Source: Cryobacterium sp. Y57
Lineage (GTDB): Bacteria; Actinomycetota; Actinomycetes; Actinomycetales; Microbacteriaceae
DNA: 64,000 nucleotides
Assembly: GCF_002929505.1 (NCBI RefSeq)
Contig: NZ_PJJL01000065.1
Coordinates: 6,478 to 70,477, forward strand
Reading direction: 5' to 3'
Both the position numbers and the translations under genes were made by a program. Shown here in pieces: positions 1 to 64,000 of this stretch (position 1 is its first letter; each line of letters begins with the position of its first letter). Below the pieces are notes generated by a model that made no database searches, had not been told where the DNA came from, and worked only from the letters and a program-made list of their open reading frames with translations.

Positions 1-891
1 TTTTTGGGCGTGCAGGCGGTTCTCGGCCTCGTCCCAGATGATGCTCTGCGGCCCGTCGATGACATCGGCGGTCACCTCGTAGCCGCGGTCTGCCGGCAGG
101 CAGTGCATGAAGTGGGCGCCCGGCTTCGCCAGGCCCATCAGCGAAGCGTCGACCCGGTACTGACCGAGGTCGCCGAGCCGGGTGGCCTTCTCGTCTTCCT
201 TGCCCATCGACACCCAGGTGTCGGTGATGACCACGTCGACGCCGATGACGGCTTCGCGCGGGTCGGTGAACCGGGCCACCGAGCCGCCGGTGCGGGCGGC
301 GATGGCCGTCGCATCCGCTACCACCTGGTCAGTCGGGGTGTAGCCGGCCGGTGACGCGATGCGCACGTGCATGCCGGCAGTCGCTCCCGCGAGTAGATAG
401 GACTGCCCCATGTTGCAGGCACCGTCACCGAGAAAGGCGAGGGTCTGGCCGGCGAGGTCGCCGCGGTGTTCGCGCAGGGTGAGCAGGTCGGCGAGCAGCT
501 GGCAGGGGTGAAAGTCGTCGCTGAGCGCGTTGATGACGGGCACGGTCGTGCCGAGCGCCATTTCCTCGAGTCCGGCCTGGCCGTAGGTGCGCCAGACGAT
601 CGCGGCGACCTGGCGTTCGAGCACGCGGGCCGTGTCGGAGGCGGTCTCCTTGCCACCGAGCTGACTGTTCGCGGTGCTGATGATGAGGGGGCTGCCGCCG
701 AGGTCGGCGATGCCGACCGCGAAAGACACCCGGGTGCGCGTGGAGGACTTGTCGAAAATGACCGCGACGGTCTGCGGGCCAGCGAGCGGGCGCACCGCGA
801 AGCGGTCTCGCTTCAGCTCCAGGGCCAGATCGAGAATCTCGGCCTGTTCGGCCGGGGAGATGTCGTCGTCGCGCAGGAAATGGCGGGTCAC
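1..891 (-). CDS. argF: Ornithine carbamoyltransferase (3' end cut by window edge)
   Basis: Transfers a carbamoyl group from carbamoyl phosphate to ornithine, giving citrulline, in cytosolic arginine synthesis. The frame reads from GTG at 891 to the window edge without a stop (297 codons). The carbamoyl-phosphate motif STRTR is at residues 50-54 and the ornithine-site motif HCLPAD at 263-268, both intact. The start MTRHFLRDDD is typical of actinobacterial ArgF, and no closer start is available. It follows argD after 103 bp on the same strand, as last visible gene of the arg operon. Only the last few residues are missing, so argR, argG and argH would be expected just beyond the left edge; that is inference from gene order elsewhere. 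Confidence 0.95.
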   Translation of the reverse strand, partial: MTRHFLRDDDISPAEQAEILDLALELKRDRFAVRPLAGPQTVAVIFDKSSTRTRVSFAVGIADLGGSPLIISTANSQLGGKETASDTARVLERQVAAIVWRTYGQAGLEEMALGTTVPVINALSDDFHPCQLLADLLTLREHRGDLAGQTLAFLGDGACNMGQSYLLAGATAGMHVRIASPAGYTPTDQVVADATAIAARTGGSVARFTDPREAVIGVDVVITDTWVSMGKEDEKATRLGDLGQYRVDASLMGLAKPGAHFMHCLPADRGYEVTADVIDGPQSIIWDEAENRLHAQK

Positions 892-994
892 GGTGTCACT
901 TTCGGTTGTTAAGTAGCGGGTGAGCGGATGCCGCTCCTCCCGGTTGGTAGTCCCGCGCCGGTGCGACACCCGCGCAAAGTGGGATTCGTCCAGC

Positions 995-2176
995 CTAGAG
1001 GCTGGCCAGTGCTCGCCCGAACCGTTCTTGGAAGTCGGCCAGTTCGGCGTCCCCCACGATCAGGGGTGGGGCGATACGAATGCTGGTCTCGTTGGCGGCG
1101 TTGACGATGAGGCCCTGGGCCAGCGCGGCCGCGCCGAGCTTCAAGGCGACCGGTTCGGTCAGGCCGACGCCGAGTAGCAGGCCGCGCCCGCGCACTTCAT
1201 CGATCAGCGGCGAGTGGAAGCCGAGAATGATCTCGCGCAGCTGCTGGCCCCGCACAACGGCGTTGGCGGCCAGGTCATCGCGTTCAATCACGCCGAGCAC
1301 GGCGTTGGCGGTCGCGGTAACGAGCGGGTTGCCGGCGAAGGTCGAGCCGTGCTGGCCGCGACGGAACAGCTCGGAGGCCCAACCGAAGGTGACGAGCGCG
1401 CCAATCGGGACACCGCCACCCATCCCCTTGGCGATGGTGACGGCATCCGGCAGTATTTCAGCGTAGTTGTAGGCGAACCAGGCGCCGGTGCGGGCGATGC
1501 CGGTCTGGATTTCGTCGAGGATCAGGAGGACGCCGTGCTCGGTGCACAGCTCACGGGCACGCTTGAGGTACCCCTCCGGCAGGTCGATGACGCCCGCCTC
1601 ACCTTTGACCGGTTCGAGGAACAGGGCGGCGACAGTGTTGTCGATGGTGGCTTCGAGGGCCTTGATCGTGCTGTCAATGTGTTCGACACCACCGGGCACG
1701 GGCTCGAACGCCTCGCGCATGTTCGGCTTGCCCGACAGGGCGAGCGCACCCATGGTGCGGCCGTGGAAGGAATCGTGCAGCGCGATGATGCGGCTGCGGT
1801 GTCCTTGGTTGTTGAGCCTGGCCAGTTTGAACGCTGCCTCGTTGGCCTCGGCACCGGAATTGCAGAAGTAGACGCGGCCCGTTTCACCGGCGCCGGTGAT
1901 GCGTTTGAGGCGTTCGGCCAGTTCAATCTGCGGCGGCGTGGCGAAATAGTTGGAGACGTGGCTGATCGTGCCGATCTGCTTGGTGACGGCAGCGACGACC
2001 GCAGGGTGTGCGTGACCGAGCGAATTCACGGCGATGCCGGCGAGAAAGTCGAGGTACTGCGTGCCATTCTCGTCCCAGACATAGCAGCCCTCACCGCGCA
2101 CAAGCATGGCCAGTGGCGGGCTGAACGTGCGCATCATCGAATCGGCGAACCGATCCTGCCAAGAATCTTCAGTCAT
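995..2176 (-). CDS. argD: Acetylornithine aminotransferase
   Basis: PLP-dependent class III aminotransferase converting N-acetylglutamate semialdehyde to N-acetylornithine with glutamate as amino donor. The 393-residue length is normal. A glycine-rich region ([10 protein letters not shown], about 107-116), the [10 protein letters not shown] motif near 217-226 and the Schiff-base lysine in TIAKGMGGG (K250) are all present. The frame stays open 73 codons further upstream, but ATG at 2176 is chosen because the argB stop overlaps it in an ATGA, the usual sign of translational coupling, and because homologues begin here. In the arg operon between argB and argF. Confidence 0.96.
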
Positions 2177-3084
2177 GCCGGTACTACCTCCGTGCCGATG
2201 CCGCTTCCAGTGAAAATTTCGAGCAGGATCGAGTGCGGCACTCGCCCGTCTATGATCGCAGCCTTGGCGACGCCACCGTCGACGGCATCGAGGCAGGCCG
2301 TCATCTTGGGAATCATCCCCGATTCCAGGTCGGGCAGCAAACCGCGTAATTCGGGCACATCGATGATCGACACGAGCGAATCCCGGTTGGGCCAATCGCG
2401 GTAGAGTCCGGCGACGTCGGTGAGAATCACGAGCTTGGCTGCGCCGAGCGCGATAGCGAGTGCAGCAGCAGCAGCGTCGGCGTTGACGTTGAGGGACTGG
2501 CCCGGAACATCCGCATCGGGAGCGATCGACGAGACCACCGGTATGCGGCCAGCTGCCAGCTGGGCGAGTACTGCTTCGGGGTCGACGCCGATGACATCGC
2601 CGACGAGCCCGAGATCGACCTCCTCGCCGTCGATGACCACGCCGCGCCGGCGCCCACGAAACAGGCCGGCGTCTTCACCGGAGAGTCCCGCGGCGAGGGG
2701 ACCGTGCTGGTTGATGTGACTGACCAGGTCGCGATTGATCTGGCCGGTGAGTACCATGCGCACCACGTCCATCGCTTCGGGCGTGGTCACTCGGTAGCCG
2801 CCACGAAACTCGCTCTCGATGCCGAGGCGCGCCAGCATGGCGGAGATCTGCGGGCCGCCGCCGTGTACGACGACCGGTCGGATGCCCGCGTATCGCAGGT
2901 AGACCATGTCTTCGGCGAACGAGCGCTGCAGCTCTTCGCTCACCATGGCGTTGCCGCCGAACTTCACGACGATGATCTGGTCGTGAAAGCGCTTGAGCCA
3001 CGGCAGCGCTTCGATCAGCGTTGCCGCCTTAACGGATGCTTCGGCCTGGCTGGTCTCGGCGTTAGTTCTCGGTGTTTCGGTCAT
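2173..3084 (-). CDS. argB: Acetylglutamate kinase
   Basis: Phosphorylates N-acetylglutamate with ATP, the second step of arginine synthesis and normally the arginine-inhibited one in organisms with the acetyl cycle. The protein has 303 residues. The amino-acid-kinase signatures are visible: VVKFGGNAM near the N-terminus, the [11 protein letters not shown] glycine loop, and [12 protein letters not shown] in the ATP-binding half. ATG at 3084 was chosen over an open upstream extension because it lies two bases after the argJ stop and begins the conserved N-terminal part. The stop overlaps the argD start by 4 bp. Confidence 0.96.
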
Positions 3085-3086
3085 GA

Positions 3087-4268
3087 TCAGCTCGAGTACG
3101 CGCTGTTCTCTTCGACATAGTCGTGGGTGAGGTCGTTGGTCCACAGGGTGGCCGTTGCACTACCGGCATGCAGGTCGATGAGCACAGTCACGCCGCGGCC
3201 CGACAGGTCGACGAGCTCGCGCGGCTGGTCGGGCTCGCCCGCGGTACACACCTGAACGCCGTTGATGGCGACATCGATGCCGTACGGCTCGAAGGCGGCG
3301 GCGGCGACCGGCACCGTTCCGACGGCGGCAAGCACACGGCCCCAGTTCGGGTCGTTGCCGAAGATGGCTGACTTGAACAGGTTGCTGCGCGAGACAGCAC
3401 GGGCCACGGTCACTGCCTCGTCGTCGGAGACCGCATTGGTGACGGTGATCGCCACGTCGTGCGCGGCGCCCTCGGCGTCTCCCTGTAACTGCAAGACGAG
3501 GTCGCGGCAGATTTCGATGAGGGCGATGTTGAATTCGGATTTGTCGGCAGCGACGCCGCTCGCCCCGGAACAGAGCAGGCTCACGGTGTCATTGGTCGAC
3601 ATGCAGCCGTCGGAGTCGAGGCGGTCAAAGGTGACCCGGGTCGCCGCGCGAAGCGCCGTGTCGAGGTCGGCCGAGTCGAGCACGGCGTCGGTCGTGATGA
3701 CTACGAGCATCGTGGCCAGGCCCGGAGCGAGCATGCCGGCGCCCTTGGCCATGGCGCCAATGCTCCAACCGGCGGCAGAGGTGTGCGCGGCCTCCTTCGG
3801 ACGGGTGTCGGTAGTCATGATCGCCTGCGCGGCCAGGAGGCCGGCGGCTGGGGTGGTTGCGGCATCCATCTTGATATGGAGGGTGGCATCCCAGACTCCC
3901 GCGGTGACGAGGTCGAGGTCGAGTTGTTCACCGATCAGGCCGGTGGAGCAGACCAAAACGTCGCCGGAGGAGATGTCGAGGCGGGTCGCGACGGCTTCGG
4001 CGGTGGCATGGGTGGTCTGGAAACCGATGCTGCCGGTATAGCAGTTGGCGCCCCCGGAGTTGAGCACGATGGCGCTGACGCGGCCGTCGCTCATGACCTG
4101 GGTGCTCCAGATGACGGGGTTGGCCTGGCAGCGGTTGCTCGTGAAGACGGTGGCGGCGTTCTGCAGCGGGCCGAGGTTGTGCACGAGGGCGAGATCGAGC
4201 CCGCCGGACTTTTTCAGGCCGGCCGAGACGCCGGAAGCAGCGAAACCGGCGGGATGGGTGACACTCAC
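3087..4268 (-). CDS. argJ: Bifunctional glutamate N-acetyltransferase / ornithine acetyltransferase
   Basis: Recycles the acetyl group from N-acetylornithine to glutamate, and in bifunctional forms also uses acetyl-CoA. The 393-residue precursor contains [14 protein letters not shown] at about 175-188. The family cuts itself at the Ala-Thr bond there, making T186 the expected N-terminal nucleophile of the beta chain. The start is GTG at 4268, overlapping the argC stop by 4 bp; the stop lies 2 bp before argB. Whether it is mono- or bifunctional cannot be decided here. No argA-like gene is in the window. Confidence 0.95.
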
Positions 4269-5320
4269 GGAGCAACTCCATTCATGGTCAGACCGAGCGT
4301 TTCGGTCAGACCGAGGGCAATGTTGGCAGATTGGATGGCAGCGCCGGCGGTGCCCTTGACAAGATTGTCGATGGCGGTGATCGTGACGACGCGGCCGGCT
4401 GCCTCGTCGACGGCCAGTCCGATCAGAGCGGTGTTGGCGCCGAGAACGTCAGCCGTGCGCGGAAAATGTCCCGCAGGTAGCACGTGCACAAACGGTTCGT
4501 CGGCGTAGGCGCTCTCCCAGGCAGCGCGCACGGCGGCAGCGCTCGTGCCGGGTACCAGCCGGGCGGTCGCCGTGGCGAGGATACCGCGCGACATGGGTAC
4601 GATCACCGGCGTGAACGAGATCGTCGCGTCTCGTGCCGACGCGGTGCTTTTGGCCCAGCGGAGCGCCTGAACGATCTCGGGAATATGCCGATGAGTGCCG
4701 CCGACCGCATAAGGGTTGGCCGAACCTAGGATCTCGGCAGCGAGGTTGGGCAACTTGAGACTCTTGCCGGCGCCACTCGGGCCGACGGCGAGTACGGCAA
4801 CGAGGTCCTGCGCTTCGATCACTCCCGCGTGGATGCCGGGGGCCAGGGCGAGCGCGACAGTGCTGGCGTTGCAGCCGGGCGCGGCGATGCGGCGTGCTGC
4901 AACAATTCTGTCGCGCTGTTTGCCGGTGGCCGTGACCAGTTCGGGCACCCCATAGGTCCACGAACCGAAGTAGTCACCGCCGTAAAACGCCGCCCAGTCG
5001 TCGGGGTTGTCGAGGCGGTGGTCCGCGCCGCAGTCCACCACGAGCGTGTCATTGGGCAGATGCGCCGTCAGCTCACCGGACTTTCCGTGCGGCAGGGCTA
5101 CGAAGACGACGTCGTGACCGCTGAGATTTTCCGGGGTGGTGTCGACGAGGGTCAGGTGGGCGAGCGAACGCAGCTGAGGCTGCACATCGACCAGGCGCTG
5201 TCCGGCGTTGCTGTGGGCGGTGACTGTGCGCACCTCGAATTCGGGGTGACCGGAAAGCAGGCGCAGCAGTTCGCCGCCCGCATACCCGCTCGCACCCGCC
5301 ACTGCCACCGAAAAGACCAT
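4265..5320 (-). CDS. argC: N-acetyl-gamma-glutamyl-phosphate reductase
   Basis: NADPH-dependent reduction of N-acetylglutamyl phosphate to the semialdehyde, the third step of arginine synthesis. The 351-residue protein starts with the Rossmann glycine motif [10 protein letters not shown] (9-18) and carries the catalytic cysteine in APGCNAS (C150). First gene of the minus-strand operon argC-J-B-D-F. The ATG at 5320 lies six bases after a TAGGTT box and has no Shine-Dalgarno sequence, so the operon mRNA is probably leaderless. No clear ArgR operator was recognised upstream. Confidence 0.96.
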
Positions 5321-5326
5321 GTGTTA

Positions 5327-5332
5327 AACCTA
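5327..5332 (-). promoter_or_regulatory. Predicted -10 box of the arginine operon (leaderless start)
   Basis: On the minus strand TAGGTT is followed by six bases and then the argC ATG. Transcription would start at or next to the start codon. No -35 element is obvious. Confidence 0.5.
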
Positions 5333-5420
5333 GCGCGGCCCTGGCGGCCCGATCTCCGCGCTCGCGCGGGGCGTCACGCGTGCGGCGGGCATCCGCTTGC
5401 CGTCGCTGCCCTCGGCGTGG

Positions 5421-5511
5421 TTCACGGCACCCCTAGTGGTTCACGGCACCCCTGGTGATTCACGGCACCCCTGGTGATTCACGGCACCCCTAGTGGTTCA
5501 CGGCACCCCTT
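5421..5511. repeat. Tandem repeat, about 4.8 copies of a 19-bp unit
   Basis: The unit TTCACGGCACCCCTAGTGG starts at 5421, 5440, 5459, 5478 and 5497, with single-base variants (TAGTGG or TGGTGA) and a truncated last copy. Its core resembles the inner arm of the palindromic elements further right (GTTCGCGGCACCCC), which suggests local expansion of part of such an element. It lies in the 430-bp gap between argC and the AbiEi-type gene; the rest of that gap is repeat-like but non-coding. Confidence 0.9.
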
Positions 5512-5584
5512 ACGGGAGGTGCCGGCTTCCCTAGCGAGTGCCACCACGACGGATGCCGTGCCCCGGCCCCCAGACGCGACTCGC

Positions 5585-5644
5585 GGCACGCGTTGGAGTT
5601 CGCGGCACCCCTACCACCAAGTGCCTGCATCCGAAACGAGTGCC
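5585..5644. repeat. REP-like imperfect palindrome, copy 1
   Basis: About 60 bp bounded by GGCACGCGTT and AACGAGTGCC, which are reverse complements with one mismatch. An inner pair of arms (TTCGCGGCAC facing AAGTGCC) allows a long hairpin. The same organisation recurs at 6790-6868, 6913-6972 and 48266-48324. A partial right half is visible near 5518-5545. Confidence 0.7.
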
Positions 5645-5750
5645 ACGACGGTCGGAGCATCGCACTCTGCACAGTGCCTGCTCGTGCCGAGTTCCCCACA
5701 GATGTTGTGCCAAACAAGGATCGGCTCCCGTTCCGCGGCAGGGTGGGGAA

Positions 5751-6734
5751 ATGTTGGAGGCCTTGGAAACGCAGGATGCGCTCGGCGACGGCCTCATCAC
5801 GGCTGAGGCCCTTCGTGCGGCCGGTATGAATGCGCACGCCGTGGACATACTGGTGAGACGGGGCGAACTCCGGCGTCTCCGACGCGGTTGGTACGCCCTC
5901 GGCGCGAAGTGGCAGGCGGTTGGTCCCGACGGGCAATACCGCCTGTTCGCGCGTGCCACTGCTGGCGCGGCCAAACAATCACTGGTGCTTTCGCACCATT
6001 CGGCCGCGGCCATGCATGGACTGCCGCTGATTGGCGCCTGGCCCGTCACTGTGCATGCCCTCGTCCCCGACGCCCATGGCGGCAGCAGTCACCGGCTCGT
6101 CACCACGCATCGCGCCGTCGCCGAGCCGAAGGCAACACTCATCGCCGGTGTCGCGGTGACCAGCCTCGCCCGTACTCTTGTCGATATCGCTGCCGGGTGC
6201 AGTTTTCTCACCGGAGTGACAATGATCGACCACGTGCTCCATCAGGAGAGCAGGCGGGTAGTGCCCGGCGCGGGGAATCCGGGCGTTCCGGCGATCACGA
6301 AGGCGGTGCTCTTTGCGGAACTGGACGCGGTGCGCCCCCGGACAGGGCGCCAGGCTGCCGAGCGCGCCATCACGTTTGCCGACGAACTCTCGGCCAACGC
6401 CGGCGAGTCGCTCAGCAGAGTGCGCTTTGAGGAACTGAAGTTTCAGATTCCCGAACTGCAGGTGCGATTTGACGTCGCTGGCCGCTCGTACTTCGTGGAC
6501 TACTTCTGGCGGGGTGTGCGCAAGATCGGAGAGTTTGACGGGCACACCAAGTACACCCGCGCGGCGGTCATGAATGGGATGGACGTGGTGGGGGTGGTCG
6601 TGGCCGAGAAGGATCGGGAGAGCACGCTGCGCCCCTTTGTGACCAGTTTCAACCGCTGGGGCTGGAACCTGGCCCTCAATGACGTCGAGTTCTACCGGTT
6701 CCTCTGCGAAAAGGGTGTTCCCCGCGCCCGCTGA
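5751..6734 (+). CDS. AbiEi-type antitoxin-domain protein, solitary
   Basis: 327 residues. The N-terminal part (about residues 10-60: LITAEALRAAGMNAHAVDIL followed by a basic RRGELRRLRRGWY segment) resembles the winged-helix antitoxin domain of the AbiEi family of type IV toxin-antitoxin systems. The C-terminal part (about 220-327) looks like the DUF559/restriction-endonuclease-like fold often attached to it in actinobacteria (FVDYFWRGVRKIGEFDG, then EKDRE). ATG at 5751 is preceded by GGGTGGGG; the frame is open upstream, but that stretch is repeat DNA. No AbiEii nucleotidyltransferase toxin lies next to it. Repeats flank it on both sides, which suggests an accessory insertion between argC and pheT. 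DNA-binding regulator or solitary defence remnant are both possible. Confidence 0.75.
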   Translation: MLEALETQDALGDGLITAEALRAAGMNAHAVDILVRRGELRRLRRGWYALGAKWQAVGPDGQYRLFARATAGAAKQSLVLSHHSAAAMHGLPLIGAWPVTVHALVPDAHGGSSHRLVTTHRAVAEPKATLIAGVAVTSLARTLVDIAAGCSFLTGVTMIDHVLHQESRRVVPGAGNPGVPAITKAVLFAELDAVRPRTGRQAAERAITFADELSANAGESLSRVRFEELKFQIPELQVRFDVAGRSYFVDYFWRGVRKIGEFDGHTKYTRAAVMNGMDVVGVVVAEKDRESTLRPFVTSFNRWGWNLALNDVEFYRFLCEKGVPRAR

Positions 6735-6789
6735 CGCTGCACCCTGCGTTCGTGGCACGTGGGGACTCGTCGCACCCGTCGGGACTCGC

Positions 6790-6868
6790 AGCACTCGTTA
6801 TAGTTCGCAGCAGCCGTCGGGACTCGCAGCATCCGTTGGAAGGAGTGCCTGCGTCCCCAACGAGTGCC
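6790..6868. repeat. REP-like imperfect palindrome, copy 2
   Basis: Outer arms GCACTCGTT (from 6791) and AACGAGTGC (ending 6867) are exact reverse complements. The middle contains a duplicated GGGACTCGCAGCA-type segment that makes it longer than copy 1. It lies in the 330-bp gap between the convergent AbiEi gene and pheT, which holds only repeats. Confidence 0.65.
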
Positions 6869-6912
6869 ACCACAAGCGGATCCCGCGCGGACACCTGACG
6901 GAAACAGCCCAC

Positions 6913-6972
6913 GGCACTCGTTACAGTTCGCGGCACCCCGGGCACCGAGTGCCCGCGTCCCGAATGAGTTCC
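6913..6972. repeat. REP-like imperfect palindrome, copy 3
   Basis: Outer arms GGCACTCGTT and GAATGAGTTCC are near-complementary, and the inner arms TTCGCGGCAC and GTGCCCGCG can also pair. Organisation matches copy 1 almost position by position. Confidence 0.7.
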
Positions 6973-7002
6973 CTGGCCAGCGGATGCCGCGGGCCCCTAG
7001 CG

Positions 7003-7062
7003 TCCGCTGGTCGCGGCACGCAAGCCCCGGCATCCGCTGGTCGCGGCACGCAAGCCCCGGCG
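7003..7062. repeat. Two direct copies of a 30-bp unit
   Basis: Positions 7003-7032 and 7033-7062 are identical except for the last base. Each copy starts TCCGCTGGTCGCGGCACG and ends in CAAGCCCCGG. They end three bases before the pheT stop codon (7065). The unit contains both the GGTCGCGGCAC core of the REP-like elements and part of the common GCATCCGCT motif. Confidence 0.9.
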
Positions 7063-7064
7063 GG

Positions 7065-9737
7065 CTATTCGCGCAGGGCCGCCCCAAAGCGATCCGCAGC
7101 AAGGGCAACCCCGGACAGGCGGGCAGCGCTCGCTTCGGCGGCGGTCAGCGTACGTCCCTCGCCGCGAAAACGCAGTCCGAAGGTGAGCGACTTCTGGCCG
7201 GACTCGACTCCAGCACCGCGGTAGTCGTCGACCAGGTCGATACTCTCGAGCAGGTCGCCCGCACCCTCCGCGACGACCGCGCACAGGGCGGCAGCCGGCA
7301 CCGAGACCGAGACGACGAGCGAAAGATCCTGCGTCGCGGCGGGCATCGTGCGGATCGGCGTGACCGTCACGTCACCGTCGGCCTGCGCGAAGACGAGCCC
7401 GAGGTTGATCTCGGCAACGGCCACGACAGCCGGAAGGTCATAGTCGTCGGCGACTGTGGGGAGCAGTTCTCCGGCGAATCCCACCGACACGGTCGAGACC
7501 GGTTCAGTCGAAGCCGGCACGGTCGCAGCCGGCACGGTCGAGACCGGCACCGTCGAAGCCGACACAGGCGAAGCCTGCACGGTGACGAACAGCTCGGCGG
7601 TGCGGCCCGGGTGCATCGCCGGGTGCTGGCCTTGGCGTACTTCGATGCGCACTCCGGTAGCCAATGCCACCTGCTGCACAGCGGCCAACGCGGACTGCCA
7701 GCCGGCTCCAACGGCAGGCTGTCCGGGTTGGTGCCGCACGTCATTGCCGACGCTAACGATCCCGACCATGAGTGGCTGCGGAACAATTCCCGCGTTCAGG
7801 GCCGCTTCAGCCTCGGCGCTCGGGCGCGCGGCGCCGGCCGGGAGCACTGCCATGCCGTATGTCACACCGGTCTCGGGCCGAAAGACCAGTCCCTGCTCGT
7901 AGATGGCCACGTCGACCAGTCCGCGTGACCGGTTGCGGTGCGCGATCTGCAACAGGCCCGGCAGCATCGAGGTGCGCAGAAACGGTGCCTCACTGTCGAG
8001 CGGATTAGCGACCTTGATCTGCGGCACCGACATCGGCACCGAAGTCGGCACAGCGGATGCCGCATCCGCCGTACTCGCGCCGGCGGACACGGCGGGTGAA
8101 ACGGTCACGCCGAACGCGTTGTTCGCCCGCTCGGAAACGAACGGGTAGGTCAAGACTTCGGTGTGACCGGTGGCTGCCAGGGTCTGCGCGACAGTACGGC
8201 GCAAAGTCTGCATGCGGGTCAGTCCACGGCCGGGCGGCGCGACGGGCAGCACCGAGGGAATGCGGTCATAGCCGACGATGCGGGCGACCTCTTCGGCGAG
8301 GGTCCACTTATCCGTCAGGTCGGGGCGCCAACTCGGCGGGGTGACCTGCAGGTCGCCGTCGGATTCGATCAACGAGGCACCGACGTCGACGAGCGCATCG
8401 CGCACCTCGTCGCCGGTGTAGGCGAGGCCGATGAGACCAGAGACGAACCCGGTCGGCAGCAGAATCGGCTGGGGCACCGGAGCTTCGTCGTAGACCGAAC
8501 CGAGATCGTCGGCGACTCCCCCCGCCAGGTCCACGAGCAGCTGTACCACGCGTTCGGCAGCGACAGCGGCCACGCGCGGGTCGACGCCGCGTTCGAACCG
8601 CTTGCTTGCCTCGCTCGGCAGCTTGTGACGGCGGGCCGACCGCGCGATCGACACCGGATCGAAGTTGGCGGCCTCGACGAGCACGTTGACCGTCTGCGCA
8701 CTGATCTCGGTGCTTGCCCCGCCCATGACACCGGCCAAGCCGATCGGCCCGGATTCATCAGTGATCAGCAAATCTTCAACGTCGAGCGTGCGGGTGACCG
8801 CGTCGAGCGTGGTGAATTTCTCCCCGGCGGTCGCTCGCCGCACGATGATGCCGCCGGTCAGCTTGTCCAGGTCGTAGCCGTGCAACGGCTGGCCGAGCTC
8901 GAACATCACATAGTTGGTCACGTCAACGACGAGCGAAATCGAGCGGATGCCGACCAGCCCCAGTCGCGCGATCATCCAAGCCGGGGTCGGCCGGGTCGGG
9001 TCGACGCCGCGCACGACGCGGGTGACGAACACGCTTGCTCCGGTTCGGTCCCGAATCGGAGCCTGGTCGTCGACGGTCACGGGGAACCGGGTGACCGGGG
9101 CCACAACCGTCGGTGCCAGCGCAGGGTCCCGAAACGGCACGCCGGTGGCATGCGAGTATTCGCGGGCGACGCCTCGAATGGAGAAGGCGTAGCCGCGATC
9201 GGGGGTGACGTTGATCTCGACGGCGCTGTCATCGAGGCCGAGCAGGGGGATCGCATCCGTTCCGACCGGAGCATCGATGCCGAGCGAAGCCAGCAGCAGA
9301 ATTCCGTCGTGCTCGTCGCCGAGCCCGAGTTCACGGGCCGAGGCGATCATGCCGTCGGAGACGTGGCCGTAGGTCTTGCGCGCCGCAATGGGAAAGGGGC
9401 CCGGAAGCGAAGCACCGGGCAGGGTCACGACGACCTTGTCGCCGACGGCGAAGTTGTGGGCGCCACAGATGATGCCGTGGATGGCGGGGCCGCCGTCAGC
9501 GGCAAGCTCGTCTCCCGGCGCAACGCGCACCTGGCACCAGTTGATGGTCTTACCGTTGGTCTGCTCTTCACCGACGAAGTCGAGCACCTCGCCGACCACG
9601 ATCGGGCCGGACACGTCGAAGCGGTGGATATCTTCTTCTTCGAGGCCGACGCTCACGAGGGCAGCATGGACGTCTTCCGGCGTGGTGCCGGGGGCGAGGT
9701 CGACGAATTCGCCGAGCCAGGAAAGTGGTACCCGCAT
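7065..9737 (-). CDS. pheT: Phenylalanine--tRNA ligase beta subunit
   Basis: Large subunit of the alpha2-beta2 enzyme that charges tRNA-Phe; carries the tRNA-binding, B3/B4 editing and anticodon-binding (FDX-ACB) domains. 890 residues, longer than the usual 800-830 of actinobacterial PheT. The start MRVPLSWLGEFV is canonical. The extra length includes two low-complexity insertions rich in Ser, Thr, Val, Ala and Pro: about residues 543-572, and about 719-749 encoded by six 15-bp repeats, just before the conserved VGFAGELLP segment. The reading frame is intact. The pheT ATG overlaps the pheS stop by one base (TGATG), so the two are coupled. Confidence 0.97.
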   Translation of the reverse strand: MRVPLSWLGEFVDLAPGTTPEDVHAALVSVGLEEEDIHRFDVSGPIVVGEVLDFVGEEQTNGKTINWCQVRVAPGDELAADGGPAIHGIICGAHNFAVGDKVVVTLPGASLPGPFPIAARKTYGHVSDGMIASARELGLGDEHDGILLLASLGIDAPVGTDAIPLLGLDDSAVEINVTPDRGYAFSIRGVAREYSHATGVPFRDPALAPTVVAPVTRFPVTVDDQAPIRDRTGASVFVTRVVRGVDPTRPTPAWMIARLGLVGIRSISLVVDVTNYVMFELGQPLHGYDLDKLTGGIIVRRATAGEKFTTLDAVTRTLDVEDLLITDESGPIGLAGVMGGASTEISAQTVNVLVEAANFDPVSIARSARRHKLPSEASKRFERGVDPRVAAVAAERVVQLLVDLAGGVADDLGSVYDEAPVPQPILLPTGFVSGLIGLAYTGDEVRDALVDVGASLIESDGDLQVTPPSWRPDLTDKWTLAEEVARIVGYDRIPSVLPVAPPGRGLTRMQTLRRTVAQTLAATGHTEVLTYPFVSERANNAFGVTVSPAVSAGASTADAASAVPTSVPMSVPQIKVANPLDSEAPFLRTSMLPGLLQIAHRNRSRGLVDVAIYEQGLVFRPETGVTYGMAVLPAGAARPSAEAEAALNAGIVPQPLMVGIVSVGNDVRHQPGQPAVGAGWQSALAAVQQVALATGVRIEVRQGQHPAMHPGRTAELFVTVQASPVSASTVPVSTVPAATVPASTEPVSTVSVGFAGELLPTVADDYDLPAVVAVAEINLGLVFAQADGDVTVTPIRTMPAATQDLSLVVSVSVPAAALCAVVAEGAGDLLESIDLVDDYRGAGVESGQKSLTFGLRFRGEGRTLTAAEASAARLSGVALAADRFGAALRE
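7492..7581. repeat. In-frame minisatellite in pheT: six 15-bp units
   Basis: Six consecutive 15-bp units of the type GTCGAAGCCGGCACG run from 7492 to 7581, with a few substitutions each. Read on the minus strand they encode a VSTVP-like pentapeptide repeat. Because the unit is a multiple of three, copy-number change keeps the frame. Confidence 0.9.
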
Positions 9738-10843
9738 CAGACCGTCATCCCATACTGCTGGCTGAACCGAATATCGCCTTCGACCATGTCGCGCATGTCC
9801 TTTACGTCATTTCTAAACATCACTGCTCGTTCCACGCCCACCCCGAATGCGAATCCGGAGTAGACCTCGGGGTCGATGCCGGCCGAGCGAAGCACGTTGG
9901 CGTGCACCATGCCGCAGCCGCCCCACTCGATCCAGCGTGCGCCATCCTTGAAAGTCGGGTGCCAGACGTCGAGCTCCGCGCTCGGTTCGGTGAATGGAAA
10001 GTAGTTCGGGCGCAGGCGCACCTTGGCGTCTGGACCGAACAGGGCCTGCACGAAGTGGTCGAGCGTGCCGCGCAGGTTGGCCATGGTGAGGCCCTTGTCG
10101 ATGGCGATTCCCTCGATCTGGTGAAAGACCGGCGTGTGGGTCGCGTCGAGTTCGTCGGTGCGAAAAACCCGTCCGGGCGCGACCACGTAGACCGGCAGCT
10201 CGCGCGAGAGCAACGCGCGCAGCTGCACGGGTGAGGTTTGCGTGCGCAGAACGAGGTGGGCATCCGTCGGTTCGACGAAGAAGGTGTCCTGCATGGCGCG
10301 GGCCGGGTGGTCCTCGTCGAAGTTGAGCCCGTCGAAGTTGAACCATTCGTTTTCCAGCTCCGGGCCTTCGGCGACCTCCCAGCCCATGGCCACGAAGACA
10401 TCGGCGGCGCGCTCGCTGAGCAGCGAGATCGGATGCCGCGCCCCCGGTTTCCAGGTTGACGCTGCGGCGGTGACGTCTACCGTTTCGGCGAGCAGGCGGG
10501 CGGCGGCTTCAGCGCTGCCAATGTCATTTTCGCGAGCGGTCAACGCCTTGGTGACGGCGCCGCGGGCTTGGCCAACGAGCTTGCCGGCAGCGGCCTTCTG
10601 GTTGCCGGGCACGCTGCGCATCAAGGCGTTGAGCTTCGACAGCGGTGAGGACTCCCCCGCGTGTTCGCTGCGCACGAGCCTGAGGGCGGCGGTCGTGTCG
10701 GCGGTGGCAATGGCGGTCAGCGCCGCGTCAACCGCGGCATTGACGGCAGCTTCCGAGATCAACGGTTCGGCCGCACCGGATGCGATGGCGTCAGCGGGAT
10801 CGGATGGCGTGGTGGGCTCTGGGGGAACGCTGGGAACAGACAC
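9737..10843 (-). CDS. pheS: Phenylalanine--tRNA ligase alpha subunit
   Basis: Catalytic class II subunit; forms Phe-AMP and charges tRNA-Phe with PheT. 368 residues. Motif 2 (FRTDELDATHTPVFHQIEG), the EPSAELDV segment and the GWGGCGMVH-like C-terminal region (here EWGGCGMVHANVL) are present. GTG at 10843 is preferred over a TTG at 10867, because TAAACT lies eight bases upstream of the GTG and there is no Shine-Dalgarno sequence, which fits a leaderless mRNA. The N-terminal 30 residues are Pro/Ala rich and probably disordered. Followed by pheT with a one-base overlap. Confidence 0.95.
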   Translation of the reverse strand: MSVPSVPPEPTTPSDPADAIASGAAEPLISEAAVNAAVDAALTAIATADTTAALRLVRSEHAGESSPLSKLNALMRSVPGNQKAAAGKLVGQARGAVTKALTARENDIGSAEAAARLLAETVDVTAAASTWKPGARHPISLLSERAADVFVAMGWEVAEGPELENEWFNFDGLNFDEDHPARAMQDTFFVEPTDAHLVLRTQTSPVQLRALLSRELPVYVVAPGRVFRTDELDATHTPVFHQIEGIAIDKGLTMANLRGTLDHFVQALFGPDAKVRLRPNYFPFTEPSAELDVWHPTFKDGARWIEWGGCGMVHANVLRSAGIDPEVYSGFAFGVGVERAVMFRNDVKDMRDMVEGDIRFSQQYGMTV

Positions 10844-10851
10844 AAGGCCCA

Positions 10852-10857
10852 AGTTTA
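10852..10857 (-). promoter_or_regulatory. Predicted -10 box of pheST (leaderless start)
   Basis: TAAACT on the minus strand, eight bases before the pheS GTG. Identical hexamers stand at the same place before trmH-like and dapF. Confidence 0.45.
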
Positions 10858-10919
10858 GTGCGTGCAACGGGCCCGCTTACCCGGGACGGCCGCGCGGGCC
10901 GGAACGGGCATCCGCTCGC

Positions 10920-11771
10920 CTAAGCGGCTTCGTTGACGAGTTGCTGCGCCCTGATGTTCTTGGCAGGACCACGCTTGGTGCGCACCTCGATGAACTTTGC
11001 AAGGCCCGCCAAAAGCAGGCAGAGCGAGATGTAGATGGCTGCGACGACGATGGTAGACGGGATGATCGGCGACCCGAGTTGCACCTGTGTGCCGTAGGAC
11101 TTAGCCAGATACAACAGCTCCTGGAAGGTGACGATGAAGCCGAGGGCAGTGTCCTTGAGCACGACAACGAGCTGCGACACGATCACCGGAGCCATGGCAC
11201 GCAAGGCCTGAGGCAGCAGGATCATGCGCATGACCTGGGTCTTGGTCATTCCGATCGCGTAGGCGGCCTCGGCCTGGCCCTTCGGCAGCGATTCGATGCC
11301 GGCGCGAAACACTTCCGACAGCACGGAACCGTTGTACAGCGTGAGCCCTGTCACGACGGCGATGAAGGGAGTGACGAAGGTGTAGCCGAGCGGCGGAAGG
11401 CCGTAGTACATGATCATGATCAGGATCAGTAGCGGAACAGCGCGGAACAACTCAACGAAAATATACGTTGGCGTGCTGATCCATTTATGCTTCGAGACCC
11501 GGCCGACCATGAGCAGCAGCCCGAGGGTCAGGCTGAGCACGGCGGCTAAGCCGAATGCTTTCAGCGTGGCGAGAGTAGCTTCGACGATCTTGCCCTGCGC
11601 GTAAGGAACGGTAAAGATGTTCCATTTTTGTGCGGTGAACTGGTCCGTCGCAATGAAGCGATACAAGATGAAACCAAAGATTGCGAGCACGACGAGCAGT
11701 GTGACCGCACCGATGTAGCGGTGGCGTACGCGAGCGCGGGGGCCGGGAGCGTCAAACAGCACGTTACTCAT
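10920..11771 (-). CDS. gluD: Glutamate ABC transporter permease (GluD-like)
   Basis: One of two membrane subunits of a polar-amino-acid importer. 283 residues, with an extra N-terminal membrane segment (about 20-42) before the HEAT-type permease domain. The EAA loop that contacts the ATPase is recognisable as EVFRAGIESLPKGQAEAAYAIG. The C-terminal extension is typical of GluD. Start ATG overlaps the gluC stop by 4 bp. Substrate is inferred from the gluABCD order and family resemblance; glutamine or aspartate remain possible. Confidence 0.9.
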   Translation of the reverse strand: MSNVLFDAPGPRARVRHRYIGAVTLLVVLAIFGFILYRFIATDQFTAQKWNIFTVPYAQGKIVEATLATLKAFGLAAVLSLTLGLLLMVGRVSKHKWISTPTYIFVELFRAVPLLILIMIMYYGLPPLGYTFVTPFIAVVTGLTLYNGSVLSEVFRAGIESLPKGQAEAAYAIGMTKTQVMRMILLPQALRAMAPVIVSQLVVVLKDTALGFIVTFQELLYLAKSYGTQVQLGSPIIPSTIVVAAIYISLCLLLAGLAKFIEVRTKRGPAKNIRAQQLVNEAA

Positions 11772-12415
11772 CGCAGCACCTTCAAACGGTTTTCCAGCAT
11801 CCGCTGAACAAAGGACAGAACGGCCACGAGCAGGATGAAGAACAAGGCCACCCAGAGCAGCACGACGATAGCGGGTTCGCCACGTTCGGAGAGGCTCGCA
11901 CGAATGTACCCGGCCTCGGCGACGGAGAAACCCGCAGCGACCGTGGTGTTCTTGAGCAGCGCGATGAACACGCTCATCATGGGCGGAATCACTGCGCGAA
12001 ACGCCTGTGGCATCAAAATGTGCGACATGCTCTGGCCGAAGGTGAGCCCGATCGCACGGGCGGCTTCCGCCTGACCCAGCGGAACCGTGTTGATGCCAGC
12101 GCGGAGCGTCTCGGCGACGTAGGTGGCGGTATAGAGCCCCAACGCGAAGATCGCCAACGTGGTGTAGCTGACGTTGGGAAGGTCAAGTTTGGGGTAGCCA
12201 AAGGCGAAGAAGAACATGAGCAAGGTCAGCGGAGTGTTGCGCACAAGGTTGACGTAGCCGGTGCCGACCCAGCGCATGGGGGCGACCGGGGAAACACGCA
12301 TGGCGCCGACGATGGTTCCAAGAATCAGGGCGAAGAGGGCGGACCAGAGGAACACCTGCAGCGTCAAAGTGAACCCGTCGACGAAGACGTCGAGGTTATT
12401 GAGCAGTGTGTCCAT
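11768..12415 (-). CDS. gluC: Glutamate ABC transporter permease (GluC-like)
   Basis: Second membrane subunit of the importer, 215 residues with about five hydrophobic segments. The EAA-loop equivalent is ETLRAGINTVPLGQAEAARAIG. It follows gluB after 93 bp and overlaps gluD by 4 bp. The upstream gap contains a purine-rich GGAGAGG before the start. Confidence 0.9.
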   Translation of the reverse strand: MDTLLNNLDVFVDGFTLTLQVFLWSALFALILGTIVGAMRVSPVAPMRWVGTGYVNLVRNTPLTLLMFFFAFGYPKLDLPNVSYTTLAIFALGLYTATYVAETLRAGINTVPLGQAEAARAIGLTFGQSMSHILMPQAFRAVIPPMMSVFIALLKNTTVAAGFSVAEAGYIRASLSERGEPAIVVLLWVALFFILLVAVLSFVQRMLENRLKVLR

Positions 12416-12508
12416 AGGCCGAACCTCTCCTTTCGTTCTTGATGGTGGTGACTGTCAGCTCGGGTCGGCGGCGGCGAGTATGTCGCCACCGACCGTCGCT
12501 CGGGGTGC

Positions 12509-13402
12509 TTAGTACGCGTCGACCGCAGGCTGCTCGACGACGGTGCCCGAGAGACCCAGGGTTTCGTCGTAGATGGCCTGCCAGCTGCTGTTGCCGTTGG
12601 TGAACGTGTCATTGATGAAGGCGCGGAGGGCGTCGTCACCCTTGGGAAGGCCGACACCGTAGTTTTCGACCGAGAACGGTTCGCCGACAACCTTGAGGTT
12701 GTCGGGATCCTGAGAGGCGTAGCCGATCAGGATGGCTTGGTCGGTCGTGACCGCGTCGGTCTGGCCATCCTTCAGCGCTTCAACGCACTGCGAGTAGGTA
12801 TCGAAGGAATTGGTCTTCGTGTCAGGGAAGTTGGCCGTGATGTTCTGTAACGGCGTCGAGCCGGTAGCCGAACAGACGGTCTTGCCGGCCAGGTCGTTCT
12901 CGCTCTTGATCGAATCGTCGCCAGCGGCGACCAAAAGACCCTGACCCGTGATGAAGTACGGTCCAGCGAAGTCGATCTGTTCCTTGCGCTTGTCCGTGAT
13001 CGAGTAGGTCCCGACGTAGTAGTCGATGTCGCCGTTGACGATGGCGGACTCGCGGTTCGCGCTCGGAATAGCCTTGTACTCGATCTTGTCCTGGGCAAAC
13101 CCGAGCGAGGCGGCAACCCACTGGGCGATCTCGATGTCGAAACCGGTGCGTTCCCCGGTCGTGGCATCGAGGAAGCCGAGGCCGGGCTGGTCCTCTTTGA
13201 CACCGATGACGACCTTGTCGGCCGACTTCATGGCGTCGTAGGTAGGGCTGCCGGTCAGGGACACGTCGGTGGCGACCTCGAAAGCGCCACCGGCGGCGGG
13301 AGCTTCGGACGATCCGGTGCCTGCAGTGTCGCCGCTGGCGCATCCGGCCAGAAGCAGTGCCGCCGTGGCTGCTGTGGCCAGGAGACTGAGTTTCTTGCGC
13401 AT
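12509..13402 (-). CDS. gluB: Glutamate-binding lipoprotein of the ABC importer (GluB-like)
   Basis: Extracytoplasmic solute-binding protein (SBP family 3) of 297 residues. MRKKLSLLATAATAALLLAG followed by Cys is a type II signal peptide with lipobox LLAGC, so it should be lipid-anchored. The ligand-binding signature GFDIEIAQWVAASLG and KTVCSATGSTPLQNI are present. ATG at 13402 is preceded by AAAGGAAT; a longer upstream reading would spoil the signal peptide. Lies 92 bp after gluA in the operon gluA-B-C-D. Confidence 0.93.
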   Translation of the reverse strand: MRKKLSLLATAATAALLLAGCASGDTAGTGSSEAPAAGGAFEVATDVSLTGSPTYDAMKSADKVVIGVKEDQPGLGFLDATTGERTGFDIEIAQWVAASLGFAQDKIEYKAIPSANRESAIVNGDIDYYVGTYSITDKRKEQIDFAGPYFITGQGLLVAAGDDSIKSENDLAGKTVCSATGSTPLQNITANFPDTKTNSFDTYSQCVEALKDGQTDAVTTDQAILIGYASQDPDNLKVVGEPFSVENYGVGLPKGDDALRAFINDTFTNGNSSWQAIYDETLGLSGTVVEQPAVDAY

Positions 13403-13494
13403 TGTGATTCCTTTTCTGGTTGGGAAGGGAGGTGTCGGGATAAGTTGTGGCAACCCTGTGGCTGGTGAATCTGCTCGAGTGAGCGTCCGTCGGA

Positions 13495-14283
13495 TTAGTG
13501 GTCGAGAATTTTGGACAGAAAGTCTTGCGCGCGCGCGCTCTGCGGGTTCGTGAAAAACTCCTCGGGTGAGGTCTCCTCCACTATCTCGCCCTCCGCCATA
13601 AAGATGACGCGGTCCGCAGCCTTGCGGGCGAAGCCCATCTCGTGGGTGACGACGATCATCGTCATACCCTCGTTGGCGAGGTCGACCATGACCTCGAGCA
13701 CCTCGTTGATCATTTCCGGGTCGAGAGCGCTGGTGGGCTCGTCGAGCAGGATGAGCTTCGGTTCCATGGCTAGCGCCCGGGCGATTGCCACGCGCTGCTG
13801 CTGCCCACCGGACAGTTGGCCCGGCATCTTCTTGGCCTGGTTGGCCACGCCGACGCGCTCGAGCAGGGCCATGGCCTTCTTCTCGGCATCCGCTTTCGAC
13901 AGGCCGCGCACCTTGATTGGACCAAGAGTGACGTTGTCGAGCACGGTCTTGTGGGCGAACAGGTTGAACGCCTGAAAGACCATTCCGACGTCAGCGCGCA
14001 GCGTGGCCAGGGCGCGGCCCTCTTCCGGCAACTTCACACCGTCGATGGTGATCACACCGTCATCGATGGTCTCGAGGCGGTTGATCGCCCGACACAGGGT
14101 GGATTTGCCCGACCCACTCGGACCAATCACCACCACAACTTCGCCGCGGTTGACCACGGCATTGATGTTCTTGAGAACGTGCAGTTCTCCGTAGTGCTTG
14201 TTGATGTCTTTAACGACGACGAGCGGTTCGCCCCGACGAACGGTGATGTTCGAGGTGGCCGGGGACGAATCTGTGGGCTCCAT
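13495..14283 (-). CDS. gluA: Amino-acid ABC importer ATPase (GluA-like)
   Basis: Energises the glutamate importer. 262 residues; Walker A GPSGSGKST, signature [15 protein letters not shown], Walker B LILLDEPTSALDPE and the H-loop VVTHEMGFAR are intact. ATG at 14283 was chosen because of TAAGTT seven bases upstream and a GGGAG; the frame extends upstream with no plausible start context. First gene of the transporter operon. Confidence 0.95.
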   Translation of the reverse strand: MEPTDSSPATSNITVRRGEPLVVVKDINKHYGELHVLKNINAVVNRGEVVVVIGPSGSGKSTLCRAINRLETIDDGVITIDGVKLPEEGRALATLRADVGMVFQAFNLFAHKTVLDNVTLGPIKVRGLSKADAEKKAMALLERVGVANQAKKMPGQLSGGQQQRVAIARALAMEPKLILLDEPTSALDPEMINEVLEVMVDLANEGMTMIVVTHEMGFARKAADRVIFMAEGEIVEETSPEEFFTNPQSARAQDFLSKILDH

Positions 14284-14290
14284 ACTCCCT

Positions 14291-14296
14291 AACTTA
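14291..14296 (-). promoter_or_regulatory. Predicted -10 box of gluABCD
   Basis: TAAGTT on the minus strand, seven bases before the gluA ATG. AGGGAGT lies between, so either leaderless or very short-leader translation is possible. Confidence 0.4.
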
Positions 14297-14324
14297 GGAC
14301 AGAACGCGTGTCTGGACATGCCAA

Positions 14325-14362
14325 ATGCCCGGACAGCAACGCATTTGTAACAGTCCGGGCAT
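14325..14362 (-). terminator. Inverted repeat between trmH-like gene and gluA
   Basis: ATGCCCGGAC (14325-14334) and GTCCGGGCAT (14353-14362) are exact 10-bp arms with an 18-base loop, 25 bp after the stop of the trmH-like gene and 41 bp before gluA. On the minus strand it is followed by only a short TTTGG, so it may be a weak terminator or an operator of the transporter. Confidence 0.45.
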
Positions 14363-14386
14363 CGCGTATCTGTGCTACGCAAGAGG

Positions 14387-15187
14387 TCAGGCGCGCTGGG
14401 CGAATGCGCTCTCATACAGGCACACGGATGCCGCGGTCGCGAGGTTCATCGACTCGGCTTCGCCGTAGATCGGAACGCTCACGCTGCGGTCGACTCGGGC
14501 CAGGTCTTCGTCGGTCAGGCCGCGCGCTTCGTTGCCGAATAGCCACACGGTCGGAGCTGCAAGCAAGCCCTCGTTGCGGGCGGTCAGCAGGTCGGAACCC
14601 TTGATGTCGGCGGCAAAGAGCTGCAGCCCGGCCGCCCGGGCACGGTCGAGTACGTCGGAGAGGTCGGCCGCGATAGCGACGGGCAGATGAAAGATGGAGC
14701 CGGTGGAGGAACGGATGACCTTGGGGTTGTACAGGTCGACGCTGCGACCGGTGAGGATGACGGCGTCCGCGCCCGCGGCATCCGCTGCCCGAATGATGGT
14801 GCCGGCGTTGCCGGGATCGCGCACCTCTTCGAGGATGGCGACGAGCTTGGGCTCGGCATTGAAGATTTTCTTTACCGAGGTGGGGAACTGGTGACAGACC
14901 GCCACGAAGCCCTGCGGGGTGACCGTGTCGGCCATAGCCTCGAGCACCTCTTCGGAGACGAACTCCACCTCGACCTGGGCAGCGACCGCTTTCTGGGCTA
15001 GATCGGTGTAGCGATCGAGCGCGGTGGGCGTCGCGAACAACTCCACGACGAGCTCTGGGCGAAAGGTGAGCGCTTCGGAAACGGCCTGCGGGCCTTCGAG
15101 CAGAAAAAGACCGGACTCGAGGCGCGCGTCGCGCTTGGCAAGTTTTGCGACGGAACGGACGCGCGGTAAACGTGGATTATCAAGCAT
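14387..15187 (-). CDS. TrmH-family (SpoU) RNA methyltransferase
   Basis: 266 residues. SAM-dependent 2'-O-ribose methyltransferase with a trefoil knot. The family motifs are clear: RDPGNAGTIIRAADAAGADA (motif 1), LFGNEARGL (motif 2) and IYGEAESMNLATAASVCLYE (motif 3). An N-terminal substrate-binding part (about 1-100) is present. Probably acts on rRNA or tRNA, target unknown. Start ATG at 15187 lies seven bases after TAAACT with no Shine-Dalgarno, indicating a leaderless mRNA; this favours it over an upstream extension. Lies downstream of rplT, as in many actinobacteria, separated by a terminator. Confidence 0.92.
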   Translation of the reverse strand: MLDNPRLPRVRSVAKLAKRDARLESGLFLLEGPQAVSEALTFRPELVVELFATPTALDRYTDLAQKAVAAQVEVEFVSEEVLEAMADTVTPQGFVAVCHQFPTSVKKIFNAEPKLVAILEEVRDPGNAGTIIRAADAAGADAVILTGRSVDLYNPKVIRSSTGSIFHLPVAIAADLSDVLDRARAAGLQLFAADIKGSDLLTARNEGLLAAPTVWLFGNEARGLTDEDLARVDRSVSVPIYGEAESMNLATAASVCLYESAFAQRA

Positions 15188-15194
15188 GATCTTG

Positions 15195-15200
15195 AGTTTA
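15195..15200 (-). promoter_or_regulatory. Predicted -10 box of the trmH-like gene (leaderless)
   Basis: TAAACT on the minus strand, seven bases before the ATG, just after the rplT terminator. Confidence 0.5.
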
Positions 15201-15222
15201 GTTGCACAAGGTTTACTTACAG

Positions 15223-15255
15223 AAAAAGGAGCGGACGACCACGTCGCCCGCTCCT
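15223..15255 (-). terminator. Rho-independent terminator of infC-rpmI-rplT
   Basis: On the minus strand a 13-bp stem (AGGAGCGGGCGAC / GTCGTCCGCTCCT, one G-U pair) with a GTG loop is followed by TTTTTCTG. It lies about 80 bp after the rplT stop. Confidence 0.9.
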
Positions 15256-15337
15256 CACTGTTCAATTCACAACTGCCGATCTTTCACCACATTCACGCCC
15301 AGGAGGCAGCTGATGGTGAACCGATCGGGGTAACGCC

Positions 15338-15730
15338 CTACGCCGTGACGGCGACCTTCGGTGCCGAGGTGTCGACGGGAAGGGCAGCCTTGGCGCTCTC
15401 GACGAGGGCGGCGAACGTCGCTGCCTCGTTGACGGCCAGGTCGGCGAGGATACGACGGTCAACCTCGATGCCAGCCAGGCCGAGGCCCTGGATCAGACGG
15501 TTGTAGGTGAGGCCGTTGACGCGCGACGCAGCGTTGATCCGCTGGATCCACAGGCGACGGAAGTCGCCCTTGCGTGCACGACGGTCACGGTAGCTATAGG
15601 TGAAGGAGTGAGTGAGCTGTTCCTTCGCCTTGGTGACCAGGCGTGAACGCTGACCGCGGTAGCCCTTGGCGCGTTCGAGAATAACGCGGCGACTCTTGTG
15701 GGCGTTTACGGCCCTCTTTACTCTTGCCAT
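15338..15730 (-). CDS. rplT: 50S ribosomal protein L20
   Basis: Binds 23S rRNA early in large-subunit assembly. 130 residues beginning [15 protein letters not shown], with the conserved [11 protein letters not shown] and [14 protein letters not shown] segments. The C-terminus is a few residues longer than the usual 117-126. Last gene of the infC-rpmI-rplT operon, 46 bp after rpmI, followed by a strong terminator. Confidence 0.98.
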
Positions 15731-15776
15731 TTTTTACAAATCCTTATTCGTTACGGGCCTACTATTAGGGCCTGGT

Positions 15777-15963
15777 TTACAGACCGAGAAGCTTCTTGAT
15801 GGTCTTCTGATCCGACTTAGCCAGCACCTGGTCCTGGTTCAAACGGGACTTGCGCTGCGTGCTCTTGACCTCGAGGTTGTGTCGAAGTCCGGCCTGCTGC
15901 TTCATGATCTTTCCGCTTCCGGTGACCTTGAAACGCTTCTTGGTTCCGGAGTGGGTCTTCATC

Positions 15964-15971
<8 letters not shown>
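15777..15971 (-). CDS. rpmI: 50S ribosomal protein L35
   Basis: 64 residues starting [20 protein letters not shown], the canonical L35 N-terminus. ATG at 15971 overlaps the last eight bases of infC (ATGCCTAA), so translation is probably coupled to infC. An upstream in-frame extension is part of infC coding sequence and was rejected. Confidence 0.98.
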
Positions 15972-16590
<619 letters not shown>

Positions 16591-16860
16591 GCGTCTCTCC
16601 TCTTGGTTAACTTCGTGATCACAACCAGTCAGCGGATGCTGATTGGGGACGAAGGAGGAAAATCACGCGCTTTTCATGCCAACTCTGTCGTTGACCTGTT
16701 TCACACGACACCCTGTCTACCCTCGCTTTGTCACCTTCTTGAAGGAGGTGATAACGCGACGGCGGAGTGCAAACTACCCGGTAACCTTGATGAAGCGGTA
16801 TGCGCGGGTGGGAGATTCTCCACTTTCGTACCGAGACTATTGTCCCGGAACCAAAGAGTA
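16591..16860 (-). promoter_or_regulatory. Long 5' leader of infC with 16S anti-SD mimic
   Basis: About 270 bases separate the probable promoter from the infC AUC. On the minus strand the leader contains ATCACCTCCTT (16742-16752), identical to the expected 3' tail of 16S rRNA, and a second CCTCCTTC (16651-16658). The first is partly self-complementary to a following GAAGGTGA. AGGAG of the infC ribosome-binding site could pair with the CUCCU of either. No coding sequence in the leader is convincing. A regulatory role is inferred. Confidence 0.45.
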
Positions 16861-16865
16861 GCCTA
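16859..16865. promoter_or_regulatory. Overlapping divergent -10 boxes (infC and DUF1844 gene)
   Basis: TAGCCTA reads TAGCCT on the plus strand (14 bases before the DUF1844 GTG) and TAGGCT on the minus strand, preceded there by TGC as an extended -10. The two promoters would share bases and could exclude each other. Confidence 0.35.
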
Positions 16866-16878
16866 GCAGAGGAATGCA

Positions 16879-17280
16879 GTGAGCCAAAGTTTTGAGCACG
16901 ATACGGGTTTTGAGCAGAATGCGGATTTTGAGCGGGAAACTGATTTTGAGCGGGATGCTGCCCAGGCAACACGCGATATCGCCGATGTGGCCGCTGTGGA
17001 GATCATCACCACGGCCGCGGTGCACCTCATGAGCGCGGCCGCCGTGAAGTGTGGCCTCGCCGAAGATCCCGACGCCCAGATCGATCTCGACGAGGCGCGC
17101 AAGCTCATCACGGCCCTCGCCGGACTGGTCACGGCGGCTGCCCCCGATATCGCCGACATGCACGCCCGCAGCCTGCGGGACGGCCTGCGTTCCCTACAGC
17201 TGGCGTTCCGCGAGGCGTCCTTCGTGCAAGATCCAATCGGCGAGGGCCCCGGTGAGAAGTACACCGGCCCAGTCACCTAA
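16879..17280 (+). CDS. DUF1844 domain protein
   Basis: 133 residues, function unknown. The conserved DUF1844 part is about residues 35-120 (AAVEIITTAAVHLMSAAAVKCGL, then DLDEARKLITALAGLV). The first 25 residues are an acidic/aromatic repeat in which Phe-Glu recurs every five to six residues (SFEHD, GFEQN, DFERE, DFERD), encoded by imperfect 18-bp repeats. GTG start at 16879 is preceded by AGAGGAA. Divergent from infC, a position this family commonly has in actinobacteria. Probably cytosolic and helical. Confidence 0.85.
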   Translation: MSQSFEHDTGFEQNADFERETDFERDAAQATRDIADVAAVEIITTAAVHLMSAAAVKCGLAEDPDAQIDLDEARKLITALAGLVTAAAPDIADMHARSLRDGLRSLQLAFREASFVQDPIGEGPGEKYTGPVT

Positions 17281-17289
17281 CCGTGTGCC

Positions 17290-17355
17290 TGGCAGTCTCA
17301 GGTCTGGCAGTCTCAGGTCTGGCAGTCTCAGGTCTGGCAGTCTCAGGTCTGGCAG
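17290..17355. repeat. Tandem repeat, 4.4 copies of a 15-bp unit
   Basis: TGGCAGTCTCAGGTC starts at 17290, 17305, 17320 and 17335, with six more matching bases at 17350. It spans the 3' end of nei2 and the gap to the DUF1844 gene. On the minus strand each unit has TGA in the nei2 frame, so copy-number change would not extend the protein. Confidence 0.92.
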
Positions 17356-18131
17356 CGCGGGCACCAGTAGGTGTCGCGCAACTCGAGTTCGGTACGGCCG
17401 AGCCGTCCCTTCCGGATGCGGCTGCCACACCGCCGACAGGGCTGCCCGGCCCGCCCGTAGACCCAGAGCTGGGATCCTCGGCGCAGGTTGCCGGTGGTCG
17501 TGCGCTCGTCACGGTCTTTATTGGCCACGAGCAGGCGCCGGGCGAGCATCACGAGTCCGGCGAGGTCAGTGACCTCAGCCACGGGCCGGTTCGGCAGCAA
17601 TCCGCGTAGAAAACAGAGCTCGTTGACATAGACGTTGCCCAGCCCGGCCAGATTGCGCTGGTCAGCAAGGGCTACGATGATCGGCTGCTCACCGTGGGCA
17701 GCAAGGCGCCTGGTGGCCTCGGCAGCGTTGGCTCTGCTCCACTCGGCGTCGAGCAGATCGGATCCAAGGTAGCCGACCACCTCGGCTTCAGCCCGGGTCG
17801 GCACGAGCTCCAGCACGCCGAGTTCGAACCCCACGGCAACCCACTCGGTCGTCTGCAGCACGATGCGTGCCTGAAACGCCGGCCGCTGCCACCGCGTGCC
17901 CGGTCGATACAGGTGCCAGGCACCCTCCATCTTCAAATGCGAGTGGATGCTCGTCTCACCGACCCGGTGCAGCAGATGTTTGCCGCGACTGACGACCTCG
18001 TGCACGGTCTGTCCCGTCAGATCGACCGTAGCGAAAGCGGGTACCCGAATGTCGCAGCCGGTCAGGATACTGCCGCCCAGGGCCTGGTCGAGGGAACGGG
18101 CGGTGCGGTAGACGGTATCGCCCTCAGGCAC
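17343..18131 (-). CDS. nei2: DNA glycosylase/AP lyase of the Fpg/Nei family (Nei2)
   Basis: Removes oxidised bases and nicks the DNA. 262 residues. The N-terminus PEGDTVYRTA gives the catalytic Pro2-Glu3. A helix-two-turn-helix region around LAGLGNVYVNELCFLRG and a C-terminal zinc finger (CRRCGSRIRKGRLG...TYWCPRC) are intact. Upstream, its start overlaps the end of lhr by eight bases; this lhr-nei pairing recurs in actinobacteria. Its stop lies within a 15-bp tandem repeat. Confidence 0.92.
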   Translation of the reverse strand: MPEGDTVYRTARSLDQALGGSILTGCDIRVPAFATVDLTGQTVHEVVSRGKHLLHRVGETSIHSHLKMEGAWHLYRPGTRWQRPAFQARIVLQTTEWVAVGFELGVLELVPTRAEAEVVGYLGSDLLDAEWSRANAAEATRRLAAHGEQPIIVALADQRNLAGLGNVYVNELCFLRGLLPNRPVAEVTDLAGLVMLARRLLVANKDRDERTTTGNLRRGSQLWVYGRAGQPCRRCGSRIRKGRLGRTELELRDTYWCPRCQT

Positions 18132-21100
18132 GCAGCCTCAGCCCTTTCGGGGTCTCGGTGAACCCGGCGGCGCGCAAGGCCCCGCCCACGGCGGTGCCGA
18201 TCACGAACACGCCGTTGACCGTTTCCACCGCAATCCTCTGCACGCGACCGTTGGTGACCAGGGCGGCCAGGCTCACGGTGGCCGCCGTGAGCACCTGCTC
18301 ATCCGTTTCAAAAGCAACCACGGTTTTACCGCCGCGCTCGACATACAGCACGAGGGCACCGTCGACAAGAACGACGAGTGCGCCCGCCTTTCGACCCGGG
18401 CGGTGGGTGGTGTCGCCAGGCAGGGTCGGCCACGGCAGCGCGGCGCCATAGGCGTTCGCCGGGTCGGTCGCGGCCAGGGCAACAGCGTCCAGGGGGGCGG
18501 TGTTCCTCACGTCCACGGACGTCTGGGACACGCCCACAGCGAACGTGCGCAGCCGGTCGATGGTGCCGCCGGTAGCGAACTGGGCTGCGCCGAGCCCCTC
18601 GATGAAGTAGCCGCGGCGGCAGCGGGCCATCTCTTCAAACCCGGTGAGGGTGCGGTAGACGAGTGAGAAACCGCCAATCACGCTTTCCGCCATTACCGCC
18701 CCCCGGGTCACCACGCCATAGCGTTCGAGCAGCGTCTCCCCCAGCGCGTGGGCGCGGCGGGTTGGGGACTCGTCGGCCACTGGAAGGATCGACCATCGGC
18801 CTGAGACCGTCGGCGGACCACTGCGACTCGGCAGGTTCGGCCGCGGCATCGACCGCCCGCGATGCAGACGGGCGCGCGGCGCGGCCCGGCTCTGCCGGTG
18901 GGCCGTGTGCCCGCCAGCCAGCAGCGACCGCACCGGAGCGAACGTGTCATTGTTGATCAGACCGGCCCAGACCAGGTCCCATAACGCCTGCACCAGTGCG
19001 GCGTCGTCCTGGCTGCCGACGGCGTCAGACAGCTGTCGGAAGAAGTATGCACCGCCACCGCCCAGGGTCGTCAGGATCTCCTGCTGTAGCGGCGTCGTCT
19101 CCGCATCGATGGGAAGCGGCAGGGTGAGTTGGGCCGTTTCGGCGAGGTGCAGACTGACCCAACCATCGTTGCCGGCGAGGGTTCCCGCGCCCGCCCAGAG
19201 CACCTCCCCCGCGTTGGTGAGTTCGTCGAGCATCCCCGGTTGGTAGTCGCTCACCCGGGCCGGCAAAATGAGCGTCTCCCAGGCGGACGCCGGAATGCGC
19301 GCCCCTTCGAGCTGTTCGACAACGGATGCGACGCCATCGATTCCGCGCAGCTTGCCGCCCACTTGCTGCCAGACCGGCAGGAACCGTCCAATGGCCTGCT
19401 GGTCCACCGGTTCCACCTCGTGCCTGAGCGCCGCGAGGGAACGACGACGCAGGCGCCGCAGCACCTCGGCGTCGCACCATTCCAGGCCGGAACCGTTCGG
19501 CCGGAATTCGCCGGCTACGACACGCCGGGCGTCGGCAAGGCGTTTGAGGGCAATCTGCACGACGGCGGTGCCGAGGCCGAATCGGTCGGCGACGGCGGCG
19601 GTGGTGAAGGGGCCGTGCGAGCGTGCGTAGCGGCTCACCAGATCGCCGAGCGGATCAGCCACGGATTCCGTAAACGCAGCGGACACCCCGATCGGCAGGG
19701 GAACGCCGAGAGCGTCGCGCAATCGGCTGGCGTCTTCGACCGCTGCCCAGCGTTCCTCACCGCCGATGCTCACGCGCACGGCGCGGCGCACGTCGACCAG
19801 AGCTAGCAGAGCCTGCTCGGCGGGAAGGACGGCGGGTGGGCTCTCCGCGAGCGGCAGGCCCTGCGCGGGCCGCGATTCCGGCGGGAGAATGAGCATCCGC
19901 TCGGCGACCTCGCTGGTGCTGAGCGGGCCCAGCGTGCGCAACAGATCGGCCACACCTTCCACGCCCTTGGCCAGGTAGTCCGGCGCGAGCCGTTGCAGTT
20001 CTCGGTCGGTTTGAGCGATGACGCTCGGGTCGAGGAGTTCACGCAGTTCAACCCGCCCCAACAGTTCAGCCAGCAGGCTCGAATCGATGGCGAGGGCGGT
20101 GGCGCGCCGCTCGGCGAGCGGGGTGTCTCCCTCGTACATGAAGGCGGCGACGTAACCGAACAGCAGTGTGCTCGCGAACGGGCTGGCGGTCTCGGTCTCG
20201 GTGTCAACCAGACGCAATTCGCGGGAGCCGATCTGCCGGGCCAGCGCCCCGAGGGCCGGAAGGTCGTACACGTCTTGAAGGCATTCACGCAGGGTCTCGA
20301 GAATGATCGGAAAGGTGGGAAAGGTACGGGCCACGTCGAGTAGCTGGGCGGCCTTCTGGCGTTGTTGCCACAGCGGCGAGCGCGCACCGGGTTTGTACCT
20401 GGGCAGCAGCAGTGCCCGGGCAGCGCACTCCCGAAACCGGGAAGCGAACAGGGCGGAGCCACCGACCTCGTCGATGACGATCTGCTCGAGCTCATCGGGG
20501 TCGAAAACGAAGAGTTCGCTGCCGGGCGGTTCGGTTTCGGTGTCGGGGATGCGCACGACGATACCGTCATCGCTGGCTACGCAGGAGCCGTCGATTCCGT
20601 AGCGTTCGCGCACGCGAGCACCCACGGCGAGCGCCCACGGTGCGTGCACCGGGGTACCGAACGGGGAGTGCAGCACAACCCGCCAGTCCCCCAGTTCATC
20701 GCGAAAACGTTCGACCACGAGGGTGCGGTCGGTCGAGAGCTGCCCGGTGACCGCGCGTTGCTCGGCGAGGAAGGCCAGCAGGTTGTCGATTGCGCGCTGG
20801 TCGAGGCCGCCCACCGCGCAGCGAGCCTGGGCTTCGATGGGCGGCAGAGCCCCAACCTCGCGCACGAACGCACCGATGGCCCGGCCGAGTTCGGCCGGGC
20901 GACCGAGGCCATCACCTTTCCAAAACGGAAGCCGCCCTGGCTGCCCGAAAGCGGGCACGACGAGCACCCGGTCGTGGGTGATCTCCTGAATACGCCAGCT
21001 CGTGGTGCCAAGCGCGAAGACGTCGTTCACCCGCGACTCGTAGACCATCTCCTCGTCGAGTTCGCCGACCCGTTTGCCGGTGATCTGTTCGCCGCCGACC

Positions 21101-22809
21101 ATGAAGACGCCAAACAGGCCGCGGTCGGGAATGGTGCCGCCGCTCGTCACGGCCAAGCGTTGTGCCCCGGGCCGCCCGGTCAGTGTGCCATTGTCTCGAT
21201 CCCAGACAATGCGGGGGCGCAGTTCGGCGAACTGGTCAGACGGGTAGCGGCCGGCGAGCAGGTCAAGGGTCGCCTCGTAAGCCGAGCGTGGCAAGGTCGC
21301 AAACGGCGCGCTGCGCCGCACCGTGTCAAACCAGGTTTCCACGTCGATGGGCTCGAGCGCGCAGGCTGCGACCGTCTGCTGCGCCAGAATATCGAGCGGG
21401 TTGGTGGGTACCCGCAGTGCTTCGATGGCCCCGGCCACCATGCGCTCGGCGGCAACCGCAGCGTGGATGAGGTCGGCGCGATGCTTGGGGTAGATCACCC
21501 CGCGCGAAACCTCACCCACCTGGTGCCCGGCCCGGCCGAGCCGCTGCAGCCCGCTCGACACCGATGGCGGCGATTCAACCTGCACGACCAGATCGACGGC
21601 GCCCATGTCGATACCGAGTTCCAGGCTCGAGGTCGCGACGACACAGCGCAGCCGCCCCGACTTCAGATCGTCTTCAATGAACGCGCGTTGTTCCTTGCTG
21701 ACGGAACCGTGATGCGCCCGCGCGAGCAAGGGCGCGGCGCCGATGCTCTGCCCGCTTGCCCCCATCAACTCGGCCGGCGGGCGCACCGCGGCCAGCACAC
21801 CGTGATCGGCCAGCTCGCCCTCGGCAACCGAAACCGGCACCAGAGCGGATGCCTCCGCCCCGGCCAGGCGATCGGCGTAGATTTCGTTGAAGCGCGCTGT
21901 CAGCCGTTCAGTCAGTCTCCGGGAATTCGCGAACACGATGCTCGAGGAGTGCGCCAGTACCTCGTCAACGATGGCCTCCTCAACGTGGGGCCAGATGGAC
22001 CCGGTTTGCGCAGCAGCGGCCGACGTGACCCCTTCGCGTTGCGGCACCGGCCCGAGGTCGCTCATATCGTCGACCGGCACGACCACGCGCAGGTCGAACC
22101 GTTTCAGAGAGGGCGGCGCCACGATGTGAACGGGCGCGGCGCCACCGAGAAAGCGCGCCACTTCGCTTTGCGGGCGCACGGTGGCCGACAACCCGATGCG
22201 TTGGGCCGGGTGGTCGAGGAGCGCGTCGAGGCGTTCGAGCGATACGGCGAGGTGAGCGCCGCGCTTACTGGCTGCGACCGCATGTATTTCGTCGATGATG
22301 ACCGTCTGCACATCGCTCAGCGATTCCCGAGCTGCCGACGTCAGCATCAGAAACAATGATTCCGGAGTGGTGATGAGGATGTCGGGGGGCGAGGAGATCA
22401 ATCTGCGGCGGTCAGCGGTCGACGTATCTCCCGAACGCACACCGACCGTGACCTGTGGCGGCTGAAGTCCAAGCCGTTGCGCGGCACGGGTGATTCCCAC
22501 CAGCGGCGCGGTGAGGTTGCGTTCGACGTCAACGCCGAGGGCTTTGAGCGGTGAAATATAGAGCACACGGGTACCCGTGTGCCGGGCACCGGGCTCGGCT
22601 GATGCCGGTGCTGACTCGTTCGCCAACTGGTCGATGGCCCACAGGAAGGCGGCGAGGGTCTTGCCCGATCCGGTGGGAGCCACGACGAGGGCGTGCGACC
22701 CTTGCGCGATAGCAGTCCACGCACCGAGCTGCGCCGCGGTCGGCGCGGCAAACGCCTCGGTGAACCAGGCCCGAGCCGCCGGGGAGAATTGATCGAGAAT
22801 GTCGGTCAT
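18124..22809 (-). CDS. lhr: Large ATP-dependent helicase Lhr
   Basis: Superfamily 2 3'-5' helicase of 1561 residues, the usual size of bacterial full-length Lhr. Walker A APTGSGKT is at 44-51, DEIH in VIIDEIHAV near 174, and motif VI as LGRAGHQVGE further on. A winged-helix and beta-barrel part follow, and the C-terminal ~600 residues form the Lhr-specific domain. It probably works in DNA repair with the overlapping nei2. The long open frames on the opposite strand here are codon-bias shadows. Confidence 0.96.
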   Translation of the reverse strand: MTDILDQFSPAARAWFTEAFAAPTAAQLGAWTAIAQGSHALVVAPTGSGKTLAAFLWAIDQLANESAPASAEPGARHTGTRVLYISPLKALGVDVERNLTAPLVGITRAAQRLGLQPPQVTVGVRSGDTSTADRRRLISSPPDILITTPESLFLMLTSAARESLSDVQTVIIDEIHAVAASKRGAHLAVSLERLDALLDHPAQRIGLSATVRPQSEVARFLGGAAPVHIVAPPSLKRFDLRVVVPVDDMSDLGPVPQREGVTSAAAAQTGSIWPHVEEAIVDEVLAHSSSIVFANSRRLTERLTARFNEIYADRLAGAEASALVPVSVAEGELADHGVLAAVRPPAELMGASGQSIGAAPLLARAHHGSVSKEQRAFIEDDLKSGRLRCVVATSSLELGIDMGAVDLVVQVESPPSVSSGLQRLGRAGHQVGEVSRGVIYPKHRADLIHAAVAAERMVAGAIEALRVPTNPLDILAQQTVAACALEPIDVETWFDTVRRSAPFATLPRSAYEATLDLLAGRYPSDQFAELRPRIVWDRDNGTLTGRPGAQRLAVTSGGTIPDRGLFGVFMVGGEQITGKRVGELDEEMVYESRVNDVFALGTTSWRIQEITHDRVLVVPAFGQPGRLPFWKGDGLGRPAELGRAIGAFVREVGALPPIEAQARCAVGGLDQRAIDNLLAFLAEQRAVTGQLSTDRTLVVERFRDELGDWRVVLHSPFGTPVHAPWALAVGARVRERYGIDGSCVASDDGIVVRIPDTETEPPGSELFVFDPDELEQIVIDEVGGSALFASRFRECAARALLLPRYKPGARSPLWQQRQKAAQLLDVARTFPTFPIILETLRECLQDVYDLPALGALARQIGSRELRLVDTETETASPFASTLLFGYVAAFMYEGDTPLAERRATALAIDSSLLAELLGRVELRELLDPSVIAQTDRELQRLAPDYLAKGVEGVADLLRTLGPLSTSEVAERMLILPPESRPAQGLPLAESPPAVLPAEQALLALVDVRRAVRVSIGGEERWAAVEDASRLRDALGVPLPIGVSAAFTESVADPLGDLVSRYARSHGPFTTAAVADRFGLGTAVVQIALKRLADARRVVAGEFRPNGSGLEWCDAEVLRRLRRRSLAALRHEVEPVDQQAIGRFLPVWQQVGGKLRGIDGVASVVEQLEGARIPASAWETLILPARVSDYQPGMLDELTNAGEVLWAGAGTLAGNDGWVSLHLAETAQLTLPLPIDAETTPLQQEILTTLGGGGAYFFRQLSDAVGSQDDAALVQALWDLVWAGLINNDTFAPVRSLLAGGHTAHRQSRAAPRARLHRGRSMPRPNLPSRSGPPTVSGRWSILPVADESPTRRAHALGETLLERYGVVTRGAVMAESVIGGFSLVYRTLTGFEEMARCRRGYFIEGLGAAQFATGGTIDRLRTFAVGVSQTSVDVRNTAPLDAVALAATDPANAYGAALPWPTLPGDTTHRPGRKAGALVVLVDGALVLYVERGGKTVVAFETDEQVLTAATVSLAALVTNGRVQRIAVETVNGVFVIGTAVGGALRAAGFTETPKGLRLRA

Positions 22810-22865
22810 ACCGTCATTCTCGCCTGCCCCACCGACAGTGCACTGAGCAGGTCCAATATCGGGTA

Positions 22866-23717
22866 TCAGGCCGATGCGACGAGCTTGACGCTCAGCGAAT
22901 CAACGCTGGTCGTAATGGTCTCGCTTTCCGACCAGCGCGTGCCGAGCCGAGTGAGGATGGCATCGAGGTCAGTCTGGGTGAGGCCGTCGACCAGTTCCAG
23001 TTGAACCACCAGCTCGGGGCCGGTGAGCCGGCCAAACGGGTCACCGGCAGAGAGCTGCACGGTCAGTACCGAAAGTTCGGTCGCGATCGATGCGGTGAAA
23101 GCATCGGCGACACAGTGACTGGCGTAACTCGGTGTCCACGGCAAGGACTGGGCGATGGCCCATAGGGCCGGACGGCGAATGACGAATTCACCGGGCGACG
23201 TCGGGTCGAGCACAACGAGGTCGGTATTCTCCTGCGCGGCGGCCAAGGCGACGCGCACAGCATCCGCTGGAACAGGCCGGGCGAGGGGATTCCAGGTCGT
23301 CATGGCGGCGGTTGACGTGAACGCAGGCAGTACGGTGCGGCCGTCCGGGCCGGCCACGGTGATGATCGACAACTCCTGGGTTTTGTCGATCGTCTGGCCG
23401 CGCCCGTTCAGGGCGGCATCGCCGAGTTTGGTCACCAGAGGAATGAGCAGGCGAGAACTGCGAATGGCGTCGATGACGCTCTCTTCCCCGGCCTCGCGCG
23501 CCTGGAACCGGGCGAGCGCCTCGGCAAGAGGCGCTGGCGCGGATCCGTCATCGCCGACATCGAGATTCGCTTCGAATTCGCGACCGACCCAAGGCTGGCC
23601 GGCGGAGTCGGCCATGTTGGCTGACTCGTTGTGATCGCCGGGTTGACCTGATGGCGCGGCACCATCCGGACGTCCAGAAGAGTCACCGGTGGACCCGAGG
23701 TTTCGCGCCTTCGCCAT
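22866..23717 (-). CDS. SseB-family protein
   Basis: 283 residues with an SseB N-terminal-type domain (about 60-170: EALARFQAREAGEESVIDAI, then RLLIPLVTKLGD and VLPAFTS). The first 55 residues are polar and probably disordered. Function unknown; the domain is associated with enhancement of serine sensitivity in E. coli, but that says little here. Start overlaps the hisA stop by one base (TAATG), so it is the last gene of the hisC-B-H-A operon, a position seen in related actinobacteria. Confidence 0.85.
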   Translation of the reverse strand: MAKARNLGSTGDSSGRPDGAAPSGQPGDHNESANMADSAGQPWVGREFEANLDVGDDGSAPAPLAEALARFQAREAGEESVIDAIRSSRLLIPLVTKLGDAALNGRGQTIDKTQELSIITVAGPDGRTVLPAFTSTAAMTTWNPLARPVPADAVRVALAAAQENTDLVVLDPTSPGEFVIRRPALWAIAQSLPWTPSYASHCVADAFTASIATELSVLTVQLSAGDPFGRLTGPELVVQLELVDGLTQTDLDAILTRLGTRWSESETITTSVDSLSVKLVASA

Positions 23718-24463
23718 TAGTCCCCCGCGACGTCCAGTGCCTCAGCAAGGGTGAAGGCCCCCGCGTACAGTGCTTTGCCCACGATGGCACCTTCAAGCCC
23801 GAGCGGAACCAGGCGGCGCAGGGCGTCAATGTCATCGAGGCTGGAGATGCCTCCGGAGGCGATCACGGGTTTGCGGGTGCGGTCGAGCACCTGGCGAAGC
23901 AGATCGATGTTCGGACCCTGCAGGGTGCCGTCCTTGGTGACATCGGTCACAACATAGCGGGCGCAGCCGGCTTCTTCGAGACGTTCGAGCACCTGCCAGA
24001 GGTCTCCACCGTCTTGTGTCCAGCCGCGTGCGGCGAGGGTCGTACCGCGTACGTCGAGGCCAACGGCAACGGCCTCGCCGTATTGCGCGATAACGCTCGC
24101 CGCCCACTCTGGATTTTCCAGTGCCGCTGTGCCGAGGTTGATGCGCTTGACGCCCGTGGTCAGTGCCGCTTCCAGCGATTCATCATCGCGGATGCCGCCG
24201 GAGAGCTCGATATTGACGCCCTTGACCTGGCGGATGACCTTTTTGATCACGCCGGTGTTGTTGCCCCGGCCAAACGCTGCGTCGAGGTCGACGAGGTGAA
24301 TCCACTCTGCACCCTGCCGTGCCCAATCAGCCGCAGCATCGACGGGGTCACCGTAGTTTGTTTCCGTACCGGCTTCCCCCTGCGTCAGACGAACTGCCTT
24401 ACCGGCGGCCACATCGACGGCGGGCAGGAGGACGAGCCTCGGTATCTTATTGAACTCGCTCAT
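23717..24463 (-). CDS. hisA: Phosphoribosyl isomerase (HisA/PriA)
   Basis: (beta/alpha)8 isomerase converting ProFAR to PRFAR in histidine synthesis. 248 residues, with [15 protein letters not shown] at the N-terminus (catalytic Asp) and [20 protein letters not shown] (second Asp). In actinobacteria the orthologue PriA often also isomerises phosphoribosyl anthranilate for tryptophan; that dual role is inferred. ATG at 24463 chosen; the upstream open region has no ribosome-binding site. Lies 103 bp after hisH. Confidence 0.93.
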
Positions 24464-24566
24464 TGGTGTCCTTGGTTGGTGCGGCCGCGTGTTGCGACCA
24501 GGTTCATACAGGTGCCGGTGATGGGTAGGCGGGAAAGTTTGGACTGTGAAGTCCAGGTGCACCGAG

Positions 24567-25199
24567 CTAGTCGCGCAGAGTGCCGATCCAGTTTTTCAAC
24601 AGGCGGATGCCCGCCTCACCGGATTTTTCGGGGTGAAACTGAGTGGCGCTCAGCGGGCCGTTCTCGATGGCAGCCAAAAACGGTGCCCCGTGTTCGGCCC
24701 AGGTGAGCCGGGGTTCGGGAAACGGCGGCATAACCTCGAGCGTCCAGGACTGGGCAGCGTACGAGTGCACGAAATAGAACCGTTCCTCTTCGATTCCTCG
24801 GAAGAGCACGGAGTCAGGGGCGCTCGTGACGGTGTCCCAGCCCATGTGCGGCAGAATCGGTGCGGAAAGTTCGGTGACCGTTCCGGGCCATTCACCCAGT
24901 CCCACGGTGTCGATCCCACGCTCGACACCGTGTTCAAACATGACCTGCATGCCGACGCAGATGCCGAGCACCGGACGATCGCCAGCCAGGCGACGATCGA
25001 CGATGTCGTCGCCGCGCACCGCCTTGAGGGCGGCCATCACAGCGCTGAATGCACCGACACCGGGTACGACGAGACCGTCGGCCTCGAGCGCGACGGTTCG
25101 ATCGCTCGTCAGGGTGACGTCAGCGCCGGCCAGTTCGAGCGCCTTGACCGCGGAGTGCACATTGCCCGTGCCGTAGTCGAAGACAACGACCCGGCTCAC
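24567..25199 (-). CDS. hisH: Imidazole glycerol phosphate synthase subunit HisH
   Basis: Class I glutamine amidotransferase supplying ammonia to HisF. 210 residues. The nucleophile elbow is in [14 protein letters not shown], with the catalytic Cys, and the His/Glu pair in [13 protein letters not shown] at 25199 overlaps the hisB stop by 4 bp. hisF is not in the window. Confidence 0.95.
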
Positions 25200-25819
25200 A
25201 GGGCACCCTTGGTCGACGGGATGCCGTGCACCAGCGGGTCGAGAGCCTTGGCGAGGCGAAAAGCGCGGGCGAAGGCCTTGAACTCGGCTTCAGCGATGTG
25301 GTGGGGGTCGCGACCGCCCAGCACGGTGACGTGCACGGTCAACCCGGCGTGGAAGGTGATGGCTTCAAAGACGTGACGCACCATGGAGCCGGTGAAGTGT
25401 CCGCCGATCAGGTGGAATTCGAAGCCGGCCGGTTCGCCGGTGTGCACCAGGTAGGGGCGACCCGAAATGTCGACGACGGCTTGGGCGAGAGCCTCGTCGA
25501 GCGGCACCAGCGCGTCACCGTAGCGCGAGATGCCCGACTTGTCGCCGAGCGCTTGGCGAATAGCCTGGCCGAGCACGATTCCCACGTCTTCGACCGTGTG
25601 GTGTACGTCAATTTCGATGTCGCCGGAAGCACGCACAGTGAGGTCGCACAGCGAGTGTTTCGCAAACGCGGTGAGGAGGTGGTCGTAGAACGGCACCGAG
25701 GTGCGGATATCGCTGACGCCGGTGCCGTCGAGATTGAGCGAGAGGTCGATACTGGATTCACTCGTCTCCCGTTGCAGGTGGGCGACGCGGGGCGCGAGAA
25801 TGCCGACAGGAGAACTCAT
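25196..25819 (-). CDS. hisB: Imidazoleglycerol-phosphate dehydratase
   Basis: Mn-dependent dehydration of imidazole glycerol phosphate. 207 residues, monofunctional type without the phosphatase domain. Metal-binding histidines are in [24 protein letters not shown] and the [14 protein letters not shown] and RDPHHIAEA segments. Nine bases separate it from hisC. A TAAGCT six bases before the ATG could be an internal promoter, but it overlaps the hisC stop and may be chance. Confidence 0.96.
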
Positions 25820-25828
25820 ACTGTTAGC

Positions 25829-26953
25829 TTATTCGCCTCGGGCCGAATCGGTTTGCCCGGACGTGCCTGCTCGCCCCAGGCGGCCCAGTGCCTCGAGGAA
25901 CTGAGACGTCTCGTTCTCGGACCCGGCGGTCACCCGCAAGTGGCCGGCAATACCCACGTCGCGAATGAGGATTCCCTCAGCGAGCAACGCCTCGAAGGTT
26001 TCTCGCGGGTCGGCCACTCCTCCAAAGAGCACGAAGTTACTCCAGCTTCGGTGCGGGGAATACCCCAGGCGGGCGAGCTCGACCACGAGCCGGTCACGTT
26101 GCCCCCGAATATCGTCGACCATGGCGAGCATCTCGGCGCTGTGCGCCAGGGCGGCGTTCGCAGCGGCCTGAGTCAGGGCCGAGAGGTGGTACGGCAGACG
26201 GACCAGGCGAAGGGCATCCGTCACCGCCGGATCAGCAGCCAGGTAGCCGACCCGGGCACCGGCAAAGGCGAAGGCTTTGCTCATGGTTCGGGAGACGAGA
26301 AGCCGTTCCCGACCGGGCAGCAGGGTGACCGCGCTCGGGGTGCCAGCGGGCGCGAATTCGGCGTAGGCCTCGTCAACGACAACGATGCCGTCGGTCGCGT
26401 CGTAAACGGCGGCGATGGTGTCAAGCGAGAGCGGGGTGCCGGTGGGGTTGTTCGGGGAGCAGAGAAAAACGATGTTGGGGTTGATTCGGGTAACCTCGCT
26501 CACGGCGGTAACCGGAGAGAGCTCGAAGTCGGCGTCACGCGCGCCCGGAATCCAGGTGGTGTCGGTACCAGAGGCGAGAATCGAGTACATCGAGTACGTC
26601 GGGGCAAAGCCAAGCAGGGTGCGCCCCGGCCCGCCGAACGCTTGAAGCACCTGCTGGAGCACTTCGTTGGACCCGTTCGCCGCCCAGATATTGTCGGCGG
26701 TGAGCCCCGCACCGAGGTACAGCGCCAGCGCCTCGCGCAGCGCCGTGAACTCACGGTCGGGATACCGATTCACCGAGTGGATGGCTTCAGCCAGGCTAGC
26801 GAGGATGTCTTGCGCTACCGCATCAGGAATGGGGTGTGTGTTCTCGTTGACGTTCAGGGCCACCGGAACGTGCAATTGCGGAGCACCGTACGGGGTGAGG
26901 CCCTGCAGATTGGTGCGGAGCGGGAGATCTTCGAGACTGGTCACCCTCTCCAT
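25829..26953 (-). CDS. hisC: Histidinol-phosphate aminotransferase
   Basis: PLP enzyme of aminotransferase fold type I, converting imidazole acetol phosphate to histidinol phosphate. 374 residues. CSPNNPTGTP, the VVDEAYAEFA motif and the PLP lysine in RTMSKAFAFAGARVGY are present. ATG at 26953 preferred; a GTG nine bases later is an alternative. First gene of the operon hisC-B-H-A; hisD, commonly upstream in actinobacteria, is absent here and is replaced by the LysM gene. Confidence 0.95.
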   Translation of the reverse strand: MERVTSLEDLPLRTNLQGLTPYGAPQLHVPVALNVNENTHPIPDAVAQDILASLAEAIHSVNRYPDREFTALREALALYLGAGLTADNIWAANGSNEVLQQVLQAFGGPGRTLLGFAPTYSMYSILASGTDTTWIPGARDADFELSPVTAVSEVTRINPNIVFLCSPNNPTGTPLSLDTIAAVYDATDGIVVVDEAYAEFAPAGTPSAVTLLPGRERLLVSRTMSKAFAFAGARVGYLAADPAVTDALRLVRLPYHLSALTQAAANAALAHSAEMLAMVDDIRGQRDRLVVELARLGYSPHRSWSNFVLFGGVADPRETFEALLAEGILIRDVGIAGHLRVTAGSENETSQFLEALGRLGRAGTSGQTDSARGE

Positions 26954-26984
26954 GCTACGGCCCTGTGCGTCTGCCGATACATTC

Positions 26985-27410
26985 TTAGGAGTCGGAGGGG
27001 ATTTCCAAGCGCTGGCCCGGCTGCAACGTTTCAACAGCCAGGCCGTTGAGTCGTTTAATGTCGGCCACTACGTCGCGCGGGTCGGCCGACGGCGAAATGT
27101 CTTCGGCGAGGTCCCACAAGGTCTGGCCGGGTTCGACCGTGATGAACCGAGCAGAACCGACGTCGGTTGGCGAGTACGTGAGGGTCGTGACGATTCCGGA
27201 GTCGGTCGTGTATGACATGAGGTCGATGCCCGTGGCGGAGTCCGCCGCCCCGGCCGCACCCCCGTTGATGGCGAAAGACGCGGCGCCGATCACCAGCGGT
27301 ACGGCAGCGAGAGTTGTGAAAACCACGCGACCGCGGCGGGTGAGACGAAGGCGCGGGACCGGCGTGGGGGCTGCCGAAACGGGAACTGTTGATGCACATG
27401 CTGTGGTCAT
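26985..27410 (-). CDS. LysM-domain membrane protein divergent from lexA (ChiZ-like position)
   Basis: 141 residues. A basic N-terminal segment is followed by one membrane helix (about 30-50, VVFTTLAAVPLVIGAASFAI). A LysM peptidoglycan-binding module fills the C-terminus (about 90-138: ITVEPGQTLWDLAEDISP ... LQPGQRLEIPS). Start at 27410 has GGAGG before it. In Mycobacterium the LysM protein Rv2719c (ChiZ) stands divergent from lexA and inhibits division during the SOS response. The same layout here suggests an SOS-controlled septation factor; sequence similarity outside LysM is not claimed. Confidence 0.8.
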   Translation of the reverse strand: MTTACASTVPVSAAPTPVPRLRLTRRGRVVFTTLAAVPLVIGAASFAINGGAAGAADSATGIDLMSYTTDSGIVTTLTYSPTDVGSARFITVEPGQTLWDLAEDISPSADPRDVVADIKRLNGLAVETLQPGQRLEIPSDS

Positions 27411-27441
27411 GTCAAACCTCCAAGGTAGGCGCTTGCGAGTC

Positions 27442-27477
27442 TCGTATCCGAACCTCGGCCGGGAGGTCCGGATACGA
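27442..27477. repeat. 15-bp-arm inverted repeat in the LysM gene leader
   Basis: TCGTATCCGAACCTC (27442-27456) and GAGGTCCGGATACGA (27463-27477) are complementary with one mismatch, around a 6-bp spacer. It lies 31 bp upstream of the LysM gene start. It could be an RNA hairpin or an operator. Confidence 0.75.
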
Positions 27478-27486
27478 AACTATGTT

Positions 27487-27502
27487 CCGAATATAACTTC
27501 GA
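27487..27502. promoter_or_regulatory. Candidate LexA box (LysM gene side)
   Basis: CCGAATATAACTTCGA matches the actinobacterial consensus TCGAAC-N4-GTTCGA at nine of twelve positions and resembles the recA site CCGAACAGATATTCGA. Confidence 0.4.
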
Positions 27503-27557
27503 ATAATCGAACATGCAAGCTTTTTCTCGTCGTAGCCCGAAATTGAGCGCAACACAC

Positions 27558-27573
27558 TCGAATAAGTGTTTGT
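27558..27573. promoter_or_regulatory. Candidate LexA box (lexA side)
   Basis: TCGAATAAGTGTTTGT matches TCGAAC-N4-GTTCGA at nine of twelve positions, close to known lexA sites such as mycobacterial TCGAACACATGTTTGA. It lies 128 bp before the lexA start codon, which fits autorepression. Confidence 0.55.
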
Positions 27574-27700
27574 TTCAAGGTATGGAACTGGATAAACTTT
27601 CGATAGGACAGTTGTTGCATTGACACTCAACCAGACACCACCGACATTCCCGCATGACACGGTTTCAGGCCAGGCGGGACCTACTCCAGGAGGGCACATC

Positions 27701-28405
27701 GTGACACAAGACACCAGTGGCACCCGCGACAAAGGCGGCACTCGGCGCCGCAAAAGTTTGAGCCAACGCCAGCTCGCTATTCTCGACGTGATCCAGCGCT
27801 CGGTGAGCTCGCGCGGTTACCCGCCGAGCATGCGTGAAATCGGCGATGCGGTCGGTCTCGCCTCCCTGTCGAGCGTGACCCACCAGCTCAATCAACTCGA
27901 ACTCAGCGGTTACCTGCGCCGCGACCCGAATCGCCCCCGTGCCCTCGAAGTCCTCATCGAGATTCAGCGTGCCCCTGAAGACGTCAGCACCGGTGACCAG
28001 GACAGCTTTCACCCGGGCGTACAGGTCGGCGATGCTGCGATGGTACCCCTCGTCGGTCGCATCGCCGCGGGCATCCCGATCACGGCCGACCAGCAGATAG
28101 ACGAGATCTTTCCGCTTCCCCGCCAACTCGTGGGGCAGGGAGAGTTGTTCATGCTCAAGGTTGTGGGTGAATCCATGATCGACGCCGCCATCTGCGACGG
28201 CGACTGGGTCGTTGTTCGTCAGCAGAAGACCGCAGAGAACGGCGAGATCGTCGCGGCCATGCTCGACAATGAGGCCACGGTCAAGGTCTTGCGGAAGCGC
28301 GATGGTCACACCTGGCTACTGCCACGCAACAGTAACTTCGAGCCAATTATCGGTGACTTTGCCGATATCCTCGGCAAAGTCGTCGCGGTACTGCGCTCGG
28401 TCTAG
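27701..28405 (+). CDS. lexA: LexA repressor (SOS regulator)
   Basis: 234 residues. The N-terminal winged helix ([17 protein letters not shown] ... [16 protein letters not shown]) is followed by the S24 autoprotease domain. The cleavage site is Ala123-Gly124 in GRIAAGIP; the dyad is Ser158 (VGESMID) and Lys195 (ATVKVL), 37 residues apart as in other LexA proteins. GTG at 27701 is preceded by GGAGGGCACATC and is preferred over an upstream TTG at 27620 that has no ribosome-binding site. Divergent from the LysM gene; ends at a strong terminator. Confidence 0.97.
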
Positions 28406-28433
28406 TCGTCGCGCTGATTGGTGTCGCACAACA

Positions 28434-28468
28434 GGGCCCGACCACCAGCAGGTGGTCGGGCCCTTTTT
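28434..28468 (+). terminator. Rho-independent terminator of lexA
   Basis: 13-bp stem GGGCCCGACCACC / GGTGGTCGGGCCC with loop AGCA, followed by TTTTT. It separates lexA from convergent metE. Confidence 0.95.
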
Positions 28469-28477
28469 GTCACCGCG

Positions 28478-30820
28478 TCAGACGATCACGTTCGTGCTGA
28501 GGCGTTCGCGCACCACCCGCGTGGCGGCGAGCATGTTCTGCAGCGACCGCACGGTTTCGTCGTAGCCACGCGTCTTGAGGCCACAGTCCGGGTTCACCCA
28601 GACCTGGCGTTCGGGAATCGATTCCAGGGCGGTATCGAGCAGGGTCGTCAATTCGTCTACGCTCGGCACCCGGGGTGAATGAATGTCATAGATTCCGGCA
28701 CCGATGCCGTGGTCGAACCCGCCAGCCTCGATCTCCCGCACGACCTCCATCCGGGAACGGGCCGCTTCGATACTCGTGACGTCCGCGTCAAGGTTGCGGA
28801 TGGCTTCGATGACAACGCCGAACTCCGAATAGCAGAGGTGGGTGTGAATCTGGGTCGCATCCGTTACACCGGCCGTGGCGAGCCGGAACGAGCCGACCGA
28901 CCAATCCAGGTAGTCCGCGTGGTCCTTCTCTTTCAGCGGTAACAGTTCGCGCAGGGCCGGTTCGTCGACCTGGACGATCTTGATGCCCGCAGCCTCCAAA
29001 TCTCCGATTTCATCGCGCAGGGCCAGGGCTACCTGGCGGGCGGTCTCGCCGAGCGGCTGGTCATCGCGCACAAAGGACCACGCCAGAATCGTGACCGGTC
29101 CGGTCAGCATGCCCTTGACCGGCTTCGCCGTCAGGCTCTGCGCATACACCGACCAGTCCACCGTGATCGGTGCCGGGCGCGATACGTCACCCCACAGAAT
29201 GGACGGCCGCGTGCAGCGGCTGCCGTAGGACTGCACCCAGCCGTTCTCGGTCACCGCAAACCCATCGAGGTTTTCGGCAAAGTACTGCACCATGTCATTG
29301 CGTTCGGGCTCTCCGTGCACGAGCACGTCAAGGCCGATCTCCTCCTGCAGGGCCACCACCCGGGCGATCTCGGCGCGCATCAGGGACCGATACTCGTCGG
29401 CGGCCAGGGTTCCCTTGAGAAACTGGGCGCGTGTTCGGCGTATGTCACCGGTCTGCGGGAACGATCCGATCGTGGTTGTCGGCAACGGTGGCAGCTGCAA
29501 GGCGGCATCCTGCGCGCTCAGTCGATCGGCGTAAGCGCCCCGGCTGAAGTCGGCGTCGGTGAGCGCCGCGGCACGGCGGCGCACGGCGCCGTCGCGCACG
29601 CCCGGGGCGCTGTGCCGCGCAGCCAGCGCCGCTTCGGCTTCAGCCAACGGCCCGGCGATCGCGGTGCGTCCATGGACGAGTCCCTGAGCGAGGGTAGCGA
29701 CCTGCCCCACCTTCTGGTCGGCGAAGGCCAGCCAGCTCACCAATGAGCCCGGCAGCGACGTTTCATCGAGCACATCGTGCGGCACGTGCAGCAGGGAGGT
29801 CGAGGTGGAGACGGAAACGGAGCCTGACAGCGCCCGCACACCCTCAGCAACTCCGATGGCCCCGGTCAGGTCGCCGCGCCAGATGTTGTGGCCGTCAATC
29901 ACTCCGGCGACGAGAGTCTTACCAGCCAGCCCCGGAACCGCCTGCGGCAGACTTCCCCGCACCAGGTCGAGGCCGATTGCTTCGACGGCTGTGGCGGCGA
30001 GAACCGGGAGGGCATCATCGAGGCTGCCGTAGGGCGCTGCAACGAACAGCGCCGGCCGGCCGGCCAACCGACCCAGCACCCCGTAAGCGGATGCGACGGC
30101 CGCCAGCGTCTCGGCGCGCGGCACGTCGATGGATTCACTCACCAGGCCCGGCTCGTCGAGCTGCACCCAGTCGGCGCCGGCATCCGCTAGCCGCGCCAGA
30201 AGCGCCGCGTAAACAGGAAGGAGATCATCGAGCCGGGACAGTGGCGAGAATCCGGCCGGAGCTTCATCGCTGGCCTTGCTCAGCAACAGGAACGTGACCG
30301 GCCCGACGAGCACCGGACGGGTGAGGAAGCCGGCGGCTTTGGCTTCGACGAATTCACGCACGATCCGGTCACCGGCGAGCGAGAACACCGTCTCCGGGCC
30401 GATCTCGGGCACGAGGTAATGGTAGTTGGAGTCGAACCACTTGGTCATTTCGAGGGGCAGGTTCTCACCCTCGCCCCGCGCCAGGGTGAAGTAGCCAGCC
30501 AAGTCGAGGGTTCCGTCTGCGGCGACGAGTGAGGCAAACCGGCTGGGGATCGCGCCAACGGCGACGATGGTGTCAAGTACCTGGTCATAGTAGGAAAACG
30601 ACTCGGGGATCGAGGAGTCGGTGCGGCCGAGACCGAGATCGACGAGCCTGTCGCGAGTCTGCTGCCGCAGCCCGGCGGCGACAGCTTCGAGGGCGGCGGC
30701 ATCGATCGCTTGGGACCAGAATGCTTCGACGGCTTTCTTCAGCTCCCGCCGCCTTCCGATGCGGGGGTAACCGAGGATGGTGCCGGAGGGAAAGGTGCTG
30801 GATACGGGCGCGCTGGGCAT
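28478..30820 (-). CDS. metE: Cobalamin-independent methionine synthase
   Basis: Transfers the methyl group of 5-methyltetrahydropteroyl-triglutamate to homocysteine. 780 residues, the normal size. The N-terminal half starts TILGYPRIGRRRELKKAVE; the catalytic C-terminal half has TTTIGSFPQT, IVQVDEPALRE, IHTHLCYSEF (zinc His and Cys) and VNPDCGLKTR (zinc Cys). ATG at 30820 has AAGGAAT upstream; an upstream open stretch was rejected. It follows metF on the same strand after an 89-bp gap. No B12-riboswitch-like sequence was seen in that gap. Confidence 0.97.
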   Translation of the reverse strand: MPSAPVSSTFPSGTILGYPRIGRRRELKKAVEAFWSQAIDAAALEAVAAGLRQQTRDRLVDLGLGRTDSSIPESFSYYDQVLDTIVAVGAIPSRFASLVAADGTLDLAGYFTLARGEGENLPLEMTKWFDSNYHYLVPEIGPETVFSLAGDRIVREFVEAKAAGFLTRPVLVGPVTFLLLSKASDEAPAGFSPLSRLDDLLPVYAALLARLADAGADWVQLDEPGLVSESIDVPRAETLAAVASAYGVLGRLAGRPALFVAAPYGSLDDALPVLAATAVEAIGLDLVRGSLPQAVPGLAGKTLVAGVIDGHNIWRGDLTGAIGVAEGVRALSGSVSVSTSTSLLHVPHDVLDETSLPGSLVSWLAFADQKVGQVATLAQGLVHGRTAIAGPLAEAEAALAARHSAPGVRDGAVRRRAAALTDADFSRGAYADRLSAQDAALQLPPLPTTTIGSFPQTGDIRRTRAQFLKGTLAADEYRSLMRAEIARVVALQEEIGLDVLVHGEPERNDMVQYFAENLDGFAVTENGWVQSYGSRCTRPSILWGDVSRPAPITVDWSVYAQSLTAKPVKGMLTGPVTILAWSFVRDDQPLGETARQVALALRDEIGDLEAAGIKIVQVDEPALRELLPLKEKDHADYLDWSVGSFRLATAGVTDATQIHTHLCYSEFGVVIEAIRNLDADVTSIEAARSRMEVVREIEAGGFDHGIGAGIYDIHSPRVPSVDELTTLLDTALESIPERQVWVNPDCGLKTRGYDETVRSLQNMLAATRVVRERLSTNVIV

Positions 30821-30909
30821 GGTGATTCCTTCACTGAGCGATTGTGGCTGGAATGGTCGAAGAGAACGAACGTGGTCGGTGGGCCTACGCGCTGGAACGG
30901 GCGCGAGGC

Positions 30910-31875
30910 CTAGGGCATGACTGCGGGCACGGTACGCGCCCCACACCCCTCGAGTATCGACAGCACGGTATCGTGCTGGTTAAAGGCATAGAGGTGGAGG
31001 CCGGGGGCACCGCCGGCGAGAACGTCCTGCCCGAGTCGTACGGCGTAGTCGATGCCGATCTGCCGCTGTCCTTCCTCGGTCGGTTCGACCTCGAGTTCGA
31101 TGGACAGTTCGGCCGGCAATTTTTCACCGGAGAGCTGCAGGATGCGACGCAACCGGTTCGGGCTGGTCACCGGCATGATGCCGGGAAGAATGGGGAAGAA
31201 CACTCCGGCAGAACGAGCTCGTTGGATGAAGCTCAGATAATCGTCGGCGTGAAAGAACAGCTGGGTGATCGCTAAGTTGGCCCCGGCGGCCTGCTTGGCC
31301 AACAGTGTGTCGATATCCTGGGTGACCGACCGCGAGTTGGGGTGGCCGTTGGGGAAGGCCGCGACGCCGATGCGCACCTTGTTGCGTTCGGTTTTCACCC
31401 CACGGGCACCGGGAAGACCGGGAATCACCGTCTCGGTATAGGGCACGCGTTCGGTCTGCACGCGGTGGATGAGCTGCACCAACTCCCCGGCGCTGTGCAG
31501 GTCGCCGAGAAATGTAGTGTCGCCGTCAACCGTGCCCTGCGGTGCGTCTCCGCGAATCGCGAGGAAGCTGTCGATGCCAGCGTCGAGGAACTCCCGAATG
31601 AGCCGACTGGCGTCTGCGTGCGAGGAGCCGACGCAGGTGAGGTGGGCCATGGCGTCCACAGACGTGTGGTCCTTGATGTAGCGCAAAACGTCGAGCGAGG
31701 AGTTGCGGGAGGAACCGTTGGCACCATAGGTGACCGAGATGAACTCCGGACCGGCGGCGGCGAGATGATCGATCGTGCGGGTGAGAGCGGATGCTGCGGC
31801 CACCGATTTCGGTGGGTACACCTCGAACGAGAACGCCGGGCGGGTGTTACACGCGGAAATCCCTGTCGCGGTCAT
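30910..31875 (-). CDS. metF: 5,10-methylenetetrahydrofolate reductase
   Basis: FAD-dependent TIM-barrel enzyme making 5-methyl-THF, the methyl donor for MetE encoded next to it. 321 residues; SFEVYPPK near the N-terminus, FISVTYGANGSSR, and GVAAFPNGHP with ITQLFFHADDY are recognisable. The upstream 220 bp (31876-32095) contain palindromes but no clear SAM riboswitch. Confidence 0.95.
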   Translation of the reverse strand: MTATGISACNTRPAFSFEVYPPKSVAAASALTRTIDHLAAAGPEFISVTYGANGSSRNSSLDVLRYIKDHTSVDAMAHLTCVGSSHADASRLIREFLDAGIDSFLAIRGDAPQGTVDGDTTFLGDLHSAGELVQLIHRVQTERVPYTETVIPGLPGARGVKTERNKVRIGVAAFPNGHPNSRSVTQDIDTLLAKQAAGANLAITQLFFHADDYLSFIQRARSAGVFFPILPGIMPVTSPNRLRRILQLSGEKLPAELSIELEVEPTEEGQRQIGIDYAVRLGQDVLAGGAPGLHLYAFNQHDTVLSILEGCGARTVPAVMP

Positions 31876-32052
31876 GGTCCCTCATTCGGCAGAAGCGGTA
31901 CAGCGGTGGTGGCCAGGCGGCCGCGGACGCGCCAAGACTGGCGGTTCTTCGCGGGCGGATGCCGGGCTCGGCTGTCGCTCCATGCCGAGGAACGAATTCC
32001 GTCGGCAACGATTGATTAGACACTAACAACACCACCACCGCCGCGCCCGAAT

Positions 32053-32069
32053 ATGACAGTTCGTGTCAT
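32053..32069. repeat. Palindrome between hflX and metF
   Basis: ATGACA-GTTCG-TGTCAT, with 6-bp arms and 5-bp spacer. It is nested in a larger minus-strand hairpin closed by GCCGCG and CGCGGC. It lies 27 bp after the hflX stop and about 180 bp before metF, so it may end hflX transcription or regulate metF. Confidence 0.5.
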
Positions 32070-32095
32070 CGCGGCTCGCGGCGGTCTGTCGACCG

Positions 32096-33673
32096 TTAGG
32101 CGGAAAGCCCGGGCATGATGACATACGGAGCGAAGGATGCTTCGATCTCCGCGGTGACGAAGGCCGTGACATGGGTGCCGGTCTCCACATATTCGGTGGT
32201 CTCAATGCGACCCAGATCGTGCAAAACTGCGATGAGGTCGCCGCGGTCGTAGGGAATGAGCAGGTCGAGTTGAATCTGCGGTGTCGGCAGCAGGAGCGCC
32301 ACGGCGGCAAGGACGGTCTCGATGCCCTCACCGGTGCGCGCGGACACGAACGTTGCTTTCGGCTCCAGGCCGCGCAGAACGAGTCGGTCATCGTCGCTGA
32401 TCAGGTCACTCTTGTTGAAGACGACCAATTCGGGAATGTCGCGGGCGCCGACCTCGAAGATGACGTCGCGCACGGTGGCGAGTTGGGCGACCGGGTCGGG
32501 GTGCGAGCCGTCAACGACGTGCACGATGACGTCGGCGTCGGCGACTTCTTCAAGGGTCGAGCGAAATGCTTCGACGAGTTGGTGCGGCAGGTTGCGCACG
32601 AAACCGACCGTGTCGGTGAGGGTATACAGGCGTCCGTCAAGCGTCGTCGACTTGCGCACGGTGGCGTCGAGGGTCGCGAACAGGGAGTTTTCAACGAGCA
32701 CTCCGGCCTTGGTGATCCGGTTGAGCAGGCTGGACTTGCCGGCGTTGGTGTAGCCGACGATGGCGACGGAGGGAACGGCGTTGCGCTTGCGGTTGGCGCG
32801 TTTGGCCTCCCGGGCCGGCTTCATCTCGACCATCTGCTTGCGCAGTTTGGACATACGGGTGTGGATGCGGCGGCGGTCGAGTTCGATCTTGGTCTCACCG
32901 GGGCCACGCGACCCCATTCCGGCTCCGGCGCCTCCGACCTGGCCGCCGGCCTGGCGGGACATCGAGTCACCCCAACCACGCAGGCGGGGCAGCATGTAGG
33001 CCATCTGGGCGAGTTCCACCTGCGCCTTACCCTCGCGACTCTTGGCATGCTGGCTGAAGATGTCGAGGATCACGGCTGTACGGTCGATGACCTTGACCCT
33101 GACGACGTCTTCGAGGGCACGCCGTTGGCTGGGCGCGAGTTCGGTGTCGGCTATGACCGTATCGGCGCCGAGCGCTTTCACGATGTCGGCGACTTCTTGG
33201 GCCTTGCCCTTACCGAGATAGGTGCTCGGATCGGGGGTGGCGCGACGCTGCAGTAAGCCGTCGAGCACGGTCGCCCCGGCGGTTTCTGCGAGGGCGGCCA
33301 GTTCGCGCATGGAGTTTTCCGCGTCGTCGACGGTGCCGTGTGTGTAGACGCCCACCAGCACAACGTTTTCCAGGCGGAGCTGGCGGTATTCGACCTCGGT
33401 GACGTCTTCGAGCTCGGTGGAGAGTCCGCCGACTCGGCGCAGGGCATTGCGGTCGGCACGTTCGGACTGGTCACCGTCGTGGTCACTGCTGTCGTACTCG
33501 CCGAAGGACTGCGCTTGGAGGGCCTGGGCTGACCCACTCCGGAACAGTGAGTAACCGGCAGCTTTGCTGTCAGCGCTCGCCAACACTCGTGCCACAACAT
33601 CGTCTGGGTCGAGAGATTCTGCGTCTGGGTTGTCTACCGTGTCGTTGCCCGAGGGCGCCGTTGGATCATTCAT
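32096..33673 (-). CDS. hflX: GTPase HflX
   Basis: Ribosome-associated GTPase that splits stalled ribosomes. 525 residues. N-terminal HflX domain (about 100-290, with TYLGKGKAQEVADIV), a glycine-rich GGQVGGAGAGMGSRGPGETK linker, then the G domain: VGYTNAGKSSLLN, DTVGFVRNLPHQLVEAF and VVFNKSDLI. About 80 acidic residues precede the domain. ATG at 33673 lies seven bases after TAAGGT; the mRNA may be leaderless. Part of the recA-to-hflX block typical of actinobacteria. Confidence 0.95.
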   Translation of the reverse strand: MNDPTAPSGNDTVDNPDAESLDPDDVVARVLASADSKAAGYSLFRSGSAQALQAQSFGEYDSSDHDGDQSERADRNALRRVGGLSTELEDVTEVEYRQLRLENVVLVGVYTHGTVDDAENSMRELAALAETAGATVLDGLLQRRATPDPSTYLGKGKAQEVADIVKALGADTVIADTELAPSQRRALEDVVRVKVIDRTAVILDIFSQHAKSREGKAQVELAQMAYMLPRLRGWGDSMSRQAGGQVGGAGAGMGSRGPGETKIELDRRRIHTRMSKLRKQMVEMKPAREAKRANRKRNAVPSVAIVGYTNAGKSSLLNRITKAGVLVENSLFATLDATVRKSTTLDGRLYTLTDTVGFVRNLPHQLVEAFRSTLEEVADADVIVHVVDGSHPDPVAQLATVRDVIFEVGARDIPELVVFNKSDLISDDDRLVLRGLEPKATFVSARTGEGIETVLAAVALLLPTPQIQLDLLIPYDRGDLIAVLHDLGRIETTEYVETGTHVTAFVTAEIEASFAPYVIMPGLSA

Positions 33674-33680
33674 CCCCTTA

Positions 33681-33686
33681 ACCTTA
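33681..33686 (-). promoter_or_regulatory. Predicted -10 box of hflX
   Basis: TAAGGT on the minus strand, seven bases before the ATG. TAAGGGG fills the gap, so a very short leader with a ribosome-binding site is excluded only by spacing. Confidence 0.4.
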
Positions 33687-33712
33687 GTTGAACGAAGTTG
33701 AAAGGTTCCCTT

Positions 33713-34321
33713 ATGTCGTCCGACCACTATTTTTCTCCGGCACCTGGCACCGTATTGAAAACTCGCCAGATCACCGTGCACTTACAGGGGCAGGACCGGC
33801 TCCTGACGACGGCCAACTCGGTGTTCAGCCCGGCTCATATCGACACCGGCACCGAGGTTTTACTCAAGTACGCCCCCGAGCCACCACTGACCGGCCACTT
33901 TCTCGATCTTGGCTGCGGCTGGGGGCCCATCGCGCTGCACCTTGCGCTTGCCTCCCCCAACGCAACCATCTGGGCCGTCGACGTGAACGAGCGTGCCCTT
34001 GATCTCGTGCGCACCAACGCGGCCGCCCTCGGCGTGACCAACATCAAGGCCGTGCTCGCCGCCGACGTACCCCCAGACGTGTCGTTTCGCACGATCTGGT
34101 CGAACCCGCCCATCCGCGTCGGTAAAGACGAACTGCACCGGCTCATGCAGACCTGGCTGCCTCGTCTTGAACCGAAAGCGGATGCCTGGCTCGTCATCCA
34201 GCGCAACCTCGGCTCGGACTCTCTCCAGCGTTGGCTCGCAGCAGAACTACCGTCGCACTTCGACACCACCCGCGAGGCCATCAGTAAGGGCTTTCGAGTA
34301 CTCCAGGTGCACCGCGACTAA
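33713..34321 (+). CDS. RsmC-like class I SAM methyltransferase
   Basis: 202 residues. Motif [18 protein letters not shown] (about 63-79), an acidic residue after [11 protein letters not shown], and the catalytic SNPPIRVG motif IV mark an N6-adenine/N2-guanine-type methyltransferase. The length equals the catalytic domain of 16S rRNA (guanine1207-N2)-methyltransferase RsmC, whose N-terminal duplicate is missing, as usual in actinobacteria. ATG at 33713 follows AAAGG. Divergent from hflX; its TAA overlaps the dapF stop by 3 bp (convergent). Confidence 0.85.
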
Positions 34322-35199
34322 CCCAGGTTCAATACCCCGTCGAAGACCAGCTCCGCTGGCCCGGACAACGACACGTGCTCTCCGTCTTCCGCCGGGAACA
34401 TCCGCACCCCGAGTACCCCACCGGGCACCTCCACCCGCCACTGGTGCGGCGCCGATTTACCGGCCCAGTGCCGGGTGGCCAGGGCGGCCGCCACTGCACC
34501 GGTGCCGCAGGACAGCGTCTCTCCGCTGCCACGTTCATGCACCCGCATGCGAAACCGGCCGACGCCGTTGAGGACCAGCGGGTCGTTCGGCACCACGAAT
34601 TCGATGTTCACCCCGCCAGCAGGTTCGGGATCGAGCTGGGGAATAAAGGTGAGATCGGCCGCATCGAGTTCATCATCGTCGGCGAGAGCGACAACCGTGT
34701 GGGGGTTGCCGACGTTGATGCCCAGGCCCGGACGCGCTACCGGCAGGTTTTTGGTGCGCACGAGCGCTTCGGTCCCGTCGAGCTTCCACCGTCCGAGGTC
34801 GACCTGGAAACCGGACGCGTTGCGCTGCACGTCGCGCACGCCGCCGCGGGTGCCGATGGTGAGGGTGTCGCCGGGGTGCAGCTCGGCGAGGTTGTTCTCA
34901 ATGAGGAATTTGGCATAGACCCGGATGCCATTGCCGCACATTTCCGAGACGGTCCCGTCGGCGTTCCAGTAATCCATGAACCATTCGGCAGCGTCGTCCT
35001 CGACGAGGGCGGCCGCGCCGTCAGGTAGATTCTTGCTGCGCACCGCGCGGATGACGCCGTCAGCGCCAACGCCGAACTTGCGGTCGCACACGGCGCGAAT
35101 CTGCGCCGGGGTGAGCTCCGACGTGCCGTCGGGATCAGCGAACAGCACAAAGTCGTTGCCCGTGCCCTGGCCTTTGGTGAAGTTCAAAGTCATGCCCAT
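34318..35199 (-). CDS. dapF: Diaminopimelate epimerase
   Basis: Converts LL- to meso-diaminopimelate for peptidoglycan and lysine synthesis. 293 residues. The two catalytic cysteines are in EMCGNGIRV and [10 protein letters not shown]; the substrate site GQGTGNDFV is at the N-terminus. Two ATGs are possible (35199 and 35193). The first is favoured since TAAACT ends six bases before it, so a leaderless message starts there. Convergent with the RsmC-like gene, with overlapping stops. miaA is 60 bp upstream. Confidence 0.97.
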
Positions 35200-35205
35200 G
35201 CTGCT

Positions 35206-35211
35206 AGTTTA
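35206..35211 (-). promoter_or_regulatory. Predicted -10 box of dapF (leaderless)
   Basis: TAAACT on the minus strand, six bases before the ATG at 35199; no Shine-Dalgarno sequence is present. Confidence 0.5.
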
Positions 35212-35259
35212 CGGGGCGGCCGCTGGGTGCACTCCCGAAGCGGCGCACGCTGTCCCTGG

Positions 35260-36228
35260 TCAGAACGAGCTGGGTGCACTGCCCCGATCGACGTGCGCGA
35301 GCGCGTCGTCCACCCGATCAGCCGAATCAGACTCCAACCAGTGGGTGTGCGCATAGCGTTTGAACCAGCTCACCTGCCGGCGAGCGTAACGCCGGGTCAA
35401 CTGTTGGGTGGCTTCGATCGCGTCGTCTTGACTGAGCGTGCCGTGTACCTGGCCGAGGGCCTGGGCATAGCCAATGGCACGGCTCGCCGTGACGCCCCCT
35501 TCGATGCCGACCGAGAGCAAGCCGCGAGCTTCATCGACGATGCCGCTTCTCCACATTTCCTGTACCCGGGAATCGAGCCGAGGAGTGAGCTGCTCACGCG
35601 GGGTGCGCAGTCCGAGCAACACGCTGGGCCGCCAGTACACCGGTTCCGCGGGTAGGGCGGCCACGTGCGGTGCGCCGGTCAGTTCGACGACCTCCAAAGC
35701 GCGCACTAGACGCCGACCATTGCTCGGGCCGATCCGCGCAGCGGCCTCCGAGTCGACGGCCTGCAGGCGGGAATACATCAGACCCGGTCCGCTCGCCACT
35801 AGCTCAGCTTCGAGCCGGGCCCGCAACACCGGATCGGTGCCGGGAAACTGAAAGTCAAAGACGACCGCGGAAACGTAGAGGCCGGAGCCGCCGACCAGGA
35901 TCGGTACTGCCCCGCGCGCGATGATCTCGTTGATGGCCGTGCGGGCATCCGTTTGGTAGTTGCTGACGGTGGCCTCATCCGACACGTCGAGCACGTCGAG
36001 CAGGTGGTGCGGAATGCCGCGACGCTTCGACCGCGACAATTTGGCGGTGCCGATGTCCATGCCGCGGTACAGCTGCATGGCATCGGCGTTGACGATTTCG
36101 GCCAGCTGACCGCGTTCAATCAACCGTTCAGCGAGGTCGAGGGACAACTCAGACTTGCCGGTACCGGTCGACCCGATGATTGCGACCAGTTCCGCTGGTT
36201 GAGCTGTCACCGCTGGTGCAGGCGACAA
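35260..36228 (-). CDS. miaA: tRNA dimethylallyltransferase
   Basis: Adds the isopentenyl group to A37 of tRNAs reading UNN codons; MiaB then thiolates the product. 322 residues from TTG at 36228. P-loop GSTGTGKS, the DMAPP-site [15 protein letters not shown] and VGGSGLYV segments, and the [13 protein letters not shown] motif are present. The start is uncertain: TTG at 36228 lies four bases after the miaB stop, and GTG at 36210 would give 316 residues; neither has a good ribosome-binding site. Confidence 0.94.
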
Positions 36229-36232
36229 ACGT

Positions 36233-37837
36233 CTATCGCTCGTCGTCGTTCACGTTGTAGATGGGAATCGTGGTGGAGCCGCTCGCGAGCCGCAGTCCGA
36301 TAGTCGGCAGGCCCAGAGACACCGGGCCGGCCCCGCCGGTGCCACCACCATGGCTGGGCAATCCGCAGGACTGCGCTTCTAGGCGGTCCCAGGCATCGCC
36401 AGCCCGGGTAGAGCGGATGCGCAGCGGCGCACCGTCGGTCGAGTCGGCGATGAGGTGGAATGGCGCTGCCTGAGTCACGGTCACGGTGACCATGTCGCCG
36501 GGACGAGGGCGGGCCGAACCTGCTGGTACATCAAAGTGCACCAGGCGGCTATCGGGGGCGCGCCCGCTCAGACGATGGGTATCGCTGTCCTTTCGTCCGC
36601 CGTTAGCGACGAGCAGTTCCACCTCGCGTCCGATCAACGTTTGGTTCTCTTCGAGGGAGATGCGTTCCTGCAGGGCCGCGAGCCGCTCGTAGCGGTCCTG
36701 AACGACGGCTTTGGGAACCTGGTCGGCCATGGTCGCTGCCGGGGTACCCGGACGAATCGAGTATTGAAAAGTGAACGCAGTAGCGAACCGAGCCAGCTCG
36801 ACGACCCGCAGGGTTTCCTGAAAGTCTTCTTCGGTTTCGCCGGGGAAGCCGACGATGATGTCGGTGCTGATGGCGGCATTCGGCATTTGGGCGCGCACCC
36901 GATCGAGGATCCCGAGGAATTTTGCCCCGCGGTAGGAGCGCCGCATCGATTTGAGGATGCGATCAGATCCCGACTGCAGCGGCATATGCAGCTGCGGCAT
37001 GACGGCGGGCGTTTCAGCCATGGCGTCGATGACGTCGTCCGTGAATGCGGCGGGGTGCGGGCTGGTAAAGCGGATGCGCTCCAGCCCCTCGATTTTACCG
37101 GCCGCGCGCAGTAGCTTGCCAAAAGCAAGACGGTCACCGAACTCAACCCCGTAGGAGTTGACGTTCTGCCCCAGAAGGGTGACCTCGATAGCGCCGTCGT
37201 CGACGAGCGACTGAATTTCGGCAAGAATCTCGCCCGGACGACGGTCTTTCTCCTTGCCACGCAGGGCCGGAACGATGCAGAACGTGCAGGTGTTGTTGCA
37301 GCCGACCGAAATGGACACCCAACCGCTGTAGCTGGAGTCGCGTTTTGTGGGCAGGGTCGAGGGGAAGGTCTCGAGGGACTCCAGAATTTCGAGCTGGGCC
37401 TCGCCGTTGTGGCGCGCTCGTTCGAGCAGGCTGGGAAGGGAACCCATGTTGTGAGTACCAAAGACAACATCGACCCACGGTGCCTTCTCAAGGATCGTGG
37501 TCTTGTCTTTTTGGGCAAGGCATCCGCCAACGGCGATCTGCATGCCAGCGTGCTTGCGCTTGACCGAGGCGAGGTAGCCCAGATTGCCGTAGAGCTTGTT
37601 GTCGGCGTTCTCACGTACCGCACACGTATTGATCACGACGATGTCAGCTTCGCCACCGTTGGCGGAGACGTAGCCGGCCGCCTCGAGCGAGCCGCTGAGC
37701 CGCTCGGAGTCGTGCACGTTCATCTGGCATCCGAAGGTGCGCACTTCGTAGGTGCGGGCCTGCCCTGAATCGTCGATCGCGGCTGCCGAGGGGGCGATCA
37801 CGGTGCGGCGGGCTAGTTCGGGGGCGACAATACTCAT
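36233..37837 (-). CDS. miaB: tRNA-2-methylthio-N6-dimethylallyladenosine synthase
   Basis: Radical-SAM methylthiotransferase acting on i6A37 made by MiaA, encoded next in the operon. 534 residues. One [4Fe-4S] cluster is held by C37, C72 and C106, the radical-SAM cluster by C180, C184 and C187 (CNNTCTFC). A TRAM domain lies near 390-450. The last ~60 residues are an unconserved tail. ATG at 37837 stands nine bases after TAAACT, so the leader is at most a few bases. recX is 73 bp upstream. Confidence 0.96.
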
Positions 37838-37910
37838 AATGAGAGTAGTTTACGCGAGCAACTCGGTGTGTGAACCGTGTGCCGGATGGAGTTCTGCATT
37901 TGTGACGGTG

Positions 37911-38690
37911 TCAACGGAACCGTACGCCGGAAGCGGCACCGCCGCCGCGGCTGTCCATGGCGGCCTTGACCGCGAGACGTACCGCTGACGATCTGTAGCC
38001 CTTACGCATGAGAAAGCCGGTGAGTCTGCGATCGATAGTCTGGTCGTCGAAGCGTTCCATCTGACCGATGCGCTTGGTGGCGAGCTCGATGGCCCGCTCT
38101 GCTTCATCGTTGGGGAGTTCTTCGAGCTTGTCCATCATGACGCTCGGGTCAAGCTTGCGCCGACGCATTTCAGCTTCGACGCCGGTACGCCCTAGACCCT
38201 TGCGCACGTTATGGCTGTGGATGATCTGATCGGCGAGTTTGGTCTCGTCGAGGTAACCCAACTCGATGAACTTCGCGATGATCTCACTCGCTTCGCCCGA
38301 GTCGACACCGGTGGCATTGAGCACCAGCAGTGCTTCGACCGTCGAGAGCGAGCGGCCTCGCAGTCGGTGCAACAGCACTTTTTCGGCACGTTCACGCTGG
38401 TCGAGTGCATCAGCCTGGGAGAAAGAGTCGTCATCGTCGGCGCCGTGCGCCATATCGGCCGGGACAGCGCCAGCTGCGGTGTCAGCCTCAGCCTTGCTGG
38501 CCACTGCCGCTGCCGCTGTAAACCTGTCAACCTCGGCCGAATCGCCCTCAACCGAATCGACCTCGGCCGAATCGACCTCGAGGGGTGAGCGACGTTTCAT
38601 TCCCGGGGCCGCACCGTGCAGGTAGGTCACGGGAGCCAATCCGGCGTCTGTACGTTCTCCTGCGTCATCTTGGGGTTCGAAGCGAACCAT
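37911..38690 (-). CDS. recX: Regulatory protein RecX
   Basis: Binds RecA and limits its filament activity. 259 residues; the three-helix RecX repeats occupy about 95-250 (AEKVLLHRLRGRSLSTVEAL ... LRRRKL-like ... RRLTGFLMRKGYRSSAVRLA). The N-terminal ~90 residues are an unusual acidic/alanine tail with a repeated VDSAE-type motif (VDSAEVDSVEGDSAEVD) encoded by 18-bp near-repeats around 38525-38578. Follows recA after 62 bp, the standard actinobacterial order. Confidence 0.92.
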   Translation of the reverse strand: MVRFEPQDDAGERTDAGLAPVTYLHGAAPGMKRRSPLEVDSAEVDSVEGDSAEVDRFTAAAAVASKAEADTAAGAVPADMAHGADDDDSFSQADALDQRERAEKVLLHRLRGRSLSTVEALLVLNATGVDSGEASEIIAKFIELGYLDETKLADQIIHSHNVRKGLGRTGVEAEMRRRKLDPSVMMDKLEELPNDEAERAIELATKRIGQMERFDDQTIDRRLTGFLMRKGYRSSAVRLAVKAAMDSRGGGAASGVRFR

Positions 38691-38752
38691 TCCCGTGACC
38701 TACCTTTCGGTGTTCGTTTAATGCGGTGCCTTGCTCGTGCTGCGTTGCCGGG

Positions 38753-39898
38753 TTACGCGGTCTTGCGAGCAGGCGGGGCCTTGGTAACGATCGGGCCACC
38801 GGCGAGTAGAGCCGCAGCATCCGCTTCAGCTTTGGCTTTGGTTTCGGCCTCCAGCGCGATCGCGGCAGCGGCTTTTTCGGCGGCCTTGGCTGCGATGCCT
38901 TCGGGGCCGATTCCGAGCTTGATCAGAATCTTGCGCTCGATCTCGTTGGCCGTATCAGGGTTCTTAAGGAGAAAGTTGCGCGAGTTCTCTTTGCCCTGGC
39001 CGAGTTGGTCGCCGTCGTAGGTGTACCAGGCGCCAGACTTTTTGACGATGCCCTGGTCAACACCAAAGTCGATCAGACTGCCCTCGCGGGAAATACCGAT
39101 GCCGTAGATGATGTCGAATTCGGCCTGTTTGAAGGGCGGTGCCATCTTGTTTTTGACGACCTTCACCCTGGTGCGGTTACCGACGGCGTCGGTGCCGTCT
39201 TTCAGGGTTTCAATGCGCCGAATGTCGAGGCGCACCGAGGCATAGAACTTGAGTGCCTTACCGCCCGAGGTAGTCTCGGGACTGCCGAAGAACACACCGA
39301 TCTTCTCGCGCAACTGGTTGATGAAGATCATGGTCGTGTTGGTCTGGCTGAGGCCACCGGTGAGCTTGCGGAGAGCCTGCGACATAAGACGGGCCTGCAG
39401 GCCCACGTGGGAGTCACCCATCTCGCCCTCAATCTCGGCGCGCGGCACGAGGGCAGCAACGGAGTCGACGACGATCAGGTCGATCGAACCGCTTCGCACG
39501 AGCATGTCGGCAATTTCCAGGGCCTGCTCACCGGTGTCGGGCTGGGACACGAGGAGGGCGTCGATGTCGACGCCGAGCTTCTTGGCATATTCCGGGTCGA
39601 GGGCGTGTTCGGCGTCGATAAAGGCGGCGATGCCACCGTTCTTCTGCGCGTTCGCGATGGCGTGCAGTGTGAGGGTGGTCTTGCCCGAAGATTCCGGGCC
39701 GTAGATTTCTACGATGCGTCCGCGCGGCAGTCCCCCAACGCCGAGTGCGACGTCCAGGGCGATCGACCCAGTGGAAATGGTCTCAACGGGGGCGCGATCG
39801 TCGCTGCCGAGACGCATGACCGAGCCCTTGCCGAACTGACGATCGATTTGCGCGAGTGCGGTTTCGAGAGCTTTCTCGCGGTTAGCTTGTGATGCCAT
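38753..39898 (-). CDS. recA: Recombinase RecA
   Basis: ATP-dependent strand exchange and LexA coprotease. 381 residues without intein. Walker [10 protein letters not shown], Walker [11 protein letters not shown] and the DNA-binding loops ([36 protein letters not shown]) are intact. The C-terminal 40 residues are Ala/Lys rich. ATG at 39898 has AAGGAG seven to eight bases before it. A LexA-box candidate lies at 40140-40155. Confidence 0.98.
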
Positions 39899-40220
39899 GG
39901 TCGTTATCTCCTTGGGGTCTGCACTGACGCCGGATGTGAACGGCGCTGCGGGTGTGCATAGTGGCGCCTATAGGCTGTCGGCGCACCCACCGCGAGAGCT
40001 CCGATGTGTGTTTCGACAAGGCAATTGCTGACGTTCTCTGACAAATTCGACTGTACGCCGCACCTCCGACACTGGCCGGGGACACGATCGAACGGTGCAC
40101 AATTTGTCAAGGCGTCTGCTGTGGAGGAGTCTATCAATACCGAACAGATATTCGAGAATTTCCGCGGATTATTTGCGGCGTGTCGAAGTGTCGCCCTAAC
40201 CGGAGAAAGGCTCGGCCGCG
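39899..40220 (-). promoter_or_regulatory. recA upstream region (322 bp, non-coding)
   Basis: Contains no convincing gene. The only recognised element is the SOS-box candidate near its far end, implying a leader of up to about 200 bases, or a second unrecognised promoter nearer recA. A TATAGG-like stretch near 39969 and several GACAAATTCGA-type near-matches to LexA half-sites occur in between. Confidence 0.5.
40140..40155. promoter_or_regulatory. Candidate LexA box of recA
   Basis: CCGAACAGATATTCGA matches TCGAAC-N4-GTTCGA at ten of twelve positions. It lies between the DUF3046 gene and recA, 242 bp before the recA start. Confidence 0.65.
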
Positions 40221-40445
40221 CTACGGGCGGGGAGCTGGGACCCCGGCGCCGTACCAGCGACTGCGGGGCACGTCGACTTCGGCGCACAGGGCCAGCCACA
40301 CATCGCGGGCGGGAACACCGGCCGTGAGGGCTTGATCAGCGGTTCGACCACCGAGTGGGTTGAGCACGAGGTCGCGGGTCAGGACACGCCCATAGGCGTC
40401 GCCGAACTCTTCTTTCATCGCGGTGCGAAATTCGCTCAGTCGCAC
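40221..40445 (-). CDS. DUF3046 family protein
   Basis: 74 residues, all within the conserved domain: MRLSEFRTAMKEEFGDAYGR, then LGGRTADQALTAGVPARDVWLALC and a C-terminal DVPRSRWYG. Function unknown. In actinobacteria it is often found just upstream of recA, as here. GTG start at 40445. Small, soluble and mainly helical by composition. Confidence 0.9.
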   Translation of the reverse strand: MRLSEFRTAMKEEFGDAYGRVLTRDLVLNPLGGRTADQALTAGVPARDVWLALCAEVDVPRSRWYGAGVPAPRP

Positions 40446-40493
40446 GACACTCCTCTAGTCTGCCACTGCCTGGCAGTCGCTCCCGAAATGAAA

Positions 40494-40538
40494 ACCACCG
40501 CCGACGAACAACGTCGGCGGTGGTGGTGGTGATTTTTT
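40494..40538. terminator. Terminator after clgR
   Basis: ACCACCGCCGACG (40494-40506) and CGTCGGCGGTGGT (40512-40524) form a 13-bp stem with loop AACAA. On the minus strand it is followed by TTTCATTT, fitting the end of clgR; on the plus strand a TTTTTT follows at 40533. Confidence 0.8.
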
Positions 40539-40569
40539 GTTATGAATTCTGAGGCGGTGCCGGGAGAGA

Positions 40570-40878
40570 TTACCGCACCATGAAATCGGAATCGAACGTT
40601 TTGACGAACTCGTCCGGTACCGTATCGGGGAACTGGTCGATGCCTTCGATCACGGCGAGACGGTCACCAACTTCACGCATGATGACCGAAATCGGGGTTT
40701 CCAGTGCATCTGCGACAGAAGCGAGAATCTCCGAAGAGGCCTCTTTCTGTCCGCGTTCTACCTCACTGAGATAGCCGAGCGCGACGCTGGCTTTGCTTGC
40801 GACCTGACGCAGGGTACGCCCCTTTTGCAGGCGGAAGTCCCTGAGCACATCGCCGATTTCCTGACGAACAAGAATCAT
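40570..40878 (-). CDS. clgR: ClgR-like XRE-family transcription regulator
   Basis: 102 residues. A Cro/C1 helix-turn-helix spans about 5-62 (IGDVLRDFRLQKGRTLRQVA ... VALGYLSEVERGQKEASSEIL). The tail PISVIMREVGDRLAVIEG and the short C-terminus resemble ClgR, activator of clp protease and stress genes in actinobacteria, and its genome place between cinA and recA is the same. ATG at 40878 has AAGGAGG seven bases upstream. ClgR binding sites (CGC-N5-GCG type) were not recognised in its own upstream region. Confidence 0.85.
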   Translation of the reverse strand: MILVRQEIGDVLRDFRLQKGRTLRQVASKASVALGYLSEVERGQKEASSEILASVADALETPISVIMREVGDRLAVIEGIDQFPDTVPDEFVKTFDSDFMVR

Positions 40879-41036
40879 CGGAACCTCCTTCTTATGCCTA
40901 ATCATTTAAGGCCTATAACCATCGGATTGCGGTGCTGGATGTTTAGAATACTGTATCGATCCGACATTGTGACACTACCGAGAATCACTGGGCTTTGCTT
41001 GTGAATGTCTTCGATGTAACCAGCACGTAACAGTAA

Positions 41037-41558
41037 CTATTCCGGGTCACCCTCCGCTATCAGCGCACGCACAGCATCAATCGCCTGACGTACGGTTTCG
41101 CCGCGAATCTCGGCCCGATCACCGTCCAGATGCAGCGGCACAGCCCAGGAACCGGTGCCTTTTGACAGGCCGATGAACACCGTTCCGGCTGGGTGACCAC
41201 CGTCGGAACCCGGGCCGGCGACACCCGTCGTCGACACGCCGATATCGGCGCGCACATCGTTCACCGCGAGCAGGGTACGCACGCCACTCGCCATCTGCTT
41301 GGCAACGTCGGCGTGCACCGGGCCGTGCACGTTGAGCACACTGCTATCGACTTGGAGCAGGTCGCGCTTCACGGCGCTGTCGTAAGCGACCACTCCCCCA
41401 CGGACCACTTGGGATGCGCCGGGGATACGAACGAGTTCGGCCACGAGCAACCCTCCGGTGAGTGATTCGGCGACGGCGATCGTGAAATGACGAGCGGTGA
41501 GTTCCGCGATCAGCTCGGCCGTCGCATCCGCTGCCGTCGTGTGCACCGCGTCAGGCAA
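41037..41558 (-). CDS. cinA: CinA-like nicotinamide-nucleotide amidohydrolase (C-terminal domain only)
   Basis: 173 residues, the PncC-type CinA C-terminal domain without the N-terminal molybdopterin-binding-like domain. TIAVAESLTGGLLVAELV, YDSAVKRDLL and GVAGPGSDGGHPAGTVFIGL are family signatures. It should deamidate NMN. Start is uncertain: TTG at 41558 (GAAAG seven bases upstream) overlaps none of pgsA; GTG at 41546 and TTG at 41600 are alternatives. Follows pgsA directly. Confidence 0.9.
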   Translation of the reverse strand: MPDAVHTTAADATAELIAELTARHFTIAVAESLTGGLLVAELVRIPGASQVVRGGVVAYDSAVKRDLLQVDSSVLNVHGPVHADVAKQMASGVRTLLAVNDVRADIGVSTTGVAGPGSDGGHPAGTVFIGLSKGTGSWAVPLHLDGDRAEIRGETVRQAIDAVRALIAEGDPE

Positions 41559-42144
41559 CGTTATGCTTTCGCAGGCGCCAGGCGGAGACCAGGTAGTCAA
41601 GGCCGGAGACCACGGTGAGTACCAGAGCGATGGTCATGGTGGCCGTGTTGATCCAGTGCACCCATTCGCCCAAGACCAGCCAGAACGGCAGCAGAGCGAG
41701 CGAGATAGCCACGGACTGGGCAATGGTTTTGAGCTTGCCACCGCGGCTGGCCGGAATGACCCGGTTGCGCAGCATAACGAACCGAAACACCGTGATGCCG
41801 ATTTCGCGCAGAAGGATGACGATGGTCACCCACCAGGGCAATTCACTGAGGATGGACAGACAGACCAACGCACCACCGGTGAGGATCTTGTCGGCGATCG
41901 GGTCCAGGATCTTACCGAGGTCAGTGACCAGATTGTGTCGCCGGGCGATCATGCCGTCGATGCCGTCGGTGGCGATCGCGATGATGAACAGCACGGCGGC
42001 GGCCCAGCGCAGGGCGTCATGGGCACCGTTGTCGGCCAGCAGCATCCAGATGAAGAGCGGAGCGAGCAGGATGCGCACGACCGTGATCAGGTTGGGCACG
42101 TTCCAGTTGCTGGGGCGGGAGACGGATTCGTGCGGTAATGCCAT
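41551..42144 (-). CDS. pgsA: CDP-diacylglycerol--glycerol-3-phosphate 3-phosphatidyltransferase
   Basis: Membrane enzyme making phosphatidylglycerol phosphate. 197 residues with about five hydrophobic segments. The CDP-alcohol phosphotransferase signature D-G-x-x-A-R-...-G-x-x-x-D-x-x-x-D reads DGIDGMIARRHNLVTDLGK then ILDPIADK. It begins four bases after the ftsK stop, so ftsK, pgsA and cinA form one unit. Confidence 0.95.
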   Translation of the reverse strand: MALPHESVSRPSNWNVPNLITVVRILLAPLFIWMLLADNGAHDALRWAAAVLFIIAIATDGIDGMIARRHNLVTDLGKILDPIADKILTGGALVCLSILSELPWWVTIVILLREIGITVFRFVMLRNRVIPASRGGKLKTIAQSVAISLALLPFWLVLGEWVHWINTATMTIALVLTVVSGLDYLVSAWRLRKHNVA

Positions 42145-42147
42145 GGT

Positions 42148-45042
42148 TCAGTCCCTGCCGGTTAGTTTCCAGGCATCCTCGTCGTCTTCGGCGCCATCTA
42201 CTTCAGGATACCCCTGTGACATTTTCTCTACCGGGTCGTCGGCATAGCGGGGGTCAGGCGCTGCGTCGGCACCGGATTGTCCGGACTGTGCCTTCAGAGC
42301 ATGCTGCTCGTCATCGGAGCCGCGCAGACGGGCCAGAACGCTCGGCAGCTGTTCGGCATTCACCAGCACGTCACGCGCCTTGGAGCCTTCGGATGGGCCG
42401 ACGATTTCGCGGGATTCGAGCAGGTCCATCAGTCGGCCGGCCTTGGCGAAACCGACCCGCAGCTTACGCTGCAGCATCGAGGTCGACCCGAACTGGGTCG
42501 ACACGACGAGTTCAGCCGCAGCGAGGAGCACCTCAAGATCGTCACCGATATCAGAGTCGATCTCCTTGCGCGGGGCAACCATGGAGACGTCGGGCCGGTA
42601 GTCCGGCCGAGCCTGCATGGTGACATGCCTGACAACCTTCTCGATCTCGTCTTCGGTGACCCAGGCGCCCTGCACACGCACGGCTTTGGAGGCGCCCATC
42701 GGCAGGAACAACGCGTCACCCTGACCGATGAGTTTGTCGGCGCCGGGCTGGTCGAGAATGACCCGGGAGTCGGTGACGCTCGTGACAGCGAAGGCCAGCC
42801 GTGACGGCACGTTGGCCTTGATCAGCCCGGTGACAACATCGACGCTGGGCCGCTGAGTGGCCAGCACGAGGTGGATGCCGGACGCGCGGGCGAGCTGGGT
42901 GATGCGCACGATGGAGTCTTCAACGTCGCGCGGGGCGACCATCATGAGGTCCGCCAACTCATCGACGACGACCAGCAGATAGGGGTACGGCTTGAGCTTT
43001 CGCTCACTGCCAACCGGCAGCACGAGCTCGCCGTTGACGACGGCCTTGTTGAAGTCGTCGATGTGGCGAAAGCCGAAGCTCGCAAGATCGTCGTAACGCA
43101 TGTCCATCTCTTTCACGACCCACTGCAGCGCTTCCGCCGCCTTCTTCGGGTTGGTGATGATGGGCGTGATGAGGTGCGGCACGCCGGCATAGGCGGCGAG
43201 CTCGACCCGTTTCGGGTCGATGAGCACCATGCGCACATCGCTTGGCTTAGCGCGCATGAGCAGGCTCGTGATCATGGAGTTGACGAAACTCGACTTGCCG
43301 GAGCCCGTCGAACCGGCCACGAGCAGGTGGGGCATTTTCGCGAGGTTGGCAATGACGAAACCGCCGCCGACGTCTTTGCCGACGCCGATGGTCATCGGGT
43401 GGGTGGCGTTGGTGGCGGTGCTCGATCGCAGCACGTCACCAAGGGTGACGATTTCGCGGTCGGTGTTGGGAATCTCGATACCGATGGCGCTCTTGCCGGG
43501 GATGGGCGAGAGAATGCGCACCTCGTTCGAGGCGACCGCGTAAGAGAGGTTCTTGCTCAGCGCGGTGACACGCTCGACCTTGACGCCGGGGCCGAGTTCG
43601 ATCTCGTACTGGGTGACCGTCGGACCACGGGAGAATCCAGTGACCTTGGCATCGACCGAGAACTGGCGCAGCACCTCGGTGATCGACTTGACGACGTCAT
43701 CGTTGGCGGCCGAGCGTGCTTTGGCCGGCGGGCCGGCGGTGAGAGTGGATGCCGCGGGTACGAGATAGGGAATGGCCGGGTGGGGGTCGACGGAAGCGAG
43801 CGGCGGGAGGGCAGCGCCCTCGGCATCCACTGCCTGGCTCAATTCCGGGAAGACGTCGTCGAAGCCGGGAAGAACCTCAGTGTGCCCGGCGGGATCGTCG
43901 GAGCGCAGGCCGGTGGGCGGCCCGGTGCCCAGGTCGACCTCGCCGGTGAACCGCTTGACGGCGAGCTCGGCCTTGCGCAGGTCTTCGAGCACCTCCGTGC
44001 CGTAATGGTCGCGTTCGGGCGGCGCGGTGTGGTCGATGACTTCGGGTTCGATGGCGCTGTCAAAACCACCGCGCGCCTGGTTGCCGCCGAGCAGCACGCT
44101 GAGCGGGTCGACCTCAACCGGGTTAGGTTTGACTTCGGTCGATAATGCGCTGCCGAAGTCGGGGTCTTCCTCGCGTTTGCTATTGTTGCGGCGCCACCAC
44201 GGCAGGGCGCCCTCGGACTCGTCGTCGTCGACGCCGTCGAGCTCAACCTGCGCGGTCTTGCCCGGCTTGCCCCCCTTGGCCGTCTTCCCGGCCGCGCGAT
44301 CTTCGTCGTCGGTAAGCTCAGCACCGAACAGCCAGTCGTACAGCTCGCGGGTGCGCTGACCGACCCGGTTCGGCGGGGTTTTGGTGATGATGAACAAGCT
44401 CAGCAACAACAACAGAATAACGACGATCGTGGCACCGATCGATGTGGTCAGCATGATCAGCGGGGCGGCGATCATCCATCCGATCACACCGCCGGCCAGT
44501 GCGAGAGCGGGCATACCGTCTTGTGGCTGTGGTTGCACGCCGAAAATGTGACACAGCCCGGAAATAGTCACGAGCAGCAGACTCAGCCCGATGCCGATGC
44601 GGCCGTTATCGTGCACGGAACTGGGTTTGCGAAAGAGCCAGACCGATAACAGCAGCAGAATGACCGGCAAGGCGAAGGCTACCCGGCCGAAGAGGCCACC
44701 GAAGGTATACGCGTCGAGCTGCTGGGCGACGACGTCATTGATGAGGAACCATTCGACGATGGCGCCGCAGATGGCGAGCAGAACGAGAAAGAACGGCAAT
44801 CCATCGCGGCGCTCGTCTTTCGAAAGCTTTTCAGGGCCGAGGGCGCGGGCGGCTCCACCCGTGAGATGAGCCAGGCCTATCCAGGCGCGTGCACCCACGC
44901 TCGGTTTCACGTCGGTGGCGGTGAACTTGACGGTTTTCTGAGCGGCGGTACCGCCGGCTCCGCGGGGTGCCGGTTTGCGCGCCGGAGCGCCCTTCGCTGC
45001 CGGGTTGCGGGCACGCCCGGTCGACTTAGTGCTCGTAGCCAT
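42148..45042 (-). CDS. ftsK: DNA translocase FtsK/SpoIIIE
   Basis: Septum-located motor that clears and sorts chromosome termini. 964 residues. A basic Ala/Lys/Pro-rich N-terminus (1-45), four membrane helices (about 80-225), an acidic linker (about 255-450), the motor with Walker [15 protein letters not shown], Walker [15 protein letters not shown], and the C-terminal gamma winged helix that reads KOPS ([20 protein letters not shown]). ATG at 45042 follows TAGCGT after six bases, so the message appears leaderless. Confidence 0.97.
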
Positions 45043-45048
45043 GAAATG

Positions 45049-45054
45049 ACGCTA
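45049..45054 (-). promoter_or_regulatory. Predicted -10 box of ftsK-pgsA-cinA (leaderless)
   Basis: TAGCGT on the minus strand, six bases before the ftsK ATG. Confidence 0.45.
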
Positions 45055-45140
45055 CCAAGCACCGCCGACATTCGGCCGACCCCACGCCCACGGTCTGCGT
45101 GACCGGTTGGCGAAAGCCCCGCGGCGGCATCCGTTCACTG

Positions 45141-46367
45141 TTAATAGCGAATGGCGTCGATCACCTTGACCCGTACCGCCACCAACGCGGGGATCAGCCC
45201 CGCCAGGGCGCCGACTACCGTCGCGCACACCAGTCCGAGGATGGCTGCTTCGACCGGGAACGGTGGAAAATCGGTGACCTGGCCCTGGCTGATGAAGTCC
45301 TCGACGAGCGGGCTCGTGACGATGAGCACGGCGACGATCACCCCGACAATTCCGGCGACGACGGTCGCGACGACGCTCTCCATCATGACGGCAAAGAAAA
45401 CCCGACCGGCGGTCGCCCCGAAACTGCGCCGAATGCCGATCTCGCGAATGCGCTGCTTGAGGGTAACCAGGGCGATATTGACCAGGCCGAGCACTCCGAG
45501 CAACAACACCAATCCGGCGATAGCGCCGACGGTGAGCTTGAGCGAAAGATACGGGTCGCCCTCCATATACGCTGCGTAGTCCTGCCGGCTCACCTGAACG
45601 GATGCCTCACTCCCCAGCGCACCCTGCACGTCACGCTGCAGCGCCGTGACCAACTGTTCGGACACGTCGACCGGCACCCACAGCTCGTAGGACGGCGGTC
45701 CGAATTGCAGGTTCGGGTCGGTGACAACCGGCGTGATGGCGGTCAGCGCATCGGCCAACATGTACATGGCCGGTTCGGTCTCCCACGACAGGGCGGGGTA
45801 GACACCGGTTACAACGGCCGTCGTCGTGCGTTCGCCCACCAGGGTCACGGTCGGGTGGGTGCGCAGGTCGGGTCGGCTGAGGCGGTCCCAGAAGAGGGAG
45901 TTGACCAGCACGGCTGGCGCGAGCCGGGCCTGATCCGCGTCGGTAAACCAGACGCCCTTCTCGAGGGCGATGCGATGCATGGTGCCGTAGGGAGGGTCGA
46001 CCCCGATGGTCTGCACCGGCACTGCTCCGTCGATGAACTGCACCGTCTGGCTGTTGTTGACCACCCGGCTGGCGTAACCAATCTGGTAGCGTTCGAGCGC
46101 CGTACGCCAGATCTCGGGCATTTCAGTCGGGGTGGAACCATCGCTCATCGACACGAACAGGGAGAGGCTGGCAGCGCGCCCACCGGATCGTTCGCTCGCT
46201 TCGACGGTCGCCTGCTGGGCGACCGCGCCGAGACCGACCACGGTCGTGATGGCGCAGACGGCGACGGCCACGCCGATCAGCGACAGCATGACGCGGGTTT
46301 TGTGGATGCGCACTTCCTGCCAGGCCTCGATCACAGCGCCGACCAGGTTGCTCGCGACGCGCTTCAT
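45141..46367 (-). CDS. MacB/FtsX-type ABC transporter permease
   Basis: 408 residues. One N-terminal membrane helix (about 24-46), a large extracytoplasmic domain (about 55-275, MacB periplasmic-core type), then three C-terminal helices (FtsX fold), with the coupling-like LVTLKQRIREIGIRRSFGAT segment. Forms an exporter with the ATPase (4-bp overlap upstream) and the adaptor. Substrate unknown; such systems export peptides, lipids or antibiotics. Confidence 0.88.
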   Translation of the reverse strand: MKRVASNLVGAVIEAWQEVRIHKTRVMLSLIGVAVAVCAITTVVGLGAVAQQATVEASERSGGRAASLSLFVSMSDGSTPTEMPEIWRTALERYQIGYASRVVNNSQTVQFIDGAVPVQTIGVDPPYGTMHRIALEKGVWFTDADQARLAPAVLVNSLFWDRLSRPDLRTHPTVTLVGERTTTAVVTGVYPALSWETEPAMYMLADALTAITPVVTDPNLQFGPPSYELWVPVDVSEQLVTALQRDVQGALGSEASVQVSRQDYAAYMEGDPYLSLKLTVGAIAGLVLLLGVLGLVNIALVTLKQRIREIGIRRSFGATAGRVFFAVMMESVVATVVAGIVGVIVAVLIVTSPLVEDFISQGQVTDFPPFPVEAAILGLVCATVVGALAGLIPALVAVRVKVIDAIRY

Positions 46368-47059
46368 GCTGGCACCGTTCCGCGAACCTGCAGCACACCG
46401 TGATCAAGTCGGAAGTGCCTGGTGGCACGGGCGGCGATTGCCGGATCGTGCGTGATCGTCACCAGGGCGGCACCGGATTCGGTAGCGACCTGGTCGATCA
46501 GGTCCATCACGGTTTCACCGGTTTCGAGGTCGAGGGCGCCAGTGGGTTCGTCGGCGAGAATCAGCCGGGGACCGCGCACCAGCGCGCGGGCGATCGCCAC
46601 GCGCTGCTGCTCACCACCGCTCAGTCGGTCGGGTAGCGCACCGAGCCGGTCGCTGAGGCCGACCCGTTCGAGCATCTCGGTGGCGATTCGAGCGCGCTGC
46701 CAGAACTGACGACCATCCGCGTAGAGCAGCGGAGTCATCACGTTTTCGAGGGCGGTTCGACCCTGGAGCAGGTTGAACTGCTGAAAAATAAAGCCAATTT
46801 CGCGGCCCCGCAGCCGATCTCGAGCGCCGGAGGACAGCGACTGCACCGGGCGGTCTTCGAACAGCATGGTGCCGCTCGTGGGGTTGTCGAGCAGTCCGAG
46901 CAGGTTCAGCAGGGTTGTTTTGCCTGAGCCGGATCGTCCGACGATCGACACCCGGTCGCCGACGTCAACGTCGAGGTCGACACCGGAGAGGATGGTCAGC
47001 GGCGGCGCATCGATGAGCTGCACGGTGCGGGTGACACCCTCAAGGTGCAGCAGGGTCAT
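46364..47059 (-). CDS. ABC transporter ATPase (MacB/LolD type)
   Basis: 231 residues; Walker [17 protein letters not shown], signature [16 protein letters not shown], Walker [17 protein letters not shown] and H-loop [11 protein letters not shown] are complete. The [12 protein letters not shown]-loop is typical of the LolD/MacB group. Overlaps adaptor upstream and permease downstream by 4 bp each (ATGA), so the three are translated together. Confidence 0.93.
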
Positions 47060-48120
47060 TTGGAGATCCCGCTGCTGGAGAGGCTCGGACCGAAGCAGGC
47101 TGTGCTCCCGTCGGGCTGCAGATTGCAGCCTTCGCCGTCGGGGCTGACCGCCGTGGCACCCGGAACGAACTGGTTGATCAGGTCGCCCTCGGCGAGTCCG
47201 TCGATGATCTGCACGTTGGTGCCGTCGGTCATGCCGAGCGTGACCGGCCGCTCTTGGGTGCCACCGTCTGGCATCACAAACCAGACGACGCCGGTCTGGG
47301 CGGAGCCCGTCACGGCGGTGGTCGGAACGACGAGAACGTTTTCGGCGAGGCCGGCAGCGATCGTGATCTGGGCGGCCAGACCGGAGAAGACGGTCACCTC
47401 GGCCGGAATCGCGCAGGTGACGGTGGTGCCACTCGTGGTCGGCTGGCCGCCGGATGCACCGTCGCCGCCGGTCGCTTCGCCGGCCAGCGGGGTCGTGATG
47501 GTCAAGCCGGTGCAGGTGAACGGCGCCGGCCCATTCGTGATCGCAACGGATGCCTCGGTCGGCTTGGTCAGCAGGCGATACTGCTGCTCGGGGCTGAGCG
47601 CTCCGCTCACCGAGAAGCTCGGCGGTGCGACCTGCCCGGTGGCATCCCCCACGGCCACGCTCTGGCCGTGGATCACGGTGAGCGAACTGAGGACTCCCGT
47701 AATCGGGGCGAGCACCTTGGTGAAGGTGACCACCGGTTTCGGCTGGGTCATGATGACGTTGCCGTCGGCATCCGTTGCTTCGACCGGGTCTTTGATCGTC
47801 TCAACTCGAATGTCGTAGATCTTGTCGTCTTTGTTCACGGCTTGGCCGGCCGCTATGAAGATCTCATCGACCGTGCCGATGGCGGTGGCTTTGACGGCGA
47901 CTGCCGGATCGGCGCTGATCGTGCCGGGGAGGGTCACGTCGTTGCTGATGGTGCCCAGTCCCACCGGAACCTGAGGTTCGACGATGACCCCGGTCGGTTC
48001 GGCGGGGTTGCGCTCGACCTGAGTGTCGGGGTAGAACGCGAGCTTCACCAGGGCCACCGCGATGGCCGCGATCACAATCAACCGAAGTATTGGAAAGATC
48101 CATTTGCGTGCAATGTTCAC
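47056..48120 (-). CDS. Efflux adaptor (HlyD/MacA-like) with one membrane helix
   Basis: 354 residues. A short basic N-terminus and a membrane helix (about 8-28) are followed by an extracytoplasmic part. Lipoyl-like halves are visible (ATAIGTVDEIFIAAGQAVNKDD and VLAPITGVLSSLTVIHGQSV); the C-terminal barrel contains VLVVPTTAVTGSAQTGVV. A Gly/Ser/Thr-rich loop near 225-245 interrupts it. GTG at 48120 has GGGGAG upstream; GTG at 48132 is the alternative. First gene of the adaptor-ATPase-permease unit. Confidence 0.85.
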   Translation of the reverse strand: MNIARKWIFPILRLIVIAAIAVALVKLAFYPDTQVERNPAEPTGVIVEPQVPVGLGTISNDVTLPGTISADPAVAVKATAIGTVDEIFIAAGQAVNKDDKIYDIRVETIKDPVEATDADGNVIMTQPKPVVTFTKVLAPITGVLSSLTVIHGQSVAVGDATGQVAPPSFSVSGALSPEQQYRLLTKPTEASVAITNGPAPFTCTGLTITTPLAGEATGGDGASGGQPTTSGTTVTCAIPAEVTVFSGLAAQITIAAGLAENVLVVPTTAVTGSAQTGVVWFVMPDGGTQERPVTLGMTDGTNVQIIDGLAEGDLINQFVPGATAVSPDGEGCNLQPDGSTACFGPSLSSSGISK

Positions 48121-48132
48121 AACACTCCCCAC

Positions 48133-48344
48133 ACGGCCGACCGGAGGCGGTCAGGCTCGATGGGCTGAGCCTAGCGTTTCGCGAGCGGATGCGTGCCGGC
48201 CGACTGCGACAGGCTGGCCTGACAGGCTCGGTCAGCGGAGGGGAACGTCCCGCAGAGCTAGTCGCGCACCTGTTGTGGTTCGTGGCCCCCTTACAAACGG
48301 ATGCCCCGAACGCCAACGAGTGCCGCGAGCACGCGAGGAGCGGC
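48133..48344. other. Intergenic region between efflux unit and dapA, no gene
   Basis: 212 bp holding one REP-like palindrome (48266-48324) just after the dapA stop and one GCGGATGC motif near 48186. A short inverted repeat CCGACCG...CGGTCGG lies before the adaptor gene (48136-48155). Confidence 0.5.
48266..48324. repeat. REP-like imperfect palindrome, copy 4
   Basis: Starts GCACCTGTTGTGGTTCGTGG and ends CCAACGAGTGCC, matching copy 3 along its length. It is 20 bp after the dapA stop and could act as a transcript end or mRNA stabiliser. Confidence 0.6.
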
Positions 48345-49322
48345 TCAGCGGGTGGTACCAGCGACCTTGGGCAACGATCCGCCGGCGGCCGCGTTGCGGT
48401 CGGGGCGGAAGTTGGAAAAGTCGACGCCAGGAATGTCCCGGACCAGCGACAGCTCGTCCTCGATCTGGGCGGCTTCGGAGTCTTCGGGGCCAACCAGCGG
48501 CAGTCGCACCCGCGGGCTACCGATGCGGCCGAGGCCGTGCAGGATGTACTTCACCGCGACGGTTCCGGGAACGTGCGTCATGACGGCCCGCACGAGCGGT
48601 TCCAGCTGCTGGTGCGCCGCTGTGGCCACCTTCAAGTCGCCCCGGTTGACAGCGTCGACCATGTGCCGGTAGGGGGTGGCCGTGATGTTTCCGGTGACGC
48701 CGATGAGGCCGGTGGCGCCGATCGACAGGTGCGCGAGCACGTTCGGGTCATCTCCGGAGAAGTACAGGAGGTCGGTCTGGTTGAGCACCCGGCTGACCTG
48801 GGCGAAGTCGCCTTTGGCGTCCTTCATGGCGAGAATGTTGGGGTGCTTGGCCGCACGCAGGATGGTCTCGTAAGCGATCGCGACTCCCGTGCGCCCGGGG
48901 ATGTCGTAGAGGATGACGGGAAGGTCAGTGGCATCGGCGATCATGCGGAAATGGGTCAGGATGCCCGCCTGGGTGGGCTTGTTGTAGTAGGGCGTGACGA
49001 TCATGTTGCCGTCGGCGCCGACCTTCTCGCTCTGGCGGGCCAGCTGCATGGCGTGCGCGGTCTCATTGGAGCCACCGCCGGTGATGATCTTGGCGCGGCC
49101 GTTGGCGACCGACTTGCCCACCTCGACCAGACGGATCTTCTCCGGGTCGGTCAGGGTGCTCGTTTCACCGGTCGTGCCAGTGACGACGATGCCGTCGGCG
49201 CCGGCGTTGATGACGTCGTCGATGTGCTTCTCCACCCCCGCCCAGTCTACTTCGCCATCAAAGGTAAACGGGGTGACCAGGGCGACCAGCACCTGGCCAA
49301 AGGGATTCGTAGAGGTAGACAC
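48345..49322 (-). CDS. dapA: 4-hydroxy-tetrahydrodipicolinate synthase
   Basis: Condenses pyruvate with aspartate semialdehyde, first step of the diaminopimelate/lysine branch. 325 residues, slightly long. TGTTGETSTLTDPEKIRLVE, the YYNKPTQAG segment, the catalytic Tyr in ILYDIPGRTGVAI and the Schiff-base Lys in ILAMKDAKGD are present. GTG at 49322 lies seven bases after TAGCCT, so the mRNA is probably leaderless. It is not paired with the RNase J gene (60269), although the two are neighbours in many actinobacteria. thyX is upstream. Confidence 0.96.
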   Translation of the reverse strand: MSTSTNPFGQVLVALVTPFTFDGEVDWAGVEKHIDDVINAGADGIVVTGTTGETSTLTDPEKIRLVEVGKSVANGRAKIITGGGSNETAHAMQLARQSEKVGADGNMIVTPYYNKPTQAGILTHFRMIADATDLPVILYDIPGRTGVAIAYETILRAAKHPNILAMKDAKGDFAQVSRVLNQTDLLYFSGDDPNVLAHLSIGATGLIGVTGNITATPYRHMVDAVNRGDLKVATAAHQQLEPLVRAVMTHVPGTVAVKYILHGLGRIGSPRVRLPLVGPEDSEAAQIEDELSLVRDIPGVDFSNFRPDRNAAAGGSLPKVAGTTR

Positions 49323-49329
49323 GGTCTAC

Positions 49330-49335
49330 AGGCTA
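49330..49335 (-). promoter_or_regulatory. Predicted -10 box of dapA (leaderless)
   Basis: TAGCCT on the minus strand, seven bases before the GTG. Confidence 0.45.
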
Positions 49336-49357
49336 TCGTCTCCCTCCGCACTGCTCA

Positions 49358-50095
49358 CTACGGGGCCACGCGGCCGTTCACATTGAAGGCGGCGGAGGTA
49401 AGCGGCATGAGCTGTTCGAAATGGGTTTCCATCTGCTCGGCGCACATTTCGATCTCGCGCTGGGGGAACGACGGAAATGACGAGCCCTCCCGTTTGGTGC
49501 GCAGGCTGAGGAAGTTCATCAGTGAACGCGCGTTGAGCGTGACATACATCGAGGAGTAGATGTTCACCGGCAGCACGATGCGGGCGACTTCGCGCGCGAC
49601 GCCGGCTTCGAGCATCCGCTGGTAGGCCTCGTAGGCATGGATCGCAGCGGCGCGGATCTGCTGCTGCACAAGCGCGATCTGTTCGGCGGTGCCGGGCAGA
49701 AAGTCGTAGGCACCCGGCTTGCCCACTTGCACGAGGTTACGTTCGGCAGAGGGCACGTAGAACACCGGGCCCAGCTCCCGGTAGCGGCCGGACTCTTCGT
49801 TGTAACTGGCGATGCGGTGCCGCATGAATTCGCGGAAGACGAAAATGGGGGCGCGCACATAGAACGTCATGGAGTTGTGTTCGAACGGCGAACCGTGCCG
49901 GTCGCGCATGAGGTAGTTGATCAGCCCGCGGTCACGCTTCTCGTCGGCCTCGCTCTCTGAACCGTCGAGCTGGCTGTGCTCGAGGGTCTGCTCCCCCAGA
50001 GTCGACACCCGCGCGGCAAACAGCACGTCGGAATCGTGAGCGTGTGCACGCACCAACTCCACGGTCATTTCAGATCGAAACTCTATTTCAGACAC
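49358..50095 (-). CDS. thyX: FAD-dependent thymidylate synthase
   Basis: Makes dTMP from dUMP with FAD and methylene-THF. 245 residues. The ThyX motif RHRIASYNEESGR is at 92-104. GTG at 50095 stands six bases after TAGCCT, with no Shine-Dalgarno, so it looks leaderless. dapA follows after 35 bp with its own -10 box. Confidence 0.96.
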   Translation of the reverse strand: MSEIEFRSEMTVELVRAHAHDSDVLFAARVSTLGEQTLEHSQLDGSESEADEKRDRGLINYLMRDRHGSPFEHNSMTFYVRAPIFVFREFMRHRIASYNEESGRYRELGPVFYVPSAERNLVQVGKPGAYDFLPGTAEQIALVQQQIRAAAIHAYEAYQRMLEAGVAREVARIVLPVNIYSSMYVTLNARSLMNFLSLRTKREGSSFPSFPQREIEMCAEQMETHFEQLMPLTSAAFNVNGRVAP

Positions 50096-50101
50096 CGCCT
50101 C

Positions 50102-50107
50102 AGGCTA
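50102..50107 (-). promoter_or_regulatory. Predicted -10 box of thyX (leaderless)
   Basis: TAGCCT on the minus strand, six bases before the GTG. Confidence 0.45.
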
Positions 50108-50183
50108 GCCGGTCTGTCGGACGGCGCGCCCGCGCAGAGACGTAATGTGTCGTCACAGTCCCCCGAACGGGGCTGCACGCACG

Positions 50184-50189
50184 TAACGT
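50184..50189 (+). promoter_or_regulatory. Predicted -10 box of the thioredoxin-like gene (leaderless)
   Basis: TAACGT, seven bases before the ATG at 50197; no ribosome-binding site is present. Confidence 0.4.
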
Positions 50190-50196
50190 CGATAGC

Positions 50197-50658
50197 ATGA
50201 ACTCACTCGAAGCGACCGGACTCCTGTTCGCCCTGTTGGCTGCTACGACCGGTCTCGGCCTCGTTTTACGAGCCCGTCAGGGACGAGTGGCCCGTGTTTC
50301 TGGCGACGTCATCACTCCAGCGGATGTTGCCGCCACGGTCGCCTTCGGCCCCGCTGCCACCCTGCTGCAGTTTTCAACCGAGTTGTGCGCTCGCTGCCCG
50401 GGCACCCGCCGCCTGCTGCGCGCTGTGGCTGAGCAACGCCCTGGGGTGGTACACGTGGACGTGGATCTCACCCACCGCCCCGATCTGGCCAAACGGTACG
50501 CCGTTCTGCAAACCCCAACGACCCTGATTCTGGACGGGGCCGGTCGGGTGCAGGCCCGAGTGGGGGGCGCTCCCACTCGGACCGACGTCGGTACAACCCT
50601 TGATTCCCTCACGCGGAACACCACAACCAGCAGCACACTCGGGAGCTCTCATGTCTAA
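50197..50658 (+). CDS. Membrane-anchored thioredoxin-like protein
   Basis: 153 residues. One N-terminal hydrophobic helix (about 6-25) is followed by a thioredoxin fold, with the redox pair in ELCARCPG (C64, C67), the cis-Pro loop LQTPTTLILDG and the final GRVQARVGGAPT. The active site CARC is not the classical CGPC. Orientation relative to the membrane cannot be fixed; RARQGR after the helix (positive inside) points to a cytoplasmic domain. The stop overlaps the DUF4395 gene start by 8 bp. Confidence 0.85.
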   Translation: MNSLEATGLLFALLAATTGLGLVLRARQGRVARVSGDVITPADVAATVAFGPAATLLQFSTELCARCPGTRRLLRAVAEQRPGVVHVDVDLTHRPDLAKRYAVLQTPTTLILDGAGRVQARVGGAPTRTDVGTTLDSLTRNTTTSSTLGSSHV

Positions 50659-51130
50659 GACACCTCGCGCCCGGCTCGATCCGCGCGGACCCCGATTCGG
50701 CGCAGGTCTGACGGCCGTGCTGTTGCTTGTGGTCGTGTTTATGTCACTCACCGGAGCGTCCACTGCGGCGCTGGCCCTGCTGGCAGCGATCGCCGCATTA
50801 TTCGCGTGGGGTGCATTGGCTGGCGCCGGCCGGCATCCGTACGGCGCCCTGTTCAAGAAATTCGTGCGGCCGCGCCTTGCCCCTCCGACAGAACTCGAAG
50901 ACGCGGCCCCGCCCACCTTCGCGCAGGGTGTGGGCCTGGCGGTGACCGTGGTCGGACTCGTTCTGGGCGTGGCCGGTGTACCGGGCGCTGTCGGAATCAC
51001 TGCGGCCGCTGCGTTTGTCGCTGCCTTTTTGAACGCGGTCTTCGATTATTGCCTCGGCTGCCAGATCTACCTGCTGCTCCTGCGATCCGGCGTGCTCAAC
51101 CGGGGTGGCAGAACCGCCCAGAACGTCTGA
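50651..51130 (+). CDS. DUF4395 membrane protein with CxxC
   Basis: 159 residues with about four hydrophobic segments (20-35, 37-57, 91-112, 113-130) in the DUF4395 fold. A DYCLGCQIY segment near the C-terminus places two cysteines (C134, C137) at the end of a membrane helix. Function unknown. Translation is coupled to the thioredoxin-like gene by overlap, so a thiol exchange between the two proteins is a reasonable inference. Confidence 0.82.
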   Translation: MSKTPRARLDPRGPRFGAGLTAVLLLVVVFMSLTGASTAALALLAAIAALFAWGALAGAGRHPYGALFKKFVRPRLAPPTELEDAAPPTFAQGVGLAVTVVGLVLGVAGVPGAVGITAAAAFVAAFLNAVFDYCLGCQIYLLLLRSGVLNRGGRTAQNV

Positions 51131-51284
51131 GCCGCTTTCTCCGACCCCACCGTGACTCGTTCGGCAGATCGGATCGCGCCCCGCCCTGACGTGTCGGCTG
51201 GCTCTCAGGTAATTCCCAGACGGTAGGCGTTCGCGGTGCAGGTCGGACGGTTAGGGTGGAACTCAATCACCTGGAGGTAACAAC

Positions 51285-51716
51285 ATGCCCACGACGCTCA
51301 CGAGTGAAGCAACCTCAGTATGGACCGGCGATCTTCCCACCGGTTCCGGCACCGTCACCCTCGATTCCTCGCACGCCGCCGAGTTCTCGGTGAACTGGAA
51401 GGCCCGCGCCGAGGGTGTGTCGAACACCACCAACCCGGAGGAACTGCTCGCCGCCGCCCACGCCGCCTGCTTCGCGATGGCCCTCGCCAACGCTCTCGGT
51501 TCGGCCGGCCACACTCCAGAAAGCATCCAGGCCACCGCTGCCGTGACCTTTGCGGCCGGCACCGGTGTTATTGGAAGCCACCTGCTGGTCAGTGCCAAGA
51601 TTCCCGGCCTGACCGAAGCCGAGTTCGAGGTGTTCGCCCAGGATGCCAAGGAGAACTGCCCGGTCTCGAAAGCACTCGCGGGCATCCCGATCACCATCGA
51701 AGCAGAGCTCGCTTAG
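51285..51716 (+). CDS. osmC: OsmC-family peroxiredoxin
   Basis: Reduces organic hydroperoxides with a Cys pair. 143 residues. First redox Cys in AAAHAACFAMALA (about C62), second in AKENCPVSKAL (about C126). Osmotically inducible OsmC subgroup rather than Ohr, judged from GVSNTTNPEELLAAAHA. ATG at 51285 has GGAGGTAA upstream. Its own promoter is likely TAGGGT near 51252. The TIGR01777 gene begins 9 bp after it. Confidence 0.92.
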   Translation: MPTTLTSEATSVWTGDLPTGSGTVTLDSSHAAEFSVNWKARAEGVSNTTNPEELLAAAHAACFAMALANALGSAGHTPESIQATAAVTFAAGTGVIGSHLLVSAKIPGLTEAEFEVFAQDAKENCPVSKALAGIPITIEAELA

Positions 51717-51725
51717 GGCACCGGC

Positions 51726-52616
51726 GTGCGCGTTCTGATCGCCGGCGCGTCCGGCCTCATCGGCCGGGAACTCAGCCGGCAGTTGGTTGGAGCCGGCCAC
51801 ACTCCCGTGCGCCTGGTGCGGCGCGAAGCCCTCGGCAAGAACGAGATTCGGTGGAACCCGTCTGCCCATGCCCTGGACGCTCACGTTCTGAACGACATCG
51901 ACGCTGTCGTCAACCTCTCGGGCGCGTCACTGGCCCGGCTGCCGTGGACGCCTGGCTATCGCACGGAAATCCTGAGTTCGCGACTGTCTGCCACCCGCAC
52001 GATCACCGACGCGCTCGGGCACGCCGCCACTCCCCCGACGGTCCTGCTCAACGGTTCCGCAGTGGGCGTGTACGGCAATCGGCCCGGGGAAATCCTCAGC
52101 GAGACGTCGACGGTTGGAACCGATTTTCTGGCCGATGTCGTCACTCAATGGGAAACTGCGGCCCAGCTCGCTCCAGAACCAACCCGGGTCGTCACGTTAC
52201 GCACCGGCCTCGTACTCGCCAAGGGTGGCGCGTTGAAACCGCTACTGCCCATAGCCAAACTCGGTCTCGCCGGCCCACTCGGTGGCGGAAACCAGCACTG
52301 GCCCTGGGTGAGCTTGCACGATGAGGCTGCGGCTATCCTGCATCTGCTCACCTCGACGCTCTCTGGCCCGGTCAATCTCGTCGGGCCATCCGCGGCCACA
52401 GCGAACGACATCATCAAGGCGCTCGCCACTGCGCTGCACCGGCCGTTTTTCTTACCGGTGCCCCAGCAGGTCTTGACGCTGCTGTTGCAGGACGCCGCCC
52501 GCCAACTACTGCTCGCAGACCAACAGGTCAGCGCCCAGAAACTTTTGGACGACGGGTTCGAGTTCGCTCATAGAACACCAGCCACAGCGATCGCCTGGAT
52601 GCTCCGGCAGCCGTAG
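51726..52616 (+). CDS. TIGR01777-family NAD(P)-binding epimerase
   Basis: 296 residues. Atypical short-chain dehydrogenase with GASGLIGREL near the N-terminus, VVNLSGASLA, the substrate-side NGSAVGVYGNR segment, and the family-specific WPWVSLHDEAAAI. The C-terminal DUF1731-type part is visible to LRQP. In vivo substrate unknown; homologues include cell-division-linked SulA-like misannotations. GTG start at 51726. Probably cotranscribed with osmC. Confidence 0.88.
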   Translation: MRVLIAGASGLIGRELSRQLVGAGHTPVRLVRREALGKNEIRWNPSAHALDAHVLNDIDAVVNLSGASLARLPWTPGYRTEILSSRLSATRTITDALGHAATPPTVLLNGSAVGVYGNRPGEILSETSTVGTDFLADVVTQWETAAQLAPEPTRVVTLRTGLVLAKGGALKPLLPIAKLGLAGPLGGGNQHWPWVSLHDEAAAILHLLTSTLSGPVNLVGPSAATANDIIKALATALHRPFFLPVPQQVLTLLLQDAARQLLLADQQVSAQKLLDDGFEFAHRTPATAIAWMLRQP

Positions 52617-52623
52617 CCTGCGA

Positions 52624-53067
52624 TTACTTCGGGGTGCGTTCGAGGCTGATCGCGGTGCGGATCGCCCCGCGAGCGCGCTTGCGATCGCCGGCGGCATCGT
52701 AGGCGAGGCCGAGGCGCAGCCAAGCGTGCCAGTTCTCTGGCTCGGCTTCGACCCCCGCCTGCGCGGTTGGAAACTGCTCGTCGGCAGCATCCCGGTAGGG
52801 ACGACCACTCGGCCGTACCGCCACATCGGCGGCGGGAAGGCCGCCCAGCCGTTCGAGCTCGCGCATCAGGCGTTCCGAGCGGATACCGAACACCACTTCG
52901 CGCGCCAGAGCCCAGAAACCAATCAGCGGCAAAATGAGAAGGGCAAGGCCGATGGCGATGCCGATCGGCTCCCCGCTCTGGATGAACAGGACCGCGCGTA
53001 CGCCGACCGACACCAGGTAGAAGACGAGCAGAACCGCCATGACCACGACAGCGATCTTGCCCTTCAC
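52624..53067 (-). CDS. Small membrane protein with TPR-like C-terminus
   Basis: 147 residues, family not recognised. Two hydrophobic helices (about 4-27 and 34-56) are followed by a basic/polar linker. A C-terminal part (about 100-140: AGVEAEPENWHAWLRLGLAYDAAGDRKRA) resembles a tetratricopeptide unit. Overlaps dapB by 4 bp (ATGA), so it is coupled to it. Convergent with the TIGR01777 gene, with seven bases between and no terminator. Confidence 0.75.
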   Translation of the reverse strand: MKGKIAVVVMAVLLVFYLVSVGVRAVLFIQSGEPIGIAIGLALLILPLIGFWALAREVVFGIRSERLMRELERLGGLPAADVAVRPSGRPYRDAADEQFPTAQAGVEAEPENWHAWLRLGLAYDAAGDRKRARGAIRTAISLERTPK

Positions 53068-53828
53068 TTCGAGGCTCCTTCGCTGCCGGCCATAGTGAAT
53101 CCCAGGTCGACGATCTGGTCGAGGCCGACCGATACACCTCGAGCGGTTCGCGCGGCCTCGAGGGCGAGCAGGATGCCATTTTCATAAGCGCTCGGTGACA
53201 GGGTGTTGTGGCTGATCGTGAGGGTTTCGCCGGTGCCGCCGAGGAGGACGTCTTGCCGGGCCAGGAGTCCGGACAGACGCAGGCTGTGTACGGGCACGCT
53301 CGCAACCTGCTGGCCACGGGCACGCTGATCAGTGTGCGGCGCCGAAACCGGGCCGAGGTCAGCGCGTGCCCGGCCGATCAGTTCGGCGGTGCGCACCGCC
53401 GTGCCCGACGGCGAATCAACCTTCGACGGCTGGTGAGCCTCGATAATTTCGATGGAGTCGTAGAACCGGGCGGCCAAGGCCGCGAAGGCCGTTGCGAGCA
53501 CCGATCCGACCGAGAAGTTCGGAATAATAATGACGCCGGTGTCCTCGCGGCCAGCGAGACGCCGGGCGAGAGAATCAATACCGTCCTGGGTCCAGCCCGA
53601 AGTGCCGACGAGCACCTGCAGACCGTGCTCGGTCGCAAAATCGACGACGTTACGGCTCACGTCGGGCCGGGTCAGGTCAACGGCGATCTGCGCGTGGAGC
53701 ATCTCGCGCAGCTCGCTGTGGGAATCGAGCCGGGCGACGACCTCGAAGCCCTCGGTTCGGGCGATCAGGTCGGAAACCAAGCGGCCCATCTTGCCCGTCG
53801 CTCCAATGATGGCCACCGTTGTTGTCAT
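53064..53828 (-). CDS. dapB: 4-hydroxy-tetrahydrodipicolinate reductase
   Basis: NAD(P)H-dependent second step of the diaminopimelate branch after DapA. 254 residues. Rossmann motif IIGATGKMGRLV (about 7-18), VLVGTSGWT, the substrate/catalytic IIEAHQPSKVDSPSGTA (His and Lys) are present. ATG at 53828 is six bases after TAGATT, indicating a leaderless mRNA. Divergent from the GNAT gene. Confidence 0.96.
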   Translation of the reverse strand: MTTTVAIIGATGKMGRLVSDLIARTEGFEVVARLDSHSELREMLHAQIAVDLTRPDVSRNVVDFATEHGLQVLVGTSGWTQDGIDSLARRLAGREDTGVIIIPNFSVGSVLATAFAALAARFYDSIEIIEAHQPSKVDSPSGTAVRTAELIGRARADLGPVSAPHTDQRARGQQVASVPVHSLRLSGLLARQDVLLGGTGETLTISHNTLSPSAYENGILLALEAARTARGVSVGLDQIVDLGFTMAGSEGASK

Positions 53829-53834
53829 GACACC

Positions 53835-53840
53835 AATCTA
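53835..53840 (-). promoter_or_regulatory. Predicted -10 box of dapB (leaderless)
   Basis: TAGATT on the minus strand, six bases before the dapB ATG; 32 bp from the opposing GNAT -10. Confidence 0.45.
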
Positions 53841-53872
53841 CCAATTGATCACGTCACTACTGGCCCGCGCAA

Positions 53873-53878
53873 TAGCCT
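53873..53878 (+). promoter_or_regulatory. Predicted -10 box of the GNAT gene (leaderless)
   Basis: TAGCCT, six bases before the ATG at 53885. Confidence 0.45.
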
Positions 53879-53884
53879 AAGCAG

Positions 53885-54403
53885 ATGCCCCAGTTTCTCG
53901 TCGTGTCGGTCACGGACGCCGCAGCCCTCACCCTGCTCAACGAATACTTCCTCAGCCCCGAACTGTCGTTTCGACAATCCCACGGCACCTACCACCCGAC
54001 CTATCCGGTCGCGGAGCAGTTCGTGCCGCCTCAGGGCATGTTCCTCGTGGTACTCGATGGCCAGGCAGCGAACGACGCTGACGGCACGTATGTCGGGTGC
54101 GGCGGCATCCGTCGGCTGCCAACCGCAACGAGCGAACCGGTCTGCTTCGAGGTTAAACATTTGTGGATGCAGCCATGCGCCCGCGGACGCGGCTGGGGGC
54201 GGATACTGCTGGCTGCGCTCGAGAGCCGGGCGAGCGACCTGGGCGCCGCCGAAATGGTGCTCGACACGAATGTGAGCCTGTCCGCCGCCGGGGCGCTCTA
54301 TCACAGCACCGGGTATGAGAGCATTCCCGCGTATAACGACAACCCCAATGCGACACACTGGTATCGCAAACGGCTCAACCAAACTAAATTCAGCGCGAAC
54401 TAG
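53885..54403 (+). CDS. GNAT-family N-acetyltransferase
   Basis: 172 residues with the acetyl-CoA site VKHLWMQPCARGRGWGRILL (motif A) and a following AAEMVLDTN strand. Substrate unknown. The first 60 residues (LTLLNEYFLSPELSFRQ) recur in actinobacterial MarR-less GNAT proteins. Ends 19 bp before the convergent phosphatase gene. Confidence 0.85.
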   Translation: MPQFLVVSVTDAAALTLLNEYFLSPELSFRQSHGTYHPTYPVAEQFVPPQGMFLVVLDGQAANDADGTYVGCGGIRRLPTATSEPVCFEVKHLWMQPCARGRGWGRILLAALESRASDLGAAEMVLDTNVSLSAAGALYHSTGYESIPAYNDNPNATHWYRKRLNQTKFSAN

Positions 54404-54422
54404 CTCCAGCCGCTGGTGTCAC

Positions 54423-55028
54423 CTAGAACATCAGTGGTTCCGGCAGCCCGGTGCGCAGCTCGACCGGCAGGTGGCCCAGATCATTGTGCGTGACGAGCGT
54501 CCACGGTCGGCCTGGTTTTTGCTGCAGCACGGTGAGCCCACAATGGGCTTGGTTGATTCCGACCCAGCGCCAGTCGGGAGCTCCGAGTACCTCTCGAACG
54601 AACCACGCGATCACGAAATTGTGGGTGATCAGTAAGTCGTGCCGCTGGCTGCGGCGCGGTTGCAAAAATTCGGAGACGGCGTCTTCCATCTGTGCGCGTC
54701 CCGCTGCGATCTCGTCTTCGGTTACCGCGCCGAAAAACGGGTCGTAGGCCGATGGAGTCTCGGCCGCCCGGCCAGAGGGAATGCAGTCGAACAGCAGTGC
54801 CGACGGCTCGCTCTGCAGGGCTGGAAGCCGTTCCGCCATGATGGCGGCGGTTTCGGCGGCCCGTTGCAGCGGCGAGTGCCAGGCACCCGTGAACGGAACC
54901 CCACTCAGACGATCGGCGACGAGCAGCGCCTGGCGTTTGCCGCGCGGCGATAACGGACCGTCGTGCAGGCCGTGTTCGGCATCCTGTTGCTCGCCGTGGC
55001 GTACCAGGTAGATGTACTGGGGCATCAT
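54423..55028 (-). CDS. Histidine phosphatase family protein
   Basis: 201 residues. The phosphoglycerate-mutase-like motif LVRHGEQQD (catalytic His) is at the N-terminus, SPLQRAAETAAI follows, and LLITHNFVIAWFV carries the second catalytic His. Substrate unknown. ATG at 55028 or 55025 (ATGATG); frame is open upstream but lies in the M16 gene end. Downstream of the M16 protease by 64 bp. Confidence 0.88.
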   Translation of the reverse strand: MMPQYIYLVRHGEQQDAEHGLHDGPLSPRGKRQALLVADRLSGVPFTGAWHSPLQRAAETAAIMAERLPALQSEPSALLFDCIPSGRAAETPSAYDPFFGAVTEDEIAAGRAQMEDAVSEFLQPRRSQRHDLLITHNFVIAWFVREVLGAPDWRWVGINQAHCGLTVLQQKPGRPWTLVTHNDLGHLPVELRTGLPEPLMF

Positions 55029-55092
55029 TGTCCATTTCAGAGTGCGGGAATCCGGCCGGGCCGGAAGGTACCAGAGACTAAGTCGCGGCCGG

Positions 55093-56436
55093 TCAGCTGG
55101 GAATAATGGCCGCGAACGCGTCGTCATCGAGGGCGCCGACAGCGGAGATTGTCACGTCGCCACTGACGAGTTCGACAGCGAGCCCCTGCACGTCGGCCGC
55201 CGTGACCAGCGCAAGGCGGCGCAGCACTTCGTCGAGATCAGCGAACTCGCCGAGGGTTATCTCGGAGCGACCCAGTCGAGACATGCGGGTGTCCGAGTCT
55301 TCCAATGCGAGGGCCGACGCTCCACTCAACTGGCCAGACGCCCGTTTCATCTCGTCGTTGGTGACACCGCCATCGGCGAGGCGATGTAGCTCGCTGAGCA
55401 TAAGTTCGGCGACCTGGCCGGCCTTGGCCGGCGTGCATCCGGCATACATACCGAACAGGCCAGCATCCGAGTAACCGGGCGCGAATGAGTAGACCGAATA
55501 GGCCAAGCCGCGCTTCTCCCGCACTTCTTGAAAAAGCCGGCTCGACATTCCCCCGCCGAATATCGAGGTGAGCACGCTCATCGTGACGCGGCGGTCGTCG
55601 GTGGCCAGCAGGCCGGGCATTCCGAGCAGCAGGTTCGCCTGTTCCAGCGGACGTTTGACGATGGTCAAGGCCTGGCCCTGGTGAATATCGGCTGGCACGC
55701 CGTCCCGACGGCTGACCGGGGTCTGGGCAATACTGAGGTCCCAGCCGGATCGTTCGAGGGCGCGGGTGACGGCGGCGACCAGCTGGTCGTGGTCGACGGC
55801 GCCGGAAACCGTGACGACGAGGTCTTGCGGACGATAGTTGGCCTGGTAGTGCTCCCACACCGCCGTGCGGGAGACACCACGAATGTCGTCGGCACTGCCG
55901 CCGATAGGACGGCCGAGCGGATGCTTCCCCAGCACGGCTTCGAAGAATCGCTCATTGGCGACGTCGGCCGGGTCGTCGTCAGCCATAGCGAGTTCCTCGA
56001 GGATAACGCCGCGCTCGGTTTCAAATTCACCGGCATCCAGTTGCGAGGAGGTCAGCATGTCGGTGAGAACATCAATGGCCATACCAAGGTCGCGGTCTTG
56101 CACCTTGGCGTAGTAGCAGGTGTATTCCTTTGCGGTCATAGCGTTGTGTTCGCCGCCAACGGCATCAAAAGAAATGGCAATGTCGAGAGCGGATCGCGTT
56201 GGCGTGCCCTTGAACAACAGGTGTTCGAGAAAGTGAGTGGAGCCGAAGTGACCCGGTCGTTCGTCGCGGGAACCGACGGCGACCCAGTAACCGACGGTGA
56301 GACTTCGGGCACCCGGCACCTGCTCACTCAGGATGCGCACGCCGCTTGGCAGAACGGTCCGACGCACCAAGGCATCACCGGCGGCCCGAAACGAGAGTTC
56401 GGCCTGGTCTAGGGGAAAATCGACTGCACCGTTCAT
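55093..56436 (-). CDS. M16-family zinc metallopeptidase
   Basis: 447 residues, the usual size of actinobacterial M16 (PqqL/mitochondrial-processing-peptidase-like) proteins. The inverted zinc motif HFLEH is at 68-72 with the distal Glu in EFETERGVILEELAM. The C-terminal inactive M16 domain spans about 215-430. In many actinobacteria the gene follows pnp; here the upstream neighbour is a divergent TetR gene. TAAGGT lies nine bases before the ATG. Confidence 0.93.
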   Translation of the reverse strand: MNGAVDFPLDQAELSFRAAGDALVRRTVLPSGVRILSEQVPGARSLTVGYWVAVGSRDERPGHFGSTHFLEHLLFKGTPTRSALDIAISFDAVGGEHNAMTAKEYTCYYAKVQDRDLGMAIDVLTDMLTSSQLDAGEFETERGVILEELAMADDDPADVANERFFEAVLGKHPLGRPIGGSADDIRGVSRTAVWEHYQANYRPQDLVVTVSGAVDHDQLVAAVTRALERSGWDLSIAQTPVSRRDGVPADIHQGQALTIVKRPLEQANLLLGMPGLLATDDRRVTMSVLTSIFGGGMSSRLFQEVREKRGLAYSVYSFAPGYSDAGLFGMYAGCTPAKAGQVAELMLSELHRLADGGVTNDEMKRASGQLSGASALALEDSDTRMSRLGRSEITLGEFADLDEVLRRLALVTAADVQGLAVELVSGDVTISAVGALDDDAFAAIIPS

Positions 56437-56538
56437 ATCATCCCCACCTTACAAGACGCGATCGGAGCTGCCGGCGCCCGCGTACGAACTCGCCAAGCTA
56501 CCCCCAATTAGACCGTAACGTTCAGTACGGTCGATTAC

Positions 56539-56554
56539 GACAGACTGGTCTGTC
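56539..56554. promoter_or_regulatory. Probable TetR-type operator
   Basis: GACAGAC-TG-GTCTGTC, exact 7-bp arms around two bases, 86 bp before the TetR gene start. The ACAGAC/GTCTGT form is common for TetR-family operators, and the place suggests autoregulation. Confidence 0.65.
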
Positions 56555-56640
56555 TACGTTGTGTTACAGTCTGGGAGCCAACTGGGAAAACACCGAATTT
56601 GCCCCCACCCGCTCGCTGGCCCTCAATCAAGGAGTGACGC

Positions 56641-57231
56641 ATGACCACGCTCACAGCTGACGCCGTTCGGCCCGCGACCCACGCCAAGCTGCGTATCCTC
56701 GCCACTGCCGACCGCTTGTTCTACGCCGAGGGTGTACACACCGTAGGTGTGGACCGCATCATCGGCGAGTCGAAGGTCACCAAAGCAACCTTCTACAAGT
56801 ACTACCGCTCGAAGGACGCCCTCATCGTCGTGTACCTCCAGGGCCGGGACCGTTTGGCGCGGGATTTTCTGGCTAACCTCGACACGAATTGTGACACCCC
56901 GGAACAGCGGCTGCGTGGCGTCGTCAATGAGATCTCGGCTCAGGTCATTCGCGGAGGTTTCCACGGCTGCCCGTTTATCAACGCGGCCGCACAGTTCACG
57001 GACCCGGCCCACCCCGTGCGCCAGGCCGTTTCTGCACATCGTGACTGGTACGGCCGGTCGATCGAGAACATGTTCCGCGGAATGGGCCATGCCCGACCCG
57101 GAGACGCCGCCGACGATTTTTTCCTCGCCCGCGATGGCGCCTTTGCCGGTGCCAACCTCGGCGACCCGATCGGTGCCCACACCGCCCTGCTGCGCGCTAT
57201 CCAGCGTGTGCTCGACGAATCCATCGCCTGA
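56641..57231 (+). CDS. TetR-family transcription regulator
   Basis: 196 residues. N-terminal helix-turn-helix: LRILATADRLFYAEGVHTVG then KVTKATFYKYYRSKDAL (about 17-62). The C-terminal ligand domain contains GGFHGCPFINAAAQF, typical of a TetR_C subgroup. ATG at 56641 has AAGGAGTGACGC upstream. Likely binds the palindrome at 56539-56554. Convergent aldo/keto reductase gene ends 7 bp downstream; its control by this regulator would need a separate operator, which was not found upstream of the reductase. Confidence 0.92.
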   Translation: MTTLTADAVRPATHAKLRILATADRLFYAEGVHTVGVDRIIGESKVTKATFYKYYRSKDALIVVYLQGRDRLARDFLANLDTNCDTPEQRLRGVVNEISAQVIRGGFHGCPFINAAAQFTDPAHPVRQAVSAHRDWYGRSIENMFRGMGHARPGDAADDFFLARDGAFAGANLGDPIGAHTALLRAIQRVLDESIA

Positions 57232-57238
57232 CTATCTC

Positions 57239-58258
57239 CTAGTCGGCTGACACCCGATCGAGATCGAGCAGGTCACTCCGACCGAGACGGATGCCCGCCG
57301 CCGCGACCAGAGACTGCACCTGATCGACCTCCCCGGCTCCGGCGACCGGCGCCACTACGTCAGGCCGGGCGAGCAGCCAGGCGAGGGCGATCGACGCCGG
57401 TGCCACACCCTGCGCTGCGGCGATACGGTCCACTACGGCCAGTACGCGCAGCGAGCGACGATTGAGGTACACCTTGGCGAGTTGTCCGCGGGCAGTACCG
57501 GCGACATCCGCTTTGGTGCGAAAAGCGCCGGCCAGAAAACCGTGAGCGAGGGCAAAGCCGGGCATCAGCGCAAGCTGCTGGGCGCGAGCGACGACCGCGA
57601 CGTCTTTTTCGAGTTCGGTTCGATGCACGAGGTTGTACGGCGTTTCGGCGGCGACGAACTTGGGCAAGCCGAGGGCGGACAATACCCGGGCTTCCATAAG
57701 TCGTTCCGCCGAGAAATTACTCGCACCGAGGTAGCGCACCTTGCCGGCGCGCATCAGGACGTCCACGGCAACGAGGCTCTCTTCGAGGGCGACGGTTTTG
57801 TCGTCGAAGTGAAAGTAGAGCAGGTCGAGGTAGTCGGTGCCGAGCCGCACAAGGCTGGCTTCGACGGCGGCGACGATGCTGCGCTGAGTCAGTCCGGGAT
57901 TGTCGAGATTTCGCCCGATTTTGGTGGCCAGAACAGTCTCGGCCCGAGCACCCCGAGAGCGCAGCCATGATCCGATAATCACTTCGCTGCGCCCGGCAGC
58001 GAAGCTGTCGGCGGTGTCTAGAAAGTTACCGCCGAAATCGCGGTGCGCGTCGAGGATGGCGTTGGATGCTTCCCCCGTCGCCGTCCAGCCGAAGGCATTG
58101 CAGCCCAGGGCGAGTGGATGCACGAGCAGATCGGTTCCCGCAATCTGCCGGCGAACCGCTCCAGCACCGACCGTGGTCTGCGCCTGCCCGGTGTCGGCCG
58201 GCCGCGAACGGCCAGCGGACAGGGCATCGCGCGCAGACGAGACCACCTGTCGGGGCAT
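57239..58258 (-). CDS. Aldo/keto reductase
   Basis: 339 residues, NADPH-dependent TIM barrel. FLDTADSFAAGRSE (catalytic Asp; the usual Tyr position carries Phe), VLATKIGR (catalytic Lys), a YLDLLYFHFDD strand where the catalytic His is placed, and GASNFSAERLMEA are recognisable. The Tyr-to-Phe substitution in the DTA-x-x-Y motif is odd and may affect activity. ATG at 58258 has GGAGGAGAACGCA upstream. The N-terminal 35 residues are an extension. Confidence 0.88.
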   Translation of the reverse strand: MPRQVVSSARDALSAGRSRPADTGQAQTTVGAGAVRRQIAGTDLLVHPLALGCNAFGWTATGEASNAILDAHRDFGGNFLDTADSFAAGRSEVIIGSWLRSRGARAETVLATKIGRNLDNPGLTQRSIVAAVEASLVRLGTDYLDLLYFHFDDKTVALEESLVAVDVLMRAGKVRYLGASNFSAERLMEARVLSALGLPKFVAAETPYNLVHRTELEKDVAVVARAQQLALMPGFALAHGFLAGAFRTKADVAGTARGQLAKVYLNRRSLRVLAVVDRIAAAQGVAPASIALAWLLARPDVVAPVAGAGEVDQVQSLVAAAGIRLGRSDLLDLDRVSAD

Positions 58259-58584
58259 TGCGTTCTCCTCCAGGGGTGCTCGCCCGACCATTCGTTGCCG
58301 CCGGGTTATCTCTTCGTAAATTACTCTTGGCCCGACTTTAGGCGAGGCCACCGACATTTTTTGACGGCACGCTAAACCGTTACCAGATTGTACGTCGGTG
58401 GCGGGCGAATACGGGGCGCCAGCTGTCGGTTGCCCGTTGACCCGTTCTCGATTTGTTAGACTGGCAGTTGCGCGAAAACTGGGCTGCCTGTGCAGGTGTA
58501 CATCCGCCCTGGGCCGCCTGCCATCGAAGTTCAATCGGTTGGTCGGCGAGGTATCCTGCCCGAATCAGCCGCAGGAAAGCAGCC
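58259..58584. promoter_or_regulatory. Divergent control region of aldo/keto reductase and prfC
   Basis: 326 bp without a convincing gene. An extended -10 (TGTTAGACT, 58454-58462) faces prfC with TTGACC upstream at a short 14-bp spacing. Between 58320 and 58400 the region is AT-richer (CATTTTTTGACGG). Confidence 0.35.
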
Positions 58585-60198
58585 ATGACCACCGTCGCCG
58601 ACGTATCCAACCCCCAAGTTCCCCGGGAGGCTCTGCGTCGCCGCACCTTCGCGGTGATCTCCCACCCCGACGCCGGCAAGTCCACCCTGACCGAAGCCCT
58701 GCTGCTGCACGCCCGCGCGATCACCTCGGCTGGCGCCACGCACGGCAAGGCCGGTCGCAGCGGCACTGTCTCGGACTGGATGGAGATGGAGAAGGCCCGT
58801 GGCATTTCGGTGACGAGCGCCGCGATCCAGTTCGAATACCACGACGCTGTGATCAACCTGGTTGACACCCCCGGCCACGCCGACTTCTCCGAAGACACGT
58901 TTCGGGTGCTGTCTGCAGTGGATGCCGCGGTCATGCTCGTCGACGCCGCCAAGGGTCTTGAGCCCCAGACTATGAAGTTGTTCGCCGTCTGCAAACAGCG
59001 CGGGCTTCCAGTGATTACCGTCATCAACAAGTGGGACCGCCCGGGTGACACTCCCCTGGCTCTGATGGACGAGATCCAGACGCGCACCGGCCTGCTGCCG
59101 ACCCCGCTGAACTGGCCGGTCGGCGAGGCCGGCGACCTGCGCGGCGTGCTCGATCGCCGTTCCGGTGATTTTCTGCGGTATACCCGCACTGCGGGCGGCG
59201 CGACCGTGGCCGAGTCGGTGCGGCTGGATGCGGCCGACGCGGCGATCGAGGAAGGCAGCGCCTGGGCATCCGCTGTCGAAGAATCTGAACTGCTCGACGC
59301 AGAATCCCAAAATCACGACTCCGAACTGTTCCTCGACGGGCAAACGACCCCGGTGCTGTTCTGCGCGGCAGTGGCGAACTTCGGCGTGCAGCAGTTGCTC
59401 GACACCCTGGTCGAGTTTGCGCCACCCGCCGAAGCCCGCATCGATATCGACGGCAATCCGCGCAAGGTCACCTCGCCGTTCTCCGGGTTCGTGTTCAAGG
59501 TGCAATCCGGCATGAACTCGGCGCACCGCGACCACGTGGCCTTCGTGCGCGTCTGCTCCGGCGAATTTCGACGTGGAATGGTCGTCACCCACGCGGCAAC
59601 CGGTCGCCCCTTTGCCACCAAGTACGCCCAGCAGCTATTCGGCAAGGAACGCACCGTCACCGATCAGGCCTGGCCGGGCGACATCGTCGGCCTCGTCAAC
59701 GCGTCGGCGCTGCGAGTGGGCGACTCGATCTTCGAGGACGAACGGGTAGAATTTCCGCCGCTGCCGTTGTTCTCCCCCGAACATTTTCGAGCGATTCGAC
59801 CGGTCGACAGCAGCAAGCACAAGCAGTTTCGTCGCGGTATCGACCAACTCGACCATGAGGGCATCATCCAGGTGATGCGCTCCGAGGTGCGCGGCGAGCA
59901 GGCCCCCGTGCTCGGTGCGGTCGGACCGATGCAATTCGAGGTCGTCGAAGACCGCATGGTGCACGATTTTCATGCCGACATTCGCATGGAAGCACTTCCG
60001 TACCAGGTGGCCCGCAAAACCGACAAGGAGAGCGCGCTCGTGCTCGCCGGCACCCGCCAGGTGGAAGTCTTCACTCGCTCCGACGGCACCCTGCTCGCCC
60101 TGTTCAGCACCCCGTGGCGCCTGCAGGCGATTATCAAGGAGAACCCGAAGCTGGTTCTGATCGACATCGCGAACGCCACGGCCGACGACTTCATGTAA
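58585..60198 (+). CDS. prfC: Peptide chain release factor 3
   Basis: GTPase that recycles RF1/RF2 after termination. 537 residues. G1 SHPDAGKSTLTEALL, DTPGHADF (G3) and NKWDRPGD (G4) are present; domains II and III follow from about 310 (SPFSGFVFKVQSGMNSAHRD). ATG at 58585 has GCAGGAAAG upstream; the open frame before it was rejected. A bidirectional terminator separates it from convergent rnj. Confidence 0.96.
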   Translation: MTTVADVSNPQVPREALRRRTFAVISHPDAGKSTLTEALLLHARAITSAGATHGKAGRSGTVSDWMEMEKARGISVTSAAIQFEYHDAVINLVDTPGHADFSEDTFRVLSAVDAAVMLVDAAKGLEPQTMKLFAVCKQRGLPVITVINKWDRPGDTPLALMDEIQTRTGLLPTPLNWPVGEAGDLRGVLDRRSGDFLRYTRTAGGATVAESVRLDAADAAIEEGSAWASAVEESELLDAESQNHDSELFLDGQTTPVLFCAAVANFGVQQLLDTLVEFAPPAEARIDIDGNPRKVTSPFSGFVFKVQSGMNSAHRDHVAFVRVCSGEFRRGMVVTHAATGRPFATKYAQQLFGKERTVTDQAWPGDIVGLVNASALRVGDSIFEDERVEFPPLPLFSPEHFRAIRPVDSSKHKQFRRGIDQLDHEGIIQVMRSEVRGEQAPVLGAVGPMQFEVVEDRMVHDFHADIRMEALPYQVARKTDKESALVLAGTRQVEVFTRSDGTLLALFSTPWRLQAIIKENPKLVLIDIANATADDFM

Positions 60199-60216
60199 CT
60201 GGCTCGCTGAAAAAGG

Positions 60217-60249
60217 AAAGGCCGCATCCTCGTGGAGGATGCGGCCTTT
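60217..60249. terminator. Bidirectional terminator between prfC and rnj
   Basis: AAAGGCCGCATCC (60217-60229) and GGATGCGGCCTTT (60237-60249) form a 13-bp stem. T-rich stretches follow on both strands (CTTTCTCGTTCT; CCTTTTTCAGC). Confidence 0.92.
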
Positions 60250-60268
60250 CTCGTTCTGTCTCGGCTGG

Positions 60269-61954
60269 TTACGCGTCGACGACCACGGAAGTGATCACGG
60301 GGCTGCGACGGTACTTGCGGTTCATCCAGCGGCTCACCGACTGCGTGAACAGGTCCTCAAGCTCGGCGCCGTCGACGATTTTGATGCGATTCGCGGCCTT
60401 CATGGCCTCATCGATGACCTTGGTCGCGCCCTTGACCCACTCGTCGTCGTGCACGAATCCGCGGGCCAGGAACTCCACGGGCTCGGAGAGCGTGCCGGTC
60501 TTGGCGTTGAGAATGCCGAGGATCGTGATGGTGCCGTCTTCGGCCAGCTTGCGACGGTCTTCCATCGCGGCAGTGGATGCACCGCCCACTGTCATACCGT
60601 CGACGAAGATGTAGTCGGCGACGACCCGGCCGGTGACCTTGGCGTGGCCGTCGATGAGGTCCACCACGACGCCGTCTTCGACGACGATGACATTCTCTGC
60701 GGGGACACCGGTCGCGGTGGCGAGGTCGGCGTTGGCCGTGAGGTGACGCCATTCACCGTGGATCGGCATGACGTTTACCGGCTTGACGATGTTGTAGCAG
60801 TAGACGAGCTCGCCGGCACTCGCGTGCCCGGAAACGTGCACCTTGGCGTTGCCTTTGTGCACGACGTTGGCGCCCCAACGGATCAGGCCGTTGATGACGC
60901 GATAGATGGAGTTCTCGTTGCCGGGGATCAGAGAGCTCGCCAGCAGCACGGTGTCGCCCTCGCCGATCTTGATGACGTGCTCACGGTTGGCCATACGCGA
61001 GAGGGCAGCCATCGGCTCGCCCTGCGAACCGGTGCAGATGAGGACGACCTTGTCGTCCTTCATGCGCTCGAGCGCCTTCATGTCCACGAGGAGGCCCTTG
61101 GGAATGTTGAGGTAGCCGAGCTCACTCGCGATTCCCATGTTGCGCACCATCGAACGGCCGACGAAGGCCACCTTGCGGTTGTGCTTGACGGCAGCATCGA
61201 TGACCTGCTGGATGCGGTGCACGTGGCTCGCGAAACTCGACACGATGATGCGGCGCGGGGACGTGCGGAACACGGTATCGATCGCCGGTCCAATGTCCTT
61301 CTCAGCGGTGGTGAAGCCGGGAACCTCGGCGTTGGTCGAGTCCGTCATGAACAGGTCGACGCCCTCTTCGGCCAGACGTGCGAAGGCGCCGAGGTCGGTG
61401 AGGCGCTTGTCGAGCGGAAACTGGTCCATCTTGAAGTCACCGGTGGCAAGCACGAGGCCGGCTTCGGTGCGGATCGCAATGGCCAGGCCGTCGGGGATGG
61501 AGTGGTTGACGGCGATGAATTCGAGGTCGAACTGGCCGACGGTACGGCGCTCGCCCTCTTTCACTTCGATGAAGTTCTGACTGAGACGGTGCTCCTGCAG
61601 CTTGGCGGCGAGGAAGGCCAGAGTGAGCTTGGAGCCGATGACGGGAATGTCGCCGCGTTCCTTGAGCAGGTAGGGGACGGCGCCAATGTGGTCTTCGTGG
61701 CCGTGCGTGAGCACGATGGCCTCGATGTCCTGGAGGCGGTCGCGGATGGCCGTGAAGTCGGGCAGGATCACGTTGATGCCGGGCTGGTTGTCTTCGGGGA
61801 AGAGAACGCCGCAGTCGATGATGAGCAGCTTTCCCTTGTGCTCGAAGACGGTCATGTTGCGGCCGATCTCGCCGAGGCCTCCGAGCGGGATGATGCGCAT
61901 GCCGCGAGCCGGTAGCGCCGGCGGAGTGCTCAAGTCGAGGTAGTGGTTATTCAT
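60269..61954 (-). CDS. rnj: Ribonuclease J
   Basis: Metallo-beta-lactamase/beta-CASP nuclease with endo- and 5'-exonuclease activity in RNA decay and rRNA maturation. 561 residues. Zinc motif LTHGHEDHIGAVPYLL, beta-CASP segments (FMTDSTNAEVPG, ICTGSQGEPMAAL, VSGHASAGE) and MPIHGEWRHL are intact. ATG at 61954 was taken; ATG at 61963 adds three residues, and neither has a strong ribosome-binding site. Its usual partner dapA is elsewhere (48345). Confidence 0.96.
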   Translation of the reverse strand: MNNHYLDLSTPPALPARGMRIIPLGGLGEIGRNMTVFEHKGKLLIIDCGVLFPEDNQPGINVILPDFTAIRDRLQDIEAIVLTHGHEDHIGAVPYLLKERGDIPVIGSKLTLAFLAAKLQEHRLSQNFIEVKEGERRTVGQFDLEFIAVNHSIPDGLAIAIRTEAGLVLATGDFKMDQFPLDKRLTDLGAFARLAEEGVDLFMTDSTNAEVPGFTTAEKDIGPAIDTVFRTSPRRIIVSSFASHVHRIQQVIDAAVKHNRKVAFVGRSMVRNMGIASELGYLNIPKGLLVDMKALERMKDDKVVLICTGSQGEPMAALSRMANREHVIKIGEGDTVLLASSLIPGNENSIYRVINGLIRWGANVVHKGNAKVHVSGHASAGELVYCYNIVKPVNVMPIHGEWRHLTANADLATATGVPAENVIVVEDGVVVDLIDGHAKVTGRVVADYIFVDGMTVGGASTAAMEDRRKLAEDGTITILGILNAKTGTLSEPVEFLARGFVHDDEWVKGATKVIDEAMKAANRIKIVDGAELEDLFTQSVSRWMNRKYRRSPVITSVVVDA

Positions 61955-62167
61955 GAATCCCATTTCGTTGTCTGCGGTACTGCATGTCGAGGTGTGTGGG
62001 GACCGAGCTCGGGCATGCGGAAAGCCGGAATTGAGGGGCTCTTGCGCATACGCATACCTGGTGTCGTGCCCAGCGGGCGAGTAAAATACCGGCCAGGCAC
62101 GTCTGTAGTCTACCGGCGCGTCGACGATCGGCATTTCGATGCCACCACTGCGGTTGTCGAATACGAC

Positions 62168-62202
62168 AAAAGAGGGACTCCGCGTTGCGGAGTCCCTCTT
62201 TT
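62168..62202. terminator. Strong hairpin terminator between the small repeat-protein gene and rnj
   Basis: AAAAGAGGGACTCCGC (62168-62183) and GCGGAGTCCCTCTTTT (62187-62202) pair perfectly over 16 bp with a GTT loop. It lies 31 bp after the stop of the 72-residue gene and upstream of rnj. Confidence 0.93.
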
Positions 62203-62232
62203 CGATTTCAGCGGCAGCTGAACCGCGGCGCG

Positions 62233-62451
62233 TTATGCTGCTGCGGCCAAGTGCTTGCTACCGGCCATCTGCGGCTGAACGGCGCGGACCGGTGAGATGA
62301 TCGTGGGGTGCGACACGTACTCGCCGGCGTCACGGTGCTGCGCGGTTCCGCTGACGTACCCGCTCCCCATGACCAATCCATTCATGGTCTGAGAAATGTA
62401 CCCGTTGGGACGGATGGTGCTTTCGCTGGTGTGTGATACGTAAGAATTCAT
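62233..62451 (-). CDS. 72-residue protein of four Y(V/I)S repeats, unrecognised
   Basis: I do not recognise this family. The 72 residues contain SYVSHTS, GYISQTM, GYVSGTA and EYVSHPT, with the tyrosines at 4, 18, 32 and 45, a period of about 14. The repeats are followed by IISPVRAVQPQMAG and a basic/alanine end. No signal peptide or membrane helix is visible. The ATG at 62451 has AGGAG five bases upstream, and a perfect 16-bp terminator follows, so it looks like a real single-gene unit. Composition (Ser, Thr, Gly, Tyr, Val) suggests beta-strands or a disordered chain. Confidence 0.7.
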   Translation of the reverse strand: MNSYVSHTSESTIRPNGYISQTMNGLVMGSGYVSGTAQHRDAGEYVSHPTIISPVRAVQPQMAGSKHLAAAA

Positions 62452-62503
62452 GATGCTCCTGGTGCGATCTCTTAATGACGGATGCCGAAGGGATCCAGAG
62501 CAA

Positions 62504-62550
62504 TGACTAGTCACAGATATCCCTCAAATTTGTTCTGGAAGAACTGGTTC
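62504..62550. promoter_or_regulatory. Cluster of palindromes upstream of the 72-residue gene
   Basis: TGACTAGTCA (62504-62513) is a perfect palindrome. GTTCT-GGA-AGAAC (62532-62544) and GAAC-TG-GTTC (62541-62550) overlap each other. They lie 53-99 bp before the gene start, where an operator would be expected. The remaining 62551-62750 region before gpx holds no convincing gene. Confidence 0.45.
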
Positions 62551-62750
62551 GAGTGAGACTGGGGTGTTGGCCCGTTCGGCGGGAAGAATGCGCTGCGCCG
62601 CGCGAGCTGAGATGTCCGGGTCCGATAGTGGACCGCCATGACTTCCCAGGTGATATCAGACTACGTGACCGTGTCACTCATTGGGGGAAACGCACGATCT
62701 ACACAGGGACTGTGCAGGCAGCTAGGATTCAGCATCGATACTGTGTGCCA

Positions 62751-63254
62751 ATGACCTCTTCTGCGTTGTACGACATACCCCTCACGCTCATCGATGGAAC
62801 GCCCACCTCCTTCGGCGCGTTTCGAGGTAAAACGGTTCTCGTCGTCAACGTCGCATCAAAGTGCGGCTTCACCCCGCAGTACGCCGGCTTGGAAGCCCTG
62901 TACCAGCGTTACGCCGACGACGGGCTGGTCGTGCTGGGATTACCGAGCAATCAGTTCATGGGCCAGGAACCCGGCACCGAAACAGACATCGCCCAGTTCT
63001 GCGGCATGACCTATGGGGTGACCTTTCCGATGACAGCCAAGGTCGACGTGCGGGGCAAGCAGCAGCATCCGCTCTATGCTGAGCTGACCAAATTCAAGCG
63101 GGGCCTGCTGCCCGGCCTGATCAAGTGGAACTTCGAAAAGTTTCTGGTGACCCCCACCGGCAAGATCGTGGATCGCTTTGCGTCGTCGGTGGAGCCGGAG
63201 TCGACCGAAATCGTGCATGCGATCGAGAAGGTTCTGGCTGACAAAGCCGCCTAG
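62751..63254 (+). CDS. gpx: Glutathione peroxidase-like thiol peroxidase
   Basis: 167 residues. The peroxidatic Cys is in VNVASKCGFTPQYAGLEAL, with the LGLPSNQFMGQEPG (Gln) and WNFEKFLV (Trp) motifs that complete the active site. In actinobacteria such enzymes usually take electrons from thioredoxin, since glutathione is absent; that is inference. ATG at 62751 was chosen because homologues begin MTSxLYDIPL; the frame is open upstream. TAGGAT near 62722 may be its -10. Confidence 0.93.
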   Translation: MTSSALYDIPLTLIDGTPTSFGAFRGKTVLVVNVASKCGFTPQYAGLEALYQRYADDGLVVLGLPSNQFMGQEPGTETDIAQFCGMTYGVTFPMTAKVDVRGKQQHPLYAELTKFKRGLLPGLIKWNFEKFLVTPTGKIVDRFASSVEPESTEIVHAIEKVLADKAA

Positions 63255-63292
63255 CCCGGATTCCCCGGGCCGTGCAGCCCAGCGGTGGGAGG

Positions 63293-64000
63293 CTAGTCGT
63301 CGCTGAGGTTGTCACTCAGGATGCCGAGCACGGTTGATCGCGCTGACCGCGACGCCTCCCCTAATCGGCCGGACACAATTTCGACGAGCGACTCGATCAA
63401 GATTGTATGGGGAACCCGGGACGTGTATTCCAGTTCGTGACGAAACGATCCGTGTGCCGGCGCGACCACGAGTGCGATGTCCGCGAGCGAAACCAACGGG
63501 GAACTCGCAAACGACGTCACCACGATTAGCACGGCATTCGCTGCGCGCGCCGATCGGGCAGCCTTGATGCTCGACTCATTGGCACCGCTGCCGCTGATGA
63601 CGACGCACGCATCTGCAGGTCGCAACTGGCGTGCTGAAATCTGCTGGCCGATCGGATCGGAGACGAATTCCGTAGGGCGCCCGATGGCGGTCAATCGCAT
63701 CGCCAGGTCAGACGCCAACGGCGATGACAGCCCGTTGGCGAGCACCAGCACCCGGTTTGCCGACGTGATGCGCTGTACGGCCTCTTCGACCGCGCTTTCG
63801 GTGAGTACATCGGCAATCTGCGGCAGGGCCATCGATAACGCGAAGATATCGGCTCGAATTCGTCCGAGCGCAGACGAACCGTAATCCGCTACCGCGCTGG
63901 CCGATTGGGCCAGTTCTCGCGCTAGGGCAACGCGCAGTTGCGGATATCCCCGATAGCCGAGGGTTTGACAGGTGCGGATGACCGTGGAGCGGGCGACGCC
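63293..64000 (-). CDS. RpiR-family regulator (5' end cut by window edge)
   Basis: 236 codons visible, continuing beyond 64000. The N-terminal helix-turn-helix is cut; what remains of it reads GVARSTVIRTCQTLGYRGYP, then LRVALARELAQ. The SIS sugar-isomerase domain fills about visible residues 75-205 (RVLVLANGLSSPLASDLA, ACVVISGSGANESSIKAA). An internal ATG at 63832 gives a shorter frame, but the conserved helices upstream show that the real start lies outside. Probably senses a phosphosugar (MurR/RpiR type). Convergent with gpx; a GCCCGG/CCGGGC hairpin (63254-63270) lies between. Confidence 0.9.
   Translation of the reverse strand, partial: GVARSTVIRTCQTLGYRGYPQLRVALARELAQSASAVADYGSSALGRIRADIFALSMALPQIADVLTESAVEEAVQRITSANRVLVLANGLSSPLASDLAMRLTAIGRPTEFVSDPIGQQISARQLRPADACVVISGSGANESSIKAARSARAANAVLIVVTSFASSPLVSLADIALVVAPAHGSFRHELEYTSRVPHTILIESLVEIVSGRLGEASRSARSTVLGILSDNLSDD

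Follow-up and report, generated by a model that had tools for sequence, protein, structure and literature searches.

In Firmicutes, the operon infC-rpmI-rplT is preceded by the L20_leader (Rfam family RF00558), and in the leader of B. subtilis binding at the sensor leads to a terminator, according to the available text of PMC6097659 and PMC10931766. An AA dimer and two G–C pairs in succession are common to L20 leaders, as stated in the part of PMC7247131 that deals with them. In E. coli, the same genes are under feedback, namely, control of rpmI-rplT by L20 and of infC by IF3 (available text of PMC10931766). Candidate ribosomal-operon leaders (r-leaders) of the same kind, i.e., structured RNAs located before ribosomal genes and found by covariation, were presented by Eckert and Weinberg in 2020 (PMC7247131, in its accessible parts); infC is absent from the main text of that paper, and no actinobacterial L20 leader appears among the rows listed. 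For M. tuberculosis, RNA-seq revealed an abundant infC 5' UTR of 326 nt with a UTR/CDS ratio of 2.6 in the exponential and 4.9 in the stationary phase, and the authors, in the sections of PMC3207917 at hand, note its resemblance to the infA 5' UTR and suggest joint regulation.

The window analysed here, a stretch of 64,000 nucleotides of Cryobacterium sp. Y57, contains the operon of the L20_leader systems in the same gene order (Table 1). Translation of infC starts at the ATC codon at 16588-16590, preceded by the Shine–Dalgarno (SD) sequence AAGAGGAGAG, and ATC is aligned at the equivalent place in 54/54 Cryobacterium leaders. The overlap of infC with the start of rpmI is eight bases, which suggests translational coupling; the C-terminus of IF3 (within 15964-16060, minus strand) is a repetitive ADKVADKA tail. 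No promoter was detected in the window leader by a strict sigma-70 scan, and no terminator was found in it by a terminator scan. The motif TANNNT is present at the place of 16860-16865 in 30/30 Cryobacterium leaders tested; this motif, together with the conserved core described below, suggests that infC transcription starts above 16651.

A DUF1844 gene (16879-17280, plus strand) is divergent from infC, and just past it, at 17289-17355, a 15-base unit, CTGGCAGTCTCAGGT, is repeated in tandem. Cryobacterium leaders show good conservation of CATTCCTCTG (as read on the infC strand); since this sequence is the complement of the DUF1844 ribosome-binding site and is adjacent to the putative -10 of infC, its conservation need not be a property of the infC leader.

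Table 1. Features of the infC locus, with positions counted from the first letter of the window.
Feature	Positions	Strand	Basis or remark
rplT (L20)	15338..15730	(-)	
rpmI (L35)	15777..15971	(-)	
infC (IF3), ATC start	15964..16590	(-)	
infC Shine–Dalgarno AAGAGGAGAG	16595..16604	(-)	
Expression-platform strand CGTGATTTTCCTCCTTC, contains the second reported element	16651..16667	(-)	pairs with the core strand or the SD (predicted)
P4, an extended hairpin, distal arms variable	16708..16770	(-)	folding z -3.37; in 17 leaders, pairing in 98.0% of cells and little covariation
First reported element ATCACCTCCTT, falling largely within the 5' distal arm of P4	16742..16752	(-)	predicted pairing
P3 hairpin of the core, ACCCG...CGGGT; ACC in common with the core 5' part	16776..16809	(-)	covariance model match; covariation in P3 and the inner helix
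5' part of the core, AAGTGGAGAATCTCCCACC, with the switching strand AAGYGGAG and hairpin P2	16807..16825	(-)	pattern AAGNGG[AG]..CCCACC; covariation
P1 hairpin GGTTCCGGGAC-AATA-GTCTCGGTAC, near the putative transcript start	16828..16852	(-)	alignment of 30 Cryobacterium leaders and the folded leader
TAGGCT, likely -10 of the infC promoter	16860..16865	(-)	placed by eye; TANNNT in Cryobacterium leaders

A core with the anatomy AAGYGGA-P2-UCCCACC-P3-GGGU was found at 16776-16825 (minus strand), upstream of both sequence elements reported in the initial annotation of this leader. The pattern AAGNGG[AG]..CCCACC is present in 145 of the 146 distinct leaders fetched by the IF3 protein alone and in 0/2920 shuffled leaders. 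The exception, L105, carries AAGCGAAG..CTTCCACC with a compensated P2; both in L105 and in L185, the P2 strands GGAG/CTCC are replaced by GAAG/CTTC, a compensated change. In 39 aligned leaders, whose cores were hand-chosen from 81 as mostly shorter, non-duplicate ones and picked by a pattern fixing AAGNGG and CCCACC, so that invariance there is by construction, 92.8% of the helix cells are paired and 20 cells show a two-sided change (each 0/500 shuffles). Weaker measures of core covariation in the same 39 leaders are five double-change pairs, with 20/500 shuffles as high, and 11 further pair types (69/500). Six double-change pairs (0/500 shuffles) were found among 31 further model-fitted matches, two of them without IF3 nearby, and the replacement of a P2 G-C pair by A-U in L185 is one of these changes; the relatives compared in all these statistics are not independent of one another, redundancy having been reduced by similarity alone, with no correction by a tree.

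L193 and L194, two members of the class that score weakly for the core, carry AAGTGGAG and CTCCCACC; ACC..GGT is kept in them, the interior of P3 differs, and they perhaps represent a divergent core subtype. The core was also considered as a direct copy of an rRNA stretch, and this candidate was rejected, as nine short pattern look-ups in the rRNA contig of the same genome turned up no extended sequence in common.

In 145/146 leaders, the unpaired AAG is retained together with the CA of CCCACC, and no helix found needs all of these bases, which look like a putative binding site. Their retention bears on an alternative in which the device has no ligand, and folding speed, temperature or polymerase pausing alone picks the pairing. 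The competing pairings described below are indeed predicted without any ligand, but the kept bases of the putative site argue against this explanation, which we regard as improbable.

In the window, the covariance model constructed from the 39 leaders has a single strong match, at 16775-16831, with a score of 61.1 bits (E 8.4e-14, the E-values of the model being rough), the next match scoring 13.9 bits. In a class-wide search, 110 of 148 genomes were matched at E<=0.05, 105 of them once and five twice, and no core match was found in 38, some of which may have been missed by the strict filters. IF3 is encoded downstream on the same strand in 30/30 best loci, including that of the own genome; placement similar to that of RF00558 was accordingly observed before infC-rpmI-rplT in the window and before infC in all 30. 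In a draw from the phylum, 13/119 genomes were matched, nine within the class and four outside it, and two of the four outside matches are without IF3 in the fetched stretch. L187 and L191, which are from outside the class, show a weak core match with IF3 within the fetched stretch. A contig labelled Stenotrophomonas maltophilia (L044) contains a Microbacteriaceae-like infC and leader; its assembly is perhaps contaminated or mislabelled.

Three sets of leaders were compared, namely, 54 of Cryobacterium, 54 of other Microbacteriaceae and 73 of other actinobacteria, grouped by record titles, kinship and IF3 likeness. The Cryobacterium leaders originate from 54 of 57 genomes, the ones left out being G028 (contig end), G030 (fragment) and G039 (no match). 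A recognisable core is present in 71 of the 73 other leaders; for some of the 73, the distances are one codon off, the start having been taken from the alignment. L093, titled Aquiluna, which we take to be a Microbacteriaceae genus, was placed among these 73.

At gathering thresholds, no Rfam family was found in the window or at 15 other loci, except for rRNA genes at one locus, and a relaxed Rfam search of the window leader yielded just two microRNA families, far under threshold. RF00558 at gathering had no match in the window or in the loci of 12 relatives, and none at E<=10 in the leader. Membership in RF00558 was rejected, with matches in 0/39 genomes of the order and positive results for B. 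subtilis and two other controls. No description of this core was found in open-licence PubMed Central among the matches listed, and the accessible parts of PMC2965389, PMC2864571, PMC4681348, PMC12452182, PMC4128351 and PMC4137082 contain none. The infC genes of many actinobacteria are preceded by a conserved, probable RNA switch that is apparently as yet uncatalogued.

Outside Microbacteriaceae, a terminator-like hairpin followed by a T tract is located before infC in 39/50 non-redundant leaders, with 16.7 expected from shuffles. The best partner of the core 5' strand overlaps the 5' arm of the terminator in 28 of 36 leaders, compared with 5.4 for randomly placed partners and 11.4 with a shuffled core strand, the 36 being those with a terminator except for L076 and L111, in which it overlaps the core, and L105, which has no standard core. 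The pairs of core strand and partner from the same leader are more stable than pairs mixed across species, -15.14 vs -12.35 kcal/mol (0/10000 permutations), so that the two strands show compensatory change. When only the part behind AAGNGGAG was varied, the result was again 0/10000, and it was 27/10000 with AAGNGGAG alone; as that part is mostly the P2 loop and is not needed by P2, the signal behind AAGNGGAG speaks for an anti-terminator that excludes P2. In these computed pairings, the expression platform and the sensor are mutually exclusive outside Microbacteriaceae, a property by which r-leaders are judged, and the evidence for a switch in this group is strong.

Terminators are barely in excess in Microbacteriaceae (11/38 leaders, 8.1 expected), and the leaders of this family contain a pyrimidine strand, often near -70, which is able to pair with the SD. 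An SD partner with p<=0.05 was found in 12/47 non-redundant leaders, with about 2 expected, and own SD–partner pairs are stronger than mixed ones (P 0.008). The best partners of the core and of the SD overlap in 22/47 leaders (11.4 expected); the own-vs-mixed test for the core strand gave P 0.059. In constraint folding of the window leader, forcing P2 gives an SD opening of 0.01 and blocking it one of 0.27, and among six siblings the shift is at least 0.2 in two, 0.11 in one and at most 0.02 in three. The mean SD opening in the 47 leaders is 0.21 with P2 forced vs 0.25 with P2 blocked, seven leaders opening and three showing the opposite (P 0.063), which is a weak trend. Representatives of Microbacteriaceae seem to use SD sequestration; the evidence for a switch is moderate within the family and weak for the window alone, the own SD partner of which is not significant (p 0.23).

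The second element of the initial annotation, CCTCCTTC, is present in the infC leader at 16651-16658 (minus strand). It is a one-base-deleted version of TTTTCCTCTCTTCG, a strand able to pair with the infC SD, and the other 16 leaders of the close Cryobacterium group carry TTTTCCTCTCTTCG or a near variant at this place. The potential for SD pairing that had been suggested for this element is supported, CCTCCTTC being the window form of an SD-partner strand conserved in the genus. Predicted energies of SD pairing are -9.5 kcal/mol for the second element of the window, -12.9 for the strand of the close relatives and -8.8 for the first element. In the predicted ensemble, the window strand is shared between the SD (~0.55) and the core (~0.44).

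The identity of the first element, ATCACCTCCTT, to the 16S rRNA tail is real: the 16S rRNA of the same genome ends with GGCTGGATCACCTCCTTTCT, the end of its gene is GGATCACCTCCTTTCT, and the identity to the leader element is exactly 11 bases. The 11-mer occurs at three places in the 4.0-Mb genome, namely, the 16S end, the infC leader and one site on another contig. A match of at least 11 bases to the 16S tail was obtained in 0/5000 dinucleotide shuffles of the 264-base leader, a comparison chosen post hoc, once the match had been noticed; CCTCC alone is common by chance (443/2000 leader shuffles). Both this identity and the pairing energy of the first element with the SD, near that of the second element in the window, are in line with the model of the initial annotation, in which the 16S-tail copy acts as a competitor of ribosomes or as a sequestor of the SD and in this way senses free 30S subunits or IF3. 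However, the strand of the close relatives pairs better with the SD, and the exact element was found in only 6/54 leaders of Cryobacterium, 0/54 of other Microbacteriaceae and 0/73 of other actinobacteria, being restricted to part of one Cryobacterium group. The 16S-tail copy is therefore not kept in relatives, CCUCCUU is unconserved as far as the first element is concerned, and its role as a conserved sensor is rejected.

In the interval from the core to position -100, the motif CCTCC is present in 17/54 Cryobacterium, 4/54 other Microbacteriaceae and 5/73 other leaders, and the 17 Cryobacterium leaders are those with IF3 99–100% identical to that of the window. In these 17, the element makes up the 5' distal arm of P4, and UUCG closes the hairpin in seven. 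The complementarity CCTTC...GAAGG, which had been taken for a hairpin overlapping the element, is present within a larger stem. In the window, UCACCU of ATCACCTCCTT is predicted to be paired with a probability of at least 0.96; the predicted unpaired probability of the whole element is 0.33 on average, at most 0.04 for UCACCU, 1.0 for the two end bases and 0.36–0.73 for CCU, so the supposed 16S mimic is not single-stranded in the predicted fold. Covariation of P4 was rejected as the sole proof of this helix, being too weak in the 17 close leaders (one double-change pair, with 64/500 shuffles as high; covariation score, 224/500); the case for P4 comes from folding and from its like shape in two sister-group Cryobacterium leaders, the only ones folded, in which the arms are unrelated.

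The 16S likeness of the leader element is best read as incidental to an arm of a variable hairpin, because the element is not conserved, is largely paired in P4 and has unrelated counterparts in the sister leaders; even a striking 11-base match to rRNA can be incidental. We consider sensing of 30S subunits or IF3 by the 16S-tail copy very improbable. What stands of the view of the infC leader as an RNA switch is the conserved structured RNA with switch-like anatomy; the 16S-tail copy as its sensor, absent from most relatives, with UCACCU paired and P4 arms unrelated, does not.

As for the ligand, the direction of control and the function in the cell, we infer that the leader is probably a feedback attenuator of infC-rpmI-rplT, with the core as the sensor, the core 5' strand also serving as the switch and L20 as the likeliest ligand; such an RNA switch probably adjusts infC output. 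The core, consisting of AAGYGGAG, P2, UCCCACC, P3 and GGGU, often with P1 in front, would act as the sensor. When it is folded, presumably with a product of the operon bound, most likely L20, the downstream strand would be free for its 3' partner. The freed strand would complete an intrinsic terminator outside Microbacteriaceae, and would pair with the infC SD in Microbacteriaceae, including the window; both states would be OFF. In the ON state, with the core no longer held, AAGYGGAG would capture the downstream strand and form an anti-terminator or anti-sequestor. The long, abundant infC 5' UTR of M. tuberculosis, as reported in the available text of PMC3207917, is counted in favour of a leader switch.

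L20 is proposed as the first-choice ligand by analogy, since it is the named ligand of the B. subtilis leader (PMC6097659 and PMC10931766, in their available text) and since the AA and G–C positions of L20 leaders (PMC7247131, in part) could be supplied by the core. The main alternative, in which the same leader binds IF3 instead of L20 and the switch responds to the level of the initiation factor in addition to the effect of the AUC start, is unlikely. It agrees with the position of infC as the first gene of the operon, with the ATC start aligned in all 54 Cryobacterium leaders and with the described autocontrol of IF3 via a non-canonical start, the Streptomyces infC having ATC; however, the start codon alone accounts for IF3 autocontrol (both points from the portion of PMC5472188 available), and leaders of the infC operon are assigned L20 as their ligand in the corresponding text of PMC6097659 and PMC10931766. 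IF3 control via the AUC start may act in addition to the attenuator proposed here.

A broader scheme is possible, if rather doubtful: an Actinomycetes-wide family of switches that controls IF3, L35 and L20, senses a ligand new for such a leader (IF3, L35 or a 30S subunit docking on the SD-like AAGYGGAG) and has swapped the terminator for SD sequestration in Microbacteriaceae while keeping one switching strand. If the attenuator proposed above is right, a single RNA would tie ribosome assembly to the supply of an initiation factor throughout a large class of bacteria, and it may account for the length and abundance of the infC 5' UTR in M. tuberculosis. The replacement of a terminator by SD sequestration around one switching strand would then provide a clean example, from nature, of turnover in an expression platform.

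In comparison with known systems, the leader is a candidate ribosomal-operon leader in kind, with a conserved covarying structure, the core, upstream of the operon and an expression platform exclusive with the sensor, the evidence for which is moderate in Microbacteriaceae and not significant for the window alone. Unlike RF00558, the leaders of Microbacteriaceae have terminators scarcely more often than expected, and their control seems to act through the SD; translation-level control in E. coli resembles this form, although L20 in E. coli acts on rpmI-rplT within the cluster and not on infC, whereas here the RNA precedes infC (PMC10931766, in the text available). The AA dimer and G–C pairs of L20 leaders (PMC7247131, in the part concerned) can be matched with AA and GG/CC of the core, a likeness that is suggestive only. 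In the proposed formation of a terminator on sensor binding, the leader is likened to the L20 leader of B. subtilis.
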